Shown here piece by piece: positions 1 through 64,000 of a stretch of DNA of 64,000 nt. The position numbers were made by a program, and so were the translations under genes. The notes beneath the pieces were generated by a model that did no database searches, had not been told where the DNA came from, and saw only the letters and a list, made by a program, of their open reading frames with translations. The first letter of the stretch is position 1; each line of letters starts with the position of its first letter. This DNA is from Thiobacillus denitrificans (lineage in GTDB: Bacteria > Pseudomonadota > Gammaproteobacteria > Burkholderiales > Thiobacillaceae), in the NCBI GenBank assembly GCA_020725005.1, contig DYFW01000001.1, positions 1-64,000 of the forward strand, read 5' to 3'.

Positions 1-641
1 TCTCGCGCATGGTCGACATCGTGATGATCCGCACCTTCGAGCAGGAGATCATCGAACGCTTCGCCGCGCACTCGCGGGTGCCGGTGATCAACGGGCTCAC
101 CAACGAATACCACCCGTGCCAGATCCTGGCCGACATCTTCACCTTCATCGAACACCGCGGCTCGATCCGGGGCAAGACCGTGGCCTGGATCGGCGATTCG
201 AACAACATGTGCAATACCTGGCTGCAGGCGGCCGAGGTGCTCGATTTCAACGTGCACGTGTCGACGCCCCCTGGCTACGAGGTCGAGCCCGAACGCGCCA
301 ACCTCTATGGCACCGACCATTTCGAGAGCTTCGCCGACCCGATGGACGCCTGCCGCGGCGCCGACCTCGTCACCACCGACGTATGGACCAGCATGGGCTG
401 GGAAGCCGAGAACGACGAGCGCGTGAAGGCCTTCGCCGACTGGCAGGTTGACGCCGACATGATGCGGGTCGCCAAGCCCGATGCGCTCTTCATGCACTGC
501 CTGCCGGCGCACCGTGGCGAGGAAGTCACCGCCGAGGTGATCGACGGACCGCAGTCGGTGGTATGGGACGAAGCGGAAAACCGGCTGCACGTGCAGAAGG
601 CTTTGATGGAATATCTCTTGCTGGGAAAAGTGGAACACTGA
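1..641 (+). CDS. argF: Ornithine carbamoyltransferase, 5'-truncated by window edge
   Basis: Carbamoylates ornithine to citrulline in cytosolic arginine synthesis. The reading frame is open from the first bases, so the real start and the carbamoyl-phosphate-binding N-terminal domain lie outside the window. The visible part has the carbamoyltransferase signature NEYHPCQILAD, the Rossmann-like stretch GKTVAWIGDSNN, and the ornithine-loop motif MHCLPAHRGEEV near the C-terminus. It is followed by a small DUF2283 gene and then argG, so two consecutive arginine steps sit together. The family identity is clear; only the 5' end is missing. Confidence 0.97.
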   Translation, partial: SRMVDIVMIRTFEQEIIERFAAHSRVPVINGLTNEYHPCQILADIFTFIEHRGSIRGKTVAWIGDSNNMCNTWLQAAEVLDFNVHVSTPPGYEVEPERANLYGTDHFESFADPMDACRGADLVTTDVWTSMGWEAENDERVKAFADWQVDADMMRVAKPDALFMHCLPAHRGEEVTAEVIDGPQSVVWDEAENRLHVQKALMEYLLLGKVEH

Positions 642-643
642 AC

Positions 644-883
644 ATGAATATCGCCTACTTCAAGGACATGGATTCGCTGTATATCGAAATCAGTCCGGAG
701 AACCCCGCCCAGGCCTGGGAAGCGCACGAAGGCATCGTGCTCAACCTGTCCGAGGACGGCCGCGTCGTCGGCATCGAGATCGAGAAGGCCAGCCAGGCCG
801 CCAACCTCGACATCCTGAAAATCGGCGGCTTCCCGGGCCAGGTCGAGGTCATCGACAAGAACCAGTCCGGCTCCACCCATTAA
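644..883 (+). CDS. DUF2283-like small protein
   Basis: A 79-residue protein starting two bases after the argF stop. It matches the DUF2283 pattern: a short [12 protein letters not shown] strand, then an acidic loop ending in [21 protein letters not shown]. Family members are small and of unknown function. I chose the ATG at 644 because it lies directly behind argF and yields the typical N-terminus; an upstream in-frame start would overlap argF. The position between argF and argG suggests co-transcription but does not show a role in arginine synthesis. Confidence 0.8.
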
Positions 884-896
884 TCCATCGAACATC

Positions 897-2126
<1,230 letters not shown>

Positions 2127-2128
2127 AC

Positions 2129-2443
2129 ATGTCCATGTTCGACAACATCAGCGTGGTGAAGAAGGCCAACGTCTACTTCGACGGCAAGTGCGTCTCGCAC
2201 ACCGTGCAGTTCCCCGACGGCACGAAAAAATCCGTCGGCGTGATCCTGCCGTCGACGCTCACCTTCAACACCGGCGCGCCCGAGGTCATGGAGGGCGTCG
2301 CCGGCACCTGCCGCGTGCGCCTGGCGGGCGAGACCGAATGGAAGACCTACCAGGCGGGTGAATCCTTCGATGTGCCCGCCAATTCGAGCTTCGACATCGA
2401 GGTGATGGGCGATCCCTACCACTACGTCTGCCACTTTGGCTGA
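2129..2443 (+). CDS. ppnP: Pyrimidine/purine nucleoside phosphorylase (DUF1255 family)
   Basis: A 104-residue cupin-fold protein of the PpnP (YaiE) family, which in E. coli phosphorolyses several nucleosides to base and ribose-1-phosphate. The family signatures [31 protein letters not shown] and the conserved end [10 protein letters not shown] are all present, and the length is standard. A strong ribosome-binding site (GGAGG, 2116-2120) precedes the ATG at 2129, two bases behind the argG stop. Enzymatic activity is inferred from the family. Confidence 0.9.
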
Positions 2444-2466
2444 TCGCGGGCGCTGATCATCCGGCC

Positions 2467-3042
2467 ATGACCACGATCACCGTCGTCAAGAAGGCAGGGC
2501 GCGTCGCGATCGCCTCCGACACGCTGACGAAGTGGGGCAACGGCAAGGAGTCGTCCGAGTACGTCGCCAACCACGAGAAGATCATCCGCGTCGGCGACAG
2601 CTACGTGGCGATCACCGGATCGGCGACGTTCAAGCTGATCCTTGCGGATTATTTTTCCTCGCTGGAGGAGATTCCGCCGCTCGATTCGGTGGAAAACATC
2701 TTCAGCGTGTGGAATGCGCTTCACGGCGCGCTCAAGGAGCAGTACTACCTGCAGACCGGCGAGGACAAGGAGGACGATCTCGAATCCAGTCGCATGGACG
2801 TGCTGATCGCCAACCGCCACGGGATATTCGGCGTCGCCGCGCACCGCACGGTGCAGGCGTTCTCGAAATTCTACGCCTACGGCAGCGGCAGCCCCTACGC
2901 GCTGGGGGCCATGTACGCCGCGTATCGCGCGCCTTCCCTCGACGCCGAGGCGATCGCCCGCCTGGGGGTCGCGGCGGCGGCCGAGTTCCACGACGAATCG
3001 GGCCTGCCGGTGCAGTCTTTCGTCATCGAGCTTGAGGAATGA
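2467..3042 (+). CDS. Betaproteobacterial proteasome homologue (BPH), Ntn-hydrolase
   Basis: A 191-residue protein whose N-terminus, after Met removal, reads TTITVVKKAGRVAIASDTLT, matching the HslV/proteasome beta-subunit start. Thr1 would be the nucleophile and Asp17 falls at the classical position. The active-site Lys aligns best with Lys37 (NHEKI), four residues later than HslV Lys33. GSATFKL corresponds to the S1-region GGTADA segment of HslV. Length and sequence fit the BPH family described from betaproteobacteria, including Thiobacillus denitrificans, which forms double rings without a known ATPase partner. No hslU-like gene lies nearby. The natural substrate is unknown. Confidence 0.82.
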   Translation: MTTITVVKKAGRVAIASDTLTKWGNGKESSEYVANHEKIIRVGDSYVAITGSATFKLILADYFSSLEEIPPLDSVENIFSVWNALHGALKEQYYLQTGEDKEDDLESSRMDVLIANRHGIFGVAAHRTVQAFSKFYAYGSGSPYALGAMYAAYRAPSLDAEAIARLGVAAAAEFHDESGLPVQSFVIELEE

Positions 3043-3045
3043 ACC

Positions 3046-3531
3046 ATGCCGAGTTTTGACATCGTCTCCGAGGTCGACAAGCAGGAAGTGCGCAATGCGG
3101 TCGACCAGGTCAACAAGGAAGTTTCGACGCGCTTTGATTTCAAGGGTTCCGACGCCCGCGTCGAGCAGGCCGACTATGTGTTGACGGTCTACGCCGACAC
3201 CGAATTCCAGCTCGACCAGGTGCAGGAAATCCTGTCACAGAAGCTCGCGAAGCGCGGCGTCGACGTGAAATGCCTCGACATCGGCAAGGTCGAGAAGGTG
3301 TCGGGCAACAAGGTCAAGCGCAGCGTGACGGTGAAGACCGGCGTCGAGACCGAGCTGGCGAAGAAGATCGTCAAGCTCGTCAAGGACAGCAAGCTCAAGG
3401 TGCAGGCGAGTATCCAGGGCGACAGCGTGCGGGTGTCGGGCGCCAAGCGCGACACGCTGCAGGAGGCTATTGCGCTGGTGAAGAAGGGCATCACCGACTT
3501 CCCGCTGCAGTTCCAGAATTTCCGCGACTGA
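3046..3531 (+). CDS. yajQ: YajQ family nucleotide/cyclic-di-GMP-binding protein
   Basis: A 161-residue member of the UPF0234/YajQ family with the invariant start [20 protein letters not shown], the [11 protein letters not shown] motif and the C-terminal LQFQNFRD. The protein has two ferredoxin-like halves. Some members bind cyclic di-GMP and modulate transcription in Xanthomonas and Pseudomonas; the role here is not shown by the sequence. It starts three bases after the BPH gene, so the two are probably co-transcribed. Confidence 0.95.
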
Positions 3532-3566
3532 TCGCGGTCGTATTCATGTCACCCGAGGAGACGAAC

Positions 3567-4112
3567 ATGGCCAAGGTCCTGGTTCCGCTGGCGGACGGCT
3601 GCGAAGAGCTCGAGGCCGTTACCATCATCGATCTGTTGCGCCGCGCCGGCATCGCGGTGACGACGGCGGGCTTGAAGCCCGGCATCGTCAAGGCCAGCCG
3701 TGGCGTGCAGCTGGTGCCCGATACCACCCTCGACATCGCGCTCAAGGACAGCTACGACATGGTCGTCCTGCCCGGCGGCATGCCCGGGGCGACCCACCTC
3801 AAGGACGATCCGCGCATCATCCGGCTCCTGCAGCAGATGGCGGCGGCCGGCAAGTACACCGCCGCGATCTGTGCCGCGCCCATGGTGCTGGCCGAGGCCG
3901 GCGTGCTGGCCGGCAAGCGCGCGACGAGTTACCCGGGCTTTCTCGACGACCTGCCTGGCGTGAAGCTGAGCACCGAGGCGGTGGTGCGGGACGGCAGCGT
4001 GCTCACCTCGCGCGGGCCCGGCACGGCGATGGATTTTGCCCTGGCGCTGATCGAGGCCCTGGCCGGGCGCGCCCGGCGGGACGAGGTCGAAGCCGGCCTG
4101 ATGCGGCCCTAG
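3567..4112 (+). CDS. DJ-1/PfpI family protein (YajL-like)
   Basis: A 181-residue cytosolic DJ-1 superfamily protein. Visible features are MAKVLVPLADGCEELEAVTI with the conserved Glu of the nucleophile elbow environment, VVLPGGMPGA, and the reactive cysteine Cys102 in AAICAAPMVLAEAG. The C-terminal TSRGPGTAMDFAL is typical of YajL/DJ-1 rather than of PfpI proteases. Family members protect against oxidative and carbonyl stress; a chaperone or deglycase role remains disputed. The ATG at 3567 is preceded by GAGGAG; an upstream in-frame ATG at 3546 gives an unusual extension. Confidence 0.9.
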   Translation: MAKVLVPLADGCEELEAVTIIDLLRRAGIAVTTAGLKPGIVKASRGVQLVPDTTLDIALKDSYDMVVLPGGMPGATHLKDDPRIIRLLQQMAAAGKYTAAICAAPMVLAEAGVLAGKRATSYPGFLDDLPGVKLSTEAVVRDGSVLTSRGPGTAMDFALALIEALAGRARRDEVEAGLMRP

Positions 4113-4171
4113 ACCGCCGGCCGACCTCGTTTATCATTGCCGCATTCCCTACGCTGACCCGGAGACTTTCC

Positions 4172-4606
4172 ATGCAGATTCGCGAAATCCTCACCCTCAA
4201 GAGTGACGACATCCACACCATCGCGCCGACCGAGACGGTCGAGGCCGCGGTCGGCAAGCTGGTCGGGCTGGGCGTCGGCTCGCTGGTGGTGATGCAGGGG
4301 GGCGAGATGATGGGGCTGCTCACCGAGCGCGATGTCGTGAAAGGCCTGGCGCAGCATGGCTGCAACCTCAAGGACACGCCGGTGAGCCGCATCATGGTGA
4401 CCGAACCCGTCGTCGCCAGCGCCGACGACTCGGTCGACTACGCACGCGACGTCATGACCAAGTCGCACATTGGCCACCTGCCCATCCTCGATGGCAACAA
4501 GCTGGTCGGCATCATTTCCTTCCACGACGTGGCGCGCGCCTGCCTCAAGGAAGCCAACTTCGAGAACAGTCTCCTGAAGCGCTACATCAAGCACTGGCCG
4601 GAATAG
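4172..4606 (+). CDS. Two-CBS-domain protein
   Basis: A 144-residue protein consisting of a single Bateman module. The first CBS repeat covers roughly residues 8-65 (VEAAVGKLVGLGVGSLVVM, GLLTERDVVKGLAQ) and the second roughly 73-135 (DYARDVMTKSHIGHLPIL, VGIISFHDVARACL). Such stand-alone proteins usually bind adenine nucleotides and regulate a partner; no partner is obvious. It has its own GGAG ribosome-binding site 59 bases after the DJ-1 gene and ends convergently with the exported DsrE-like gene. Confidence 0.9.
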   Translation: MQIREILTLKSDDIHTIAPTETVEAAVGKLVGLGVGSLVVMQGGEMMGLLTERDVVKGLAQHGCNLKDTPVSRIMVTEPVVASADDSVDYARDVMTKSHIGHLPILDGNKLVGIISFHDVARACLKEANFENSLLKRYIKHWPE

Positions 4607-4654
4607 GCGGGCGCGGGCTTTCCCCCAAGCCTGCCCGCTTGCCGGGCGATCCGG

Positions 4655-5158
4655 TCAACGGATCGCGTCGATGTCGAAGCGCTTGTCCTGGATCTGCGGG
4701 ATGATCAGCGCGTAGCCCTGTTGCTGCCAATGCGCGAGTTCGGTAATGGCGTTCGGCACGACTTCGACGAAACCCTGCATGTCCTCGATGCGGTAGCCAA
4801 AGTCGGCCATCGCCTGGCCACACACCCGGAACGACACGCCCAGGTCGGCGTAGTAGCGCATGCGGTCGACGGCTTCCTGGTATCTCGCCTCGTTGTGCCT
4901 GGCCACGGTCACGATTTCGGTGCCGTGGATCACCACCACGATCTTGTTGTCCTCGGCCGCGTAGTCGTAGGGCGATCCCTGCAGCGTATTGACCAGCGAG
5001 CGCACCCAGAACAGGGCGCTGCCGATCTTCTGCGGGTTGTCGAAATAGAAGTCGAACAGCACCCGCGCCGGCGCATACGGGGTGGCGACCGGCTTGCCCG
5101 CCGCCAGTGCAGAAGCCGCCAGCCCCAGCGAAAGAAACAAAGCCAGAAGAGTTTTCAT
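4655..5158 (-). CDS. Exported DsrE/DsrF-like protein
   Basis: A 167-residue protein with a clear Sec signal peptide (MKTLLALFLSLGLAASALAA). The mature part has the DsrE alpha/beta pattern: ARVLFDFYFDNP, KIVVVIHGTEI, and VSFRVCGQAMADFGY with a cysteine at 113 where DsrE proteins carry their sulfur-binding cysteine. The C-terminus is FVEVVPNAITELAHWQQQGY. A periplasmic role in sulfur-atom handling is inferred. It lies 33 bases downstream of rsgA on the same strand, with an AGGAGA ribosome-binding site. It is a distant relative of the DsrE-like lipoprotein and the anti-sigma domain 3-4 kb away. Confidence 0.78.
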   Translation of the reverse strand: MKTLLALFLSLGLAASALAAGKPVATPYAPARVLFDFYFDNPQKIGSALFWVRSLVNTLQGSPYDYAAEDNKIVVVIHGTEIVTVARHNEARYQEAVDRMRYYADLGVSFRVCGQAMADFGYRIEDMQGFVEVVPNAITELAHWQQQGYALIIPQIQDKRFDIDAIR

Positions 5159-5191
5159 GGCCGTCTCCTGTGAAACCGTTTGTTGTCTGCT

Positions 5192-6094
5192 TTATAGGCG
5201 TTGGGCGGCATTCTGCTGCAACCGTCGCAGCGTGTGGTACAGCTTGAGGCGCGCCGGGTCGATGGCGCCGGCGTCGACCGCTTCCCGCACGCGGCACCCC
5301 GGTTCGCTCTCGTGGGTGCAGTCGCGGAAGCGGCATTGCCCCAGGTAGGGACGGAATTCGACGAAGGCGTGCGCGAGCGAAGCCGCATCAAGGTGCTGCA
5401 GCGCGAATTCCTGCAGGCCGGGCGAATCGATCACCGCCGTCTCGGCGTCGAGCCGGTGCAGGCGGGTATGCGTGGTGGTGTGGCGGCCGCTGTCGAGCGC
5501 CTCGGAGAATTCGGCGGTTTCTGCGCGGGCCTCCGGAAACAGGGCGTTGACGAGCGTCGACTTGCCCATGCCGGACTGCCCGATCAGCAGCGTGGTGTGT
5601 CCCTGCAGGGCGGGGCGCAGCGGCGCGACGTCGGTCAACGCCGACAGCTGGACGAGCGGGTAGCCGATGCGCACGAGCGGCGCGAGGCGTTCGAGCGCCG
5701 CCGGGGTTTCCGGCAGGTCGGTCTTGTTGAGCACGAGCAGGCTCTTGAGGCCCTGATCCTCGGCGGCGAGCAGGCAGCGCTGCACCAGTTCGGGCGAGAA
5801 GCTCGGCCGCGCGGCGACCACCACGGCGAGCTGGGTGACGTTGGCGGCGATCGCCTTGGTCTTGAAGGCGTCGGAGCGGTAGAGCAGGCTGCTGCGCGGC
5901 CGCACCGCCTCGATCACGCCGGTGTCGCCGTCGCGCCGGATCTCGACGTGGTCGCCGCACACCACTTTCAGATGACGCCCCTTGACCAGGCAGGGCAGGG
6001 CGCCTGCCGCGGTCTCGACCAGGAAGCGGCGGCTGAAGGCGGCGACGACCTGCCCGGTGAGGCGGGCCGGCGAGTCAGGCCGGGGCGGGCTCAA
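5192..6094 (-). CDS. rsgA: Small ribosomal subunit biogenesis GTPase RsgA
   Basis: Circularly permuted GTPase that checks late 30S subunit maturation. In the 300-residue frame the order is an OB-fold (about 12-65), NKTD G4 motif (123-126), P-loop GQSGMGKST (172-180), DSPG G3 motif (223-226), and a zinc knuckle with Cys254, Cys259, His261 and Cys267. No ATG is available. The TTG at 6094-6092 gives the family length and overlaps the dehydratase stop (TTGA), indicating translational coupling. The start is the only uncertain point. Confidence 0.93.
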
Positions 6095-6432
6095 ATCTCT
6101 AACAGCATGTCGACCTTGGCGGCGCAGATGAAGTCGTTTTCCGACAGGCCGCCGATCGCGTGCGTCCAGTACTCCACCTTCACCGTGTTGTAGCCGACGA
6201 CCAGATAGGGATGGTGGTCCTCGCGGTGCGACACCCACATCACCGCGTTGGTGAAGGCCTGCGCCTGGTAGTGGTCCTTGAACTTGTATTCCTTGACGAT
6301 TTTCACGCCGTCGCGCTGCCAGCCGGTAAGGCCCTTCAGCAGCGGCGTGATCTGTGCGTCGGTGAGCGGCGCGACGCCGCCTTCGCAGGGCGCGCACTTC
6401 TTGCGGGCGAGTTCTTCGATGGGAGTGGTCAT
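6091..6432 (-). CDS. phhB: 4a-hydroxytetrahydrobiopterin dehydratase (pterin carbinolamine dehydratase)
   Basis: A 113-residue enzyme that recycles the pterin carbinolamine formed by aromatic amino acid hydroxylases. The active-site pattern [12 protein letters not shown], then [20 protein letters not shown] with the conserved His-His-Pro, is intact, followed by [20 protein letters not shown]. No phenylalanine hydroxylase gene is in the window, so the partner is unknown. It is coupled to rsgA by a TTGA overlap and lies 23 bases downstream of the cytochrome c gene. Confidence 0.94.
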
Positions 6433-6455
6433 GGCGTTTCCTTGTGCGATGAGGC

Positions 6456-6767
6456 TTACTTGAACTTGTAGTACTGCTGGTTGAGCCAGGCGCCGACGTG
6501 GGCCTCGTCCTCGGGGAACCAGCCGGCGCCCGTGTTGGCGTTGCAGCCGGAGATGCGCGCGGCCAGCTGCTGCGCGCTCCGGGTCTTGCGGTCGGCGCGC
6601 GTGTACATCCTGCTGCCGTCGCCGCCGAACATGCCGGCATGGCAGCTGATGCAGGTTTTGTCGTGCAGCGCCTTGCCGGCCTGCGGGTCGCCCTGTGCGA
6701 AGGGCGCCGCCTGGGCAGCCGCGGTGAACACGCACAGGGCGAGGCATACCGGAATCGGAAGGTTCAT
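6456..6767 (-). CDS. Small periplasmic cytochrome c
   Basis: A 103-residue protein with signal peptide [20 protein letters not shown] and one heme-binding CISCH motif shortly after it, preceded by [13 protein letters not shown], the usual first helix of a class I cytochrome c. The C-terminal half ([18 protein letters not shown], then [21 protein letters not shown]) is the family's last helix. The likely role is a soluble periplasmic electron carrier; its partner cannot be named. I start at the ATG at 6767, which has a GGAG site, not at the longer in-frame extension lacking a signal peptide. Confidence 0.88.
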
Positions 6768-6889
6768 GGCAGGGCTCCAGGGACGGGGTTTCAAATTATG
6801 GACGCAAGCTGTTACGCCCGCCACCCTGCGCAGCACAGGGTTTATGGGCTCTGTGCGAAAATACGCGCTCTTCAGTTCAGGATATCCTC

Positions 6890-7438
6890 ATGGCGCTCAA
6901 TCCCACGCATCTGCTCTGGCTCGACATGGAAATGACCGGCCTGTCGCCCGACACCGACCGCATCATCGAACTTGCGATCGTCGTCACCGACGCCGATCTC
7001 AATACCGTCGCCGAAGGCCCGGTGCTGGTCGTGCACCAGCCGGACGAGGTGCTGGACGCGATGGACAGCTGGAACAAGGGCACGCATGGAAAATCGGGGC
7101 TGATCGACCGCGTCAAGGCTTCGCAGCTCGACGAGGCCGAGGCCGAGGCGCAGATGCTCGAATTCGTGAAGCAGCACGTGCCGGAGCGCACCTCGCCGAT
7201 GTGCGGCAACTCGATCTGCCAAGACCGCCGCTTCCTCGCGCGCTACATGCCGACGCTGGAGTCCTTCTTCCACTACCGCAACCTCGACGTCAGCACCCTG
7301 AAGGAGCTGGCCAAGCGCTGGCGCCCGGGGCTGGCGGAGGAGTTCAAGAAATCCAACCGGCATGAAGCGCTGGCCGATATCTATGAATCCATCGAGGAGC
7401 TGCGCTTCTATCGCGAGAATTTCATTCGCAACGCCTGA
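6890..7438 (+). CDS. orn: Oligoribonuclease
   Basis: 3'-5' exoribonuclease that degrades di- and short oligoribonucleotides, including pGpG from cyclic di-GMP turnover. The 182-residue length is standard. The DEDDh signature is present: WLDMEMTGL (Asp12, Glu14), [13 protein letters not shown], and the C-terminal [20 protein letters not shown]. It is divergent from the cytochrome c gene. Downstream lies a terminator that serves the opposing DsrE-like gene. Confidence 0.97.
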
Positions 7439-7458
7439 GGCGTGCGCCGGACAGGCAC

Positions 7459-7485
7459 AAAAAAACCGGCCTCTTGCGAAGCCGG
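7459..7485 (-). terminator. Rho-independent terminator of the DsrE-like lipoprotein gene
   Basis: On the minus strand, CCGGC and GCCGG arms form a hairpin followed by seven T residues (seen on the plus strand as AAAAAAA then CCGGC). It lies 60 bases downstream of the lipoprotein stop codon. A second, more perfect hairpin without a T tract (8-bp arms 7515-7522 and 7528-7535) sits between it and the gene. Confidence 0.75.
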
Positions 7486-7545
7486 CGGAGACAACGAACG
7501 ACTCGGTTATCCGCTCCCCGTGGCGGGCACGGGGAACTGGATTCG

Positions 7546-7986
7546 TCAGGGCTTGATGTAGGTGTAGCCCTCGCGCGCCTGCACTTTGGCGACTTCCGCC
7601 ACGCCGGAGGGTACGATCTTGGCGCCCTTGACGACGGCGCTGGGGTCGAGATTGCGCGATTTCAGCGTGTTGTTGCAGACGCGGAAATCGACCTTCTTGG
7701 CCATCAGGTCGTCGATGCGGGGCTGATAGGGGTTGCCGTCCTTGTCGGTGGCATCCTGCAGCAGGAAGTCGATGCCCTTGCCGTGGGTGACGACGATGAT
7801 CTGGTCCTTCGGCGAGGCCGCCAGCTGGTTCTTGATGTTGTTCATCGCAGCCATCGCGGTGGCGCTGTCGTTGATGTGGTAGACGGTCTTGATCGGTGGC
7901 GCATCCTGTTCGGTGGTCGCGCAGCCGGTCAGGCCCAGAACGGCCACCATCGAGGCGGCGGCCAGCATTTTCGACATGTTCAGCAT
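7546..7986 (-). CDS. DsrE-like lipoprotein, divergent from the ECF sigma operon
   Basis: A 146-residue protein with a lipobox LTGC (Cys22), so probably anchored to the outer or inner membrane on the periplasmic side. The mature part shows the DsrE pattern: KTVYHINDSATAMAAMNNI, QIIVVTHGKGIDFLL, then VDFRVCNNTLKSRN with Cys104 at the family cysteine position, and VPSGVAEVAKVQAREGYTYIKP. The same end (GWTYVKV) and a matching cysteine occur in the anti-sigma protein encoded on the other side of the promoter region. The start at 7986 has a good GGAGGA site at 7997-8002. An ECF-type promoter (8046-8071) precedes it. Function is unknown; sulfur-species binding is inferred. Confidence 0.8.
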   Translation of the reverse strand: MLNMSKMLAAASMVAVLGLTGCATTEQDAPPIKTVYHINDSATAMAAMNNIKNQLAASPKDQIIVVTHGKGIDFLLQDATDKDGNPYQPRIDDLMAKKVDFRVCNNTLKSRNLDPSAVVKGAKIVPSGVAEVAKVQAREGYTYIKP

Positions 7987-8045
7987 TTTGGGAAACTCCT
8001 CCGTACGTAAGAATTGGCAAGCCGGGTTGCCCGACTTGAAGATAG

Positions 8046-8071
8046 GACGGCGCCCGAAGTACGCTTATTCC
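8046..8071 (-). promoter_or_regulatory. ECF-type promoter of the DsrE-like lipoprotein gene
   Basis: Minus strand reads GGAATAA (8071-8065), 15 bases, CGTC (8049-8046). This is the layout of ECF promoters with a GGAA-type -35 and a CGTC -10. The expected start of transcription near 8039 leaves a leader of about 50 bases containing the GGAGGA site. The same two boxes with the same spacing occur on the opposite strand at 8103-8128. Confidence 0.7.
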
Positions 8072-8101
8072 ATGTTTTTGACAAAAATTTTCCGCCACGA
8101 T

Positions 8102-8128
8102 GGGAATAAGTCCGGCGTGGCCGGCGTC
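8102..8128 (+). promoter_or_regulatory. ECF-type promoter of the sigma/anti-sigma operon
   Basis: GGGAATAA (8102-8109), 15 bases, CGTC (8125-8128). It is identical in boxes and spacing to the promoter on the other strand 30 bases away, which supports autoregulation by the sigma factor encoded downstream. Transcription would start close to 8134-8137, at or just before the first ATG (8137). The message would then be nearly leaderless, or translation starts further in. Confidence 0.68.
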
Positions 8129-8136
8129 CAAGGAAC

Positions 8137-8691
8137 ATGACAATGATCTCGACACTGCTTTTTGGCCCGCTGCGAACCGGCATGCAAGCCCAGCGCCCCG
8201 TGCTGTACCGCATCGCCTATGCGTGGTGCCACGACCCGGCGCTCGCCGACGACCTGGTCCAGGAGGCGATGGCCAAGGCGTGGGCGCGGCGTGCCCAGTT
8301 GCGCGACGAGGCCGCGCTCAAGGCGTGGATGGTCTCGATCATGAACCATTGCTGGCTCGATCATCTGCGTGGTCGACGCGACCACGAAGACATCGAAGAA
8401 ATGCACGACGAGCTCGAATCCCCGGTCGACAGCCCCGAGGCCTGCTGCAACCGCGAGCAGGTGATCGCCTGCGTGCGGGCAGCGGTCGCGCGCCTGCCGC
8501 TGGGACAGCGCCAGGTGCTCACCCTGGTCGACCTCGAGGAGTTCGGCTACGCGGACGTGGCCGGGATACTGGAAATCCCCGTCGGCACGGTCATGAGCCG
8601 ACTGTCGCGGGCGCGGGCGAACCTCAAGCGCATGCTGGACCAGAAGGCCGACCAGCAAGGGGCGCAACCCGTGCTGAGGAGAGTGAAATGA
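8137..8691 (+). CDS. ECF-family RNA polymerase sigma factor
   Basis: A 184-residue sigma-70 family protein with only regions 2 and 4. Region 2 spans about residues 22-82 (LYRIAYAWCHDPALADDLVQ, AWMVSIMNHCWLDHLRGR). Region 4 spans about 108-166 (ARLPLGQRQVLTLVDLEEFG, and the helix-turn-helix GILEIPVGTVMSRLSRAR). It should direct transcription from GGAATAA/CGTC promoters on both sides of its 5' region. The start is ambiguous: ATG at 8137 sits too close to AAGGA (8130-8134), ATG at 8143 is better spaced, and the predicted transcript start lies beside both. The stop overlaps the anti-sigma start (ATGA). Confidence 0.93.
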   Translation: MTMISTLLFGPLRTGMQAQRPVLYRIAYAWCHDPALADDLVQEAMAKAWARRAQLRDEAALKAWMVSIMNHCWLDHLRGRRDHEDIEEMHDELESPVDSPEACCNREQVIACVRAAVARLPLGQRQVLTLVDLEEFGYADVAGILEIPVGTVMSRLSRARANLKRMLDQKADQQGAQPVLRRVK

Positions 8692-9425
8692 ACCACACCA
8701 TGATTTCGGACGAAATCCTGCACGCCTTCATCGATGGCCAGCTCGACGTGACCGACAGCGAGGCGCTGATCGCCCGCCTGCGGACCGACCAGGCCCTGGC
8801 GCAGCGCGTTTGCGGCCTGCGCAGCCTGCAGAGCATGGTGCGGCTGGCGTATGCCGAACCGCCGCAGCCGGCGGATGCGCAGCCGCGTCCGCCGCGTGGC
8901 CGGCCGTTGGTGCAACGCTGTGCCCTGGGCTGCCTGATTCTGCTGGCCGGTCTGGTCGCGGGCTGGGGCATGCGCGGCGTCACGGAGACGGAGGCGCCTG
9001 CGAGGACGCCGCTGGCGGCGCTCGGGGGCTACCAGCCGGTGAGCCTCGCGCGGCAGCCCGACCCGAACCGCATCATGCTGCACCTGGACAGCGACGATCC
9101 CGCGCGCATGGCCGCCGTGCTCGACCGCGCCGAAGCCATGCTTGACGAGGCCGAGCGCCAGGGGCGCACGATCGAGCTCGAAATCGTCGCCAACAGCCGC
9201 GGCATCAACCTGATGCGCGACGGGGTCAGCCCGCATGCCGCCCGCATCGTCCGCATGACAAAGCGTCACGCCAACCTCCACCTGGTGGCGTGCAGCCAGA
9301 CCATCGCGCGCTTCACCGGCCAGGGCGAGAAAGTCGAACTGCTGCCGGTGACCCATGCCGCCCCGACCGCCATCGGAGAAATCGTCACCCGGCTCCAGCA
9401 GGGCTGGACCTATGTCAAGGTCTGA
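8688..9425 (+). CDS. Membrane anti-sigma factor with C-terminal DsrE-like domain
   Basis: A 245-residue protein starting within the sigma-factor stop codon, with AGGAGAG ahead of it. Residues 1-55 (ISDEILHAFIDGQLDVTDSE, then a helical part) are a typical anti-sigma domain. One membrane segment spans about 76-96. Residues 125-245 lie outside the cytoplasm and match the DsrE pattern: NRIMLHLDSDDPARMAAVLD, RTIELEIVANSRGINLM, a cysteine at 202 in NLHLVACSQTIARF, and the end GEIVTRLQQGWTYVKV. I infer that it sequesters the ECF factor until its periplasmic domain senses a signal, perhaps a sulfur or thiol species. Confidence 0.8.
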   Translation: MNHTMISDEILHAFIDGQLDVTDSEALIARLRTDQALAQRVCGLRSLQSMVRLAYAEPPQPADAQPRPPRGRPLVQRCALGCLILLAGLVAGWGMRGVTETEAPARTPLAALGGYQPVSLARQPDPNRIMLHLDSDDPARMAAVLDRAEAMLDEAERQGRTIELEIVANSRGINLMRDGVSPHAARIVRMTKRHANLHLVACSQTIARFTGQGEKVELLPVTHAAPTAIGEIVTRLQQGWTYVKV

Positions 9426-11211
9426 GCGCAGCGGAGCACGTGTCTTCCTGCTCCTGGCGCTGTGCCTGCCGCTGGCCGCCGCCGCCTCGGCACTCACCAA
9501 CCGCCTCGCCCAGCATCCTTCGCCCTATCTTGCCCTGCACGGCAGCGATCCGGTTGCCTGGCAGGAATGGAACGCCGACACCGTCGCCCGCGCCCGGCGC
9601 GAGAACAAGCTGCTGTTCGTTTCGGTCGGCTACTTCGCCTGCCACTGGTGCCATGTCATGCAGCGCGAAAGCTTCAAGAATGCGCAGATTGCCGCGCTCC
9701 TCAACCGCGACTACGTCCCGGTCAAGGTCGACCGTGAAATCAACAGCGGACTCGACGACGCGCTGCAAACCTTCTCGGCGCAGCTGAACGGCGCTTCCGG
9801 CTGGCCGCTCAATGCCTTCGTCACGCCGGAAGGCTACCCGGTGTTCGCCGTGTTGTACGCGCCGCCCGACGAATTCCGCACCCAGATTGCGCATCTCAAT
9901 CGGCGCTGGGTCGCCGACCGCGCCGGCTTGCGCGCCCTGGCGCAACAGGCGGCCCCGGCGCCGGCCCGGCTCCCGCTCGGCGCTCCGCTCACGCGGGCGC
10001 GCGTCGAGCGCGCCTGGCAGCAGTTCATCTCCAGCGCATGGAAAGAGGCCGACACGCTGCACGGCGGCTTTGGCCAGATCAGCAAGTTCCCGATGGCGCC
10101 GCAGTTGCATGCGCTACTCGACCAGCAGGCGCGCCAGCCAGACGCCAGGCTGGGCGAGTTCCTGCGCCAGACCTTCGACCAGATGGCCAACCGCGGCCTG
10201 CGCGACCATGTCGGCGGCGGCTTCTTCCGCTACACGGTCGACCCGGCATGGGATACGCCGCATTTCGAGAAAATGCTTTACGACAACGCGCACCTGGCGC
10301 AGCTCTACCTGCGGGCGGCGACCGTGCTGCGCCAGCCGCGCTACCGGGACATCGCGCTGTCGACGCTCGATTTCATGCGCGCCGAAATGCTCGATGCCAG
10401 CGGCGGCTTCTACACCAGCACCTCGGCGGTCGACGACAAGGGGCGCGAAGGCGCGACCTATCTGTGGGAGCCGGACGAGCTCAGGCAGCGCCTGTCGCCG
10501 GCGGCCTTCGCGGCTGCACGCCGGGTGTGGCGGCTCGACGCCGCGCGCGAGTTCGAGGGGGGCTATCTGCCCGCGGAATACCGCACGCCTACCGCCGAGG
10601 AGCGCCGGCTGCTCGCAGAGGCCCTGCGCGCGCTGCAGCCGGTGCGGCTGGCGCGCACGTTGCCCAAGGACGACAAACTCACCGCGGGCCAGAACGGCTT
10701 GGCACTTTCCGCCTTCAGCCAGGCGGCGGCGCTCGACCCAGGCTACCGCCTGCAGGCTGACCGCCTGCAGGCTTTCCTGCTCGCGCAGCTGGTGCGCGAC
10801 GGCAAGCTGATCAAGGCGCGTTCGCGCGGCCAGGTGTTGCCGCACGCCGAGCTCGAAGACTATGCCTATGTGGTGCAGGGCCTGCTCGACCATGCCGACG
10901 CGACCGGCAACGGTGTGTCGCGAACGCGCGCGCGCGAACTGGCGCAGGTGGCCTGGCAGACCTTCTGGAGTGACAAGGGCTGGCGCCTCGAGGCGAGCCC
11001 GCTGCTGGCGACGCTGCAACCGCAACCGGCACTTGCCGATGGAGCCTTGTATTCGCCATCCGACGTGTTGCTATTGTCTACACTGCGTATCCCGGATGCG
11101 GCCTTGCAACGCATGGCGCGCACCGCGGCCGGCTGGAACGTGCCGGCGATGGAGCAGGACGCCTACCTCTATCCGACCCGCCTGCGGCTGTTGACGCAGG
11201 CCGCAAGCTGA
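9412..11211 (+). CDS. Exported thioredoxin-fold DUF255 protein
   Basis: A 599-residue protein with a signal peptide (about residues 1-26, hydrophobic VFLLLALCLPLAAAASA). Its N-terminal thioredoxin-like domain carries NRLAQHPSPYLALHGSDPV and the CxxC motif of YFACHWCHVM (Cys77, Cys80), as in the DUF255/YyaL/SPATA20 family. The rest resembles the family's alpha/alpha-barrel part (FEKMLYDNAHLAQLYLRA, GGFYTSTSAVDDKGREGATYLW) but is shorter than the usual 650-700 residues. The ATG at 9412 overlaps the anti-sigma gene by 14 bases, so it probably belongs to the ECF operon. Export of this family is unusual. The function is unknown; thiol chemistry is plausible. Confidence 0.82.
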   Translation: MSRSERSGARVFLLLALCLPLAAAASALTNRLAQHPSPYLALHGSDPVAWQEWNADTVARARRENKLLFVSVGYFACHWCHVMQRESFKNAQIAALLNRDYVPVKVDREINSGLDDALQTFSAQLNGASGWPLNAFVTPEGYPVFAVLYAPPDEFRTQIAHLNRRWVADRAGLRALAQQAAPAPARLPLGAPLTRARVERAWQQFISSAWKEADTLHGGFGQISKFPMAPQLHALLDQQARQPDARLGEFLRQTFDQMANRGLRDHVGGGFFRYTVDPAWDTPHFEKMLYDNAHLAQLYLRAATVLRQPRYRDIALSTLDFMRAEMLDASGGFYTSTSAVDDKGREGATYLWEPDELRQRLSPAAFAAARRVWRLDAAREFEGGYLPAEYRTPTAEERRLLAEALRALQPVRLARTLPKDDKLTAGQNGLALSAFSQAAALDPGYRLQADRLQAFLLAQLVRDGKLIKARSRGQVLPHAELEDYAYVVQGLLDHADATGNGVSRTRARELAQVAWQTFWSDKGWRLEASPLLATLQPQPALADGALYSPSDVLLLSTLRIPDAALQRMARTAAGWNVPAMEQDAYLYPTRLRLLTQAAS

Positions 11212-11217
11212 TCGGTG

Positions 11218-12384
<1,167 letters not shown>

Positions 12385-12541
12385 GTCGATTGAATTCAGG
12401 GGCTTGGCGTGATTTCGCCACGCGCGGATTATAGCCGAGCGGCCTCATGGCATTGCGTTTCGCTTGCGCTGTACTTTCGGAGCCAAGGGCAAATTGGTTA
12501 GAATGCGTCCTTTATTCGAAAAACCTTCAGGTTGGGGAATC

Positions 12542-13168
12542 ATGAGCCAGGAAGTCGAAGGGCACCAAGTGGATGTTCGCAAACGAAAATTTCTGATCGC
12601 CGCGACCAGCGCCGTCGGCGGTGTCGCCGTCGCGGGCGTCGCCATACCGCTGGTGGTCAGCATGCAGCCGAGCGCGCGTGCGCGCGCCGCGGGTGCCCCG
12701 GTCGAAGTCGACATCAGCAAGGTCGAGCCGGGCATGCTGCTCACCGTCGAGTGGCGCGGCAAACCGGTATGGATCGTCAATCGCACCCCGGAGATGCTCG
12801 ACCTGCTCGGCAAGCACGACGACAAGCTCGCCGACCCGAAGAGCGACATGCCGCAGCAACCTGATTACTGCAAGAATCCGACCCGCTCGATCAAGCCGGA
12901 ATATCTGGTGGCCGTCGGCATCTGCACCCACCTTGGATGCTCGCCCACCTACCGCAAGGAAATCGGCGCCGCCGACCTGGGCGCCGACTGGCCGGGCGGA
13001 TTCTTCTGCCCCTGCCACGGCTCGCGCTTCGATCTCGCCGCGCGCGTATACAAGGGCGTGCCTGCGCCGACGAACCTGGTGATCCCGCCCCATCAATTCG
13101 TCAGCGACGCGAAGCTGCTGATCGGCGTGGACCCCCAGCAAAAAGATCACCGCCTGCAAGGAAGCTAA
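12542..13168 (+). CDS. petA: Ubiquinol-cytochrome c reductase, Rieske iron-sulfur subunit
   Basis: The 208-residue Rieske protein of the bc1 complex. A twin-Arg-like RKRKFLIAATSAVGGVA segment leads into the membrane anchor (about 18-42). Cluster ligands lie in CTHLGC (128-133) and CPCHGS (156-161), with the characteristic insert between them. It accepts electrons from ubiquinol on the periplasmic side. The ATG at 12542 is preceded by GGGGA. It is the first gene of petABC, six bases before petB. Confidence 0.98.
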   Translation: MSQEVEGHQVDVRKRKFLIAATSAVGGVAVAGVAIPLVVSMQPSARARAAGAPVEVDISKVEPGMLLTVEWRGKPVWIVNRTPEMLDLLGKHDDKLADPKSDMPQQPDYCKNPTRSIKPEYLVAVGICTHLGCSPTYRKEIGAADLGADWPGGFFCPCHGSRFDLAARVYKGVPAPTNLVIPPHQFVSDAKLLIGVDPQQKDHRLQGS

Positions 13169-13174
13169 ACAATC

Positions 13175-14410
13175 ATGTCAGCGATGCAAAAACTGATGGG
13201 CTGGATCGACGATCGCTTCCCGCTCACCGCCACCTACAAGGCGCACCTGTCCGAATACTATGCGCCCAAGAACTTCAATTTCTGGTACTTCTTCGGCTCT
13301 CTCGCGCTCCTGGTGCTGGTGATCCAGATCGTCACCGGCATCTTCCTCACGATGAACTACAAGCCGGATTCGGAACTTGCCTTCCTGTCCGTCGAGTACA
13401 TCATGCGCGACGTCGAATGGGGCTGGCTGATCCGCTACATGCACTCCACCGGCGCGTCGATGTTCTTCGTCGTCGTCTACCTGCACATGTTCCGCGGGCT
13501 GATGTACGGTTCCTACCGCAAGCCGCGCGAGCTGATCTGGATCTTCGGCGTGCTGATCTATCTGGCGCTGATGGCGGAAGCCTTCCTTGGCTACCTGCTG
13601 CCGTGGGGCCAGATGTCCTACTGGGGCGCGCAGGTGATCGTCAACCTGTTTGCCGCCGTGCCCTTCATCGGTGAAGACCTGTCGATCTGGATCCGCGGCG
13701 ACTACGTGATTTCGGATGCCACGCTCAATCGCTTCTTCGCCTTCCACGTCATCGCGCTGCCGCTGGTGCTCATCGCCTTGGTCGTGGTGCACCTGGTCGC
13801 CCTGCACGAGGTCGGCTCCAACAACCCCGACGGCGTCGAGATCAAGAAACACAAGGATCCCAAGACCGGCATCCCGCTCGACGGCATTCCCTTTCATCCC
13901 TATTACACGGTGAAGGACATCGTCGGCGTCGTCGTCTTCCTCATGGTGTTCTCGGCAATCCTCTTCTTCGCGCCGGCGATGGGCGGCTATTTCCTCGAGG
14001 CGGCCAACTTTGTCCCGGCCGACCCGCTGAAAACGCCGGAGCATATCGCGCCGCTGTGGTACTTCACCCCGTTCTACGCGATCCTGCGCGCGGTGCCGCC
14101 GATGTTCGGTTCGCAGTTCCCGGGCGTCGTCGCCATGGGGTTGTCGATCGTGCTGCTGTTCTTCCTGCCCTGGCTCGACCGCAGCAAGGTAAAGTCGATC
14201 CGCTATCGTGGCCCGATCTACAAGATCGCGCTGGCGCTGTTCATCGTGGCGTTCATCGGCCTGGGCTACCTCGGCCTGTTGCCAGCGACCCCGATCGCGA
14301 CCATCTTTGCCCAGGTGTTCTCGGTGATCTACTTCCTGTTTTTCCTGTTGATGCCCTGGTATACCTCGATTGACAAAACGAAACCGGAACCGGAAAGGGT
14401 GACTGGCTAA
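13175..14410 (+). CDS. petB: Ubiquinol-cytochrome c reductase, cytochrome b subunit
   Basis: A 411-residue membrane protein with eight or so helices carrying hemes bL and bH. The axial histidines are His90 and His104 (YMHSTGASMFFVVVYLHMF) and His191 and His206 (FAFHVIALPLVLIALVVVHL). The quinol-oxidation loop reads EHIAPLWYFTP: the mitochondrial PEWY is replaced by PLWY. It lies between petA and petC, whose start follows the stop directly. Confidence 0.98.
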   Translation: MSAMQKLMGWIDDRFPLTATYKAHLSEYYAPKNFNFWYFFGSLALLVLVIQIVTGIFLTMNYKPDSELAFLSVEYIMRDVEWGWLIRYMHSTGASMFFVVVYLHMFRGLMYGSYRKPRELIWIFGVLIYLALMAEAFLGYLLPWGQMSYWGAQVIVNLFAAVPFIGEDLSIWIRGDYVISDATLNRFFAFHVIALPLVLIALVVVHLVALHEVGSNNPDGVEIKKHKDPKTGIPLDGIPFHPYYTVKDIVGVVVFLMVFSAILFFAPAMGGYFLEAANFVPADPLKTPEHIAPLWYFTPFYAILRAVPPMFGSQFPGVVAMGLSIVLLFFLPWLDRSKVKSIRYRGPIYKIALALFIVAFIGLGYLGLLPATPIATIFAQVFSVIYFLFFLLMPWYTSIDKTKPEPERVTG

Positions 14411-15142
14411 ATGAAACGCATGAAGAACCTTCTTTTCCTGCTGGCGGTCGTTCCAGCCATCGCCCTCGCCGCAGGCGGCGGCCACAGCGTCCCGCTGGAC
14501 AAGGCGCCGGTCAATCCGGGCGATATGGAATCCCTGCAGCGCGGGGCGCGCATGTTCGTCAACTTTTGCCTCAACTGCCACAGCGCCGCCGCGATGCGCT
14601 ACTCGCGCCTGGCCGATCTCGGCCTCACCGAGGAGCAGATCAAGGCCAACCTCATGTTCGCTGCGGAGAAGCCGGGCGAGACCATGAAGGTGGGGATGAC
14701 CAAGAGCGACGGCAAGGTCTTCTTCGGCGCCACCCCGCCGGATCTTTCCGTGATCGCGCGCTCGCGCGGCGCCGACTGGCTCTACACCTATCTGCGTGGT
14801 TTCTACCGCGATGATTCGCGCGCGACCGGCTGGAACAACACCGTATTCGACAAGGTTGGCATGCCCCACGTCATGTGGAGCCTGCAGGGAGAGATGGTGC
14901 CGGTATACCGGAAGGAAGGTGAGCACGAGGTCGTCGAGCGCCTGGTGCTCGCCAAGCCTGGCAGCGTGACGCTGGCCGAGTATGATTCCATGGTCGGCGA
15001 TCTGGTGAACTACCTGGTCTGGATGGGCGAGCCGGCGCAGGTGCAGCGCAAGCAGCTCGGCGTGGCCGTCCTGATTTTCCTGGGTATCTTCTTTGTGGTG
15101 GCCTACTACCTGAAGAAAGAGTACTGGAAAGACGTCCACTGA
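14411..15142 (+). CDS. petC: Ubiquinol-cytochrome c reductase, cytochrome c1 subunit
   Basis: A 243-residue cytochrome c1 with signal peptide (about 1-21), heme motif CLNCH (53-57), and a C-terminal membrane anchor (about 216-236) ending LKKEYWKDVH. The axial methionine is likely in the GMPHVMW region. It passes electrons from the Rieske protein to a soluble cytochrome c. It is the last gene of petABC and is followed by a very strong terminator. Confidence 0.97.
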   Translation: MKRMKNLLFLLAVVPAIALAAGGGHSVPLDKAPVNPGDMESLQRGARMFVNFCLNCHSAAAMRYSRLADLGLTEEQIKANLMFAAEKPGETMKVGMTKSDGKVFFGATPPDLSVIARSRGADWLYTYLRGFYRDDSRATGWNNTVFDKVGMPHVMWSLQGEMVPVYRKEGEHEVVERLVLAKPGSVTLAEYDSMVGDLVNYLVWMGEPAQVQRKQLGVAVLIFLGIFFVVAYYLKKEYWKDVH

Positions 15143-15159
15143 CCACAGCCAAGCCTTTC

Positions 15160-15198
15160 CGCCAACAGCCGGACTGGTGTCCGGCTGTTGGCGTTTTA
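15160..15198 (+). terminator. Strong rho-independent terminator after petC
   Basis: A perfect 15-bp stem (arms 15160-15174 and 15179-15193, TGGT loop) followed by TTTT. It separates petABC from sspAB. Confidence 0.9.
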
Positions 15199-15235
15199 AG
15201 CCATTAACGCACGCAACACGATAGGGAGCCCCGCC

Positions 15236-15835
15236 ATGATGACCCTGTATTCCGGCAGCACCGATCCGTACAGCCATCGCTGCCGTATCGTCCTGTTCGA
15301 GAAGGACATGGACTTCGAGATCATCGACGTCGACATGCACAACAAGCCGGAAGAGATCGCCAGCATCAGCCCCAGCGGCAAGATGCCGGTGCTGGTCGAA
15401 CGCGACCTGGTGCTCACCGAATCCAACATCATCAACGAGTATATCGACGAGCGCTTTCCGCATCCGCAGCTGATGCCGCCGGATCCGGTGATGCGCGCGC
15501 GCGCCCGCCTGGTGCTGTTCAACTTCGAGCACGACCTCTTCGCGCACGTGAACACGCTGGAGCATAGCCTCGGCAAGGGCTCGGACAAGGCGCGCCAGGA
15601 AATCCGCGATGCCCTCTCGCAGCTCACGCCGATTCTCACCAAGCAGAAATACCTGATGAACGACGAGTTCTCGATGCTCGACGTCGCGATCGCGCCGCTT
15701 TTGTGGCGGCTCGAACACTACGGCATCGAGCTGCCGAAGATGGCCGCACCGGTGCTCAAATACCGCGAGCGCCTGTTCAGCCGTCCGGCCTTCATCAACG
15801 CGCTCACGCCTACCGAAAAGGCGCTGCGCAAGTAA
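15236..15835 (+). CDS. sspA: Stringent starvation protein A
   Basis: A 199-residue glutathione-S-transferase-fold protein that in E. coli binds RNA polymerase and alters promoter choice under starvation. The thioredoxin-like N-terminal domain (MTLYSGSTDPYSHRCRIVL, SPSGKMPVLVERDLVLTESN, INEYIDERFPHPQLMP) and the helical C-terminal domain (MLDVAIAPLLWRLEHYGIEL) match SspA, not a catalytic GST. It has the usual position downstream of petABC and 11 bases ahead of sspB. Confidence 0.95.
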   Translation: MMTLYSGSTDPYSHRCRIVLFEKDMDFEIIDVDMHNKPEEIASISPSGKMPVLVERDLVLTESNIINEYIDERFPHPQLMPPDPVMRARARLVLFNFEHDLFAHVNTLEHSLGKGSDKARQEIRDALSQLTPILTKQKYLMNDEFSMLDVAIAPLLWRLEHYGIELPKMAAPVLKYRERLFSRPAFINALTPTEKALRK

Positions 15836-15846
15836 GCGGACAGGGC

Positions 15847-16242
15847 ATGGCCGAGCTTTCCACCAAGCCGTATCTGATTCGTGCACTCTACGAGTGGTGC
15901 ACGGACTCGGGCTATACGCCGCAACTTCTGGTGGCGGTGGACGGCCGCACGCGGGTGCCGCCCGGCTATGTCAAGGATGGCCAGATCGTGCTCAACATCA
16001 GCGCAGGCGCCACCCGCAACCTCACGCTCGACAACGACTGGATCCGGTTCTCGGCGCGCTTCGGCGGCGTGTCTCACGAAATCGCGATTCCGGTCGACCG
16101 CGTCGCCGCGATCTTTGCGCGCGAGAACGGGCAGGGCCTGCACTTCGAGCCCGCCGCGCCGCCCCCGCCGGACGCCGCGCCGCCCGACGACAGCGATGCG
16201 CCGCCGCCCAAGGGACGTCCCTCCCTCAAGGTCGTCAAATAG
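15847..16242 (+). CDS. sspB: ClpXP protease specificity-enhancing factor SspB
   Basis: A 131-residue adaptor that delivers ssrA-tagged proteins to ClpXP. The folded domain (about 1-100) has the family signature KPYLIRALYEWCTDSGYTPQ, GYVKDGQIVLNIS and ARFGGVSHEIAIPVDRVAAI. It is followed by a flexible, Pro/Asp-rich linker and a short basic tail (GRPSLKVVK), the segment that docks on the ClpX zinc domain. Its partner genes clpP and clpX are at 46.8-48.8 kb in this window. Confidence 0.96.
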   Translation: MAELSTKPYLIRALYEWCTDSGYTPQLLVAVDGRTRVPPGYVKDGQIVLNISAGATRNLTLDNDWIRFSARFGGVSHEIAIPVDRVAAIFARENGQGLHFEPAAPPPPDAAPPDDSDAPPPKGRPSLKVVK

Positions 16243-16278
16243 CCCCCGCAGGGTCGCTATAATCAACCGTTTCACGTC

Positions 16279-16354
16279 GCCGCTTTAGCTCAGTTGGTAG
16301 AGCAACCGCCTTGTAAGCGGTAGGTCGTCAGTTCGAATCCGACAAGCGGCACCA
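16279..16354 (+). tRNA. tRNA-Thr (anticodon TGT)
   Basis: A 76-base cloverleaf: acceptor arms GCCGCTT and AAGCGGC, D-arm GCTCAGTTGGTAGAGC, anticodon loop CTTGTAA with TGT, T-arm with GTTCGAATC, and an encoded CCA. It stands alone 36 bases after sspB. Confidence 0.97.
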
Positions 16355-16571
16355 CCAATTTCGATAAGAACGACAACGCATTTCCGTCGATCGCTTTCAG
16401 CTTCCTGGAGATCGCCTGCGCGTCAGCATGAAGCTGGCGAGCGGGTGTCCCGTCTGAGCATGCATCGCTTTCTCCCGCAGGGCTGCGATCAGACCGCCCA
16501 ACCAGGGATGAACAGGAAATACGGATGAGCAGGTAGAACCCGGAAAGGATCAGGGCGAGGCGCAAACCGCA

Positions 16572-16590
16572 GCAATAGTTCGACTATTGC
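16572..16590. repeat. Perfect palindrome in a possible dispersed intergenic element
   Basis: GCAATAGT (16572-16579), TCG, ACTATTGC (16583-16590). The flanks (GAGGCGCAAACCGCA on the left, GAGGATTTGCAACGAAG on the right) are also partly complementary (GCAAA/TTTGC), extending the hairpin. From memory, similar sequences occur between genes in other proteobacteria; this was not checked. Confidence 0.6.
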
Positions 16591-16661
16591 GAGGATTTGC
16601 AACGAAGCCATGGACGAAAAGACGCGGTTTTATGTTCCGGATAGCGTGCAACACCACACTA

Positions 16662-16685
16662 GACCCTGGAGTCGGGACCAGGGTC
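16662..16685. repeat. 8-bp inverted repeat
   Basis: GACCCTGG (16662-16669) and CCAGGGTC (16678-16685) with an 8-base loop, 70 bases right of the larger palindrome. No T tract follows on either side, so it is not an obvious terminator. Confidence 0.5.
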
Positions 16686-16745
16686 AAGCCGTATTCTTGC
16701 CGCGCGCCCGGGGGCAGGGAGCTGCCCCACCTGTCCGCCAGATGG

Positions 16746-17462
16746 CTAGCCGTGCACCACCATGTAAACGGCAATCGCCGCAAGCAGGGCCGCGACGACG
16801 CGCTGGAAGGTCTGCCGGGGCATGCGCGCGATGACGCGCTGCGCCGACCAGGTACCGAGCACCATCGCGACGCCCAGCAGCGCGGCGAGCATCCAGAATT
16901 CCTGGTCGAGCGCGATGTATTGCTGGTAGATGATCGCCTTCAAGGCGTGCATCGCGAGGGCGGTCGTTGCCTCGCTCGCCACGTAGGCCACCGGCGGCAG
17001 CCCGAGGGAGAGGAAAATGGCCGCGCCCAGCGGCCCGGCGCTGCCGACGAGCCCGGACAGGAAACCCACGACGCCGCCGCCGACGATGAGCGTCGCGGGC
17101 CCGGGCTTCAGCCGCAGCACCCCGGTCAGCCTCAAGGCCACGAAGACGAGAATGGACGCGCCGATCGCGCGCGTCACCCACGGTTCGGGCAGTTCGACGA
17201 AGGAGAGCGCGCCCAGCACGCTCAACGGTGCCGCGCCCAGCAGGAACAGCCCGACCGGCCGCCAGCGGATCTGTGCAAATCCGAAACCCGCCCGCGACAG
17301 GTTGCCGATCAATTGCGCGATCGTGAGCAGCGGGACCGCGTGCGTGACGCCGACCGTGGCGACGAGCAGCGGCAGTAGCAGCAACGCCCCGCCGAAACCG
17401 GCCGCGCCGGAGACGGCGGCAGCGACAAAGGCGCCGATGAAGAGGAGGGCATAGTCGGGCAT
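16746..17462 (-). CDS. TSUP (TauE/SafE) family membrane transporter
   Basis: A 238-residue protein with about eight hydrophobic helices and the two TSUP half-motifs GAAGFGGALLLLPLL (near residues 19-33) and VGFLSGLVGSAGPLGAA in the second half. Family members export sulfite, sulfoacetate and other small anions. Sulfite export would suit a sulfur oxidiser, but the substrate cannot be read from sequence. It faces the spacer after tRNA-Thr and is divergent from the next transporter gene. Confidence 0.85.
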   Translation of the reverse strand: MPDYALLFIGAFVAAAVSGAAGFGGALLLLPLLVATVGVTHAVPLLTIAQLIGNLSRAGFGFAQIRWRPVGLFLLGAAPLSVLGALSFVELPEPWVTRAIGASILVFVALRLTGVLRLKPGPATLIVGGGVVGFLSGLVGSAGPLGAAIFLSLGLPPVAYVASEATTALAMHALKAIIYQQYIALDQEFWMLAALLGVAMVLGTWSAQRVIARMPRQTFQRVVAALLAAIAVYMVVHG

Positions 17463-17707
17463 GGCGACGCGTCTGGAAACCGGAATCCATTATCCTAAAA
17501 ACCGCGGTTGACCGCTCAACACCGCAATGGAAGTCTCGTGAATGCTGGGTTTTTCGCCTTCGCTCGCGTTCACCTTTTGGGTGAAACCGCTACGCACCCG
17601 CCGGCGCGCCTGCCCGGCGCACCGGGACACGAATGCGTGCGTGACGCGGCGCACGCGTGGCAGAATTCCGGCATGGCCGTTCCGATTTTCTTGCGCACCT
17701 CGCCCCC

Positions 17708-18658
17708 ATGGACCGCCTGACCCTCGAACGGCGCCAGGTCGGCCTCTATCTCGCCGCCATCGTCCTGGGGCTGGGCGTGGGGTCGGCGTGGCCGGCAGCC
17801 GGGCCCAGGCTCGAGGCGCTGCTGTGGCCGGTGCTGGCCGTGCTGCTCTACACGACCTTCGTGCAGGTGCCGCTCTTGCACCTGCGCGAGGCGTTCGCCG
17901 ATCACCGTTTCGTCGCAGCGCTGCTGGCCGGCAATTTCGTGATCGTGCCGCTCGCCGTGTGGGGACTGGCCGGCTGGCTGCCGGCGGACCCGGAGATGCG
18001 GCTGGGCGTGCTGCTGGTGCTGCTCGTCCCCTGCACCGACTGGTTCATCACCTTCACCCAGCTCGGCGGTGGCGACGTGCCGCGCGCGATCGCGGTGACG
18101 CCCGCCAATCTGCTGCTGCAGCTGCTGTTGCTGCCGGCCTACCTGTGGCTGATGGCCGAGGGCGCCGACCCGGCCGGGCTGGGCCTGGAAAACGTCTGGC
18201 CCGCGTTGCTCATCGTGCTCCTGCCGCTGGGGCTGGCGGCGCTGACGGAGCGCTGGATCGAGGCGCGGCCCGGGCGCCAGGCGCGGCGCGAGCAACTGGC
18301 GTGGTGGCCCGTGCCCCTGCTCGCGGTCGTGGTGTTGCTGATCGCGGGCGCGCAGGTCGGCGCGGTCGTCGAGGCGCTCCGCCTGCTGCCCATCCTGGTG
18401 CCGGTGTTCGTCGCCTTTTTGTTGTTCGCCGCGCTGCTGGCCAAGGCGATGGCGCTGGCGCTGCGCCTGCCCGCCGCACAGGGGCGCACGCTCGCCTTCA
18501 GCTTCGGCACGCGCAATTCCTTCGTCGTGCTGCCGTTTGCGCTCACCCTGCCGGCAGGGTGGGAAGTGGCGGCGGTGGTGATCGTGGTGCAGTCGCTGGT
18601 CGAGCTGTTCGGGATGGTGTTCTATCTGTGGTGGCTGCCGGGGCGCCTGTTCCGCTAG
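17708..18658 (+). CDS. Bile acid:sodium symporter-fold / ACR3-like membrane transporter
   Basis: A 316-residue protein with about ten membrane helices. The segment LLVLLVPCTDWFITFTQLGG resembles the conserved cysteine-containing helix of arsenite exporters of the ACR3 branch, and the second half has GRTLAFSFGTRNSFVVLPFA. An arsenite efflux role is possible, but no arsR or arsC gene is near. The ATG at 17708 gives the cleanest start; a longer in-frame version begins at 17657. The region 17463-17707 upstream shows no gene I can support. Confidence 0.65.
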   Translation: MDRLTLERRQVGLYLAAIVLGLGVGSAWPAAGPRLEALLWPVLAVLLYTTFVQVPLLHLREAFADHRFVAALLAGNFVIVPLAVWGLAGWLPADPEMRLGVLLVLLVPCTDWFITFTQLGGGDVPRAIAVTPANLLLQLLLLPAYLWLMAEGADPAGLGLENVWPALLIVLLPLGLAALTERWIEARPGRQARREQLAWWPVPLLAVVVLLIAGAQVGAVVEALRLLPILVPVFVAFLLFAALLAKAMALALRLPAAQGRTLAFSFGTRNSFVVLPFALTLPAGWEVAAVVIVVQSLVELFGMVFYLWWLPGRLFR

Positions 18659-18667
18659 ACGCGGATT

Positions 18668-19159
18668 TCAGCGTGGCGCCTGCCAGCAGGTGTTGCCGAT
18701 CTGCCAGGTCATGCTGAGCTGCTCGCTGGTCGGCTGCAGCAGGTATTTCACGCCCACGAAGTCGCTGCCGCGTCGCCAGAACATGGCGAGCAGGTTCTTC
18801 TCGCCGCTGGCGACGACGCTGGTGTAGGGGATGACCTTGAACGGGTCGCCGTAGAGGTTGGCGTAGTTGGACGCGATGATCACGAAGTGGCGGAAGGCGG
18901 GGGCGACCTCCTGCTCGAACGCGACCAGGCGGTCGTTGCAGAAGGTGAAGAGGAAACGGCGCGCGGCGGGGTTGCCTAGACCATCGTAGACGAAGACGCT
19001 GTCGGGGCCGACCGGCATGCGGTGATCGAAATTCCAGCTGGTGAGAGCGGCGTCGACCTCGGCGCGGGTCATGCCGTGACGGAACTCGCCGACTTGCCAG
19101 GCCTGCGCGGGCAGGGCAAGCAGCAATCCGGCGAACAATGTGAAGCAGGCTGGCTTCAT
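18668..19159 (-). CDS. Exported protein of unknown function
   Basis: A 163-residue protein with a signal peptide (MKPACFTLFAGLLLALPAQA). The mature part begins WQVGEFRHGMTRAEVDAALT, similar in pattern to small envelope proteins whose BamE/SmpA-like repeats start with a G-M-T-x-x-x-V motif. Two cysteines (FTFCNDRLV and IGNTCWQ) could form a disulfide. I do not recognise the family with certainty. It is ten bases downstream of the DUF4197 gene on the same strand. Confidence 0.65.
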   Translation of the reverse strand: MKPACFTLFAGLLLALPAQAWQVGEFRHGMTRAEVDAALTSWNFDHRMPVGPDSVFVYDGLGNPAARRFLFTFCNDRLVAFEQEVAPAFRHFVIIASNYANLYGDPFKVIPYTSVVASGEKNLLAMFWRRGSDFVGVKYLLQPTSEQLSMTWQIGNTCWQAPR

Positions 19160-19168
19160 GCGCTCCGC

Positions 19169-19921
19169 CTACCTGCCGGAAACGGCCCCGAACACTTTCT
19201 TCAGCAGCTCGCTGCCAGCCTGTATCGGGTTGGCACGGAGCGCGGCTTCTTTTTCCCCGATCAGCGTATAGAGCCGGTCGAGCGCCTGCTGGGTGACGTA
19301 GTCCTCGACGCGGGCCTGCTTCCTGTCGATGAGATTGAACTGCGCAGCCATGCCGGCGTAGCGGTTGTACCGCTGGGCGAGGCCGACCTTGTCGGTGGCG
19401 GCCTTGACGGTGGGCAGGAAGCGCTCGGCCAGCTTCGCCTCGGTCTTCCTGCGGAAAAACTCGGTGGCCGAGGTCGGGCCCCCGGTGAGGATGCCCCTGG
19501 CGTCTTCCAGCGTCATCTTCTTCACCGCGTCGACCAGCAGCGCCCTGGCTTCGGGCACGGCGGCTTCGGCGGCGCGGTTCATCGAGAGGATCAATTCATC
19601 GGCCTGCTTGCCCATGCCCATCAGGCGCATCGCCTGCTCGGCTTTCTGCAGGCCCGGTGGCAGCGGGATCCGCAGCTTGTCGTTGCCGAAGAAACCGTCC
19701 TTCTGCCCGAGCTGGGCGACGGCGGCGTCGGCGCCGCGGGCGAGCGCCTCCTTCAGGCCGGCGTCGATCTCGGTTGGCGACAGGGCGTCGATAGTGCTGG
19801 TGCTTGCCTGTTGCTCGGCGGGCGGAGCGGCCACGCCGCGCAGCAGGTCGCGCCAGTCGGCGGCGTGCGCGGGCAGCGCCAGCGCGAGGGCGACGGCGAG
19901 GGTCAGGCTCTGGGGGGACAT
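19169..19921 (-). CDS. DUF4197 exported protein
   Basis: A 250-residue protein with a signal peptide (about 1-20). The mature part matches DUF4197: ALSPTEIDAGLKEALARGAD, DGFFGNDKLRIPLPPGLQKA, LILSMNRAAEAAVPEARALL, GGPTSATEFFRRKTEAKL and the C-terminal LYTLIGEKEAALRANPIQAG. It is helical and periplasmic, with no known function. It lies 24 bases downstream of the PhoH-like gene. Confidence 0.85.
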   Translation of the reverse strand: MSPQSLTLAVALALALPAHAADWRDLLRGVAAPPAEQQASTSTIDALSPTEIDAGLKEALARGADAAVAQLGQKDGFFGNDKLRIPLPPGLQKAEQAMRLMGMGKQADELILSMNRAAEAAVPEARALLVDAVKKMTLEDARGILTGGPTSATEFFRRKTEAKLAERFLPTVKAATDKVGLAQRYNRYAGMAAQFNLIDRKQARVEDYVTQQALDRLYTLIGEKEAALRANPIQAGSELLKKVFGAVSGR

Positions 19922-19945
19922 GATCGGTCTCCTGGGGAAAAAGGC

Positions 19946-21382
19946 TTACAGCACCTCGGCGGCATAATCGGCCAGGCGCGAACGCTCGCCCCGTTGAAGG
20001 GTGACGTGGCCGTTGTGCGGCCAGCCCTTGAAGTGGTCGACCACGTAGGTGAGGCCGGAACTGCCCTCGGTGAGGTAGGGCGTGTCGATCTGCGCGATGT
20101 TGCCGAGGCACACCACCTTGGTGCCGGGACCGGCGCGGGTGATCAGCGTCTTCATCTGCTTGGGCGTGAGGTTCTGCGCCTCGTCGATGATGAGGAACTT
20201 GTTCAAGAAGGTGCGGCCGCGCATGAAATTGAGCGACTTCACCTTGATGCGCGACCGGATCAGGTCCTGCGTCGCGGCGCGGCCCCAGTCGCCGGCCTCG
20301 TCGTCGCTCTTGTTCAGCACGTCGAGGTTGTCCTCGAGCGCGCCCATCCACGGCGTCATTTTTTCTTCCTCGGTGCCGGGCAGGAAACCGATGTCCTCGC
20401 CGACCGGGACGGTGACGCGGGTCATGATGATCTCGCTGTAGAGCTTCTTGTCGAGCACCTGCGCCAGCGCGGCTGCGAGCGTGAGCAGGGTCTTGCCGGT
20501 GCCGGCCTGGCCGAGCAGGGTGACGAAGTCGATCTCCGGGTCCATCAGCACGTTCAAGGCAAAATTCTGCTCGCGGTTGCGCGCGACGATGCCCCACACG
20601 TTGTTCTTGTGATGGCTGTAGTCGCGCACCGTCACCAGCTCGGCCTGTTTGCCGGTCACGGAGAGCACCTTGGCGTGGAGCGGGTTGGGGCCTTCCTGAT
20701 ACACGAACTCGTTGGGCAGAAGACTCGCGACCAGCGGGCCCCGGATGCGGTAATAGGTGTGGCCGTTGGCCTGCCAGGATTCCATGCCGCGGCCGTGGGT
20801 GTCCCAGAAGTCCGGCGGCAGCTCGCGCACGCCGGCGTAGAGGAGGTCGGTGTCCTCGAGCACCTTGTCGTTGAAGTAGTCCTCGGCGGGCAGGCCCAGC
20901 GCACGCGCCTTGATGCGCATGTTGATGTCCTTCGACACCAGGATGACCTGCCGCCCCGGCTGGTGGCGCGAGAGGAACAGCACCACGCCGAGGATCTGGT
21001 TGTCGACCTTGGACGTGGGCAGGCTCATCGGGATGTCGCCGCTGATCGCCTGGGTCTGCAGGAACAGCCGGCCGGTGGCGGCGTTGTGGCTGTAGGGGGC
21101 GAGCGGCACGCCGTCCTCGATGCTGTCGAGCTTGCTCACCACCTCGTCGATGAAGCGGCTGGCCTGGCGCGCGTTGCGCGACACCTCGGTCATGCCCTTC
21201 TTGTGCATGTCGAGTTCTTCGAGCGTGGCGATCGGCACGTAGACGTCGTGCTCCTCGAAGCGGTACAGGCTGGTGGGGTCGTGCATCAGCACGTTGGTGT
21301 CCAGTACGAACAGCTTGGTCCGGGCGGCGGCTTTTCTCTTGGGCATGTCGATGGGGAAGCGAAGAGTTGCGGACGGCTTCAT
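19946..21382 (-). CDS. PIN-PhoH fusion ATPase/ribonuclease (PhoH2 type)
   Basis: A 478-residue protein with an N-terminal PIN ribonuclease domain (KLFVLDTNVLMHDP with the first acidic residue, about 23-150) and a C-terminal PhoH ATPase domain with Walker A GQAGTGKTLL and Walker B FLIIDEAQNLT. PhoH2-type proteins couple RNA unwinding to cleavage in other bacteria. An internal ATG at 21346 (MPKRKAAARTKLF) is an equally good start. Confidence 0.92.
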   Translation of the reverse strand: MKPSATLRFPIDMPKRKAAARTKLFVLDTNVLMHDPTSLYRFEEHDVYVPIATLEELDMHKKGMTEVSRNARQASRFIDEVVSKLDSIEDGVPLAPYSHNAATGRLFLQTQAISGDIPMSLPTSKVDNQILGVVLFLSRHQPGRQVILVSKDINMRIKARALGLPAEDYFNDKVLEDTDLLYAGVRELPPDFWDTHGRGMESWQANGHTYYRIRGPLVASLLPNEFVYQEGPNPLHAKVLSVTGKQAELVTVRDYSHHKNNVWGIVARNREQNFALNVLMDPEIDFVTLLGQAGTGKTLLTLAAALAQVLDKKLYSEIIMTRVTVPVGEDIGFLPGTEEEKMTPWMGALEDNLDVLNKSDDEAGDWGRAATQDLIRSRIKVKSLNFMRGRTFLNKFLIIDEAQNLTPKQMKTLITRAGPGTKVVCLGNIAQIDTPYLTEGSSGLTYVVDHFKGWPHNGHVTLQRGERSRLADYAAEVL

Positions 21383-21508
21383 CCTACCTCAAGCACAAGT
21401 GGGCTTGTCGAGTGCAAAAACTTAATCCGGGGATCAGGAGAAGGCTCGGTTGCGGGGGGCGTTTTGTCAGTAGAATGCTCCGTTCCATCCTGCAAACGGA
21501 GCCTCGAC

Positions 21509-21892
21509 ATGAAGCGCTGGCAGGCCGTGCTGTGGCTGCTGTGGACGTGGGCGACGCCGCTCCACGCCGGGGTCGACGCAGCCATCGTGCTGCAGGATTC
21601 GCCGCTGGCGGGCTTCCAGTACCACGCCGGCCGCGCGGTGTGGCCGCAGCTTAGGGTGGGCGATGCGCTCACCCTGGTGCGCGAGCCGGACAACCCCCAC
21701 GACCCGCGCGCGGTGCGGGTCGAGTGGCGGGGCCACAAGCTCGGCTACGTGCCGCGGCGCGAAAACGCCGACGTCGCCCGCCTGATGGACCGCGGGCAGG
21801 CGCTTTCCGCCCGCATCACCCGCCTGGCCGAGGTGCGCGATCCGTGGTCTCGGGTGCGCTTCGAGATCGTGATGCCTGTCGGGCCCGACTGA
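21509..21892 (+). CDS. Small exported HIRAN-domain protein
   Basis: A 127-residue protein with a signal peptide-like start (MKRWQAVLWLLWTWATPLHA) followed by a HIRAN domain: SPLAGFQYHAGRAVWPQLRV, DALTLVREPDNPHDPRAVRV, GHKLGYVPRRENADVARLMD. HIRAN domains are best known as DNA-end-binding modules attached to helicases, so a stand-alone exported copy is unexpected; its ligand is unknown. It is divergent from the PIN-PhoH gene (126 bases between them). Confidence 0.78.
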   Translation: MKRWQAVLWLLWTWATPLHAGVDAAIVLQDSPLAGFQYHAGRAVWPQLRVGDALTLVREPDNPHDPRAVRVEWRGHKLGYVPRRENADVARLMDRGQALSARITRLAEVRDPWSRVRFEIVMPVGPD

Positions 21893-22020
21893 GGCGGCGC
21901 CATGCCGCGCGGGATCGTCACTCCATTGCGAGTGCTCGCCGGACCGCGCTGGCGCGATTCACCGCGTCGTCTGCAGGGGGAAACGCCGAGTCCGTCGTGC
22001 CAGCCGGTAAAATCGCGCCA

Positions 22021-22710
22021 ATGAAGTTGCTGATCCTCGATACTTCCACCGAATACTGCTCCGCCGCACTCTCGCTCGACGGCAGCGTGCTCGCCTGCCG
22101 CGTGCTCGCCGAACAGCGTCACAGTTCGCTCCTGCTGCCGATGATCGACGAACTGCTGCGCGACGGCGGCGTCACGCTGCGCCAGCTCGACGGCATCGCC
22201 TACGGCGCCGGGCCGGGCTCGTTCACCGGCCTGCGGATCGCGTGCGCGGTGACGCAGGGGCTGGCCTTCGGCGCCGACCTGCCGGTGGTTGGCGTCTCCA
22301 CGCTGGAATCGATCGCCGAGCAGGCCGGCGCCGACAAGGTGCTGACCGTGCTCGACGCGCGCATGGCCGAGGTCTACTGGGCCGCCTACGAACGCGACGG
22401 CGCCGGCTGGCGTGCGCTGAGCGAACCGCGGCTCGCCTTGCCGGAATCGGTGGCGGTGCCGCCAGGCTCGGGCTGGGTCGGCGCGGGCAACGGCTTCGCC
22501 GTCCTGGGCGACGCGCTGCGGCCGCGGCTGGTGACGCAGCTTGCGCGCATCGACGAGACCCTGATGCCCGACGCCGCGGCGATGGCGCCGCTCGCGCTGG
22601 CCGCCTTCGCGCGCGGCGAGGGCATGGACGCCGCGCTCGCCGCGCCGATCTACCTGCGCGACAAGGTGGCGCTCACCGTCGACGAACGCCGGGCGAAGGC
22701 TTCCGCATGA
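22021..22710 (+). CDS. tsaB: tRNA threonylcarbamoyladenosine biosynthesis protein TsaB
   Basis: A 229-residue ASKHA-fold partner of TsaD in making the t6A modification at position 37 of ANN-decoding tRNAs. Recognised by MKLLILDTSTEYCSAALSLD, HSSLLLPMIDELL and the conserved GIAYGAGPGSFTGLRIA. It starts at the ATG at 22021. Its stop overlaps rimI by four bases, a frequent tsaB-rimI pairing. Confidence 0.95.
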   Translation: MKLLILDTSTEYCSAALSLDGSVLACRVLAEQRHSSLLLPMIDELLRDGGVTLRQLDGIAYGAGPGSFTGLRIACAVTQGLAFGADLPVVGVSTLESIAEQAGADKVLTVLDARMAEVYWAAYERDGAGWRALSEPRLALPESVAVPPGSGWVGAGNGFAVLGDALRPRLVTQLARIDETLMPDAAAMAPLALAAFARGEGMDAALAAPIYLRDKVALTVDERRAKASA

Positions 22711-23174
22711 GCGCCGTGTTCGAGATCGCACATCGCCTGCGGCCGATGACCGAGGCCGACCTGCCGCGCATCCACCGCATCGAACTGGCGAGCTACGACT
22801 ACCCGTGGACCCCGGGCAACTTCGCCGATTCGATGAAGGCCGGCTACAGCATGTGGGTGCGCGAGGCCGAAGGCGAGGTGATCGGCTACTACGCGATGAT
22901 GGTCGCCGCCGGCGAGGCGCACCTGCTCAACCTCACCATCGCGCCGATCTGGCGCGGCCACGGCCTCGGCCGCGAGCTGCTCGAGCATTGCCTTGCCGGC
23001 GCGCGCGACCACAAGGCCGAGAGCGTGTTTCTCGAAGTGCGCGTGTCCAACACGGTGGCGATCGCGCTCTACCACAGCAGCGGCTTCGTCGACCTGGCCG
23101 TGCGGCGTGGCTATTACCCCGCGCGCGACGGCCGCGAGGATGCGCTGATCATGAAGAAAACGCTCGCATGCTGA
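22707..23174 (+). CDS. rimI: Ribosomal protein S18 alanine N-acetyltransferase
   Basis: A 155-residue GNAT enzyme that acetylates the N-terminus of ribosomal protein S18. The GNAT core is complete: LRPMTEADLPRIHRIE, HLLNLTIAPIWRGHGLGREL (acetyl-CoA pyrophosphate loop) and FLEVRVSNTVAIALYHSSGF. It overlaps tsaB by ATGA and is itself overlapped by the DNA glycosylase gene, so the three are translationally coupled. Confidence 0.93.
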   Translation: MSAVFEIAHRLRPMTEADLPRIHRIELASYDYPWTPGNFADSMKAGYSMWVREAEGEVIGYYAMMVAAGEAHLLNLTIAPIWRGHGLGRELLEHCLAGARDHKAESVFLEVRVSNTVAIALYHSSGFVDLAVRRGYYPARDGREDALIMKKTLAC

Positions 23175-23830
23175 GTCGCGACGACGTCTTCGAGGAGCTC
23201 GGCATCGGTCCGGTGTGGCGCCTGCGCGGGGCGCCGGCTGGCGCCGCCCCGGCGCCGGCGACGGGTTACACCTGGGATCGGCTCGCCGACGCCGTCGCGC
23301 ACTGCACGAAGTGCAAGCTCCATGCGACGCGCACCCAGGGCGTGCTCGGCGTCGGCGACCGCAACGCCGACTGGCTCATCATTGGCGAGGCGCCGGGCGC
23401 CGACGAAGACGCGCAGGGCGAGCCCTTCGTCGGCCAGGCCGGCCGGCTGCTCGACGCCATGCTCGCCGCCATCGGGCTGGCGCGCGGGGAGAACGTCTAC
23501 ATCGCCAACGTGCTGAAGTCGCGCCCGCCGGGCAACCGCAACCCCGAGCCCGACGAGATCGCCGCGTGCCTGCCCTATCTGCAGGCGCAGATCGAGCTCA
23601 TCCGCCCCAAACTCATCGTCGCCCTCGGCCGTTTCGCCGCGCAGACGCTGTTGCAGACCGACGAGGCCATCGGCCGCCTGCGCGGCCGCGTGCATCGGCA
23701 CCAGGGCATTCCGCTCATCGTGACCTACCATCCGGCCTATCTCCTGCGCAACCTGCCCGACAAGGCGCGCGCGTGGGAAGACCTGTGCCTCGCCCGTCGC
23801 ACGTACACGTCCCTGACCCCTGAATCCTGA
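23168..23830 (+). CDS. Uracil-DNA glycosylase, family 4-like (SPO1 polymerase-related)
   Basis: A 220-residue glycosylase that should remove uracil from DNA. Motif [20 protein letters not shown] (about 73-92) forms the active-site loop, and the C-terminal [11 protein letters not shown] carries the second motif with its His. Cluster cysteines are Cys46 and Cys49 (CTKC) and Cys134 (AACLPYL). The fourth ligand is not evident where I expected it; Cys207 is the only later cysteine. The 3' end runs into a tandem 14-base repeat that supplies the last codons and the stop. Confidence 0.88.
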
Positions 23831-23838
23831 CCCCTGAA
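23812..23838 (+). repeat. 14-base tandem repeat across the glycosylase stop codon
   Basis: Two copies of CCTGACCCCTGAA (23812-23824, 23826-23838), each followed by one spacer base, then a decayed third copy (CCTGTAA) that leads into the next ATG. The glycosylase stop codon lies inside the second copy. Confidence 0.85.
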
Positions 23839-23845
23839 CCCTGTA

Positions 23846-24901
23846 ATGAAACTTCTTCATTCCGCGCTGCGCTTCCGCGTCAACTACTTCTCCGACCTCG
23901 GCCGCCATCAGGTGGTGATCTGGATGCCGGGCGACACGCCGCCGGTCGACGCGCAGATGGACGTCGGGCCCAGGATCGAGCACGAGGTGCCGAACGAGGT
24001 GTTCCGCCACGACATCGCACCCTTGCGCTTCGGGCGCTTCTACCCCGCGCAGCTGTTGCACGCGGACGACGCGCCGGGGCCGATGTTCCGCGTGACGAAG
24101 TTGAACGAAGCCAGCTTCGTCGCCAATTTCAGCCATCCGCTGCAGGGGCGCATCTTCAGCATCGACAGCGGCAAGGCCGACATCTCCACCGAACCGGTCG
24201 GCCAGGTGACGCAGCTCCTCGAATGGAGCGGCATGGAAACGCAGATGCAGACGCCGACCGACTTTTCCGCGCCGGACGCCTTCGCGCGCGAGGACGAGTC
24301 GCCGGACGCCGAGTTCTATGCCCAGCCCAGAAAAGTCATCCATGTCGACGCGGTGTGCGCGCGCCGCATCCAGGCGCTGTACCGCACCGTGCTGCCGGAG
24401 GGCGCGCGCGTGCTCGACCTGATGGCGGGCTGGCGTTCGCACCTGCCGGACACGGTGCAACCCGCCACCGGCATCGGCATGAACGCCGAGGAGCTGGCCG
24501 ACAACCCACAACTTGCCGAGCGCATCGTGCACGACCTTAACGCCGACCCCAGGCTGCCGTTCGCCGACGCGACCTTTGATGCCGTCGTCTGCAGCGTGTC
24601 GATCGAATACCTGACGCAGCCGCAAAAGATTGTCGCCGAGGCAAAACGGGTGCTGAAACCTGGCGGCATGTTCGTCGTCACCCTCTCGAACCGTTATTTC
24701 CCGCCCAAGGTGATCCGGCTGTGGACGCAGCTGCACCCGATGGAGCGCATGGCCTGGGCCGGCACGCTGATCAAGCAGGCGGGGTTCAGGAAGGTCGAGA
24801 CCTACGTCGAGCGCGGCCTCAAGCGGCCGAAGGACGACCGCTACGCGGACCGGCTCGCCGAGTCCGACCCGCTGTTCGCGACCTGGGGGGTCAAGCCCTG
24901 A
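23846..24901 (+). CDS. SAM-dependent methyltransferase with an FKBP/SlyD-like N-terminal segment
   Basis: A 351-residue protein. The C-terminal half is a class I methyltransferase: motif I VLDLMAGWRSHLP (about 189-201), the GIGMNAEELADNP acidic segment, LPFADATFDAVVCSVSIEYL and AKRVLKPGGMFVVTLSN. The N-terminal 125 residues contain SFVANFSHPLQGRIFSI (about 90-106), like the NHPLAGK strand of SlyD-type peptidyl-prolyl isomerases. The substrate is unknown. It is preceded by the tandem repeat and followed at 10 bases by a phosphodiesterase gene. Confidence 0.75.
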   Translation: MKLLHSALRFRVNYFSDLGRHQVVIWMPGDTPPVDAQMDVGPRIEHEVPNEVFRHDIAPLRFGRFYPAQLLHADDAPGPMFRVTKLNEASFVANFSHPLQGRIFSIDSGKADISTEPVGQVTQLLEWSGMETQMQTPTDFSAPDAFAREDESPDAEFYAQPRKVIHVDAVCARRIQALYRTVLPEGARVLDLMAGWRSHLPDTVQPATGIGMNAEELADNPQLAERIVHDLNADPRLPFADATFDAVVCSVSIEYLTQPQKIVAEAKRVLKPGGMFVVTLSNRYFPPKVIRLWTQLHPMERMAWAGTLIKQAGFRKVETYVERGLKRPKDDRYADRLAESDPLFATWGVKP

Positions 24902-24911
24902 GTCGATCGCG

Positions 24912-25394
24912 ATGACGCGCGCACCGATCGGGCTGATCGCCGACACCCATGGCCTGTTGCGGCCCGAGGCCGTCGCGGCGCTGGCAGGCTGCGCGCACAT
25001 CATCCATGCCGGTGACATCGGTTCGCGCTCGGGCGAGCCACGCGGCGTGCTCGACACGCTGGCGCGCATGGCGCCGCTGACGGTAGTGCGCGGCAACAAC
25101 GATCGTGCCGTGTGGGCCGAGCCCATCCCGTACACTGCCGATCTTGTGTTCGACGGCGTGCGCATCCATGCGCTGCACATCCTGGGCGAACTTGCGATCG
25201 ATCCCGCCGCTGCGGGCGTGCACGTGGTCGTGTCGGGCCATTCGCACCGGCCATGCGTGGAAACGCGCAACGGGGTGCTGTTCGTCAACCCCGGCAGCGC
25301 GGGGCCGCGTCGCTTCAGGCTGCCGGTGAGTGTCGCGCGGCTATGGGTGGTGGACGGGCGCGCCGATGCGGAACTCGTCACGCTCTTGCAGTAA
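24912..25394 (+). CDS. YfcE/MJ0936-type metallophosphoesterase
   Basis: A 160-residue calcineurin-like phosphoesterase. The metal ligands are visible in LIADTHGLL (DxH), HAGDIGS (GD), VVRGNNDRAV (GNxD), HILGE and VVSGHSHRP (GHxH), with the terminal NPGSAGPRRF typical of the YfcE family. Members hydrolyse phosphodiesters in vitro; the physiological substrate here is unknown. Confidence 0.9.
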   Translation: MTRAPIGLIADTHGLLRPEAVAALAGCAHIIHAGDIGSRSGEPRGVLDTLARMAPLTVVRGNNDRAVWAEPIPYTADLVFDGVRIHALHILGELAIDPAAAGVHVVVSGHSHRPCVETRNGVLFVNPGSAGPRRFRLPVSVARLWVVDGRADAELVTLLQ

Positions 25395-25463
25395 GCTTCG
25401 CGTTGCATCGAATCGTGCCGGCAAGGCGGGACGCCGGCTTCACCCCTGATCAAGGAGCATGAC

Positions 25464-26105
25464 ATGTTGAGATGGCTGATGGTGACGTTGATGGCGCTGA
25501 CCCTGTCGGGCTGCGGCTACAACACCCTGCAATCGACCGACGAGGAGATCAAGGCGACCTGGGCCGAGGTGCTCAACCAGTACCAGCGCCGCGCCGATCT
25601 CGTGCCCAACCTGGTCAACGTCGTGAAAGGCTACGCCGCGCACGAGAAGGAGGTGCTGACCCGCGTCACCGAGGCGCGTGCCCGCGTCGGTGCGATCCAG
25701 GCAACGCCGGAACTCATCAACGATGAAGCCGCCTTCCAGAAATTCATCGCTGCCCAGGGCGAGCTCACCGGCGCGATCTCGCGCCTGCTGCTGGTGGCGG
25801 AGAACTACCCGCAACTCAAGGCCGACGGGCTGTTCCGCGACCTGCAGGCCCAGCTCGAGGGCACCGAGAACCGCATCACCGTCGCGCGCAAGCGTTATAT
25901 CGAGGCGGTCAAGACCTACAACGTGACCGTGCGTTCGTTCCCGTCGAACATCACCGCGATGCTGTTCGGCTTCAAGACCAAGCCGACGTTCACGGTCGAG
26001 AACGAGGCGGCGATCGCAGCGCCGCCCAAGGTCGATTTCGGTGCGCCGCCGCCTGCTGCGCCCGCCGCGGGCGATGCCGCCGGCAGCCTCTCGCACGGGT
26101 ATTGA
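25464..26105 (+). CDS. LemA family lipoprotein
   Basis: A 213-residue LemA protein. The N-terminus has a lipobox-like LSGC (Cys17) rather than a plain anchor. The helical body has the family signatures YNTLQSTDEEIKATWAEVLN, YQRRADLVPNLVNVVKGYA and KRYIEAVKTYNVTVRSFPSN. The tail is Pro/Ala-rich. LemA genes commonly pair with TPM-domain genes, and two follow here. Function is unclear, probably at the envelope. Confidence 0.93.
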   Translation: MLRWLMVTLMALTLSGCGYNTLQSTDEEIKATWAEVLNQYQRRADLVPNLVNVVKGYAAHEKEVLTRVTEARARVGAIQATPELINDEAAFQKFIAAQGELTGAISRLLLVAENYPQLKADGLFRDLQAQLEGTENRITVARKRYIEAVKTYNVTVRSFPSNITAMLFGFKTKPTFTVENEAAIAAPPKVDFGAPPPAAPAAGDAAGSLSHGY

Positions 26106-26112
26106 GCGGCGC

Positions 26113-26955
26113 ATGATGACGCGGCTGCGTGCCGCCTGGCTGGCTGGCCTGCTGCTGGCCGGCATGGCGCTCGTCGCCTGGGCGCAGATCGCGGTGCCGG
26201 AACTCGCGCGCCGCGTCACCGATCTCACCGCGACCCTCAGCGCAGATCAGCTGGCCGCCCTGGAAAACAAGCTGGCCGCGTTCGAGGCGGCGAAGGGCAG
26301 CCAGATCGCGGTGCTGATCGTTCCCACGCTGGCAGGCGAGGACATCGCGGCCTTCGGCATCCGCGTCGCCGAGCGCTGGCGGATCGGCCGCGGCAAAGTC
26401 GACGACGGCCTCATCCTCATCGTCGCCAAGGACGACCGCCAGATGCGCATCGAGGTCGGCTACGGCCTCGAGGGGGCGATTCCCGACGCCATCGCGAAAC
26501 GGGTGATCGCCGAGGTGATCGCGCCGCGTTTTCGCGACGGCGACTTCTACGGCGGCCTCGACGCCGGCCTCACGCAACTGATGCGGCTGATCGAGGGCGA
26601 GGCCTTGCCGCCGCCCGTACCCGGCGGCGCGGCGCCCGACGACACCGTGTTCGGCCTGCTGGTGATGGGTGGCGTCGTCGTCGGCTGGCTGCTCTCGCTG
26701 CTGATGAGCCGGCCCGCCGCCGCCGGCCTCGCCGCCCTGGGCAGCGTGGTTGCGGGGGCGCTGTGGCTGGGTTTCAATGTCCTGCTCCTGCTCGTCGCGG
26801 TGTTCGTGTTCGCTGCCGTGGCATCGAGCTTCCGCGGTGGCGGCGGCTGGTCGAGCGGCGGCCCTGGCGGCGGCTTCGGTGGTGGGTGGGGTGGCGGTTC
26901 ATGGGGCGGCGGCGGCGGGGGATTCGGCGGCGGAGGCGCTTCGGGCAGATGGTGA
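26113..26955 (+). CDS. TPM-domain membrane protein (YgcG-like)
   Basis: A 280-residue protein with a signal peptide, a periplasmic TPM domain (RRVTDLTATLSADQLAALEN, GSQIAVLIVPTLAGEDIAAF, DDGLILIVAKDDRQMRIEVG), two membrane helices (about 183-200 and 210-233), and a Gly/Trp/Ser-rich tail ending in GGGGASGRW. This is the usual YgcG architecture. It lies eight bases after lemA and overlaps the next TPM gene. I start at 26113; longer in-frame starts overlap lemA. Confidence 0.9.
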   Translation: MMTRLRAAWLAGLLLAGMALVAWAQIAVPELARRVTDLTATLSADQLAALENKLAAFEAAKGSQIAVLIVPTLAGEDIAAFGIRVAERWRIGRGKVDDGLILIVAKDDRQMRIEVGYGLEGAIPDAIAKRVIAEVIAPRFRDGDFYGGLDAGLTQLMRLIEGEALPPPVPGGAAPDDTVFGLLVMGGVVVGWLLSLLMSRPAAAGLAALGSVVAGALWLGFNVLLLLVAVFVFAAVASSFRGGGGWSSGGPGGGFGGGWGGGSWGGGGGGFGGGGASGRW

Positions 26956-27470
26956 AGATCGCGCGCTTTTTGAGGCACCTGTTCACGCCGCCGTGGGCGT
27001 GGCGGCGCGCGTTTCCGCCCGCCGCGCTCGACGCCGTCGAAGCGGCGATCCGCGAATCGGAAGCGATGCATACCGGCGAGATCGTCTTTGCCATCGAGAA
27101 CGCGCTCGCGCCGGGCCGGGTATGGCGTGGCGCCTCCGGCCGCGAACGCGCGCTGCAGGTGTTTGCCGACCTGCGCGTGTGGGATACGGAGGCGAACAAC
27201 GGCGTGCTGATCTATGTGTTGCTCGCCGATCACGATATCGAACTCGTCGCCGACCGTGGCGTCGCGGCTCGGGTCGACCCCGCCGAATGGGAGGCGGTGG
27301 CGCGGACGATGGAAGCCGAATTCCGTGCCGGCCGTTTCGAGGCGGGTGCCCGCGCCGGCATTGCGCGCGTCGGCGCGATCCTGGCGCAGCATTTCCCCGC
27401 GTCGCCCCCGGGCGGCAACCCGGATGAATTGCCGAACCGGCCGGTGATCGTCTCCGGCCGGACCCGCTGA
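26949..27470 (+). CDS. Second TPM-domain protein
   Basis: A 173-residue protein with a TPM domain but no signal peptide and no Gly-rich tail. Recognisable parts are VEAAIRESEAMHTGEIVFAI, ALQVFADLRVWDTEANNGVL and LADHDIELVADRGVAARVDP. Proteins of this shorter type regularly follow the YgcG-like gene in lemA clusters. The start overlaps the preceding stop by seven bases. Function unknown. Confidence 0.88.
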   Translation: MVKIARFLRHLFTPPWAWRRAFPPAALDAVEAAIRESEAMHTGEIVFAIENALAPGRVWRGASGRERALQVFADLRVWDTEANNGVLIYVLLADHDIELVADRGVAARVDPAEWEAVARTMEAEFRAGRFEAGARAGIARVGAILAQHFPASPPGGNPDELPNRPVIVSGRTR

Positions 27471-27574
27471 GGCGCGGCACGCAACGGCAGATCGTCCGCA
27501 GCGAAGCTGCGCTTGGCCAGCGTACATGCAGGGCTCCCCGTGGCCGCCCCGCTGCTGCCGGTGTCCTGAAACGC

Positions 27575-28792
27575 TCAGTGCACCACGTCGTGGCGGTGGC
27601 GTAGCCAGATCGCCGTCATCACCACGCTGATGAACAGCCCGAACACCCAGATGATGGTGTGGATGTGCCATTCGGCGCGCACCATCAGGGCGTAGGCGCC
27701 GGTCAGCGCCAGGATGCTGATGTTCTCGTTGAAATTCTGTTGCGCGATCGAGTGGCCGGCGCCCATCAGCAGATGCCCGCGGTGCTGCAGCAGTGCGTTC
27801 ATCGGCACGACGAAATAACCCGCCAGCACGCCGGCCAGGGTCAGCAGCGCGAGCGCTGGCCACAGGGTTTCCACCCAGACCAGCGCGATCGGCACGAAAC
27901 CGAGGAGTATGCCCGCGGGCAGCACGCCGACCGCCTTCTTCAAGGGCACGAACCTGCCCGCCAGGATCGAACCGATGGCGATGCCGATTGCGGTGGCGGC
28001 GGTGAGCTGGGTCGCCTGGTCGAGGCCGTATTTCAGGTTGAGCGCGGCCCACGCGATGATGAGCAGGCGCAGCGTCGCGCCGACGCCCCAGAACAGCGTG
28101 GTGACGGCGAGCGACACCTGGCCGAGCGGATCGCGCCACAGCAGCACGAAGCTGTGCCAGAAGTCATGCAGAATGAACAGCGGCGACTTGTTCGGCAGCG
28201 TATGGTCGATCGGCAGCCGCGGGATGAACAGGTTCGCCAGCGCGGCGGCGAGATACAGGGACGTGATCGCGATGATGGCGAACTTCGGGGCGATCACGAA
28301 TCCCGTGAGACCGGCGCGCTCGAGCACGCTGGCGGCGAGGGCGGGATTGATGAGCGCGCCGCCGATGATGGCGCCGAGGACGATGGCGCCGACCGTCGTG
28401 CCTTCCATCCAGCTGTTGGCGACGACGAGTTTCTCGGGCGGCAAGAGCTCGGTGAGGATGCCGTATTTCGCCGGCGAATACATCGCCGCGCCGATGCCGA
28501 CGATGGCGTAGGCGATGAGGGGGTGCAGGCCAGCGAGCATGACGAGGCAGCCGGCGAACTTGACCGTGTTGGCGATGAGCATGACGCGGCCCTTGGGCAA
28601 GGCGTCGGCGAACGGGCCGACCAGCGGGGCGAGCACGATGTAGGCGATGACGAAGACCGTCTGCAGCAGGGGGGAATGCCAGTCGGGCGCGGCGAAAAAC
28701 ACCAGCAGGCCGATGGCGGCGAACAGCAGCGCGTTGTCGGCCAACGCGGACAGGAACTGCGCCAGCAGGATGGTGTAGAAGGCGCGATTCAC
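27575..28792 (-). CDS. lplT: Lysophospholipid transporter LplT (MFS)
   Basis: A 405-residue major facilitator protein with about twelve membrane helices. The N-terminus AFYTILLAQFLSALADNALL, the loop GPFADALPKGRVMLIANTVK and YSPAKYGILTELLPPEKLVV match LplT, which flips lysophospholipids across the inner membrane for re-acylation. The acyltransferase Aas that usually accompanies it is not in the window. It is divergent from the LysR gene with about 157 bases between. Confidence 0.9.
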   Translation of the reverse strand: MNRAFYTILLAQFLSALADNALLFAAIGLLVFFAAPDWHSPLLQTVFVIAYIVLAPLVGPFADALPKGRVMLIANTVKFAGCLVMLAGLHPLIAYAIVGIGAAMYSPAKYGILTELLPPEKLVVANSWMEGTTVGAIVLGAIIGGALINPALAASVLERAGLTGFVIAPKFAIIAITSLYLAAALANLFIPRLPIDHTLPNKSPLFILHDFWHSFVLLWRDPLGQVSLAVTTLFWGVGATLRLLIIAWAALNLKYGLDQATQLTAATAIGIAIGSILAGRFVPLKKAVGVLPAGILLGFVPIALVWVETLWPALALLTLAGVLAGYFVVPMNALLQHRGHLLMGAGHSIAQQNFNENISILALTGAYALMVRAEWHIHTIIWVFGLFISVVMTAIWLRHRHDVVH

Positions 28793-28949
28793 GGCAGGCC
28801 CAGGTCAGCGTTGGCGGCGCGGGGCCGGGAGCGGCACGCCTGGCGCGCGGAATACTTCAGGTAACTCAAGGGCTTGCCGGGGGAAATGTTTCAACACGGT
28901 CGGGTTTGTGGTTGAATAAAAATCTTTTCTGACCCAAGGGCGGGGATTG

Positions 28950-29894
28950 ATGGCCGACCGCAGACTCCAAGTATTCTACACCGTCGCTCGCCAGCTCAGC
29001 TTCACCAAGGCCGCCGACATCCTGTACATGACGCAGCCGGCGGTGACCTTCCAGGTCAAGCAACTGGAGGAGCATTTCAACACCCGGCTGTTCGAGCGCA
29101 GCCACGGCAAGATATCGCTCACGCCGGTGGGCGAACTGGTGCTGGGCTACGCCGAGCGCATCCTCGCGCTGACCGGCGAAATGGAAGCGCGCGTCGGCGA
29201 GATGACCGGCCAGGTCACCGGCCCCTTGATGATCGGTGCCTCGACCACGATCGCCGAATACCAGTTGCCGCGCATCCTCGGGGAATTCAAGGAGCGCTTT
29301 CCGCAGGTGCAGGCGCGGCTGACCGTCGCCAACTCGGAGACGGTGGTGTCCAAGGTGGCCGACCATTCGCTCGATGTCGGCCTGATCGAGGCGCCGTCAC
29401 ACAACAGCAACCTGAAGACGCTCGCGTGCTGCGAGGACGAACTGGTGATGATCTGCTCGCCCAACCATCCGTTGGCTGGGCGCTCGAGTGTGGACGCGAA
29501 GGAAATCGCCGAGCAGCCCTATGTGTCGCGCGAGCACGGCTCGGGCACGCGCGAAGTCGTGGACGATTTCTTCAAGCACAATGGCGTCAACCCGGACGAC
29601 CTGCATATCGAGATGGAGCTGGGCAGCCGCGAGGCGATCAAGGGCGCGGTCGAGGCGAACCTCGGCGTCGCCATCATGTCCGCCTCGACGGTGACCAAGG
29701 AAGTCCGGCTCGGCACGCTCGTCGCGGTGCCGCTGAGCCCGCGCCTCACGCGCGAGCTGTCGATGGTCTATGCCCCGGAAAAATTCCGCAGCAAACTCCT
29801 CGACGCCTTCATCGCCTTTGTCGAGAGCAAGTTCCAGCAGTGCGCCACCGATGGCGTTCCGCTGAAGCGTCCGGCCAAGGGGCGCGGTCGCTGA
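28950..29894 (+). CDS. LysR-family transcriptional regulator
   Basis: A 314-residue LysR protein. The N-terminal winged helix-turn-helix (RRLQVFYTVARQLSFTKAAD, YMTQPAVTFQVKQLEEHFNT, LFERSHGKISLTPVG) is followed by a periplasmic-binding-type effector domain (GPLMIGASTTIAEYQLPRIL onward). The effector is not predictable. The sequence resembles the CbbR/CysB-type branch in general layout only. The ATG at 28950 (GGGCGGGG upstream) is preferred over TTG at 28947. Its stop abuts the next gene. Confidence 0.92.
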   Translation: MADRRLQVFYTVARQLSFTKAADILYMTQPAVTFQVKQLEEHFNTRLFERSHGKISLTPVGELVLGYAERILALTGEMEARVGEMTGQVTGPLMIGASTTIAEYQLPRILGEFKERFPQVQARLTVANSETVVSKVADHSLDVGLIEAPSHNSNLKTLACCEDELVMICSPNHPLAGRSSVDAKEIAEQPYVSREHGSGTREVVDDFFKHNGVNPDDLHIEMELGSREAIKGAVEANLGVAIMSASTVTKEVRLGTLVAVPLSPRLTRELSMVYAPEKFRSKLLDAFIAFVESKFQQCATDGVPLKRPAKGRGR

Positions 29895-30257
29895 ATGGGC
29901 GACAGCAAACGCCTGGTTTCGATTTTCAGGAATCTGTCGCAAGGCCGGCAGCAGGCGCTGCTCGAATACGCCGAGTTCCTCGCGGAAAAGGAAGGCGCGG
30001 TATCGCCGCCGCTGCCGAGCGAGCCGCTGCCGATTCCGCGCCCGGCCGGCGAGAGCGTGGTCAAGGCGATCCAGCGGCTGATGCAGACCTATCCCATGCT
30101 GGAGCGCAACCGGCTTTTCCACGAGGCATCGGCGCAGATGACGCGCCACCTCATCCATGGCGTCACGGCCGGGGAGGTGATCGACGAGCTCGAACGCATC
30201 TTCGCGCGCCACTACCAACAGCATGCAGCGTCCCGCAATGAGGATCAGCAGGCCTGA
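29895..30257 (+). CDS. Small helical protein of unknown function
   Basis: A 120-residue protein starting immediately after the LysR stop. Residues 8-33 (SIFRNLSQGRQQALLEYAEF) have the look of a DUF2281-type helix, and the second half (VVKAIQRLMQTYPMLERNRL, MTRHLIHGVTAGEVIDELER) is also helical. I recognise no catalytic motif. Its 3' end overlaps the convergent zinc-ribbon gene by 13 bases. Coupling to the LysR gene suggests a linked role. Confidence 0.72.
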   Translation: MGDSKRLVSIFRNLSQGRQQALLEYAEFLAEKEGAVSPPLPSEPLPIPRPAGESVVKAIQRLMQTYPMLERNRLFHEASAQMTRHLIHGVTAGEVIDELERIFARHYQQHAASRNEDQQA

Positions 30258-30562
30258 TCGGGCAGCGTGGCGCCGCACTGCCAGCAGCTGAGGAAATTTC
30301 CCGGATTGATTTCGCTGCAGCGCGGGCAGGCCCGGTCAGCGCCTGCGGGTGCGTCACGCAGCGCGGCCAGCGTGTCGCGGGCGCGGTTTTCCAGCGTGTC
30401 GTCCTCCACCCAGATTTCCGGCTGCGCCTGCAGGAAGGGCACTTCACCGGTCGCGCCGGCGGCATTGGCATTGAAGACATGGGCGGCAATGCCGACGCTG
30501 GCGAGCGTGTCGAGGGCCAGTTGGGCGTCGAGCAGGGTGGCGGCGATGTGGACCCGTTTCAC
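30245..30562 (-). CDS. DUF2007-like protein with C-terminal zinc ribbon
   Basis: A 105-residue protein. Residues 1-70 (HIAATLLDAQLALDTLASVG, a short strand, then QPEIWVEDDTLENRARDTLA) resemble the DUF2007 'signal-transducing' fold, an ACT-like domain. The tail has two CxxC pairs (Cys79/82 and Cys93/96: ACPRCSEINPGNFLSCWQCG), a rubredoxin-like zinc ribbon. The ligand is unknown. It is 11 bases downstream of the Fur-family gene. Confidence 0.78.
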   Translation of the reverse strand: MKRVHIAATLLDAQLALDTLASVGIAAHVFNANAAGATGEVPFLQAQPEIWVEDDTLENRARDTLAALRDAPAGADRACPRCSEINPGNFLSCWQCGATLPDQAC

Positions 30563-30573
30563 GGGTGGGCCGC

Positions 30574-30993
30574 TTATTGCGCCCGGCGGACGCGGACGAT
30601 GAGGTCGATGCCCTCGGTGACCATGCCCTCGGGGAGGGCCGGCAAGCCGGAGATCCGCACGTGGGCGGCGTCGATGTCGGACAGCCTGCCGCTGTCGACT
30701 TCGTAGAGGTGGTGATGCGGGCGGGTGTTGGGGTCGTAGAACACCTTGCTGGGGTCGACGATGACTTCGCGCACCAGGCCCTTCTCGAGGAAGAGCTTGA
30801 GCGTGTTGTAGACCGTGGCCTTGGACGTTTCGGAGTGGCGCGTGTTGACGATCGCCATCACCTGGTCGGCCGACAGGTGTTCCTGGCGCGAAAACAGGGC
30901 GTAAGCGATCTCGATCCGCTGGTGGGTCGGATTGATGTCGTGGCTGCGCAAAAGGCTGGCCATGTTGTCGCGCGTGTAATGCATGAAAGCCAT
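30574..30993 (-). CDS. Fur-family transcriptional regulator (PerR/Irr-like)
   Basis: A 139-residue repressor with the Fur winged helix (GINPTHQ-type start LRSHDINPTHQRIEIAYAL, HLSADQVMAIVNTRHSETSK, ATVYNTLKLFLEKGLVRE) and the metal-site segment RPHHHLYEVDSGRLSDID. The C-terminal CxxC pairs of classical Fur are absent. That, with the HHH cluster, points to the PerR/Irr side of the family; metal- or peroxide-responsive regulation is inferred. It is divergent from hisD. Confidence 0.88.
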   Translation of the reverse strand: MAFMHYTRDNMASLLRSHDINPTHQRIEIAYALFSRQEHLSADQVMAIVNTRHSETSKATVYNTLKLFLEKGLVREVIVDPSKVFYDPNTRPHHHLYEVDSGRLSDIDAAHVRISGLPALPEGMVTEGIDLIVRVRRAQ

Positions 30994-31088
30994 GATAAAC
31001 CTCGATCTGGACTTTGTCTAATTCCCGGAACGGGTATGGCTGGCGGGGCTAAACGCCTGAGTGGTCGCGGAAATTGCTGAAAAAACGG

Positions 31089-31094
31089 TACAAT
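31089..31094 (+). promoter_or_regulatory. Putative -10 box upstream of hisD
   Basis: TACAAT 43 bases before the GTG start chosen for hisD. It would place transcription initiation near 31101 and argues against the upstream TTG at 31074 as the start codon. No convincing -35 hexamer was found. Confidence 0.4.
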
Positions 31095-31136
31095 CCACAC
31101 CGGACTTTAGCCGCGCCATCCAGCGCCCCGATTCCC

Positions 31137-32441
31137 GTGCCGACCCTGACCCGCCTCGACAGCGCGCAGCCTGATTTCCAGGCGCGTCTCGCCCGCCTGC
31201 TGCAATTCGACGACGCCACCGATGCCGCGATCGAACAGACCGTCGCCGCCATCCTGGCCGACGTGAAGCGGCGCGGCGACGCCGCCGTGCTCGAATACAC
31301 CGCGCGTTTCGACCGCCTGCCCGCGACCTCGGTCGCCAGCCTGGAACTCGGCCGGGTCGAGCTCGAGGCCGCGCTCGACGCCTTGCCTGCCGACACCCGC
31401 GCGGCGCTGGAAGCCGCCGCCGGACGCGTGCGCCGCTATCACGACAAGCAGGTGCAGGGCTCGTGGCGCTACACCGAGGACGACGGCACCGTGCTGGGGC
31501 AGCAGGTCACGCCGCTCGACCGCGTCGGCCTCTACGTGCCGGGTGGCAAGGCCGCGTACCCGTCGTCGGTGCTGATGAACGCGATTCCCGCCAAGGTCGC
31601 CGGCGTGGGCGAGCTCATCATGGTGGTGCCGACGCCGGGCGGCGAGAAGAATCCGCTGGTGCTCGCCGCGGCGGCGATCGCCGGCGTCGACCGAGTGTTC
31701 ACCCTCGGCGGCGCGCAGGCGGTGGCGGCGCTCGCCTACGGCACCGAAACCGTGCCGCAGGTCGACAAGATCGTCGGCCCCGGCAACGCCTACGTCGCCG
31801 CGGCCAAGCGCCGCGTGTTCGGTACCGTCGGCATCGACATGATCGCCGGGCCGTCGGAAATCCTCGTCATCGCCGACGGCACGACGCCGGCCGAGTGGGT
31901 GGCGATGGACCTGTTCTCGCAGGCCGAGCACGACGAGCTCGCGCAGTCCATCCTGCTCTCGCCCGACGCGGCCTATCTCGACGCGGTGGCGGCGGCGATC
32001 GACCGCCTCATCGACGGCATGCCGCGGCGCGACGTCATCCGCACCGCGCTCACCAACCGCGGCGCGCTGATCAAGACGCGCGACCTCGACGAGGCGGCGG
32101 CGATCTCCAACCACATCGCGCCCGAACACCTGGAAGTCTCCACCGCCGACCCGGAGGCGCTGCTGCCCAAGCTGCGCCATGCCGGCGCGATCTTCCTGGG
32201 CAGGCACACCTGTGAGGCGCTCGGCGACTACTGTGCCGGCCCCAACCACGTGCTGCCGACCTCGCGCACCGCGCGCTTCTCGTCGCCGCTCGGCGTCTAC
32301 GACTTCCAGAAGCGCACGAGCCTGATCCACGTGTCGCCCGCCGGCGCGCAGACGCTGGGAAAAATCGCCGCCACGCTCGCCTATGGCGAGGGCCTGCAGG
32401 CGCACGCGCGTTCCGCCGAATACCGTCTGACCCACCGATGA
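31137..32441 (+). CDS. hisD: Histidinol dehydrogenase
   Basis: A 434-residue zinc enzyme catalysing the last two oxidations of histidine synthesis. Key segments are [52 protein letters not shown], the zinc/catalytic region [18 protein letters not shown], and [10 protein letters not shown]. The GTG at 31137 gives the family length; the frame also stays open upstream to a TTG at 31074. First gene of the his operon here; hisG, often just upstream in relatives, is absent. Confidence 0.96.
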
Positions 32442-32448
32442 TGCCGCG

Positions 32449-33513
32449 ATGAGCCGCTACTGGAGCGCCGTGGTCCACGGCCTCACGCCCTACGTGCCGG
32501 GCGAGCAGCCCAAGCTCGCCAACCTGGTCAAGCTCAACACCAACGAGAATCCCTACGGGCCGAGTCCGAAGGTGATCGAGGCGGTGCGCGCCGAGGCCGC
32601 GGATACGCTGCGGCTGTACCCGGACCCCAATTCGGACCGCCTGCGCGCCGGCATCGCCGCGTACCACGGGGTCGACCCCCGGCAGGTCTTCGTCGGCAAC
32701 GGTTCCGACGAAGTCCTGGCGCACGCCTTCCTGGCGCTCCTGAAGCACGAACGGCCGATCCTGTTCCCGGACATCAGCTACAGCTTTTATCCGGTCTACT
32801 GCGGTCTGTACGAGATCGCGCACCGCGCGGTGCCGCTCACCGACGCCTTCGAGATCCGCGTCGACGACTACCGCGTGCCCAACGGCGGCATCATTTTCCC
32901 CAATCCCAACGCGCCGACGGGGCGTCTGCTGGCCTTGGGCGAAATCGAGCGCCTGCTCGCCGGCAACCCGGATTCGGTGGTGGTGATCGACGAGGCCTAC
33001 ATCGATTTCGGCGGCGAGTCGGCGGTGCCGCTGGTCGCGCGCCACCCGCAGCTCCTGGTGACGCGCACCCTGTCGAAGTCGCACGCGCTCGCCGGCCTGC
33101 GCGTCGGCTACGCGATCGGCCAGCCGCACCTCGTCGAGGCGCTCAACCGCGTCAAGGACAGCTTCAACTCCTATCCGCTCGACCGCTTCGCGCAGGCCGG
33201 CGCGCTGGCGTCGATCGAGGACCGCGCCCACGTCGAATCGATCTGCGCGAAAGTGGTGGCAACCCGCACCCGCCTCGTCGCCGACATGCAGGCGCTCGGC
33301 TTCGAGGTGCTGCCGTCGGCGGCCAATTTCATCTTCGCGCGCCACCCCGGACACGACGGCGCCGCGCTCGCCAGCGCCTTGCGCGAACGCAGCATCATCG
33401 TCCGACACTTCAAGAGTCCGGCGCGCATCGCGCCCTTCCTGCGCATCACCGTGGGCACCGACGACCAGTGCCGCGCGCTGGTCGATGCCTTGAAAGACAT
33501 GACGGCCTGCTAG
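32449..33513 (+). CDS. hisC: Histidinol-phosphate aminotransferase
   Basis: A 354-residue PLP aminotransferase converting imidazole acetol-phosphate and glutamate to histidinol-phosphate. Recognised by [56 protein letters not shown] and the PLP-lysine segment [17 protein letters not shown]. Seven bases after hisD. Confidence 0.96.
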
Positions 33514-33543
33514 AATCCCCTTACAGTTCCATATTTCGACGCC

Positions 33544-34131
33544 ATGCGTACCGCACAAGTCACCCGCAACACCCTCGAGACCCAGATCGCGGTCACGCTC
33601 GATCTCGACGGCACGGGCAAATCCCGGCTCGCCACCGGCGTGCCCTTTCTCGATCACATGCTGGACCAGGTCGCGCGCCACGGCCTGATCGACCTCGATA
33701 TCCAGGCGACGGGCGACCTCTACATCGACGCCCACCACACCGTCGAGGACACGGGGATCACCCTGGGCCAGGCCTTTGCGCAGGCGCTTGGCGACAAGAA
33801 GGGCATCCGCCGCTACGGCCATGCCTACGTGCCGCTCGACGAGGCGCTGTCGCGCGTCGTGATCGATCTCTCCGGGCGCCCCGGCCTCGAATACCACGTC
33901 GACTACACCCGCGCGCGCATCGGCGAATTCGACGTCGACCTCTTCCTCGAATTCTTCCGCGGCTTCGTCAACCACGCGGGGGTGACGCTGCACATCGACA
34001 ACCTGCGCGGCATCAACGCCCACCACCAGGCCGAGACCATCTTCAAGGCCTTTGGTCGCGCGCTGCGCATGGCGGTGGAGGCCGACGCGCGCATGGGCGA
34101 CGTGTTGCCGTCGACGAAGGGCGCGCTGTGA
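33544..34131 (+). CDS. hisB: Imidazoleglycerol-phosphate dehydratase
   Basis: A 195-residue monofunctional dehydratase lacking the histidinol-phosphatase domain found in enterobacterial HisB. The manganese-binding motifs are present: [29 protein letters not shown], and in the second half NHAGVTLHI and [18 protein letters not shown]. Its stop overlaps the hisH GTG start. Confidence 0.97.
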
Positions 34132-34814
34132 AGGCCGACATCGCCGTCATCGACTACGGCATGGGCAACCTGCGTTCGGTGTCCAAGGCGATCGAGCACG
34201 TCGCGCCGTCTGCCAGCGTGGTCGTCACCGCCGACCCCGCGGTGATCGCCGCCGCCGGCCGCGTGGTGTTTCCCGGTCAGGGCGCGGCGCCGGACTGCAT
34301 GCGCGAGATCGACGCGCGCGGCTTGCGCCAGGCCATCGTCGACGCGGCGCACAGCAAACCCTTCCTCGGCATCTGCATGGGCATGCAGGTGCTGTTCGAG
34401 CACAGCGAGGAGGGCGACACCGCGTGCCTGGGCATCCTCCCCGGCACGGTGCAGCGCTTTCCGCACGAGGCGATGGTCGACGACCGCGGCGCCAAGCTCA
34501 AGGTGCCCCACATGGGCTGGAACAACGTCCACCAGGCGATGCCCCACCCGCTGTGGACGGGCATCGAAGAGGGCGAGCGCTTCTACTTCGTGCACAGCTA
34601 CTTCGTGCAGCCGGCCGCGCCCGACATCATCGCCGGCTTCTCGCACTATCCGTTTCCTTTCACCTGCGCGGTGGCGTCCGGCAGCATCTTCGCCGTGCAG
34701 TTCCATCCGGAAAAGAGCCAGAACGCCGGCCTCGCCCTGCTGGGCAATTTCGTCACCTGGAATCCGGGCGAGCATGCCGCCGCCTGCGATGTGTCCGGCG
34801 CAGCCTGCGCCTAA
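34128..34814 (+). CDS. hisH: Imidazole glycerol phosphate synthase, glutaminase subunit
   Basis: A 228-residue class I glutamine amidotransferase feeding ammonia to HisF. The nucleophile cysteine is in [13 protein letters not shown], and the His-Glu pair in [17 protein letters not shown]. The GTG start at 34128 overlaps the hisB stop (GTGA). The C-terminus is about 12-15 residues longer than usual, ending in [10 protein letters not shown]. Confidence 0.96.
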
Positions 34815-34830
34815 CTTTTTTCGTACGACC

Positions 34831-35586
34831 ATGCTGATCATTCCCGCTATCGACCTCAAGGACGGCCACTGCGTGCGCCTGGAACAGGGCGAAATGAACC
34901 GCGCCACGGTGTTTTCCGAGGATCCCGCCGCGATGGCGCGCCACTGGAAGGCGCAGGGCGCAAGACGCCTGCACCTGGTCGACCTCAACGGCGCCTTCGC
35001 CGGCAAGCCGGTCAACGACGTGGCGATCCAGTCCATCGTCGACGCCGTCGGCGACGAGATGCCGGTGCAGCTGGGCGGCGGCATCCGCGATCTCGCCACC
35101 ATCGAGCGCTACCTCGACGATGGCGTGCGCTACGTCATCATCGGCACCGCCGCGGTGAAGAATCCCGGCTTCCTGCACGAGGCCTGCGATGCCTTCCCGG
35201 GCCACGTCATGGTCGGCCTCGACGCCCGGGACGGCAAGGTCGCGGTCGAGGGCTGGTCCAAGCTCACCGGCCACGACGTCATCGACCTGGCGAAGCGCTT
35301 CGAGGGCTACGGCGTCGAGGCGGTCATCTACACCGACATCGGCCGCGACGGCATGCTCACCGGCGTCAATATCGAGGCCACCCAGAAGCTCGCGCAGGCG
35401 CTGTCGATCCCGGTCATCGCCAGCGGCGGCGTCACCAATCTCGACGACGTCCGGGCGCTCTCCACCGTCGCCAAGGACGGCATCATCGGCGCCATCACCG
35501 GGCGCGCGATCTACCAGGGCACGCTCGACTTCGCCGAAGCGCAGAAGCTCGCCGACGAGCTCGCCGGCGGCGTGTTCGGCGTCTGA
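34831..35586 (+). CDS. hisA: Phosphoribosylformimino-5-aminoimidazole carboxamide ribotide isomerase
   Basis: A 251-residue TIM-barrel isomerase. [20 protein letters not shown] carries the first catalytic aspartate, [20 protein letters not shown] one phosphate site, and [14 protein letters not shown] the second catalytic aspartate, with [12 protein letters not shown] the second phosphate site. Seventeen bases after hisH. Confidence 0.97.
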
Positions 35587-35590
35587 TCCG

Positions 35591-36346
35591 ATGCTCGCCA
35601 AGCGCATCATTCCCTGCCTCGACGTCACCCACGGTCGCGTGGTCAAGGGCGTCAACTTCGTCGAACTCAAGGACGCCGGCGACCCGGTCGAGATCGCGCG
35701 CCGCTACAACGAGGCCGGCGCCGACGAACTGACCTTTCTCGACATCACCGCATCTTCCGACGAGCGCGACCTGATCCTGCACATCATCGAGGCGGTGGCC
35801 GCCGAGGTCTTCATTCCGCTCACCGTCGGCGGCGGCGTGCGCGCGGTCGGCGACGTGCAGCGCCTCCTGAACGCCGGCGCCGACAAGGTCAGCATCAACA
35901 CCTCGGCGGTGGTAAACCCGCAGCTGGTCAAGGACGCCTCCGACCGCTACGGCAGCCAGTGCATCGTCGTGGCGATCGACGCCAAGCGCAGCGGCGACCA
36001 CTGGGAGGTCTTCACCCACGGCGGTCGCCGCGCGACCGGGCTCGACGCCGTCGAGTGGGCGAAAAAAATGGAAAGCCTGGGTGCGGGCGAACTGCTGCTC
36101 ACCTCGATGGACCGCGACGGCACCAGGAGCGGCTTCGACCTGGCGCTCACGCGCGCGATTTCCGACGCGGTCGACATTCCCATCATCGCCAGCGGCGGCG
36201 TCGGCACCCTGCAGCATCTGGTCGACGGCGTGAAGGAAGGCCGCGCCGACGCGGTGCTGGCGGCGAGCATTTTCCATTTCGGCGAGTACGGCATCGACGA
36301 GGCGAAGCGGTACATGCGGCAGCACGGCATCGAGGTCCGGCTATGA
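35591..36346 (+). CDS. hisF: Imidazole glycerol phosphate synthase, cyclase subunit
   Basis: A 251-residue TIM barrel that closes the imidazole ring using ammonia from HisH. The catalytic aspartates lie in [20 protein letters not shown] and [14 protein letters not shown], and the phosphate loops in [11 protein letters not shown] and [13 protein letters not shown]. Four bases after hisA; its stop overlaps hisI. Confidence 0.98.
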
Positions 36347-36726
36347 GCGACTGGCTCGACGCCGTGAAATGGGACGCGAACGGGCTGGTGCCTGCGATCG
36401 CCCAGGATGCCGCCAGCGGCGAAATCCTGATGGTCGCGTGGATGAACCGCGAGGCGCTGGCGGAAACCGCGCGTACCCGGCGCGGCGTGTATTTTTCGCG
36501 CTCGCGCAATCGCCTGTGGCGCAAGGGCGAGGAATCCGGCCATGTCCAGCACGTCAGCGAGATCCGCCTCGACTGCGACAACGACGTGGTGCTGTTGAAG
36601 ATCGAGCAGGTCGGCGGCATCGCCTGCCACACCGGGCGGCGCTCGTGCTTTTTCCAGAAGCTGGAGGACGGGCAGTGGGTGACGACCGCCCCCGTGCTCA
36701 AGAACCCCGACGAGATCTACAAATGA
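36343..36726 (+). CDS. hisI: Phosphoribosyl-AMP cyclohydrolase
   Basis: A 127-residue monofunctional cyclohydrolase. Metal-binding residues appear in [18 protein letters not shown] and the cysteine pair in [31 protein letters not shown] is the signature segment. It is coupled to hisF and hisE by ATGA overlaps on both sides. Confidence 0.97.
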
Positions 36727-37043
36727 GCGACATCCTCGACCGCCTCGCCGAGACGCTGGAAGCGCGCAAGCAGGCATCGCCCGACAGTTCCTACGTGGCG
36801 AAGCTCTACGCCAGGGGCACCGACGCGATCCTGAAGAAGATCGGCGAGGAGGCGACCGAGACGGTGATGGCGGCGAAGGACGGCCAGCCCGAAAAGATCA
36901 TCTACGAAGTCGCCGATTTGTGGTTTCATACCCTGGTGCTGCTGGCGCACAAGGGGCTCGGGCCCGCGGACGTGCTGAACGAACTGGCGCGCCGCGAAGG
37001 GCTGTCGGGGCTGGTCGAAAAGGCGAATCGGCAAGGCGATTGA
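36723..37043 (+). CDS. hisE: Phosphoribosyl-ATP pyrophosphatase
   Basis: A 106-residue MazG-like helical pyrophosphatase, separate from HisI as is usual in betaproteobacteria. The magnesium motif is [16 protein letters not shown], then [20 protein letters not shown]. Last dedicated his gene in this run; the HIT-family gene starts two bases later. Confidence 0.96.
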
Positions 37044-37044
37044 C

Positions 37045-37383
37045 ATGAGCGACTGCATTTTCTGCAAGATCGTTGCCGGCGAGATACCGAGCAGCAAGGT
37101 CTACGAAGACGACGAGGTGCTGGCGTTCCACGACATCCATCCGTTCGCGCGGGTGCATTTCCTGATCATCCCGAAAATGCACATCGCGACGCTGGCCGAC
37201 TGCGGGCCCGAGCACGAAAAACTGCTCGGCAGGATGCTGCTGCTGGCGCCGCGGCTGGCGAAGGCGCAGGGACTCGACGCCGGCTTCAAGACGCTGATCA
37301 ACACCGGGCGCGGCGGCGGCCAGGAAGTGTTTCACATTCACGTACACGTATTCGGCGGCGGCGATCCCGTCCGCCGCGGTTAA
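37045..37383 (+). CDS. HIT-family nucleotide-binding hydrolase (HinT-like)
   Basis: A 112-residue histidine-triad protein of the HinT type, which hydrolyses adenosine phosphoramidates. CIFCKIVAGEIPSSKVYEDD begins the fold, and the catalytic triad motif HIHVHVFGG lies near the C-terminus. It joins the his operon to the tat genes, an arrangement common in beta- and gammaproteobacteria. Confidence 0.95.
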   Translation: MSDCIFCKIVAGEIPSSKVYEDDEVLAFHDIHPFARVHFLIIPKMHIATLADCGPEHEKLLGRMLLLAPRLAKAQGLDAGFKTLINTGRGGGQEVFHIHVHVFGGGDPVRRG

Positions 37384-37401
37384 TTCAACAGGAGATATCG
37401 C

Positions 37402-37617
37402 ATGGGCACTTTAAGCATCTGGCACTGGCTGATCGTTCTGGTCGTGGTGCTGTTGATTTTCGGCACCAAGAAGTTGCGCAACATCGGCAGCGACCTGGGC
37501 GGCGCGGTCAAGGGCTTCAAGGAAGGCATGAAGGAAGACGCCCCCAAGATCAGCGAAAAGACCGAAGAGGGCGGCCGCACCATCGACGCCGAGGTCAAGG
37601 ACAAGCAGAACTCCTGA
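37402..37617 (+). CDS. tatA: Sec-independent translocase subunit TatA
   Basis: A 71-residue protein: one N-terminal membrane helix (about 5-20, [20 protein letters not shown]), the [14 protein letters not shown] hinge and amphipathic helix, and an acidic/lysine-rich tail. It forms the variable pore of the twin-arginine translocase. TatC and TatB follow; the Rieske protein of this window is a probable substrate. Confidence 0.96.
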
Positions 37618-37627
37618 GGTTGGGGGC

Positions 37628-37682
37628 AGGGGCCAGGACCCAGGGGCGCGATGCGCCGCTGGCGCCTTGGTCCCAAGCCCCT
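37628..37682. repeat. Imperfect inverted repeat in the tatA-tatB spacer
   Basis: The left arm (37628-37649, starting AGGGGC) and right arm (37662-37682, ending GCCCCT) are complementary with several mismatches and bulges, leaving a loop of about 12 bases. The sequence just to the right (CCCCTGACGCCTGG) resembles the 14-base tandem repeat at 23812-23838. Confidence 0.5.
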
Positions 37683-37705
37683 GACGCCTGGATCCAGACC
37701 ACTGA

Positions 37706-38170
37706 ATGTTCGACATCGGCTTTACCGAACTCCTCGTCATCGGCGTGGTGGCGCTGATCGTGATCGGGCCCGAGCGCCTGCCCAAGGTCGCGCGCACGGC
37801 CGGGCACCTGTTCGGCCGCATGCAGCGCTACGTTTCGACGGTGAAGTCTGACATCAGCCGCGAGATCGAGCTGGAGGAACTGCGCCGCGCCGGCCAGAGT
37901 TTCAAGGCGTCGATCGAATCGATGGGCACGGAAGTGCAGCAGGAAGCGACGCGGATCGACGACTATTTCCGCGACGAGACCGATCGCATCGCCAAGGTGG
38001 TCGAGGCGATGGGAACGACCGAGGGCGAGCGCCCGGTCGCCGGGCCGGCGCTGGAGGCCGCGCCACCGGCTGTCCAGCAGAGCCTGCCGCTCGACGAGCC
38101 AGAGCAGGGGGCGCCGCCACCGTCCGCGGTCATCGAGATCGCGCGCGCGCCGGCCGACAAATCCGCATGA
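37706..38170 (+). CDS. tatB: Sec-independent translocase subunit TatB
   Basis: A 154-residue protein with the TatB start MFDIGFTELLVIGVVALIVI, the GPERLPKVART hinge, a long amphipathic helix, and a Pro/Ala-rich tail. It receives twin-arginine substrates together with TatC. The spacer to tatA is unusually long (88 bases) and contains an inverted repeat. The stop overlaps tatC. Confidence 0.95.
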   Translation: MFDIGFTELLVIGVVALIVIGPERLPKVARTAGHLFGRMQRYVSTVKSDISREIELEELRRAGQSFKASIESMGTEVQQEATRIDDYFRDETDRIAKVVEAMGTTEGERPVAGPALEAAPPAVQQSLPLDEPEQGAPPPSAVIEIARAPADKSA

Positions 38171-38976
38171 GCGACTCCCAGGACACCTTCATCTCGCACC
38201 TGATCGAAATGCGCGATCGCCTGCTGCGCGCGGTGATCGCCGTGGTCGTGCTGTTCGTCCTGCTCTTCCCGTGGGCGCAGGATCTCTACCACCTGCTGGC
38301 CAAGCCGATGCTGGAGTCGCTGCCGAAGGGCGGGCAGATGATCGCGACCGAGGTCACCACGCCCTTCTTCGTGCCGATCAAGGTCACGCTGATGACGGCC
38401 TTTCTGCTGGCGCTGCCCTGGGTGTTCTACCAGGCCTGGGCCTTCGTCGCGCCGGGGCTCTACCAGCACGAGAAACGCCTCGGCATTCCGCTCGTGATTT
38501 CCAGCGTGGTGCTGTTCCTGCTGGGCATGGCCTTCGCCTATTTCCTCGTGTTTCCGGTGGTGTTCGGCTTCATCGTCGGCGTCGCACCCGAGGGCGTCGC
38601 GGTGATGACCGACATCGGAAAGTATCTCGATTTCGTGATGACGCTGTTCCTCGCCTTCGGGGTCACTTTCGAGGTGCCGGTCGCGGTCGTGCTGCTGGTC
38701 AAGATGGGCATGGTGTCGGTGGCGAAGCTGCGCGAGGTGCGACCCTATGTCATCGTCGGCGCCTTCGTCATCGGCGCGATCTTCACGCCGCCTGACGTGA
38801 TTTCCCAATTCATGCTCGCCGTTCCGATGTGGCTGCTGTACGAGCTCGGTATCCTGGTGTCCGTCCTGGTCACCCGGTCCCGGCCCGATGAGGCGCCGAC
38901 GTATCGACCGATGAGCGAGGCCGAGATGGACGCCGAGCTCGACCGCATCGAGCAGGAAACGCGCGAACCGAAATAG
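38167..38976 (+). CDS. tatC: Sec-independent translocase subunit TatC
   Basis: A 269-residue protein with six membrane helices. The signature FISHLIEMRDRLLRAVIAVV and the substrate-contact loop region FVAPGLYQHEKRLGIPLVIS are intact, as is YVIVGAFVIGAIFTPPDVIS. It is the signal-recognition core of the Tat complex and the last gene of the his-tat run. A short linker with an NtrC-like site follows before amtB. Confidence 0.97.
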   Translation: MSDSQDTFISHLIEMRDRLLRAVIAVVVLFVLLFPWAQDLYHLLAKPMLESLPKGGQMIATEVTTPFFVPIKVTLMTAFLLALPWVFYQAWAFVAPGLYQHEKRLGIPLVISSVVLFLLGMAFAYFLVFPVVFGFIVGVAPEGVAVMTDIGKYLDFVMTLFLAFGVTFEVPVAVVLLVKMGMVSVAKLREVRPYVIVGAFVIGAIFTPPDVISQFMLAVPMWLLYELGILVSVLVTRSRPDEAPTYRPMSEAEMDAELDRIEQETREPK

Positions 38977-39006
38977 CGCCCATCGCTGGTGCATGAAATC
39001 CAGGAA

Positions 39007-39023
39007 TGCACTGTTATTGTGCA
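39007..39023 (+). promoter_or_regulatory. NtrC-like enhancer site upstream of amtB
   Basis: TGCACT-GTTAT-TGTGCA is a near match to the NtrC dyad TGCACC-N5-GGTGCA and is centred about 88 bases before the predicted sigma-54 start. A GGTGCA half-site stands at 38988-38993. Confidence 0.65.
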
Positions 39024-39076
39024 TGTCATGTTGCCGGAATCGTGAAATATTCTTTTGAATGAAGCCTCTGGCGTTC

Positions 39077-39093
39077 TGGAACGCCGCTTGCTT
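39077..39093 (+). promoter_or_regulatory. Sigma-54 promoter of amtB
   Basis: TGGAAC-GCCGC-TTGCTT: the invariant GG (39078-39079) and GC (39090-39091) are separated by exactly 10 bases, as required for RpoN holoenzyme. It is 32 bases before the ATG, with initiation expected near 39103. Confidence 0.75.
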
Positions 39094-39124
39094 CATTGTG
39101 CCGGATCGTTCCCGGAACCGGCAC

Positions 39125-40327
39125 ATGGATGCACTGAAATCAGGCAGCGACGTATTTTTTCTCTTGCTGGGCGGCATCATGGTGCTCGCCATGCACGCGG
39201 GATTCGCTTTTCTCGAACTCGGCACCGTGCGCAAGAAGAATCAGGTCAATGCCCTGGCCAAGATCCTCACCGATTTCTCGGTCTCGACCATCGCCTATTT
39301 CTTCATCGGCTACGGCGTCGCCTACGGTGTCAGCTTCTTTTCCGGGGCTGCCGCACTGTCGGCGGAAAACGGCTATGAACTGGTCAAGTTCTTTTTCCTG
39401 CTGACTTTCGCCGCGGCGATCCCCGCCATCGTGTCGGGCGGCATCGCCGAACGCGCGCGCTTCAGCCCGCAGCTCGCCGCGACCTTCGTGCTGGTGGGCC
39501 TGGTCTATCCCTTCTTCGAGGGCATGGTGTGGAATGGCAATTTCGGTCTCCAGGCCTGGCTGGAGGCCACGTTCGGCGCGGCCTTCCACGACTTTGCCGG
39601 CTCGGTGGTGGTACATGCGGTGGGCGGCTGGATCGCGCTGCCGGCGGTATTGCTGCTGGGCGCGCGGCGCGGCCGCTATACGAAGGACGGCATGATTTCG
39701 GCGCACCCGCCGTCGAACATTCCCTTCCTCGCGCTCGGCGCCTGGATCCTCGCCGTCGGCTGGTTCGGCTTCAACGTGATGTCGGCGCAGCGGCTGGAGG
39801 CGATCTCCGGCCTGGTCGCGGTGAATTCGCTGATGGCGATGGTGGGCGGCACGCTCGCTGCGCTCGTGATCGGCCGCAATGATCCCGGCTTCATCCACAA
39901 CGGTCCGCTGGCCGGGCTGGTGGCGGTCTGCGCGGGGTCCGACCTGATGCATCCGCTCGGCGCGCTCGCCACAGGCGCGATCGCGGGCGCGCTGTTCGTG
40001 TGGATGTTCATGGTGACGCAGAACCGCTGGAAGATCGACGACGTGCTCGGCGTGTGGCCGTTGCACGGCCTGTGCGGCGCCTGGGGCGGCATCGCGGCCG
40101 GCATCTTCGGCTCCGAATGGCTCGGCGGCATCGGCGGGGTCAGCTTCGCCTCGCAACTCATCGGCACGCTGGGCGGCATCGCGGTGGCGCTCGCGGGCAG
40201 CGTCGTCGTCTACGGGAGCCTGAAGGCCTTGTTCGGCCTGCGGCTCGATCCCGAAGCCGAGTTCAACGGGGCCGACCTCAGCATCCACAAGGTGTCGGCG
40301 ACCGCCGAACGGGAAACCAACTGGTAG
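39125..40327 (+). CDS. amtB: Ammonium transporter (Amt family)
   Basis: A 400-residue channel with about eleven membrane helices. It carries HDFAGSVVVHAVGGWIALPA with the first pore histidine and WPLHGLCGAWGGIAAGIFGS with the second. The N-terminus DVFFLLLGGIMVLAMHAGFA and GTVRKKNQVNALAKILTDFS are typical. The ATG at 39125 is chosen because the sigma-54 promoter ends upstream of it; the longer frame from 39059 would include the promoter. No glnK partner is adjacent. Confidence 0.95.
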   Translation: MDALKSGSDVFFLLLGGIMVLAMHAGFAFLELGTVRKKNQVNALAKILTDFSVSTIAYFFIGYGVAYGVSFFSGAAALSAENGYELVKFFFLLTFAAAIPAIVSGGIAERARFSPQLAATFVLVGLVYPFFEGMVWNGNFGLQAWLEATFGAAFHDFAGSVVVHAVGGWIALPAVLLLGARRGRYTKDGMISAHPPSNIPFLALGAWILAVGWFGFNVMSAQRLEAISGLVAVNSLMAMVGGTLAALVIGRNDPGFIHNGPLAGLVAVCAGSDLMHPLGALATGAIAGALFVWMFMVTQNRWKIDDVLGVWPLHGLCGAWGGIAAGIFGSEWLGGIGGVSFASQLIGTLGGIAVALAGSVVVYGSLKALFGLRLDPEAEFNGADLSIHKVSATAERETNW

Positions 40328-40333
40328 GCCGCG

Positions 40334-41590
40334 TCAGCGCTCCGGGTCGCGCCGCAGCTGGCGCAGGTAACGCTGCCGCTCGGCACGCAGCTGTTCGAGC
40401 TGGCGATCGATCTGCACCACGTCGGGATGCTGCGCCGTATAGGTCAGCAGCAATTCGGTGCGCCGCAGACGCAGTTCTACCTGCTTGCGCTTGAGCCCGG
40501 CGAGATAGGGGTCCTCCGGGGCAGCCGTTTTTTTCGGTGGGGGGGCCGAGGCTTGCGCCTCCCTCGGAGCCTGGAGCGTGGGCGTGCCGGCCGCCGGCGT
40601 GGGCGCGGGCGCGTGAACCGCGGCGCCGGGGTCGGTGAGCGCCGCCTGCCGTCCCGGGCCGAGGAAATACTCGATGACGATGATGCCGACACCGACGATC
40701 AGGAAGACCGCCACGGGCGCGCCGAAGGCGACGACCGGCAGCAGGCGGGGTACGCGGTTGTCCGCGCGCGGGCGCGTCGCCGCGGCGCTCGTGGCCAGCG
40801 CGTGCAGTGCCGCCACCACGGCCGGCGCATCGGGGCGGTCCTGCGGCGACTTGCTCAGCATGCGTCCCAGCAGCTCGACGAGCCCTGCCGGCAGGCCGGG
40901 GCGCAGTCGGGCGGGGTCGACGGGCGCGTCGTGCACGACGCGGTAAACGATGGTCGCGAGGCTGTCGCCGTCGAAGGCATGGTGGCCGGTGAGCATTTCG
41001 TAGAGCACGGCGCCCAGCGAGAAAATGTCGGAGCGGCCGTCGATCTCGCCGCCGCGCACCTGTTCGGGCGACATGTAGCGCGGCGAGCCGAGCATCTGGC
41101 CGGTCTGGGTCTGTTCGCTGTTGGCCAGATGCGCAATGCCGAAATCGGTGAGCTTGATCTGCCCGCGATGTCCGGTGACGACGACGTTGGACGGTTTGAC
41201 GTCGCGGTGGATGACACCGTGGGCATGGGCGAAGGCGAGCGCTTCGGCCATCTGCCGCGCGGTGTCGAGCGCGAGGTCGAGCGGCATGCGTGCGTGGTCG
41301 AGCACCTCGCGCAGCGTCGGCCCGGACAGGTACTCCATCGCGATATAGGCGAGGCTGTCGGTTTCGCCGACGTCGTAGATGGTCACGATGTTCGGGTGCG
41401 ACAGCCTGCCCGCGCTCTGTGCCTCGCGCAGGAAGCGCGCTTCGGCGTCGGCGCCTTCGTGCCGCAGTTGCGCGATGTCGACGGTCTTGATCGCCACGGT
41501 GCGCTCGATCAGCGGATCGCGCGCGCGATAGACCGTGCCCATCGCGCCCTGGCCGATTTCCTCGAGAACCTCGTAGCGGCCGATTTTCAT
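40334..41590 (-). CDS. Membrane-anchored serine/threonine protein kinase
   Basis: A 418-residue Hanks-type kinase. The kinase domain spans about 5-265: glycine loop GQGAMGTV (13-20), Lys35 in VAIK, HRDVKPSN (128-135), DFG (149-151) and SPEQVRG. One membrane helix lies at about 284-310. The outer part is a Pro/Ala-rich linker followed by a charged, likely coiled-coil C-terminus (residues about 355-418, QVELRLRRTELLLTY onward). It has no PASTA or other known sensor. The target is unknown. It is convergent with amtB, seven bases apart. Confidence 0.93.
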   Translation of the reverse strand: MKIGRYEVLEEIGQGAMGTVYRARDPLIERTVAIKTVDIAQLRHEGADAEARFLREAQSAGRLSHPNIVTIYDVGETDSLAYIAMEYLSGPTLREVLDHARMPLDLALDTARQMAEALAFAHAHGVIHRDVKPSNVVVTGHRGQIKLTDFGIAHLANSEQTQTGQMLGSPRYMSPEQVRGGEIDGRSDIFSLGAVLYEMLTGHHAFDGDSLATIVYRVVHDAPVDPARLRPGLPAGLVELLGRMLSKSPQDRPDAPAVVAALHALATSAAATRPRADNRVPRLLPVVAFGAPVAVFLIVGVGIIVIEYFLGPGRQAALTDPGAAVHAPAPTPAAGTPTLQAPREAQASAPPPKKTAAPEDPYLAGLKRKQVELRLRRTELLLTYTAQHPDVVQIDRQLEQLRAERQRYLRQLRRDPER

Positions 41591-41603
41591 GGACAGCGGG
41601 CGT

Positions 41604-42347
41604 TCAGGCCTGGCATTCGATGACCTGGCCGCGCAGCGCGCGGCTGTCTTCGCCCATCAGATAGAGATACCACGGCATCAGCGCGTCGGGGCCGGGCAGC
41701 GAAGCGGGGTCGAGGCCGGGGTGGGTCCGGGCGCGCAGCGTGGTCGCGACCGGGCCGGGGATCAGGGTGTTGAAGCGCAGGTTTGCCTCCGCGCCGATCT
41801 CGTCCGACCAGATGCGGGTGAGGCTTTCCAGCCCCGACTTCGCCACGGCGTAGCCGCCCCAGTACGCGGCAGGATGATGGCCATGCGTTTCGCCCGTGAA
41901 GATCACCGACGCGTCGGGCGATTGCTGCAGCAGCGGCAGACAGGCGCGGGTGAGCGCGAACGGTGCGATGAGGTTGACGCGCATCAGCGTCTGCCATTGC
42001 TCCAATGTCTGCAGCGCGAGCGGCGTCAGGCTGTAGAACTGGTGCGCGCTATGGAGAACGCCATCGAGCCGCTTCAGGTGATGGGCGATGGTGCCGGCGA
42101 GCGTGTCGAGGCTGCGGTCGTCGGCTGCGGCGAGGTCATAGGGAAACATTGCCGGCTCGGAGCCGCCGGCGGCGAGGATTTCATCGTATACCGCCTCGAG
42201 CCGGGTTTCGTCGCGGGCGAGCAGCGCGACGGTGGCGCCGTGGCGGGCATACGCCAGGCTGGCGGCGCGGCCGAGGCCGGCACTGGCGCCGGTGACGAGG
42301 ATGACGCGACCGGCGAGGAGATCGGGGCGGGGAATATAGTCTTTCAT
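41604..42347 (-). CDS. Short-chain dehydrogenase/reductase
   Basis: A 247-residue SDR. The NAD(P) motif is [16 protein letters not shown] (TGxxxGxG), and the catalytic Tyr-x3-Lys is in YWGGYAVAKSGLESL. NLRFNTLIPGPVATTLR is the usual post-catalytic segment. It resembles YciK-type reductases; the substrate is unknown. Its ATG overlaps the hpnE stop, so it is translated with the squalene genes and may act on an isoprenoid, although that is only a positional argument. Confidence 0.88.
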   Translation of the reverse strand: MKDYIPRPDLLAGRVILVTGASAGLGRAASLAYARHGATVALLARDETRLEAVYDEILAAGGSEPAMFPYDLAAADDRSLDTLAGTIAHHLKRLDGVLHSAHQFYSLTPLALQTLEQWQTLMRVNLIAPFALTRACLPLLQQSPDASVIFTGETHGHHPAAYWGGYAVAKSGLESLTRIWSDEIGAEANLRFNTLIPGPVATTLRARTHPGLDPASLPGPDALMPWYLYLMGEDSRALRGQVIECQA

Positions 42348-43609
42348 AGGCTTTCCAGCAGCGAGGCGGCCGATTGTACCCCGCTCGCCGTGGCACTTTC
42401 GAGCGTGGCGGGGTAGGGGCCGGCGGTGTAGTCGCCCGCCAGGAAGACGCGCGGATGCGGGGTGCGCACATCGGGCCTGGGCATGCCCGGCACGCAGGCG
42501 TAGGTCGCCTGCTTTTCGACGATGCGGCGGCGCCAGCGCGCCGGCCCGGGGTCGGCGATGCGCCGCAGTTGCGCCTCGGCCTGCGTCACCCAGTCCTCGG
42601 CGAGCCCGGATGCGGCGCTGGCGACGAAGGCGACGAGGCCGGCCTGGCCGTGGCTCGGGCCGCGGTCGAACACGAACTGCGCCGGGCCGCCGTCGAGCGC
42701 ATACAGCGGCGCCGGCAGCCTGAACGCGGCATCGTACTGGACGTAGGCGGTGGCGATCGGCCGGTAGGCGTAGCGCGCCACGTCGGCCGCGGCCGCCGCG
42801 AGGGCGTCGACGCCCGCCGCCAGGCCGGCGAGATGCTGCGGCGCGACGGCCACGACCACGTGGCTGTAGCGTTCGCGGGTGTCGCGCGTGGCCAGGGTCA
42901 CGCCGTGCGCGTCGACGCCGAGCGCGTCGACGCGCTGGCCGAGGCGGATGTCGCCGCCGAGCGCGGCGACGCGGGCTGCGGCCGGCTGCGGCAGCAGGGC
43001 GCCGAGATCGCGCCGCGGCAGCAGCAGGTCGCTGTCGCGCCTGCGGCCGCCGAAGGCCGCGCGCAGCACGTCGGCGAACACCTGCGCGCTGGCTTCCCCC
43101 GGCAGCGTGTTGAGTGCCGAGACGCACAGGGGATGCCACAGCAGGCGGTTCAGTTTTTCGGGTTGCGATCGGGTGAGGTCGGCGACGCTGCCCGGGAGGG
43201 GACGCGAGGGGGCGCGGATCAGGGAAACGGCCCAGCGCACTGCCGCCCATTTCTCGGCGCGGTTCAGGCCGCGCGCGGCAAGCAGGCCGGCGGCGAGATG
43301 GAAGGGCGCCGGCAGGCGCGGGCAGGCGAGGCGAAAGTCCGGCGGCTGTTCGAGCGTGAGCGGCAGGCGCCACAGGGCTTCGGCTTCCGGCTGCAGTCGG
43401 CCGATCAGGGCGAGGGTCTGCGCGTAGGCGCCGAGCAGGAGGTGCTGGCCGTTGTCGAGCCGGGCGCCTTCGAGCTCGACAGCGCGCGCGCGGCCGCCGA
43501 GCGTGCGCGCGGCCTCGAAAAGCGTGACGGGAACCCCGGCTTCGGCGAGCGTCAGTGCCGCGGCGCAGCCGGCCCAGCCGCCCCCCACGACGGCGACGCG
43601 GGACTTCAT
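42344..43609 (-). CDS. hpnE: Hydroxysqualene dehydroxylase (squalene-associated FAD-dependent desaturase)
   Basis: A 421-residue FAD enzyme that reduces hydroxysqualene to squalene in the HpnCDE route. The dinucleotide-binding start is VAVVGGGWAGCAAALTLAEA, with RTLGGRARAVELEG, LDNGQHLLLGAY and the C-terminal FAD segment VFLAGDYTAGPYPATLESAT. The ATG at 43609 overlaps the hpnD stop; an in-frame extension to 43639 lacks support. Confidence 0.92.
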   Translation of the reverse strand: MKSRVAVVGGGWAGCAAALTLAEAGVPVTLFEAARTLGGRARAVELEGARLDNGQHLLLGAYAQTLALIGRLQPEAEALWRLPLTLEQPPDFRLACPRLPAPFHLAAGLLAARGLNRAEKWAAVRWAVSLIRAPSRPLPGSVADLTRSQPEKLNRLLWHPLCVSALNTLPGEASAQVFADVLRAAFGGRRRDSDLLLPRRDLGALLPQPAAARVAALGGDIRLGQRVDALGVDAHGVTLATRDTRERYSHVVVAVAPQHLAGLAAGVDALAAAAADVARYAYRPIATAYVQYDAAFRLPAPLYALDGGPAQFVFDRGPSHGQAGLVAFVASAASGLAEDWVTQAEAQLRRIADPGPARWRRRIVEKQATYACVPGMPRPDVRTPHPRVFLAGDYTAGPYPATLESATASGVQSAASLLESL

Positions 43610-44451
43610 GGGAACAGCCAGGTACGGCTCGCCAGCCACAGCTTGCGCAGCGGCGTGAGCGCCACGCGCGCGCGCAGCACGGGGAAGCGGTCGCGGCGGA
43701 TTTCCTCGAGCAGGGTGCGGTAGATCGCCGCCATCACCAGGCCGGGGCGTTGCGCGCGCTTCGCCGCCGCGGGCAGGACGGCGAGCGCGCGGTCATAGTG
43801 CTCGATCGCGCGCGCGTACTGGAAATCCATCAGCGTCTGGAAGGCGGGGGTGTCGCGTCCGGCGAGCAGGTCGGCCTCGGCGACGCCGAAGCGGGCCAGC
43901 TCGTCCTGCGGCAGGTAGATGCGCCCGCGCCGCGCATCCTCGCCGACGTCGCGGATGATGTTGGTGAGCTGGAAGGCGAGCCCCAGCGCGTGCGCGTAGC
44001 GCCGCACCTCGCGGTCGTGTTCGCCGCGCTCGCTGGCGAAGATCGACGCCGCGATCTCGCCGACGACGCCGGCGACACGGTAGCAGTAAAGGTGCAGCGA
44101 CTTGAAATCGGGATAACGCCTCTGGCCGAGATCCATCGCCATGCCGTCGACGATTTCCAGCAGCAGCGCGGCCGGGATCGCGCGCCCTTGCGGCGTGTCG
44201 GCGAGCGCGCGGGTGGCCGGATGCTCGGGCATCCCGGCGGTGAAGCGCGCAATCTCGGCGCGCCACCAGTCGAGCTTGGCTTCGGCGACCATGGGCTCGC
44301 GGCATTCGTCGACGACATCGTCGAGCTCGCGGCACAGCGCATAGAACGCGGTGATCGCGCGCCGTGTTTCGGGCGGCAGGAAGACGAAGCTGTAATAGAA
44401 GCTGGAGCCGCTGGCCGCCGCGCGCTCCTGGCAGTAGGCGTGGACGTCCAT
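43606..44451 (-). CDS. hpnD: Presqualene diphosphate synthase
   Basis: A 281-residue trans-isoprenyl diphosphate synthase that joins two farnesyl diphosphates into presqualene diphosphate. Aspartate-rich motifs are LCRELDDVVDEC (about 42-53) and NIIRDVGEDARRGRIYLPQD. The start SSFYYSFVFLPPETRRAITA is typical. It lies two bases after hpnC and overlaps hpnE. Confidence 0.93.
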   Translation of the reverse strand: MDVHAYCQERAAASGSSFYYSFVFLPPETRRAITAFYALCRELDDVVDECREPMVAEAKLDWWRAEIARFTAGMPEHPATRALADTPQGRAIPAALLLEIVDGMAMDLGQRRYPDFKSLHLYCYRVAGVVGEIAASIFASERGEHDREVRRYAHALGLAFQLTNIIRDVGEDARRGRIYLPQDELARFGVAEADLLAGRDTPAFQTLMDFQYARAIEHYDRALAVLPAAAKRAQRPGLVMAAIYRTLLEEIRRDRFPVLRARVALTPLRKLWLASRTWLFP

Positions 44452-44453
44452 GG

Positions 44454-45266
44454 TCAGCGGAGGCTGCGGGCGAGCATGAGCAGCCAGTCCTTGCGGGTGA
44501 GCACGGGGCGGTCGTGGAACACGCAGCCAGGGTCGGCGTGCAGCTTCCGCAGGATGGTCTCGCCGCCGCGGATCGTCACGCGCAATTCCAGGCCGATGCG
44601 CCCCTTCAGGGCGCGTCCGAGCGGGGCGCCCGCCTGCAGCAGCTTGCGCGCCCGCTCGATCTGCTTGTGCAGCATCGCGTGCCACAGGCCGCGCGCGTCG
44701 CCGGCGGCGATCTGCGCCTCGCTCACGTGGTAGGCGGCAAGTTCGTCCTGCGGCAGGTAGATGCGGTTCTTGCGGTAGTCGACCGCGATGTCCTGCAGGA
44801 AGTTGATCAGTTGCAGGCTGCTGCAGATCGCGTCGGAATAGGCGAGGTGGCGCGCGTCGTCATCGCCATAGAGATGCAGCATCAGGCGGCCGACGGGATT
44901 GGCGGAGCGGCGGCAGTAGTCCATGACCTCGCCGAAATCCGCGTAGCGCGTCTTCACCACGTCCTGCGCGAAGGCGGACAGCAGGTCGCGAAACGGCGCC
45001 AGCGGCAGGGCGTGTTCGCGGATCGCCGCGGCGAGCGGCCCGAACACCGGATCCGCGGGGGATTCGCCGCGCTCGATGCGGTCGAGCGCCTGGCGGTAAC
45101 CGTCGAGGGCCGCGAGCCGTTCGGCCGCCGGCGCGTCGCCCTCGTCCGCGATATCGTCCGCGCTGCGGGCAAAGCGGTAGATGGCCTCGGTCGGGCGCCG
45201 CAGGCGACGCGGCAGCAGCCACGAGGCGACGGGGAAGTTTTCGTAGTGTTCGACCGGCACCGGCAA
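44454..45266 (-). CDS. hpnC: Hydroxysqualene synthase
   Basis: A 270-residue paralogue of HpnD that turns presqualene diphosphate into hydroxysqualene. Motifs: HYENFPVASWLLPRRLRRPT, FARSADDIADEGD and FLQDIAVDYRKNRIYLPQDE. No ATG is available near the family start; TTG at 45266 or GTG at 45260 must be used. A TATAAT on the minus strand (45340-45335) could be the operon's -10 box. Squalene here probably feeds hopanoids, though no squalene-hopene cyclase gene is in the window. Confidence 0.91.
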   Translation of the reverse strand: MPVPVEHYENFPVASWLLPRRLRRPTEAIYRFARSADDIADEGDAPAAERLAALDGYRQALDRIERGESPADPVFGPLAAAIREHALPLAPFRDLLSAFAQDVVKTRYADFGEVMDYCRRSANPVGRLMLHLYGDDDARHLAYSDAICSSLQLINFLQDIAVDYRKNRIYLPQDELAAYHVSEAQIAAGDARGLWHAMLHKQIERARKLLQAGAPLGRALKGRIGLELRVTIRGGETILRKLHADPGCVFHDRPVLTRKDWLLMLARSLR

Positions 45267-45375
45267 TGAAAAAGCAGAATGGGAATAAAGACTTAGGCGG
45301 GAAGCCGGGAGCCTTGGGTGACAGCATCACTTTGATTATATTACACTTATCGGTCATGTTTTTAGCGGCGCGGCC

Positions 45376-45460
<85 letters not shown>

Positions 45461-45518
45461 ACGTTCTTTTGCACTTCACCCTAACTTTTCACTATCACCT
45501 CAGTCAGGAAGTATCCCG

Positions 45519-46817
45519 ATGCAAGCAAATCTTGAAGTTCTCGAAGGACTGGCCCGTCGCCTCGACATCCACGTGCCCATGGACCAGTTCGAAAACGAAG
45601 TGCAGAACCGCCTCAAGCGGCTGGCCCGCAACGTCAAGATGGCCGGCTTCCGTCCCGGCAAGGCCCCGCTTTCGGCGGTGGCCCGCCAGCACGGCGCGGA
45701 GGTGCGCAAGGAAGTATTGGGCGAAACCCTGCAGGCCCGCTTCGGCGAAGCGGTGCAGACGAACCAGCTGAAGATTGCCGGCTATCCGAGCTTCGAACCC
45801 AGAGCGGGCGAGACGGCGGCGAGCGAAATGGTCTTCAGCGCGTATTTCGAGGTCTACCCCGAGGTGAAGATCGGTGATCTTTCCGCCGGCAAGGTCCGCC
45901 GTCCGGTGGTCGAACTGGGCGACGCCGACGTGGCGAAGACGCTCGAGGTGCTGCAGAAGCAGCGCCGCACCTTCGAGACCGTCGATCGCGCGGCGGCGCT
46001 GGGCGACCTGGTGCGCTTCGACTTCCAGGGCACGGTCGACGGCGCGCCCTTCGATGGCGGCCGGGGCGAGGACTACTCGGCGGTGATCGGCGAAGGCCGT
46101 CTGCTGCAGGAATTCGAGCAGAACCTGATCGGCGCCAAGGCGGGCGAGGCCAAGGGCTTCGACGTGACCTTCCCGGCCGACTATCCGGCCAAGGACCTGG
46201 CCGGCAAGACCGCGCACTTCGAGGTGCAGATGAAGGAGGTGCAGGCGCCGGTGCTGCCGGCTATCGATGCCGATTTCGCCCGGGCGCTTGGCGTTGCCGA
46301 CGGCGACGTGGAGAAGCTCCGGGCCGAGGTCAAGGACAACCTTGCGCGCGAGGTGAAGCGTCGCGTGCAGGCCAAACTGAAGGAACAGGCAATGGAACTC
46401 CTGCTGCAGGCCGCCACGCTCGATCTGCCGAAGAGCCTGGTCGCGCGGGAAGCCGAGCGGTTGCAGAAAATGACCGAGGCCGACATGCAGTCGCGCGGGG
46501 TTCAGACCGCCAAACTTTCGCCCGATATGTTTACCGGGCAGGCGGAACGTCGCGTGCGCCTGGGGCTGATCCTCGCCGAGATCGTGCAGGCGAACCAGCT
46601 CGTCGCGCAGCCCGAGCAGATTCGCGCCCTGGTCGCCGAGCAGGCGCAGAGCTACGAAAATCCCGAACAGGTGATGCAGTGGTATTACCAAAACCCTGAG
46701 CGCATGCAGGAAATCGAGTCCCTGGTGCTGGAGGAGAATGTGGTAGCATGGGTTACAGGTCAGGCCCAGGTGGAAGACGTGGCAACCTCGTTTGAAGAAT
46801 TGATGGGACGTGCCTGA
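45519..46817 (+). CDS. tig: Trigger factor
   Basis: A 432-residue ribosome-bound chaperone. Its ribosome-docking signature ([20 protein letters not shown]) lies in the N-terminal domain. The FKBP-type domain spans about 155-245 ([40 protein letters not shown]), followed by the helical C-terminal domain. The last base of the stop is the first base of the clpP ATG. First gene of the tig-clpP-clpX block. Confidence 0.97.
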
Positions 46818-47455
46818 TGTACATGAATATTGAACGCAAGATCGTTGAGCCCCAGGGTCTGGGGCTGGTGCCCATGGTCGTCGAGCAGAGCGGCCGGGGC
46901 GAGCGCGCCTATGACATCTACTCGCGCCTGCTCAAGGAGCGGGTGATTTTCCTGGTCGGCCCGGTCAACGACGCGACCGCCAACCTGATCGTCGCGCAGA
47001 TGTTGTTTCTCGAGTCGGAAAACCCCGACAAGGACATCTATTTCTACATCAACTCGCCGGGTGGCTCGGTTTCCGCGGGACTCGCGATCTACGACACCAT
47101 GCAGTTCATCAAGCCGGACGTGTCGACCCTGTGCATCGGACAGGCCGCGAGCATGGGCGCCTTCCTGTTGACCGCCGGCGCCAAGGGCAAGCGCTTCTGC
47201 CTGCCCAACTCGCGCGTGATGATCCACCAGCCGCTGGGCGGCTTCCAGGGCCAGGCGTCGGACATCGAGATCCACGCCAAGGAAATCCTATATTTGAAAG
47301 CGCGCCTCAACGAGATGCTCGCCAAACATACCGGGCAGAGCATCGAGGCGATCGAGCGCGACACCGACCGCGACAATTTCATGAGCGCGGACGAGTCGGT
47401 GAAGTACGGCCTGGTCGACAAGGTGCTGACCAGCCGCATCGAAGCGGGCAACTGA
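46817..47455 (+). CDS. clpP: ATP-dependent Clp protease proteolytic subunit
   Basis: A 212-residue ClpP with the catalytic triad Ser112 (GQAASMGAF), His137 (VMIHQPLGG) and Asp186 (ERDTDRDNF). Fourteen subunits form the chamber fed by ClpX. The propeptide region (about 1-14) is short. It overlaps tig by one base and precedes clpX by 23 bases. Confidence 0.98.
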
Positions 47456-47478
47456 GCAAGAGGCAACAAGGAACGGGC

Positions 47479-48753
<1,275 letters not shown>

Positions 48754-48758
48754 CCGGC

Positions 48759-48797
48759 GATGGCCGGCGGGGAACCTGCCGGCCATCTTGAATTCTT
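48759..48797 (+). terminator. Terminator between clpX and lon
   Basis: A 10-bp GC-rich stem (48759-48768 with 48778-48787, GATGGCCGGC/GCCGGCCATC) followed by TTGAATTCTT. The T-rich tail doubles as the -35 region of the lon promoter. Confidence 0.65.
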
Positions 48798-48812
48798 AAC
48801 TATGCCCCCCAT
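48787..48812 (+). promoter_or_regulatory. Sigma-32 (heat-shock) promoter of lon
   Basis: CTTGAA (48787-48792), 14 bases, CCCCAT (48807-48812). Both boxes match the RpoH consensus exactly and the spacing is standard. The lon ATG is 56 bases downstream. Confidence 0.8.
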
Positions 48813-48868
48813 TTCGGACGAGCGTGGTTGACCGCCGCGCATCCCCTTCCCACCCACGACAGGAAACC

Positions 48869-51286
48869 ATGATGAGCGACAACACCCCCAAGGAACAGGT
48901 CGAACTGCCGCTGTTGCCGCTTCGCGACGTGGTGGTCTTCCCCCATATGGTCATCCCGCTGTTCGTCGGCCGTCCCAAGTCGATCAAGGCGCTGGAGACA
49001 TCGATGGAATCCGGCAAGAATATCTTGCTGGTGGCGCAGAAAAGCGCCGCGCAGGACGATCCGACGCCGGAGGATCTCTACGGCACCGGCAGCGTGGCGA
49101 CCGTTCTGCAGATGCTCAAACTGCCCGACGGCACCGTGAAAGTGCTGGTCGAGGGCAACCAGCGCGCCCGTGTGCTCGATGTCAGCGACGCCGGCACGCA
49201 CCTCGTCGCGCGCGCCGAGATCCTGCCTGCCGAGGGCGAGGAACGGGTCGAAGTGGAGGCCATGCGTCGCGCCTTGCTTGCGCAGTTCGACCAGTACGTC
49301 AAGCTGAACAAGAAAATCCCCCCGGAGATCCTCACCTCGCTGTCGGGCATCGACGAAGGCGGGCGCCTGGCCGACACCATCGTCGCGCATCTGCCGCTCA
49401 AGCTCGAACAGAAGCAGGAAGTGCTCGAGATGGTCAGTGTCAACAAGCGGCTCGAGCACCTGCTCGGCCTGCTCGAAGGCGAGCTCGACATCCTGCAGGT
49501 GGAAAAGCGTATCCGTGGCCGCGTCAAGCGCCAGATGGAAAAGAGCCAGCGCGAGTACTACCTCAACGAACAGGTCAAGGCGATCCAGAAGGAACTCGGT
49601 GACATCGAGGAGGGCGCCGAACTCGAGGAACTCGAAAACCGCATCAAGCGCGCCGGCATGTCCAAGGAGGCCGAAACCAAGGCGCTGGGCGAGCTGAAGA
49701 AACTGCGCATGATGTCGCCGATGTCGGCCGAGGCCACGGTGATACGCAGCTACATCGAGGCGCTGGTCGGCCTGCCATGGAAGAAGAAGACCAAGATCAG
49801 CAAGGATCTGGCGAAAGCCGAGCGCATCCTCGACGAGGATCACTATGGTCTCGACAAGGTCAAGGAACGCATCCTCGAATACCTCGCGGTGCAGCAGCGC
49901 GTGGACAAGGTGAAGGCGCCGATCCTGTGCCTGGTCGGCCCGCCCGGCGTCGGCAAGACCTCGCTCGGCCAGTCGATCGCGCGTGCGACCAATCGCAAAT
50001 TCGTGCGCATGGCGCTGGGCGGCGTGCGCGACGAATCGGAGATTCGCGGCCATCGCCGCACCTACATCGGCTCGATGCCGGGCAAGATCCTGCAGAGCCT
50101 GACCAAGGTCGGGGTGAAGAATCCGCTGTTCCTGCTCGACGAAGTCGACAAGATGGGGCAGGACTTCCGTGGCGATCCGGCCGCAGCGCTGCTGGAAGTG
50201 CTCGATCCCGAGCAGAACCATACCTTCCAGGACCACTACATCGAGGTCGAGTACGACCTGTCCGACGTGATGTTCGTCGCGACCGCCAACTCGCTCAACC
50301 TGCCGGCGCCGCTGCTCGACCGCATGGAAGTGATCCGCCTGTCTGGCTACACGGAAGACGAGAAGGTGAGCATTGCCGAGCGCTACCTGGTGCCCAAGCA
50401 GATGAAGGTCAACGGCATCAAGGAAAACGAGCTGGCGATCGCCGAATCGGCGATCCGTGACATCGTGCGCTACTACACGCGCGAAGCCGGCGTGCGCAGC
50501 CTGGAGCGCGAGATTTCCAAGATCTGCCGCAAGGCGGTCAAGGCCTTGCTGCTGAAGAAGCAGAAGGGCAAGATCATGGTCACCTCGCGCAACCTCGAGA
50601 AATACCTCGGCGTGCGGCGCTTCAGCTTTGGCATCGCCGAGAAGAACAACCAGGTCGGCCAGGTGACCGGCCTGGCGTGGACCGAGGTCGGCGGCGAGCT
50701 CTTGACGATCGAGGCGGTGTCGTTGCCCGGACGCGGCAAGATGACGACCACCGGCAAGCTCGGCGAAGTCATGCAGGAATCGATCCAGGCGGCACTCTCG
50801 GTGGTGCGCTCGCGTTCGCGCAAGCTCGGCATTCCCGAGGACTTCTACCAGAAGCGCGACATCCATATTCACCTGCCGGAAGGTGCGACGCCCAAGGACG
50901 GCCCATCGGCCGGTATCGCGATCTGCACGGCGATGGTATCGATCCTCACCGGCATTCCGGTGCGGGCGGATGTCGCGATGACGGGCGAGATCACCTTGCG
51001 CGGCGAAGTGCTACCGATCGGCGGGCTCAAGGAAAAACTGCTCGCGGCGCATCGTGGCGGCATCAAGACCGTGCTGATCCCGCAGGAAAACGTGAAGGAC
51101 CTGACCGAGATCCCGGACAATATCAAGAACAAGCTCGACATCCACCCCGTGAAGTGGATCGACCAGGTGCTGGAGCTTGCATTGGAGCGCCTCCCGGAAC
51201 CGCTGCCGGAGGAACCCGAAGGCGAATCGGCGGCAATCGCCGTACCCGAGGAGGATGAAAACACCAGCGTCGCGATCAAGCATTGA
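48869..51286 (+). CDS. lon: ATP-dependent protease Lon
   Basis: An 805-residue AAA+ serine protease of the LonA type. The N-terminal substrate domain begins [20 protein letters not shown], the ATPase has [15 protein letters not shown], and the protease domain has Ser680 ([10 protein letters not shown]) with its lysine at 723 ([14 protein letters not shown]). The ATG at 48869 has an AGGAA site; the longer frame from 48824 starts inside the promoter leader. Heat-inducible by its promoter. Confidence 0.98.
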
Positions 51287-51306
51287 GACGAGCCGGTCCC
51301 CCTTGC

Positions 51307-51335
51307 GAATCCCGCGCGCTGCGCGGGATTCTTTA
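51307..51335 (+). terminator. Rho-independent terminator after lon
   Basis: A 10-bp stem GAATCCCGCG/CGCGGGATTC (51307-51316, 51322-51331) with a 5-base loop, followed by a short T-containing tail. Confidence 0.7.
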
Positions 51336-51357
51336 TGTCAGGTGCCCGGGAAACCGC

Positions 51358-51387
51358 TTGACACAAGGCTTTTCGGGTTGCTATAAA
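51358..51387 (+). promoter_or_regulatory. Sigma-70 promoter of hupB
   Basis: TTGACA (51358-51363), 18 bases, TATAAA (51382-51387). It stands 47 bases before the GTG start and is the strongest sigma-70 match I found in the window, as expected for an abundant nucleoid protein. Confidence 0.8.
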
Positions 51388-51434
51388 ATCCGCCGCAGGG
51401 TTTTCCTGTGCCACTTGAGCGAAGGGGACAACAC

Positions 51435-51707
51435 GTGAACAAATCCGAACTGATCGACGCCATCGCCGACTCCGCAGACATCTCCAAGGCGGCGGCCGGC
51501 CGCGCCCTCGATGCCGCGGTCGACGCTGTCAAGAAAGCCCTGAAGAAGGGCGAGGTGGTGACGCTGGTGGGCTTTGGCAGCTTCTACGTCGGCAAGCGCG
51601 CCGCCCGCACCGGGCGCAATCCGCGTACCGGCGCCTCCATCAAGATCAAGGCCGCCAAGGTGCCGAAGTTCCGCGCCGGCAAGGGCCTGAAGGACGCCAT
51701 CAACTAA
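51435..51707 (+). CDS. hupB: DNA-binding protein HU
   Basis: A 90-residue HU subunit with the dimer core [20 protein letters not shown] and the DNA-binding arm segment [20 protein letters not shown]. It starts at GTG 51435, preceded by AAGGGG. It compacts DNA and binds bent or nicked sites. It stands directly after lon, as in many proteobacteria. Confidence 0.97.
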
Positions 51708-51725
51708 ACGAAATCGAATTAGCAT

Positions 51726-51755
51726 TTGGCAAGGCCGGAAAAAATATTGTAGAAT
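51726..51755 (+). promoter_or_regulatory. Promoter of the tRNA-Val/tRNA-Asp pair
   Basis: TTGGCA (51726-51731), 18 bases, TAGAAT (51750-51755), with initiation expected about seven bases before the tRNA-Val 5' end. Confidence 0.65.
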
Positions 51756-51768
51756 CTTGGTCTTTGTC

Positions 51769-51844
51769 GGGTGCTTAGCTCAGCTGGTAGAGCGTCGCCC
51801 TTACAAGGCGAATGTCGGGGGTTCGATCCCCTCAGCACCCACCA
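51769..51844 (+). tRNA. tRNA-Val (anticodon TAC)
   Basis: A 76-base cloverleaf: acceptor GGGTGCT/AGCACCC, D-arm GCTCAGCTGGTAGAGC, anticodon loop CTTACAA (TAC), T-arm GGTTCGATCC, encoded CCA. Sixty bases before tRNA-Asp and probably co-transcribed with it. Confidence 0.97.
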
Positions 51845-51904
51845 GCAGGGCCGGCAAACGCAGTACGGCAAGTTATCGCGCGAGGCAATCCGTTGCGTCG
51901 CGAA

Positions 51905-51981
51905 GGAGTGGTAGTTCAGTTGGTTAGAATACCGGCCTGTCACGCCGGGGGTCGCGGGTTCGAGTCCCGTCCACTCCGCCA
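51905..51981 (+). tRNA. tRNA-Asp (anticodon GTC)
   Basis: A 77-base cloverleaf: acceptor GGAGTGG/CCACTCC, D-arm GTTCAGTTGGTTAGAAT, anticodon loop CTGTCAC (GTC), T-arm GGGTTCGAGTCCC, encoded CCA. A terminator begins nine bases later. Confidence 0.97.
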
Positions 51982-51989
51982 ACATTCAA

Positions 51990-52016
51990 AAGGCGAACCG
52001 CGTGTTCGCCTTTTTC
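51990..52016 (+). terminator. Terminator of the tRNA-Val/tRNA-Asp transcript
   Basis: A stem AAGGCGAAC/GTTCGCCTT (51990-51998, 52004-52012) with a 5-base loop and a run of T residues (52011-52015). Confidence 0.85.
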
Positions 52017-52172
52017 ATTTTCAAGGCCCGCCGCGATTTCGATCGGACCCATGCTGCGACGCTCTTGGCTGGCGTGGTTGGCTTTCCCTGGCAATTTATT
52101 CAGAGCAGAGGAAGACGCGGGGCGCAAAGTGCGCGAAAATCGCCGACTTGGCATCCTTACCGGAGTAGAAAC

Positions 52173-54068
52173 GTGCTCGAAGCAATCCGCAGCCGCGCCC
52201 AGGGCTGGCTGGCCAAAATCATTCTGGGTCTGATCGCCGTCACCTTTGCGCTGTTCGGCCTCGACGCCTACCTGACCGGCGACCGCAGCGGCGGCCTGGT
52301 GGCCGAGGTCGGCGATGTCGGAATATCGCGTGAGGAATTCACGCGCGAGATCCAGGCGCAGAGCGACCGCATGCGCGAGGCAATGGGGCCCGCATTCGAC
52401 GCCTCCATGACCGCGTCCGCGGATTTTCGCAAGCAGGTGCTCGACGCGCTGATCGAACGCAAGGTGATGCTGCTCGAGGCGCAGAAACTGAAGCTTGTCG
52501 CGCCGGATGCCTATGTGGCTTCGGTGCTCGGGCAGATTCCCGCCTTCCAGCAGGACGGAAAGTTTTCCCAGGCGCGCTACGAGGCCGTGCTGCGCCAGAA
52601 CGGCCGTACGCCAGGGCAGTTCGAGAACGAACTGCGCCAGGCGTTCATGCTGGAGGCGATGCGCAGTCCGGTGTCGCTGGCAGCGTTTCCGTCGCAAACC
52701 TCGGTGCGTCAGCTGGCGCGCCTGGTCGCGCAGCAGCGGGAAATTTCCTGGATCGACCTGCCACCCGCCATGGTGGCGCAGGACGTGAAGGTGAACCCGG
52801 CGGACATCGAGCGCTACTACACCGACAAGCGCGCCGAATTCACCGAGCCCGAACAGATCCGTGCCGAATATGTCGTGCTCGACATCGCCGCGGTGGCGGC
52901 CGGCATCAGCGTGACCGACGAAGCCGTGGCGGCCTACTATCAGGCGAACGCCGCGCAATTCGGCAAGCCGGAACTGCGCAGCGCAAGCCACATCCTGATC
53001 GCTGCCGACAAGAACGCCGATGCAGCGACGCGCGCGCGGGCCAAGGCGAAAGCGACCGAACTCTACCAGATCCTGCAGAAGGAACCGGGCCGCTTCGGCG
53101 AGCTCGCGCGCGCCGAATCGCAGGATCCGGGTTCCGCGCAGCAGGGCGGCAGTCTGGGCAGCTTCGGCCGCGGCATGATGGTGAAGCCGTTCGAGGATGC
53201 GGTGTTTGCCATGAAGCCGAACGAGATCCGGGGGCCGGTGGAAAGCGATTTCGGCTTCCACATCATCCGCCTCGACGGCATCGAGCCGGCACGAATCGCG
53301 CCGCTGGCCGAAGTGAAGCCGATGGTGGTCGAGGCCTTGCGCCGCCAGCAGGCGCAGAGCCGGTTTGCCGATCTCGCCGACAGCTTCGGCAACCTCGTCT
53401 ACGAACATCCCGACAGCCTGCAGCCGGCCGCGGCGGCGGCCAAGCTGACGGTGCAGCAAAGCGGCTGGATGACGGCGCGCCAGGCGCCGCCCCCTTTCAA
53501 CCATGCCGGGCTGGCGGCGGCGTTGTTCAGCGCGGAGTCGATCAAGTCGCGGCAGAATACCGAGGCGATCGAAGTGGCGCCCGGCACGCTGGTGGCGGCG
53601 CGCGTGATCGATCACCGTCCGCAGCGGCTGCGTCCGCGGGCCGAGGTGTCGGCCGCGATCGAGGCGAAGCTGCGTGCCGAACAAACGGCACGCCTGCTCG
53701 CGCAAAAGGGCGAAGGCATGATCGCGGCCCTGAAGCGGGGCGAGGAAACCGGCACGAACTGGTCGGCGTTCCGCGTCGTGAACCGGCAACCGTCGGCCGA
53801 TTTCGATCCGGCCGCCCTCAAGGCCATTTTCCGGGTGAATGCCGAAACGCTGCCGGCCTACACCGGTTTTGCCCGTCCGGACGGGGCCTATCGCATCGTG
53901 CGCGTGACGCGCGTGCTCGAGGCGGAAACGCTCGATCCCATGTTGACGGCGTCGGTCGAGAACAGCCTGCTGCAGGCGCAGCAGCGCGCCGATCTGCAGG
54001 CGATGGTCGAGTTGCTGAAGGCGGGCCAGCGGGTCAAGATCCGGCCCAACGCGATCGAGGAACGCTGA
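52173..54068 (+). CDS. ppiD: Peptidyl-prolyl isomerase PpiD-like periplasmic chaperone
   Basis: A 631-residue membrane-anchored chaperone. After VLEAIRSRAQGWLAK comes one membrane helix (about 16-34), a SurA/PpiD-like N-terminal domain (AEVGDVGISREEFTREIQAQ), one parvulin domain (about 265-365: RSASHILIA, DPGSAQQGGSLGSFGRGMMV, GPVESDFGFHIIRLD), and a C-terminal region without PPIase motifs. The GTG at 52173 with GGAG is preferred: it puts the helix at the N-terminus, while the frame is open upstream into the terminator. Its position after hupB is typical. Confidence 0.93.
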   Translation: MLEAIRSRAQGWLAKIILGLIAVTFALFGLDAYLTGDRSGGLVAEVGDVGISREEFTREIQAQSDRMREAMGPAFDASMTASADFRKQVLDALIERKVMLLEAQKLKLVAPDAYVASVLGQIPAFQQDGKFSQARYEAVLRQNGRTPGQFENELRQAFMLEAMRSPVSLAAFPSQTSVRQLARLVAQQREISWIDLPPAMVAQDVKVNPADIERYYTDKRAEFTEPEQIRAEYVVLDIAAVAAGISVTDEAVAAYYQANAAQFGKPELRSASHILIAADKNADAATRARAKAKATELYQILQKEPGRFGELARAESQDPGSAQQGGSLGSFGRGMMVKPFEDAVFAMKPNEIRGPVESDFGFHIIRLDGIEPARIAPLAEVKPMVVEALRRQQAQSRFADLADSFGNLVYEHPDSLQPAAAAAKLTVQQSGWMTARQAPPPFNHAGLAAALFSAESIKSRQNTEAIEVAPGTLVAARVIDHRPQRLRPRAEVSAAIEAKLRAEQTARLLAQKGEGMIAALKRGEETGTNWSAFRVVNRQPSADFDPAALKAIFRVNAETLPAYTGFARPDGAYRIVRVTRVLEAETLDPMLTASVENSLLQAQQRADLQAMVELLKAGQRVKIRPNAIEER

Positions 54069-54081
54069 GGCCGGATACTGC

Positions 54082-54112
54082 AAAAAAAACGCGCCCGATG
54101 GGCGCGTTTTTT
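54082..54112. terminator. Bidirectional terminator between ppiD and fabI
   Basis: ACGCGCCC-GAT-GGGCGCGT flanked by an A8 run on the left and a T6 run on the right, so it can end transcripts from both convergent genes. Confidence 0.9.
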
Positions 54113-54128
54113 GTGGCGGTGTGTCGCG

Positions 54129-54911
54129 TCACTCGCCGCTGCCGGTGGTGGTATTGAAGCCGGCGTCGACGTAGGTGATCTCGCCGGTGATGCCGGAGGC
54201 CAGGTCGGACAGCAGGAAGGCGGCGGCGTTGCCCACTTCCTCGATGGTCACGTTGCGACGCAGCGGCGCGTTCTTGGCGACGATGTCGAGCTTTTCGCCG
54301 AAGTTGGCGATACCGCTCGCGGCGAGCGTCTTGATCGGGCCGGCCGACACCGCGTTGACGCGGATGCCCTTGGGGCCGAGGCTCTGGGCCATGTAGTAGA
54401 CGTTCGATTCGAGACTGGCCTTGGCCAGCCCCATGACGTTGTAGTTGGGCGCGGAGCGGATCGCGCCGAGGTAGGACAAGGTCAGCAGCGCGGCGTTGCG
54501 GCCTTCCATCATCGGCAGCGCGGCTTTGGCGAGCGCGGCGAAGCTGTAGGAGCTGATGTCGTGGGCGATGCGGAAGTTTTCCCGGGTGACCGAGGCGAGG
54601 TAGTCGCCGGAGAGCGCGGACTTGGGCGCGTAGGCGATCGAGTGCACGAAGCCGTCGAAGCCGTCCCAGTGCTTGCCGAGCGCGGCGAACAGGGCGTCGA
54701 TTTCCTCGTCGCTGGCGACATCGCAGGGGAACACCAGGTCGGAGCCGAATTCCCGGGCAAACTCGACGACGCGGTCCCTGATGCGCTCGTTCTGATAGGT
54801 GAAGGCGAGTTCGGCGCCCTCGCGCTTGCACGCGCCGGCGATGCCGTAGGCGATCGAACGGTTGGAAATGACGCCGGTGATGAGCAAACGCTTGCCTGTC
54901 AGGAATCCCAT
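54129..54911 (-). CDS. fabI: Enoyl-[acyl-carrier-protein] reductase (NADH)
   Basis: A 260-residue atypical SDR catalysing the last step of each fatty-acid elongation cycle. The start [20 protein letters not shown] is the FabI nucleotide motif. The catalytic Tyr-x6-Lys type is in [16 protein letters not shown], and the C-terminus has [19 protein letters not shown]. It is the usual target of triclosan-type inhibitors. It is convergent with ppiD through a shared terminator and divergent from the ABC transporter operon. Confidence 0.97.
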
Positions 54912-54985
54912 GGTGGTCTCGGAGAATGGAGCAGGGGCGGATTATACCGGCTGACGCTGGCGTCGGGCTTGGGTACACTTGCGCC

Positions 54986-57127
54986 ATGACGCTGAAGGGC
55001 TTCCTCCTCCTAGGGCTGGGCGTGCTGGCAGGCTGTTCCGGCGCCTGGAACAACCCCTATCCGGGGGACGCGCCCGACGCCAACGTGCTCTACAGCGGGT
55101 TCGCCGAACGTCCCAAGCATCTCGATCCGGCGCGCTCCTACAGCGCCAACGAGGTCGAGTTCACCGGCCAGATCTACGAGCCGCCGCTGCAGTACCACTT
55201 CCTCAAGCGTCCCTACGAACTCATCCCGCTGACCGCCGAGGCGGTGCCGAGGCCGCGCTTCTTCGACGCGGCGGGCAAGCCCTTGCCGGACGACGCGCCC
55301 TCGGCCGCCATTGCCGAAAGCCACTACGAGATCCGCATCCGTCCCGGCATCCGCTACCAGCCGCATCCGGCCTTCGCGCGGGACGAGACGGGTCGTTACC
55401 GCTATCACGCGCTGACCGAGGCAGAACTCGCGGACAAGCGCCGCATCGGCGACTTCGAGCACACCGGCACGCGCGAACTGGTGGCGGCCGACTACGTGTA
55501 CCAGATCAAGCGCCTGGCGCATCCACGGCTCAGCTCGCCCATCTACGGACTGATGAGCGAACATATCGTCGGTCTGAAGGCGCTCGGCGAGGCCTTGCAG
55601 CAGGCGGCCAAGGCCAATCCGGGTGTCGCGCCGGACGTGGCAGACTTCCCGCTCGCCGGCGCCGAGGTGGTTGACCGCTACACCTATCGCATCCGCATCC
55701 GGGGCAAATATCCGCAGTTCATCTACTGGCTAGCGATGCCCTTCTTCGCGCCGGTGCCGTGGGAGGCCGAGGCGTTCTACGGCCAGCCGGGCATGGCCGA
55801 CCGCAATCTCACGCTCGACTGGCAGCCGGTCGGTAGCGGCCCGTTCTATCTCGCCGAGAACGACCCGAACCGCCGCATGGTGCTGAAAAAGAACCCGTAC
55901 TTCCATGGCGAGACGTATCCGAGCGACGGCGCTGACGCGGATCGGGCGGCGGGCCTGCTCGCGGATGCCGGCAAGTCGCTGCCCTTCCTCGACGCCGCCG
56001 TGTTCAGCCTGGAAAAAGAAACCATTCCCTACTGGAGCAAGTTCCTGCAAGGCTACTACGACAGCTCGGGCATCAGCTCCGACAGCTTCGACCAGGCGAT
56101 CCAGTTCGGCGCGAGCGGCGATCCCCAGCTCACCGGCAGCATGCGCGAGAAGGACATCCGCCTGCTGACCGTCGGCGCGACCTCGCTCTGGTACGTGGGC
56201 TTCAACATGCTCGACCCGGTGGTGGGCGGGCTGGGCGAAGACCGCAGCAAGCTGCGGCAGGCGCTGTCGATCGCGTTCGACTACGAGGAATTCATTTCGA
56301 TTTTTCTCAACGGCCGCGGCAGCCCCGCGCAGGGGCCGATCCCCCCGGGCATCTTTGGCCACGTGGCGGGCGCGGCGGGCATCAATCCCTACGTGTACGA
56401 GGTGCGCGACGGGCGCGTCCAGCGCAAGTCCATCGAGGTCGCGCGGCAACTGCTTGCCGAGGCGGGGTATCCGAACGGCCGCAACGCGAAGACGGGCGAG
56501 CCGCTGGTGCTGTACTTCGACACCATGGCGAGCGGCCCCGACGCCAAGGCGCGGCTCGACTGGATCAAGAAGCAGCTCGACAAGCTCGAGGTGCAGCTGG
56601 TCGTGCGCGGCACCGACTACAACCGTTTCCAGGACAAGATCCGCAAGGGCAACGCGCAGCTGTTCGAGTGGGGCTGGAACGCCGACTACCCGGATCCGGA
56701 AAACTTCCTCTTCCTGCTCTACGGACCGCACAAGAAAGTCGGCACGGGCGGCGAGAACGCGGCCAACTACGACAATCCCGAGTTCAACCGCCTGTTCGAG
56801 CGCATGAAGGACATGGACAACGGCCCGGCGCGGCAGGCGGTCATCGACGAAATGCTCGAGATCGTGCGCCGCGACGCACCCTGGATTTTCGCCTACTACC
56901 CGAAGTCCTTCGGGCTCACCCACGGATGGGTGCACAACGTGAAGCCCAACCTGATGGCGAACAACACCTTGAAGTACCGCCGCATCGACCCTGAGCTGCG
57001 CGCCGCGCGCCGCGCGCAGTGGAACGCGCCGGTGCTGTGGCCCCTGGGCTTGATGGGGCTGGCCGTGATCGCGGCGATCGCGCCGGCGGTGGTCGCGTGG
57101 CGACGGCATGAAAGCGGGGTGGCCTGA
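54986..57127 (+). CDS. Peptide-type ABC transporter substrate-binding lipoprotein
   Basis: A 713-residue SBP_bac_5 family protein. The N-terminus has a lipobox LAGC (Cys16). The mature part begins with YSGFAERPKHLDPARSYSAN and carries the family's LDWQPVGSGPFYLAENDPNR and the later WNADYPDPENFLFLLYGPH. Unusually it ends in a hydrophobic helix (about 681-702) and a basic tail, so it may be anchored at both ends. First gene of a four-gene importer resembling YejABEF. The substrate is probably an oligopeptide. Confidence 0.88.
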   Translation: MTLKGFLLLGLGVLAGCSGAWNNPYPGDAPDANVLYSGFAERPKHLDPARSYSANEVEFTGQIYEPPLQYHFLKRPYELIPLTAEAVPRPRFFDAAGKPLPDDAPSAAIAESHYEIRIRPGIRYQPHPAFARDETGRYRYHALTEAELADKRRIGDFEHTGTRELVAADYVYQIKRLAHPRLSSPIYGLMSEHIVGLKALGEALQQAAKANPGVAPDVADFPLAGAEVVDRYTYRIRIRGKYPQFIYWLAMPFFAPVPWEAEAFYGQPGMADRNLTLDWQPVGSGPFYLAENDPNRRMVLKKNPYFHGETYPSDGADADRAAGLLADAGKSLPFLDAAVFSLEKETIPYWSKFLQGYYDSSGISSDSFDQAIQFGASGDPQLTGSMREKDIRLLTVGATSLWYVGFNMLDPVVGGLGEDRSKLRQALSIAFDYEEFISIFLNGRGSPAQGPIPPGIFGHVAGAAGINPYVYEVRDGRVQRKSIEVARQLLAEAGYPNGRNAKTGEPLVLYFDTMASGPDAKARLDWIKKQLDKLEVQLVVRGTDYNRFQDKIRKGNAQLFEWGWNADYPDPENFLFLLYGPHKKVGTGGENAANYDNPEFNRLFERMKDMDNGPARQAVIDEMLEIVRRDAPWIFAYYPKSFGLTHGWVHNVKPNLMANNTLKYRRIDPELRAARRAQWNAPVLWPLGLMGLAVIAAIAPAVVAWRRHESGVA

Positions 57128-58104
57128 TGCACGCCTACATCCTGCGCCGCCTGCTGTACGCGATCCCGATCCTGATCGGGGTGAACCTGCTCACCTTCAC
57201 GCTGTTCTTCGTCGTCAACACGCCGGACGACATGGCGCGGCTGCAGCTCGGCGCCAAGCACGTGACGCCGGAGGCGATCGAGCGCTGGAAGACCGAGCAC
57301 GGCTACGACCGCCCGCTGCTGCTCAACCGCGACGCCGCGGGCATGGCGCAGCTCACCGACACCATCTTCTTCCGGCATTCGGCGGCGATGTTCGCGTTCG
57401 AGTTCGGCAAGGGCGACGACGGTCGCGACATCGGCACCGAAATCCGGACCCGCATGGGACCAAGCCTCGCGATCGCGCTGCCGGTCTTCGTCATCGGCCT
57501 TCTGGTCAACATCAGCTTCGCGCTCCTGATGGTGTTCTTCCGCGCGAGCTATCTCGACGTCGGCGGCGTGGTGCTGTGCGTGGTGCTGATGTCGATCTCG
57601 GGGCTTTTCTACATCATCGCCGGGCAGTACTTCATCGCCAAGCTGTGGAACCTGCTGCCGATTTCCGGCTTCGCCGACGGCATCGCTGCCTGGAAGTTCA
57701 TCGTGCTGCCGGTACTGGTCGGCGTCGTCTCCGGGATCGGCAGCGGCGCGCGCTGGTACCGCACCATCTTTCTCGAGGAAATCGGCAAGGATTATGTGCG
57801 CACCGCGCGCGCCAAGGGGCTCCCGGAAGCGCGCGTCCTGTTCCACCACGTGCTCAAGAACGGGATGATCCCCATCCTTACCGGTGCGGTGGTCGTCCTG
57901 CCCCTGCTCTTCATGGGCAGCCTCATCACCGAATCCTTCTTCGGCATTCCGGGCCTGGGCAGCTACACCATCGATGCGATCCAGGCGCAGGATTTCGCGG
58001 TGGTGCGCGCGATGGTCTTCCTGGGGGCCTTCCTCTACATCGTCGGTCTCATCCTCACCGACATTTCGTATTCGTGGGTCGACCCGCGGGTGAGGCTGCA
58101 ATGA
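57127..58104 (+). CDS. ABC transporter permease, YejB/DppB type
   Basis: A 325-residue permease with about six membrane helices, starting AYILRRLLYAIPILIGVNLL. The cytoplasmic EAA loop is TARAKGLPEARVLFHHVLKN. The periplasmic loop after helix 1 (about 30-110) is large, as in YejB. It overlaps the SBP gene by one base (TGATG) and the next permease by four. Confidence 0.93.
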   Translation: MHAYILRRLLYAIPILIGVNLLTFTLFFVVNTPDDMARLQLGAKHVTPEAIERWKTEHGYDRPLLLNRDAAGMAQLTDTIFFRHSAAMFAFEFGKGDDGRDIGTEIRTRMGPSLAIALPVFVIGLLVNISFALLMVFFRASYLDVGGVVLCVVLMSISGLFYIIAGQYFIAKLWNLLPISGFADGIAAWKFIVLPVLVGVVSGIGSGARWYRTIFLEEIGKDYVRTARAKGLPEARVLFHHVLKNGMIPILTGAVVVLPLLFMGSLITESFFGIPGLGSYTIDAIQAQDFAVVRAMVFLGAFLYIVGLILTDISYSWVDPRVRLQ

Positions 58105-59507
58105 CGTATCTGCCCGTCGTCCTGTGGACCGACGCCCTGGTATTCGTGCTGCTGGCGGCGGGCGCCGTGCTGGCGTGGGCGATCCGCCGGCAGGAACACC
58201 TGCGTGCGCCCTGGCGCAGCGTCGCGCAGCGGCCGATGGCGATGGGCGCGGCGCTGGTGCTGGGCGTGTTCGTCGTCATCGGACTTTTGGATTCGCTGCA
58301 TTACCGGGAAAGGCTGCCCGACAGCGCGCCCGGCAATCCGCAGTATTCGGTCGAGGTGCTGTCGGTGTTCGACGCGCTGCTCGGCGCGCTGCGGACGCAG
58401 AAGGAGAAGACCTATTCGGCGCCGCTGGCGATGCAGCTCTACGCGAAGGAATTCATCGAGCGCGACGGCGAGCGGGTGCGCGACTATCCGCGGCTGCAAT
58501 ACGGCGGCGCGCATCTCGCCCATCCCGACGAGCGCCTGCCCGACATTGCGCGACGCGTGCTGCGGGGCGTTGTCGAGGGGCTGGCGGCCGGCCTGATCGC
58601 GTTCGGGCTGGTCGCCGCCTGGGATGCGCGCCGGCGGCGGGTCGCGCTGGCGGCGTGGCTCGCCGGCTGGCGGCACGGCACGCTGGGCTGGCCCGCGCGC
58701 ACCGTCGTCGTCGTGCTGGCGCTGCTCGCGGTGCTGGGCGCGACCCTCGTCCAGCTGGCGGCGGGCTACCACGTGCTGGGCACCGACAAGGTCGGGCAGG
58801 ACGTGCTCTACATCAGCCTGAAGAGCATCCGCACCGGGCTGGTGATCGGCACCCTCACCACGCTGGTCACGCTGCCGCTGGCGATCGGGCTCGGCATCGC
58901 CGCCGGCTACTTCCGCGGCTGGGTCGACGACGTCATCCAGTACGTCTACACCGTGCTCAATTCCATCCCCGGCGTGCTGCTGATCGCCGCGGCGGTGCTG
59001 ATCGTGCAGGTGTACATTGAATCGAATCCGGAACTGTTCGACACCGCCGCCGCGCGCGCCGACATTCGCTTGCTGGCGCTATGCCTCATCATGGGCGTGA
59101 CGAGCTGGACGGGCCTCGCCCGCCTGCTGCGCGGCGAGACGCTGAAACTGCGCACGCTCGACTACGTCGAGGCAGCGCGCGCCTTCGGCGTGTCGCACGC
59201 GCGCATCCTCGGCCGCCACATCTTCCCCAACGTCTTCCACCTGGTGCTGATCGCGATCGTGCTCGATTTTTCCGGCCTGGTGCTCGCCGAAGCGGTGCTG
59301 TCCTACGTCGGCGTCGGCGTCGACCCTTCGATGTACAGCTGGGGCAACATGATCAACGGCGCACGGCTGGAGCTCGCGCGCGAGCCCATCGTCTGGTGGC
59401 AGCTCGTCGCCGCCTTCGTGTTCATGTTCACGCTGGTGCTCGCCGCCAACCTGTTTGCCGACGGCGTGCGCGATGCCTTCGACCCGCGCCAGCAGGGGCG
59501 CCGATGA
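58101..59507 (+). CDS. ABC transporter permease, YejE/DppC type, with large insert
   Basis: A 468-residue permease, longer than the usual 300-340. Two N-terminal helices (about 5-27 and 46-65), an extracytoplasmic region (about 66-155) and another helix pair precede the standard core, which starts at HVLGTDKVGQDVLYISLKSI and has the EAA loop VEAARAFGVSHARILGRHIF. The YejE family has a similar N-terminal region. It is coupled to both neighbours by overlaps. Confidence 0.92.
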   Translation: MTYLPVVLWTDALVFVLLAAGAVLAWAIRRQEHLRAPWRSVAQRPMAMGAALVLGVFVVIGLLDSLHYRERLPDSAPGNPQYSVEVLSVFDALLGALRTQKEKTYSAPLAMQLYAKEFIERDGERVRDYPRLQYGGAHLAHPDERLPDIARRVLRGVVEGLAAGLIAFGLVAAWDARRRRVALAAWLAGWRHGTLGWPARTVVVVLALLAVLGATLVQLAAGYHVLGTDKVGQDVLYISLKSIRTGLVIGTLTTLVTLPLAIGLGIAAGYFRGWVDDVIQYVYTVLNSIPGVLLIAAAVLIVQVYIESNPELFDTAAARADIRLLALCLIMGVTSWTGLARLLRGETLKLRTLDYVEAARAFGVSHARILGRHIFPNVFHLVLIAIVLDFSGLVLAEAVLSYVGVGVDPSMYSWGNMINGARLELAREPIVWWQLVAAFVFMFTLVLAANLFADGVRDAFDPRQQGRR

Positions 59508-61471
59508 TGAAGCCGCTGCTGCAAGTTGAAGGACTCGTCACCGAGATCGGCGGGGCGCGCGTGGTCGATGATGTCAGTTTCCACATCGCCGTGGGTGAAA
59601 CCTATGCGCTGCTCGGCGAGTCGGGGTCGGGCAAGTCGATGACCGCGCTCTCGCTGATGCGCCTGCTGCCCGAGGGCGGCAGGCTGGCAGCAGGCAGCAT
59701 CGTGCTGGGCGGCACCGACGTGCGGGCGCTGCCCGAGCGCGCCATGCGCGACGTGCGCGGCGGCGGCATGGCGATGATTTTCCAGGAGCCGATGCTGGCG
59801 CTGAACCCGGTCGTCACCGTGGGGCGCCAGATCGTCGAAGTGCTGGCGCGCCACCGGGGGCTTGCCGGGCGGCCCGCGCGTGATGCCGCGCGGGCCCTGC
59901 TCGACGCGGTCGGCGTGCCCGACGCCGAGCGCCGGCTCGACAGTTATCCCTTCGAGCTTTCCGGTGGCCTGCGCCAGCGCGCGATGATCGCGATGGCGCT
60001 CGCCGGCGAACCGAAACTCCTGATCGCCGACGAACCGACGACGGCGCTCGACGTGACCATCCAGGCGCAGGTGCTCGACGTGCTGCGCCGGCTCAAGGCC
60101 GCGCGGCAGATGGGCATGCTCCTGATCACGCACGATCTGGGCGTGGTTGCCGGCAACGCGGATCGTGTCGGCGTCATGTACGCCGGCGAGCTGGTCGAGG
60201 AGGGCGTGCGCGACGCGTTCTTCGCGTCGCCGCAGCATCCCTACAGCCGCATGCTGTTCGAGGCGCTGCCGCGATCCGGCGACGGCGGGCGCCTCACGAC
60301 GATTCCCGGCCAAGTGCCGCCGCTCGACGCCGTGTTCACCGGGTGCCGCTTTGCACCGCGCTGTCCCTACGCGCAGGACCGCTGCCGCACCGAGTCGCCA
60401 GGCTGGCAGACGCTCGGCGGGCAGCGCGTGCGCTGCCATTTCGCCGGCAGCCTGCCGGTGGCGGCCGCGCGCGGCGCCGGCGCGGCGCGTGCGGTGAAGG
60501 CCGCCGCGCCGCTGCTCGCGGTCGACGATCTCAAGGTGCATTTCCCGATCCGCCGCGGCCTGATCCAGCGCACCGTCGGCCACGTGCGCGCGGTCGACGG
60601 CGTTTCGTTCGCGATCGCCGCCGGGCGCACGCTCGCGCTCGTCGGAGAGTCGGGCTGCGGCAAGACGACCGTGGGCAAGGCGCTGCTGCACCTCATCGAG
60701 CCCAGCGCCGGCGCGGTCACGCTCGCGGGCGAAACCATCACGTCGGCGAACCTCGGCAGCCTGCGGCGGCAGGCGCAGATGGTGTTCCAGGATCCCTTCG
60801 GCTCGCTGAACCCGCGCATGCGCGTCGCCGACATCCTGCTCGAGGGCATGGACGCGCTCGGGGTGGGCGTGCCGGGGGAACGCCGCGCCGCCGTGGCGCG
60901 CCTGCTCGCCCAGGTGGGATTGCCGGACGACGCCGGCAGCCGCTACCCGCACGCCTTTTCCGGCGGCCAGCGCCAGCGCATCGCGATCGCGCGCGCGCTC
61001 GCCGTGTCGCCGCGGCTGGTGATCTGCGACGAACCGACCAGCGCGCTCGACGTCTCGGTGCAGGCGCAGATCCTCAACCTGCTGCGCGACCTGCAGGACG
61101 CGCTCGGGCTCGCCTACCTCTTCATCACCCACAACTTGGCGGTGGTCGAGTACCTCGCGCACGAAGTCGCGGTGATGTACCTCGGCCGCATCGTCGAGCA
61201 CGGCAGCGCCTCCGACGTGCTGCGCGCGCCGCGCCATCCCTACACGCAGGCGCTGGTGAGCGCGGTGCCGCGCATCGAACCGGGGACGGGCGTGGGCGTC
61301 ATTCGGCTTGCAGGCGACCAGCCTTCGCCGCTGAATCCGCCAACGGGCTGCCATTTCCATCCGCGCTGCGCGCACGCCAGCGCGGTCTGCCGCGAGACCT
61401 ATCCGGATAAAACCGAGCTGGGCGACGGGCATTGGGCGCGCTGTCACTGGGTGGCGGCGCAGACGAACTGA
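59504..61471 (+). CDS. ABC transporter ATPase with two fused nucleotide-binding domains (YejF type)
   Basis: A 655-residue protein. The first NBD has Walker A GESGSGKS, signature LSGGLRQRAMIAMAL and Walker B LLIADEPTTALD. The second has GESGCGKT, FSGGQRQRIAIARAL and LVICDEPTSALD. Each ends with the oligopeptide-transporter tail containing the Cys cluster CRFAPRCPYAQDRC or CHFHPRCAHASAVC. Note LSGGL instead of LSGGQ in the first domain. It powers the permease pair encoded upstream; the ATG at 59504 overlaps the permease stop. Confidence 0.95.
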   Translation: MMKPLLQVEGLVTEIGGARVVDDVSFHIAVGETYALLGESGSGKSMTALSLMRLLPEGGRLAAGSIVLGGTDVRALPERAMRDVRGGGMAMIFQEPMLALNPVVTVGRQIVEVLARHRGLAGRPARDAARALLDAVGVPDAERRLDSYPFELSGGLRQRAMIAMALAGEPKLLIADEPTTALDVTIQAQVLDVLRRLKAARQMGMLLITHDLGVVAGNADRVGVMYAGELVEEGVRDAFFASPQHPYSRMLFEALPRSGDGGRLTTIPGQVPPLDAVFTGCRFAPRCPYAQDRCRTESPGWQTLGGQRVRCHFAGSLPVAAARGAGAARAVKAAAPLLAVDDLKVHFPIRRGLIQRTVGHVRAVDGVSFAIAAGRTLALVGESGCGKTTVGKALLHLIEPSAGAVTLAGETITSANLGSLRRQAQMVFQDPFGSLNPRMRVADILLEGMDALGVGVPGERRAAVARLLAQVGLPDDAGSRYPHAFSGGQRQRIAIARALAVSPRLVICDEPTSALDVSVQAQILNLLRDLQDALGLAYLFITHNLAVVEYLAHEVAVMYLGRIVEHGSASDVLRAPRHPYTQALVSAVPRIEPGTGVGVIRLAGDQPSPLNPPTGCHFHPRCAHASAVCRETYPDKTELGDGHWARCHWVAAQTN

Positions 61472-61489
61472 TCAGGCAAGGAAACCTAC

Positions 61490-61687
61490 GTGACCCCGGA
61501 CAAGCACAGTCGCAATTTCTGGATCGGCAACGGCATCCTCGCCGTCGCCATGTTGACGCTGTTCTTCATGGGGCCGCTGTCGGACGCGCTCGGCATCTGG
61601 GCGGCGGTGCTGTGGATGGTGCTTGCTGCGGTGGGGATGACGCTGGTGATGTCGGACAAGCGCGACGAACCGCCGCCGCCCGGCTGA
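61490..61687 (+). CDS. Small membrane protein of unknown function
   Basis: A 65-residue protein starting at GTG 61490 with GGAAA upstream. It has two hydrophobic segments (about 10-28 and 33-53: FWIGNGILAVAMLTLFFMGP and IWAAVLWMVLAAVGMTLVM) and a short charged tail. No motif is recognised. It lies 18 bases after the ABC ATPase gene, so it may be co-transcribed, and is convergent with the transglycosylase gene. Confidence 0.7.
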   Translation: MTPDKHSRNFWIGNGILAVAMLTLFFMGPLSDALGIWAAVLWMVLAAVGMTLVMSDKRDEPPPPG

Positions 61688-61692
61688 GCCGA

Positions 61693-63201
61693 TCAGGGCT
61701 GGGCGACGATCAGGGTCTGGCCGGGGCGCAGCGCGGATGAATCGGCCAAGGCCGGGTTCCAGGCCTGCAAGTCGGCCACCCGGAGGTCGTGGTTGCGCGC
61801 GATGCCGAACAGGGTGTCGCCGCGCTGTACGGTGTAGCGGGCGGGACGCGCCGGGGCATCGGCCTGGCGCAGGCTGACCGGTTTCAGCGATGCCTCGGGC
61901 GTGGCCGTGGCGAGGCGCAGTGTCTGGCCCGGCCGCAGGGACGCGGCGTCGAGGCCGGGGTTGGCCGCGACCAGCTGATCCACCGTCAGGCCATGGCGGC
62001 GGGCGATGCCGAACAGGGTGTCGCCGGGTGCGGCGACGTGCCCGGCGGCGCCGGATGCGCTGGCCGGGGCGTTTGCGTGGCGGCGCGACGGCACGAGGAT
62101 GATCTGTGCGTTCTCCAGCTTGCCGCGTTTCAACTGCACCGGGTTGTGCTCGAGCAGGCGCGCCACGCTGATGCCGAAGCGCCGGGCGATATCCTCGGGG
62201 CGTTCACCCTTCCGGGCCGGATAGGGTTGCCACGAATCCCATTCGCCGGCTTCGAGGTTGCGCTGGAAGGTGTCGGCCTTGTCGACCGGCACCAAAAGGT
62301 TCACCGGCGTGTCGGAACGGATGAGCTTGCGCGGAAACGCGGCGTTGAGCGCGTAGAACTCGTCGCTGTTCATGTTCGCCAGGCGCGCCGCGGCATGCAG
62401 GTCGAGGCTGGCGTTAACCGTGACCTGGCTGAAATAGGGGGCGTTCGACAGCGGCCGGATGGCGACGCCGTGTGCGGCCGGGTCGCGCATGACATTGCGC
62501 AGCGCGAGCAGCTTGGGCACATAGTTGCGCGTCTCGTCCGGCAGCGTGAGGCTGGCATAGTCGGTGGGCAGGCCCAGCTGGGCGTTGCGCTGGATCGCGC
62601 GCGCGATGCAGCCCTCGCCGCAGTTGTAGGCGGCCAGCGCCAGCTGCCAGTCGCCGAAATCGAGGAAGAGCTTGCCGAGATAGTCGAGCGCGGCGCTGGT
62701 CGCGGCGGTGAAGTCGCGGCGGCCGTCGTACCAGTGATCCTGCTTCAGGCCGTAGAGGCGGCCGGTCGAGGGAATGAACTGCCAGATGCCGGAGGCGGCC
62801 GAGCGCGACAGCGCCGTCGGCACGAAGGCGCTCTCGATCATCGGCAGCAGCGCGAGCTCCATCGGCATGCCGCGACGCTCGACTTCCTCGACGATGTGAT
62901 AGAGATAGGGGCGGGCGCGCTCGGCGAGGCGGGCGACGTTGTCCGGGCGGGCGGCGAACCAGGCCTGATGGGTGGCGACCAGCGGGTTCGGCCGCGCCGC
63001 ATCGTCGATGCCGAAGCCGTTGCGCAGGCGCTGCCAGACGTCGTCCGGCTTCGCGTCGGACGCGTAGGCGGGCGCGTCGGTGTCGCGGGCCCACTCCATC
63101 TGGATGAGGGCGGGCGTCTCGACAGCCAGCGCCGGCGGGCACGCGGCCAGCGTCAGTGCGGCGGCCAGCAGGCGTAAAAGCGGATGGAACGGTTGCGGCA
63201 T
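61693..63201 (-). CDS. mltD: MltD-like membrane-bound lytic transglycosylase with three LysM repeats
   Basis: A 502-residue envelope protein that cleaves peptidoglycan glycan strands. It has a signal peptide (about 1-26), an SLT catalytic domain (about 108-235) with MPMELALLPMIESAFVPTAL holding the catalytic Glu, SAASGIWQFIPSTGRLYGL and ALAAYNCGEGCIARAI. A weak LysM-like repeat follows (RKGERPEDIARRFGISVARL), then two clear ones (APGDTLFGIARRHGLTVDQL and VQRGDTLFGIARNHDLRVAD). It sits 32 bases downstream of gloB. Confidence 0.93.
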   Translation of the reverse strand: MPQPFHPLLRLLAAALTLAACPPALAVETPALIQMEWARDTDAPAYASDAKPDDVWQRLRNGFGIDDAARPNPLVATHQAWFAARPDNVARLAERARPYLYHIVEEVERRGMPMELALLPMIESAFVPTALSRSAASGIWQFIPSTGRLYGLKQDHWYDGRRDFTAATSAALDYLGKLFLDFGDWQLALAAYNCGEGCIARAIQRNAQLGLPTDYASLTLPDETRNYVPKLLALRNVMRDPAAHGVAIRPLSNAPYFSQVTVNASLDLHAAARLANMNSDEFYALNAAFPRKLIRSDTPVNLLVPVDKADTFQRNLEAGEWDSWQPYPARKGERPEDIARRFGISVARLLEHNPVQLKRGKLENAQIILVPSRRHANAPASASGAAGHVAAPGDTLFGIARRHGLTVDQLVAANPGLDAASLRPGQTLRLATATPEASLKPVSLRQADAPARPARYTVQRGDTLFGIARNHDLRVADLQAWNPALADSSALRPGQTLIVAQP

Positions 63202-63233
63202 GGCTGCATGCTAAGCGCCGGACACAGGCCCGG

Positions 63234-64000
63234 TCAACCGTCCCACGCGTCCTTGGCGGCGCGGATCGCGCCAAAGACTTCGGCGGGCGTCGGATGCGGG
63301 CGGCCGAGCCGGCGCGCCGCGAAAGCCGTCATGTCGGCGTCATGAAAGCGCAGGAAGGGATTGGTCGCCCGTTCCAGCGCCAGGGTGGAGGGCAGGGTGG
63401 GGCGATGCTGCGCGCGCAGGGCGCGATCGGCACGCTCGCGCTCGAGCAGGGCCGGGTTGGCGCCGTCTATCGTCTTGGCGAAGGCAATGTTGGCGAGCGT
63501 GTATTCGTGCGCGCAGCAGACCCGCGTTTCATCCGGCAGGGCTAAAATGGCGTCCAGGCTCGCGGCCATCATCGCCGGCGTGCCCTCGAACAGCTTGCCG
63601 CAGCCGCAGCCGAAGACGGTGTCGCCGCAGAACAGGCAGCCGTGGCCGACGTAGCTGACATGGTCGAGCGTGTGGCCGGGCGTGGCGATCACGTCGAAGC
63701 GCAGGCCGAGCGCCGGAATGTGTACGATGTCGCCGCCACGCACGACGTGGGTGACGGCGGGGATGCGCGGGTTGTCCGGGGCGTGGATGGCGCAGCCGGT
63801 ACGCTGGCGCAGCAGGGGGTTGCCGCCGGTATGGTCGCGGTGGTGGTGGGTGATGAGAAGGGCGCTCAGCGTGAGCCCGCCGGCATCGAGGAAATCGAGC
63901 AGCGGCGCCGGGTCGCCGGGATCCACGGCCATGGCGTGGATGCCGTCGTGCCACACCCAGATGTAGTTGTCGTCGAACGCGGGCAGGGGAACGAGGGTCA
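63234..64000 (-). CDS. gloB: Hydroxyacylglutathione hydrolase (glyoxalase II), start cut by window edge
   Basis: A metallo-beta-lactamase-fold enzyme hydrolysing S-lactoylglutathione in methylglyoxal detoxification. The binuclear metal motif is LITHHHRDHTGG, with ATPGHTLDHVSY, LFCGDTVFGCGCGKLFEG and CCAHEYTLANIAFA. The frame continues upstream of the GTG at 63956 through PLPAFDDNYIWV, the true family N-terminus. The last two bases of the window (TG on the minus strand) are probably the end of the start codon, so only one base is missing. Confidence 0.95.
   Translation of the reverse strand, partial: TLVPLPAFDDNYIWVWHDGIHAMAVDPGDPAPLLDFLDAGGLTLSALLITHHHRDHTGGNPLLRQRTGCAIHAPDNPRIPAVTHVVRGGDIVHIPALGLRFDVIATPGHTLDHVSYVGHGCLFCGDTVFGCGCGKLFEGTPAMMAASLDAILALPDETRVCCAHEYTLANIAFAKTIDGANPALLERERADRALRAQHRPTLPSTLALERATNPFLRFHDADMTAFAARRLGRPHPTPAEVFGAIRAAKDAWDG

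Follow-up and report, generated by a model that had tools for sequence, protein, structure and literature searches.

The closest described relatives of the locus reported here are the systems of S. meliloti RpoE4 and Starkeya novella SigE, in which, as in the present case, a sigma gene is followed by an anti-sigma gene, the promoter is of the GGAAT/CGTC type and there is a link to sulfur metabolism (PMC3511301, PMC6180224, PMC6527743). In S. meliloti, thiosulfate and taurine, from which sulfite is generated, activate RpoE1 and RpoE4, and the sulfite dehydrogenase SorT is under the control of these two factors (PMC3511301). Sulfite is named as the signal, and -35 GGAAT with -10 CGTC as the consensus of sulfite-responsive ECF sigma factors, in PMC6527743, where Starkeya RpoE1 is also reported to respond to tetrathionate; the passages of that report consulted here name a betaproteobacterial group of such factors and do not report the GGAAT/CGTC consensus for it. 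The consensus of group ECF26 is -35 GGAATA and -10 GT, and the mapped S. meliloti rpoE4 promoter contains GGAATAA-N15-CGTC (PMC6180224); the mapped start of sorT is the tenth base past CGTC (PMC6180224, Table 1). The majority of ECF26 sigma factors are accompanied by an anti-sigma factor of the COG5662 type (PMC3511301). The sensing of external sulfur by regulators of sulfur oxidizers has been called poorly understood (PMC11582611).

The present locus lies in a 64,000-nucleotide stretch of Thiobacillus denitrificans DNA (positions 1 to 64,000 of contig DYFW01000001.1, assembly GCA_020725005.1), which we refer to as the window. Its promoter motif has the same boxes and the same spacing as the rpoE4 promoter (PMC6180224), and since such promoters have been published for sulfur-responsive ECF sigma factors it is of a known kind (PMC6180224, PMC6527743); indeed, the motif itself is already known for the sulfite-responsive members. 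The rpoE4 gene is reported to be autoregulated, whereas Starkeya novella SigE is reported not to activate its own promoter. The described target of RpoE4 and SigE is a sulfite dehydrogenase, whereas here DsrE, SoxY and thioredoxin-domain genes take its place in relatives. As in the S. meliloti RpoE1 operon, where a secreted-protein gene with a lipoprotein-15 repeat (SMc01418) is controlled together with the sigma factor, a secreted protein would be co-controlled in the window; however, SMc01418 is the first gene of its operon, whereas the window's counterpart is of the DsrE family and divergent (PMC3511301).

Results

Two exact copies of GGAATAA-N15-CGTC, each with a 15-base spacer, occupy the region that separates the gene of a DsrE-family lipoprotein from that of an ECF sigma factor. 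The copy on the minus strand (8046..8071; -35 at 8071-8065, -10 at 8049-8046) is the putative promoter of the lipoprotein gene, and that on the plus strand (8103..8128; -35 at 8103-8109, -10 at 8125-8128) the putative promoter of the sigma/anti-sigma operon. The positions, strands and equal spacers that the initial annotation had assigned to the two sites proved exact, and its names for the flanking genes agree with a DsrE-family product bearing a lipobox (by eye) on the minus strand and with sigma-70 regions 2 and 4 on the plus strand. It had also considered such a pair unlikely by chance, and in shuffled windows a mean of 0.01 matches was obtained, with two or more matches in 0 of 100 shuffles. 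A further -35 box that it had placed near 45281 is present as GGAATAA at 45282-45288, with GCCG instead of CGTC 15 bases on. This isolated box lies 87 bases upstream of a tRNA-Leu gene (45376-45460).

The leftward gene (7546..7986, minus strand) encodes a DsrE/DsrF-family lipoprotein of 146 residues (PF02635, E 3.1e-13; lipobox LTGC, by eye), the Cys104 of which is invariant (18/18) in an alignment, A2, of 18 DsrE proteins from the window and its relatives. A second DsrE-family protein with a signal-like N terminus is encoded 2.4 kb off (4655-5158, minus strand; PF02635, E 5.9e-13), without the motif. Rightwards, on the plus strand, the ECF sigma gene (8137..8691, with its start at 8137 or 8143; Sigma70_r2 and r4_2) is followed by an anti-sigma gene (8688..9425) that overlaps the sigma stop codon and encodes 245 residues, with an EcfR6-like N terminus and a predicted DsrE-fold C terminus. 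The next gene (9412..11211, plus strand; an ORF start is also possible at 9355) overlaps the anti-sigma gene and is probably the third of the sigma operon; it encodes a Thioredox_DsbH/DUF255 thioredoxin-domain protein (PF03190, E 4.5e-48) with a signal-like N terminus (by eye). A homologue of this gene in genome G043 has a GGAATAA-N15-CGTC of its own, as does one in G261 (family assigned by eye).

With the offset taken from mapped S. meliloti promoters, the lipoprotein-side transcript is predicted to start near 8037, about 50 bases upstream of the ATG at 7986, and the sigma-side transcript at about 8137-8138, coinciding with or adjoining the first sigma ATG, which is separated from CGTC by 8 bases. 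Because this predicted start coincides with the first ATG, the sigma mRNA is probably leaderless, and we predict from sequence that the Thiobacillus sigma transcript (window 8125-8145) is leaderless or nearly so. In the Thiobacillus-type loci (L142-L174 and L203; 34 loci, of which L146, L152 and L174 were not readable by script) the distance from CGTC to the first in-frame ATG is 7-10 bases in 29 of the 31 readable cases and exactly 8 in 24, the outliers being L143 (19) and L173 (12). Most of these loci have a second sigma ATG six bases downstream, and a Shine-Dalgarno sequence was not seen in them by eye; several Sulfuritalea-type loci have a longer sigma leader with a Shine-Dalgarno sequence.

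The window sigma factor (184 residues) belongs to the ECF class (sigma-70 group 4), the members of which are about 180 residues long and have just regions 2 and 4, with PF04542, PF08281 and TIGR02937 all over cut-off. When five outside references were scored against a profile of the window family, RpoE6, the sole ECF26 member among them, came top (134 bits), the others being RpoE5 (ECF15; 81 bits), E. coli RpoE (which we take to belong to group ECF02; 76), RpoE8 (ECF29; 70) and RpoE7 (ECF16; 35). In a tree, RpoE6, RpoE5 and a paralogue from contig C236 of the same genome were grouped (97/93) on long branches, and this group, as a single arm, met the window-family branches at an unresolved fork. 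As the fork leaves the RpoE6 group beside the window family, with long branches meeting, we call the window sigma factor ECF26-like and not a proven ECF26 member. Its motif contains both elements of the ECF26 promoter, GGAATA at -35 and GT at -10 (PMC6180224). The C236 paralogue is the genome's closest sigma factor to that of the window (41 % identical; 120 bits against the family profile). Its operon has the RpoE1 layout, with a small lipoprotein-like gene (lipoprotein-15 likeness by eye), the sigma gene and an anti-sigma gene without DsrE likeness, and has GGAATAA-N15-TGTT upstream. The window and C236 systems may be two sister switches that differ by their -10 box.

The anti-sigma protein comprises an N-terminal part (residues 1-56), a predicted membrane helix (75-96) and a predicted DsrE-fold domain (126-245). 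None of the Pfam and NCBIfam models scored above cut-off, and neither collection supplied a name for it; Pfam DsrE (PF02635) gave no match at E up to 1, because of which the likeness to DsrE is described as remote in sequence. Profile comparison of the outer domain with the DsrE lipoproteins gave a probability of 99.1 and an E of 9.4e-19, and aligned Cys202 (codon 9291-9293) with the invariant Cys104 of the lipoprotein. Among the anti-sigma homologues (best 80 of 224), Cys202 is present in 80/80 and Cys42 in 79/80. An AlphaFold2 model made with 30 aligned sequences has a helical N-terminal part, the helix at 75-96 and a confident alpha/beta domain at 126-245 (pLDDT 85.0 overall and at least 93 in ten-residue blocks from 131 to 240; pTM 0.58 for the whole). 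In a structure search the modelled outer domain matched 1l1s, titled a protein of unknown function, with Z 17.1 and 1.8 A over 110 residues, and further YchN (Z 12.8), DsrEFH (11.7) and TusBCD (11.5). The ten top matches (Z 10.9 to 17.1) stood clear of the rest shown (6.5 or less); six of them are titled DsrE, YchN or TusBCD, and the others are a designed cage or proteins without an assigned function. From rank 11 on, the matches were mainly flavin reductases at Z 6.5 or less; these were taken to reflect a common arrangement and set aside.

The outer domain is thus predicted to adopt the fold of the DsrE/DsrF family (DsrEFH, TusBCD, YchN), but unlike the proteins of that family it is joined through the predicted membrane helix to a putative sigma-binding part. 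The order of the genes, the lone helix and the resemblance to EcfR6 lead us to infer a periplasmic location for the outer domain and binding of the sigma factor by the protein. When just the two sequences were compared, the first 54 residues matched S. meliloti EcfR6 at 17.8 bits. The outer domain of EcfR6, the one S. meliloti ECF26 anti-sigma factor compared, gave no DsrE match, and EcfR6 differs in this respect from the window's protein. An anti-sigma factor with a predicted periplasmic DsrE-fold domain and an invariant cysteine, homologous to the product of the divergent gene, appears to be new: none is described in the titles, abstract starts or consulted passages of the literature matches listed, which is weak evidence of absence. 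The 'dsre' text match in PMC3511301 is the fluorescent protein DsRed.

Of 300 genomes sampled from the order, 33 (hereafter carriers) encode full-length homologues of the anti-sigma factor (E 1.7e-35 or lower); matches at E 1e-5 or better occurred in 54 of the 300, the other 21 being partial or weak. Counting an exact -35 box with CGT and a spacer of 14-18, both promoters are present in 19 of 30 loci (the window's own included), one in 9 and none in 2. A second set, of named loci in which a related anti-sigma gene is present, comprised the best 80 of 224; it overlaps partly with the 300-genome set, and two of its loci, L187 and L194, share one genome. By name these 80 are mostly sulfur oxidizers, with record titles such as Thiobacillus, Hydrogenophilales, Sulfuricella, Sulfuriferula, Sulfuritalea, Sideroxydans, Parasulfuritortus and Rhodocyclaceae, among others, together with a few Gammaproteobacteria (Chromatiales, Thiohalobacter, Ectothiorhodospiraceae), and the closest among the matches listed are Thiobacillus records at about 60-70 % identity, a similarity that by itself makes a Thiobacillus-like source of the window very probable. 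One record titled Rhizobium sp. (L160, JAIBEL010000048.1) carries a locus with 62 % identity to the anti-sigma factor of the window, and its promoters hardly differ from those of T. thioparus (L158); it is probably a mislabelled metagenome bin.

Exact promoters with a spacer of 14-16 were present on the sigma side in 67 and on the divergent side in 70 of the best 80 of 224 loci, with both in 63 and neither in 6. When the anti-sigma proteins of these 80 were clustered at 70 %, the exact pair was found in 24 of 35 clusters, one site in 7 and none in 4; at 50 %, the corresponding numbers were 13 of 19, 3 and 3. The motif, with GGAA and GT kept fixed, and its reversed pattern as a control were searched for in the 600 bases concerned in the 77 of these loci with at least 400 of them (L171, L202 and L213 were left out). 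Exact matching gave 135 sites versus 0 for the reversed pattern, with both promoters in 62/77 loci; one mismatch gave 156 versus 1, with both in 75/77; and two mismatches gave 160 versus 8, with both in 76/77. At every mismatch level the reversed pattern had both sites in 0/77 loci. The commonest deviation affects the last one or two bases of the -35 box (GGAATAT or GGAATAG), the bases 3' of CGTC lean to TT, and in L186, the sole pairless locus of the 77, just one site is present, roughly 1 kb off. Measured from first base to first base, the two -35 boxes are 23 apart in 38 of 63 loci (from the best 80 of 224), otherwise 18-40 and once 93, and 32 in the window; because of this variation, what is conserved is the occurrence of both sites rather than their exact phasing.

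With a DsrE profile built from A2, the best opposite-strand match in the 2.6 kb preceding the anti-sigma gene was DsrE in 71/80 loci (best 80 of 224) and SoxY in 4/80; of the five loci with neither, three have very short upstream sequence. A SoxY gene that is directly divergent was also observed in L022, L025 and L026. SoxY (PF13501) is encoded by 33/33 carriers versus 190/300 genomes drawn from the order, a comparison that ignores kinship. No more than 3 kb separates it from the anti-sigma gene in 11 of the 33 carriers (G020, G034, G067, G079, G082, G124, G150, G187, G190, G227 and G256); in the window's own genome the two are not close, the SoxY gene being on a contig other than that of the sigma locus. 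In G248, SoxY has its own motif 27 bases upstream of a start.

A genome-wide search for the motif, proposed in the initial annotation, returned three exact copies in the window's genome (3.26 Mb, 388 contigs) versus none for the reversed-pattern control, and allowing spacers of 14 to 16 added no exact matches. When one mismatch was allowed there were 17 matches versus 29 for the control, so that one-mismatch sites in this genome are at background level and a regulon list drawn from them was discarded as unusable. The genome's SoxY locus and other DsrE loci (L232-L235, L237 and L238) have no site within one mismatch, and control of those genes by the motif was rejected on this ground; for both these reasons the exact regulon in this genome is very small.

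The third exact copy lies upstream of a gene (L003) that we call SoxB-like, because its product scores 125.7 bits versus a SoxB cut-off of 550; a true SoxB was rejected on this score, which is lowered by the frame being cut at the locus end. The SoxB-like gene is rare, with a match at E 1e-40 in 3 of 40 other genomes of the family, and the motif stands upstream of four of the five copies in the 41 genomes. The copies with at least 47 % identity (the genome's own, L240, L241 and L243; three genomes) have it in 4/4 cases, exact in three (one with a spacer of 14) and with one mismatch in L240, and the copy that is 33 % identical (L242) has no motif upstream.

Genome-wide counts over the 33 carriers were 85 for the exact motif versus 13 for the reversed control, and over 33 other genomes of the order, chosen among the matches listed, 26 versus 21. 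Fourteen of these other genomes have weak or partial anti-sigma matches. Exact sites in G236 and G173 lie 40-46 bases upstream of genes that by eye resemble the window's sigma gene (L088, L101), and a close divergent pair in G135 and one more site in G173 stand before secreted-protein-like genes (L087/L097 and L102). Two carriers, G213 and G291, lack the exact motif genome-wide.

Outside the sigma locus the carriers have 39 motif sites, L003 included, of which about one-third may be background because of the 13 control matches in the same genomes. The downstream proteins of 20 of the 39 were run against Pfam and gave DsrE (4), SoxY (1), Thioredox_DsbH (1), PF03601 (2), GGDEF (5), solute-binding (1), ABC ATPase (1), SoxB-like phosphoesterase (1), oxidoreductase (1) and no family (3). 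Four more genes (L109, L116, L135 and L137) are by eye homologues of those tested, and the other 15 sites, several of them against long open frames, were left unclassified. Families related to sulfur or thiols thus account for 11/39 sites (L116 and L137 by eye) and GGDEF for 5/39. The two PF03601 genes (conserved hypothetical 698, presumably the YeiH putative sulfate exporter family) are transporter-like and stand behind the motif in two carriers from different families (L118, L122). The GGDEF (diguanylate cyclase) genes, L107, L110, L123, L124 and L125 in four carriers, start 26-78 bases past an exact motif, and a link of the window-type sigma factor to cyclic di-GMP is possible.

Discussion

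In the initial annotation the two sites were taken to show what sequence the neighbouring sigma factor probably recognizes, and the relatives support this: both sites are exact in 63 of the best 80 of 224 loci and in 13 of 19 clusters, both are found at one mismatch in 75/77 loci, the motif is enriched in the carriers (85 versus 13), and boxes and spacing are those of the rpoE4 promoter. The annotation had missed the prior publication of the motif and the DsrE-like domain of the anti-sigma factor. From the sequence evidence, it is well supported, though not proven, that the window sigma factor reads GGAATAA-N15-CGTC sites. The idea that the pair consists of two functionless matches, arising by chance or from a repeat, has a negligible probability: one-mismatch sites are indeed at background level in the window's genome, but both boxes and the spacer are kept across divergent loci (156 versus 1 reversed at one mismatch, from the best 80 of 224), and a chance pair is rejected by the shuffles and the genome-wide reversed control as well as by conservation in relatives.

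We therefore consider it likely that the pair represents the divergent, autoregulated promoters of an ECF26-like sigma/anti-sigma switch that is tied to periplasmic sulfur oxidation. Most likely, the two promoters together switch on a self-controlling sigma factor and a sulfur-handling protein. Our working model is that the membrane-bound anti-sigma factor releases the sigma factor, upon which RNA polymerase carrying it would start in both directions, rightwards through the sigma gene, the anti-sigma gene and probably the thioredoxin-domain gene, and leftwards through the DsrE lipoprotein gene. The DsrE domain is the probable sensor. Release would be triggered in the periplasm when Cys202 binds, or receives by transfer, a reactive sulfur species (sulfite, thiosulfate, tetrathionate or a persulfide), a sensing step suggested by the predicted fold and the conservation of the cysteine. 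Such chemistry at Cys202 is possible, since the archaeal protein DsrE3A reacts with tetrathionate to form a cysteine thiosulfonate (PMC4175335). Since it would be produced simultaneously and possesses the equivalent cysteine, the DsrE lipoprotein may remove the sulfur again and so reset the switch. In its most specific form, which we put forward only tentatively and think somewhat less likely than its alternatives taken together, the system would be a one-protein transmembrane sulfur sensor, in which a Sox-pathway intermediate (as a thiosulfonate, persulfide or sulfite adduct) loads the cysteine of the DsrE domain and frees the sigma factor, and the DsrE lipoprotein from the twin promoter unloads it.

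Other explanations of the same data concern the signal and the sigma factor. It is conceivable, if improbable, that the switch senses general envelope or oxidative thiol stress, DsrE being merely a fold and the sulfur link a reflection of the lifestyle of the hosts. Thioredoxin-domain genes are among those bearing the motif (L136 by Pfam, L137 by eye), as are the five GGDEF genes, and SoxY is common in the order at large (190/300 genomes). A general stress sensor would, however, leave the conservation of Cys202 in 80/80 homologues and the opposite-strand DsrE or SoxY gene no more than 2.6 kb away in 75/80 loci (both from the best 80 of 224) to be accounted for, as well as the linkage of SoxY to the anti-sigma gene in 11/33 carriers, and known sigma factors with a GGAAT/CGTC promoter are reported to respond to sulfite (PMC3511301, PMC6527743). 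Still less probable, in our judgement, is that the ECF26-type promoters are read mainly by the C236 sigma factor, or by both sigma factors. Because this related second factor has GGAATAA-N15-TGTT upstream of its own operon, cross-recognition is possible; it is the genome's closest to the window sigma factor and groups with RpoE6 in the tree, and S. meliloti RpoE1 and RpoE4 are reported to cross-activate (PMC6180224). Yet it is with the window-type sigma and anti-sigma genes that the CGTC pair travels, and the C236 operon has TGTT where the window has CGTC. Our preferred reading of the pair remains that of autoregulated promoters of the window's own sigma factor, with a sulfur compound as the proposed signal.

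With the motif itself already described, the apparent novelty lies in an anti-sigma factor of DsrE type and in its association with DsrE and SoxY genes; the present system, related but with different targets, widens the range of a promoter known from sulfite-responsive ECF sigma factors. The locus offers a defined 26-base promoter for use in reporters and one testable cysteine. It also suggests a concrete candidate for a sensor of sulfur compounds outside the cytoplasm, present in records of Thiobacillus, Sulfuricella, Sulfuriferula, Sulfuritalea and Sideroxydans and in some Gammaproteobacteria. If the one-protein sensor is real, it would be the periplasmic counterpart of SoxR and sHdrR, the repressors of sulfur oxidizers described as responsive to sulfane sulfur.
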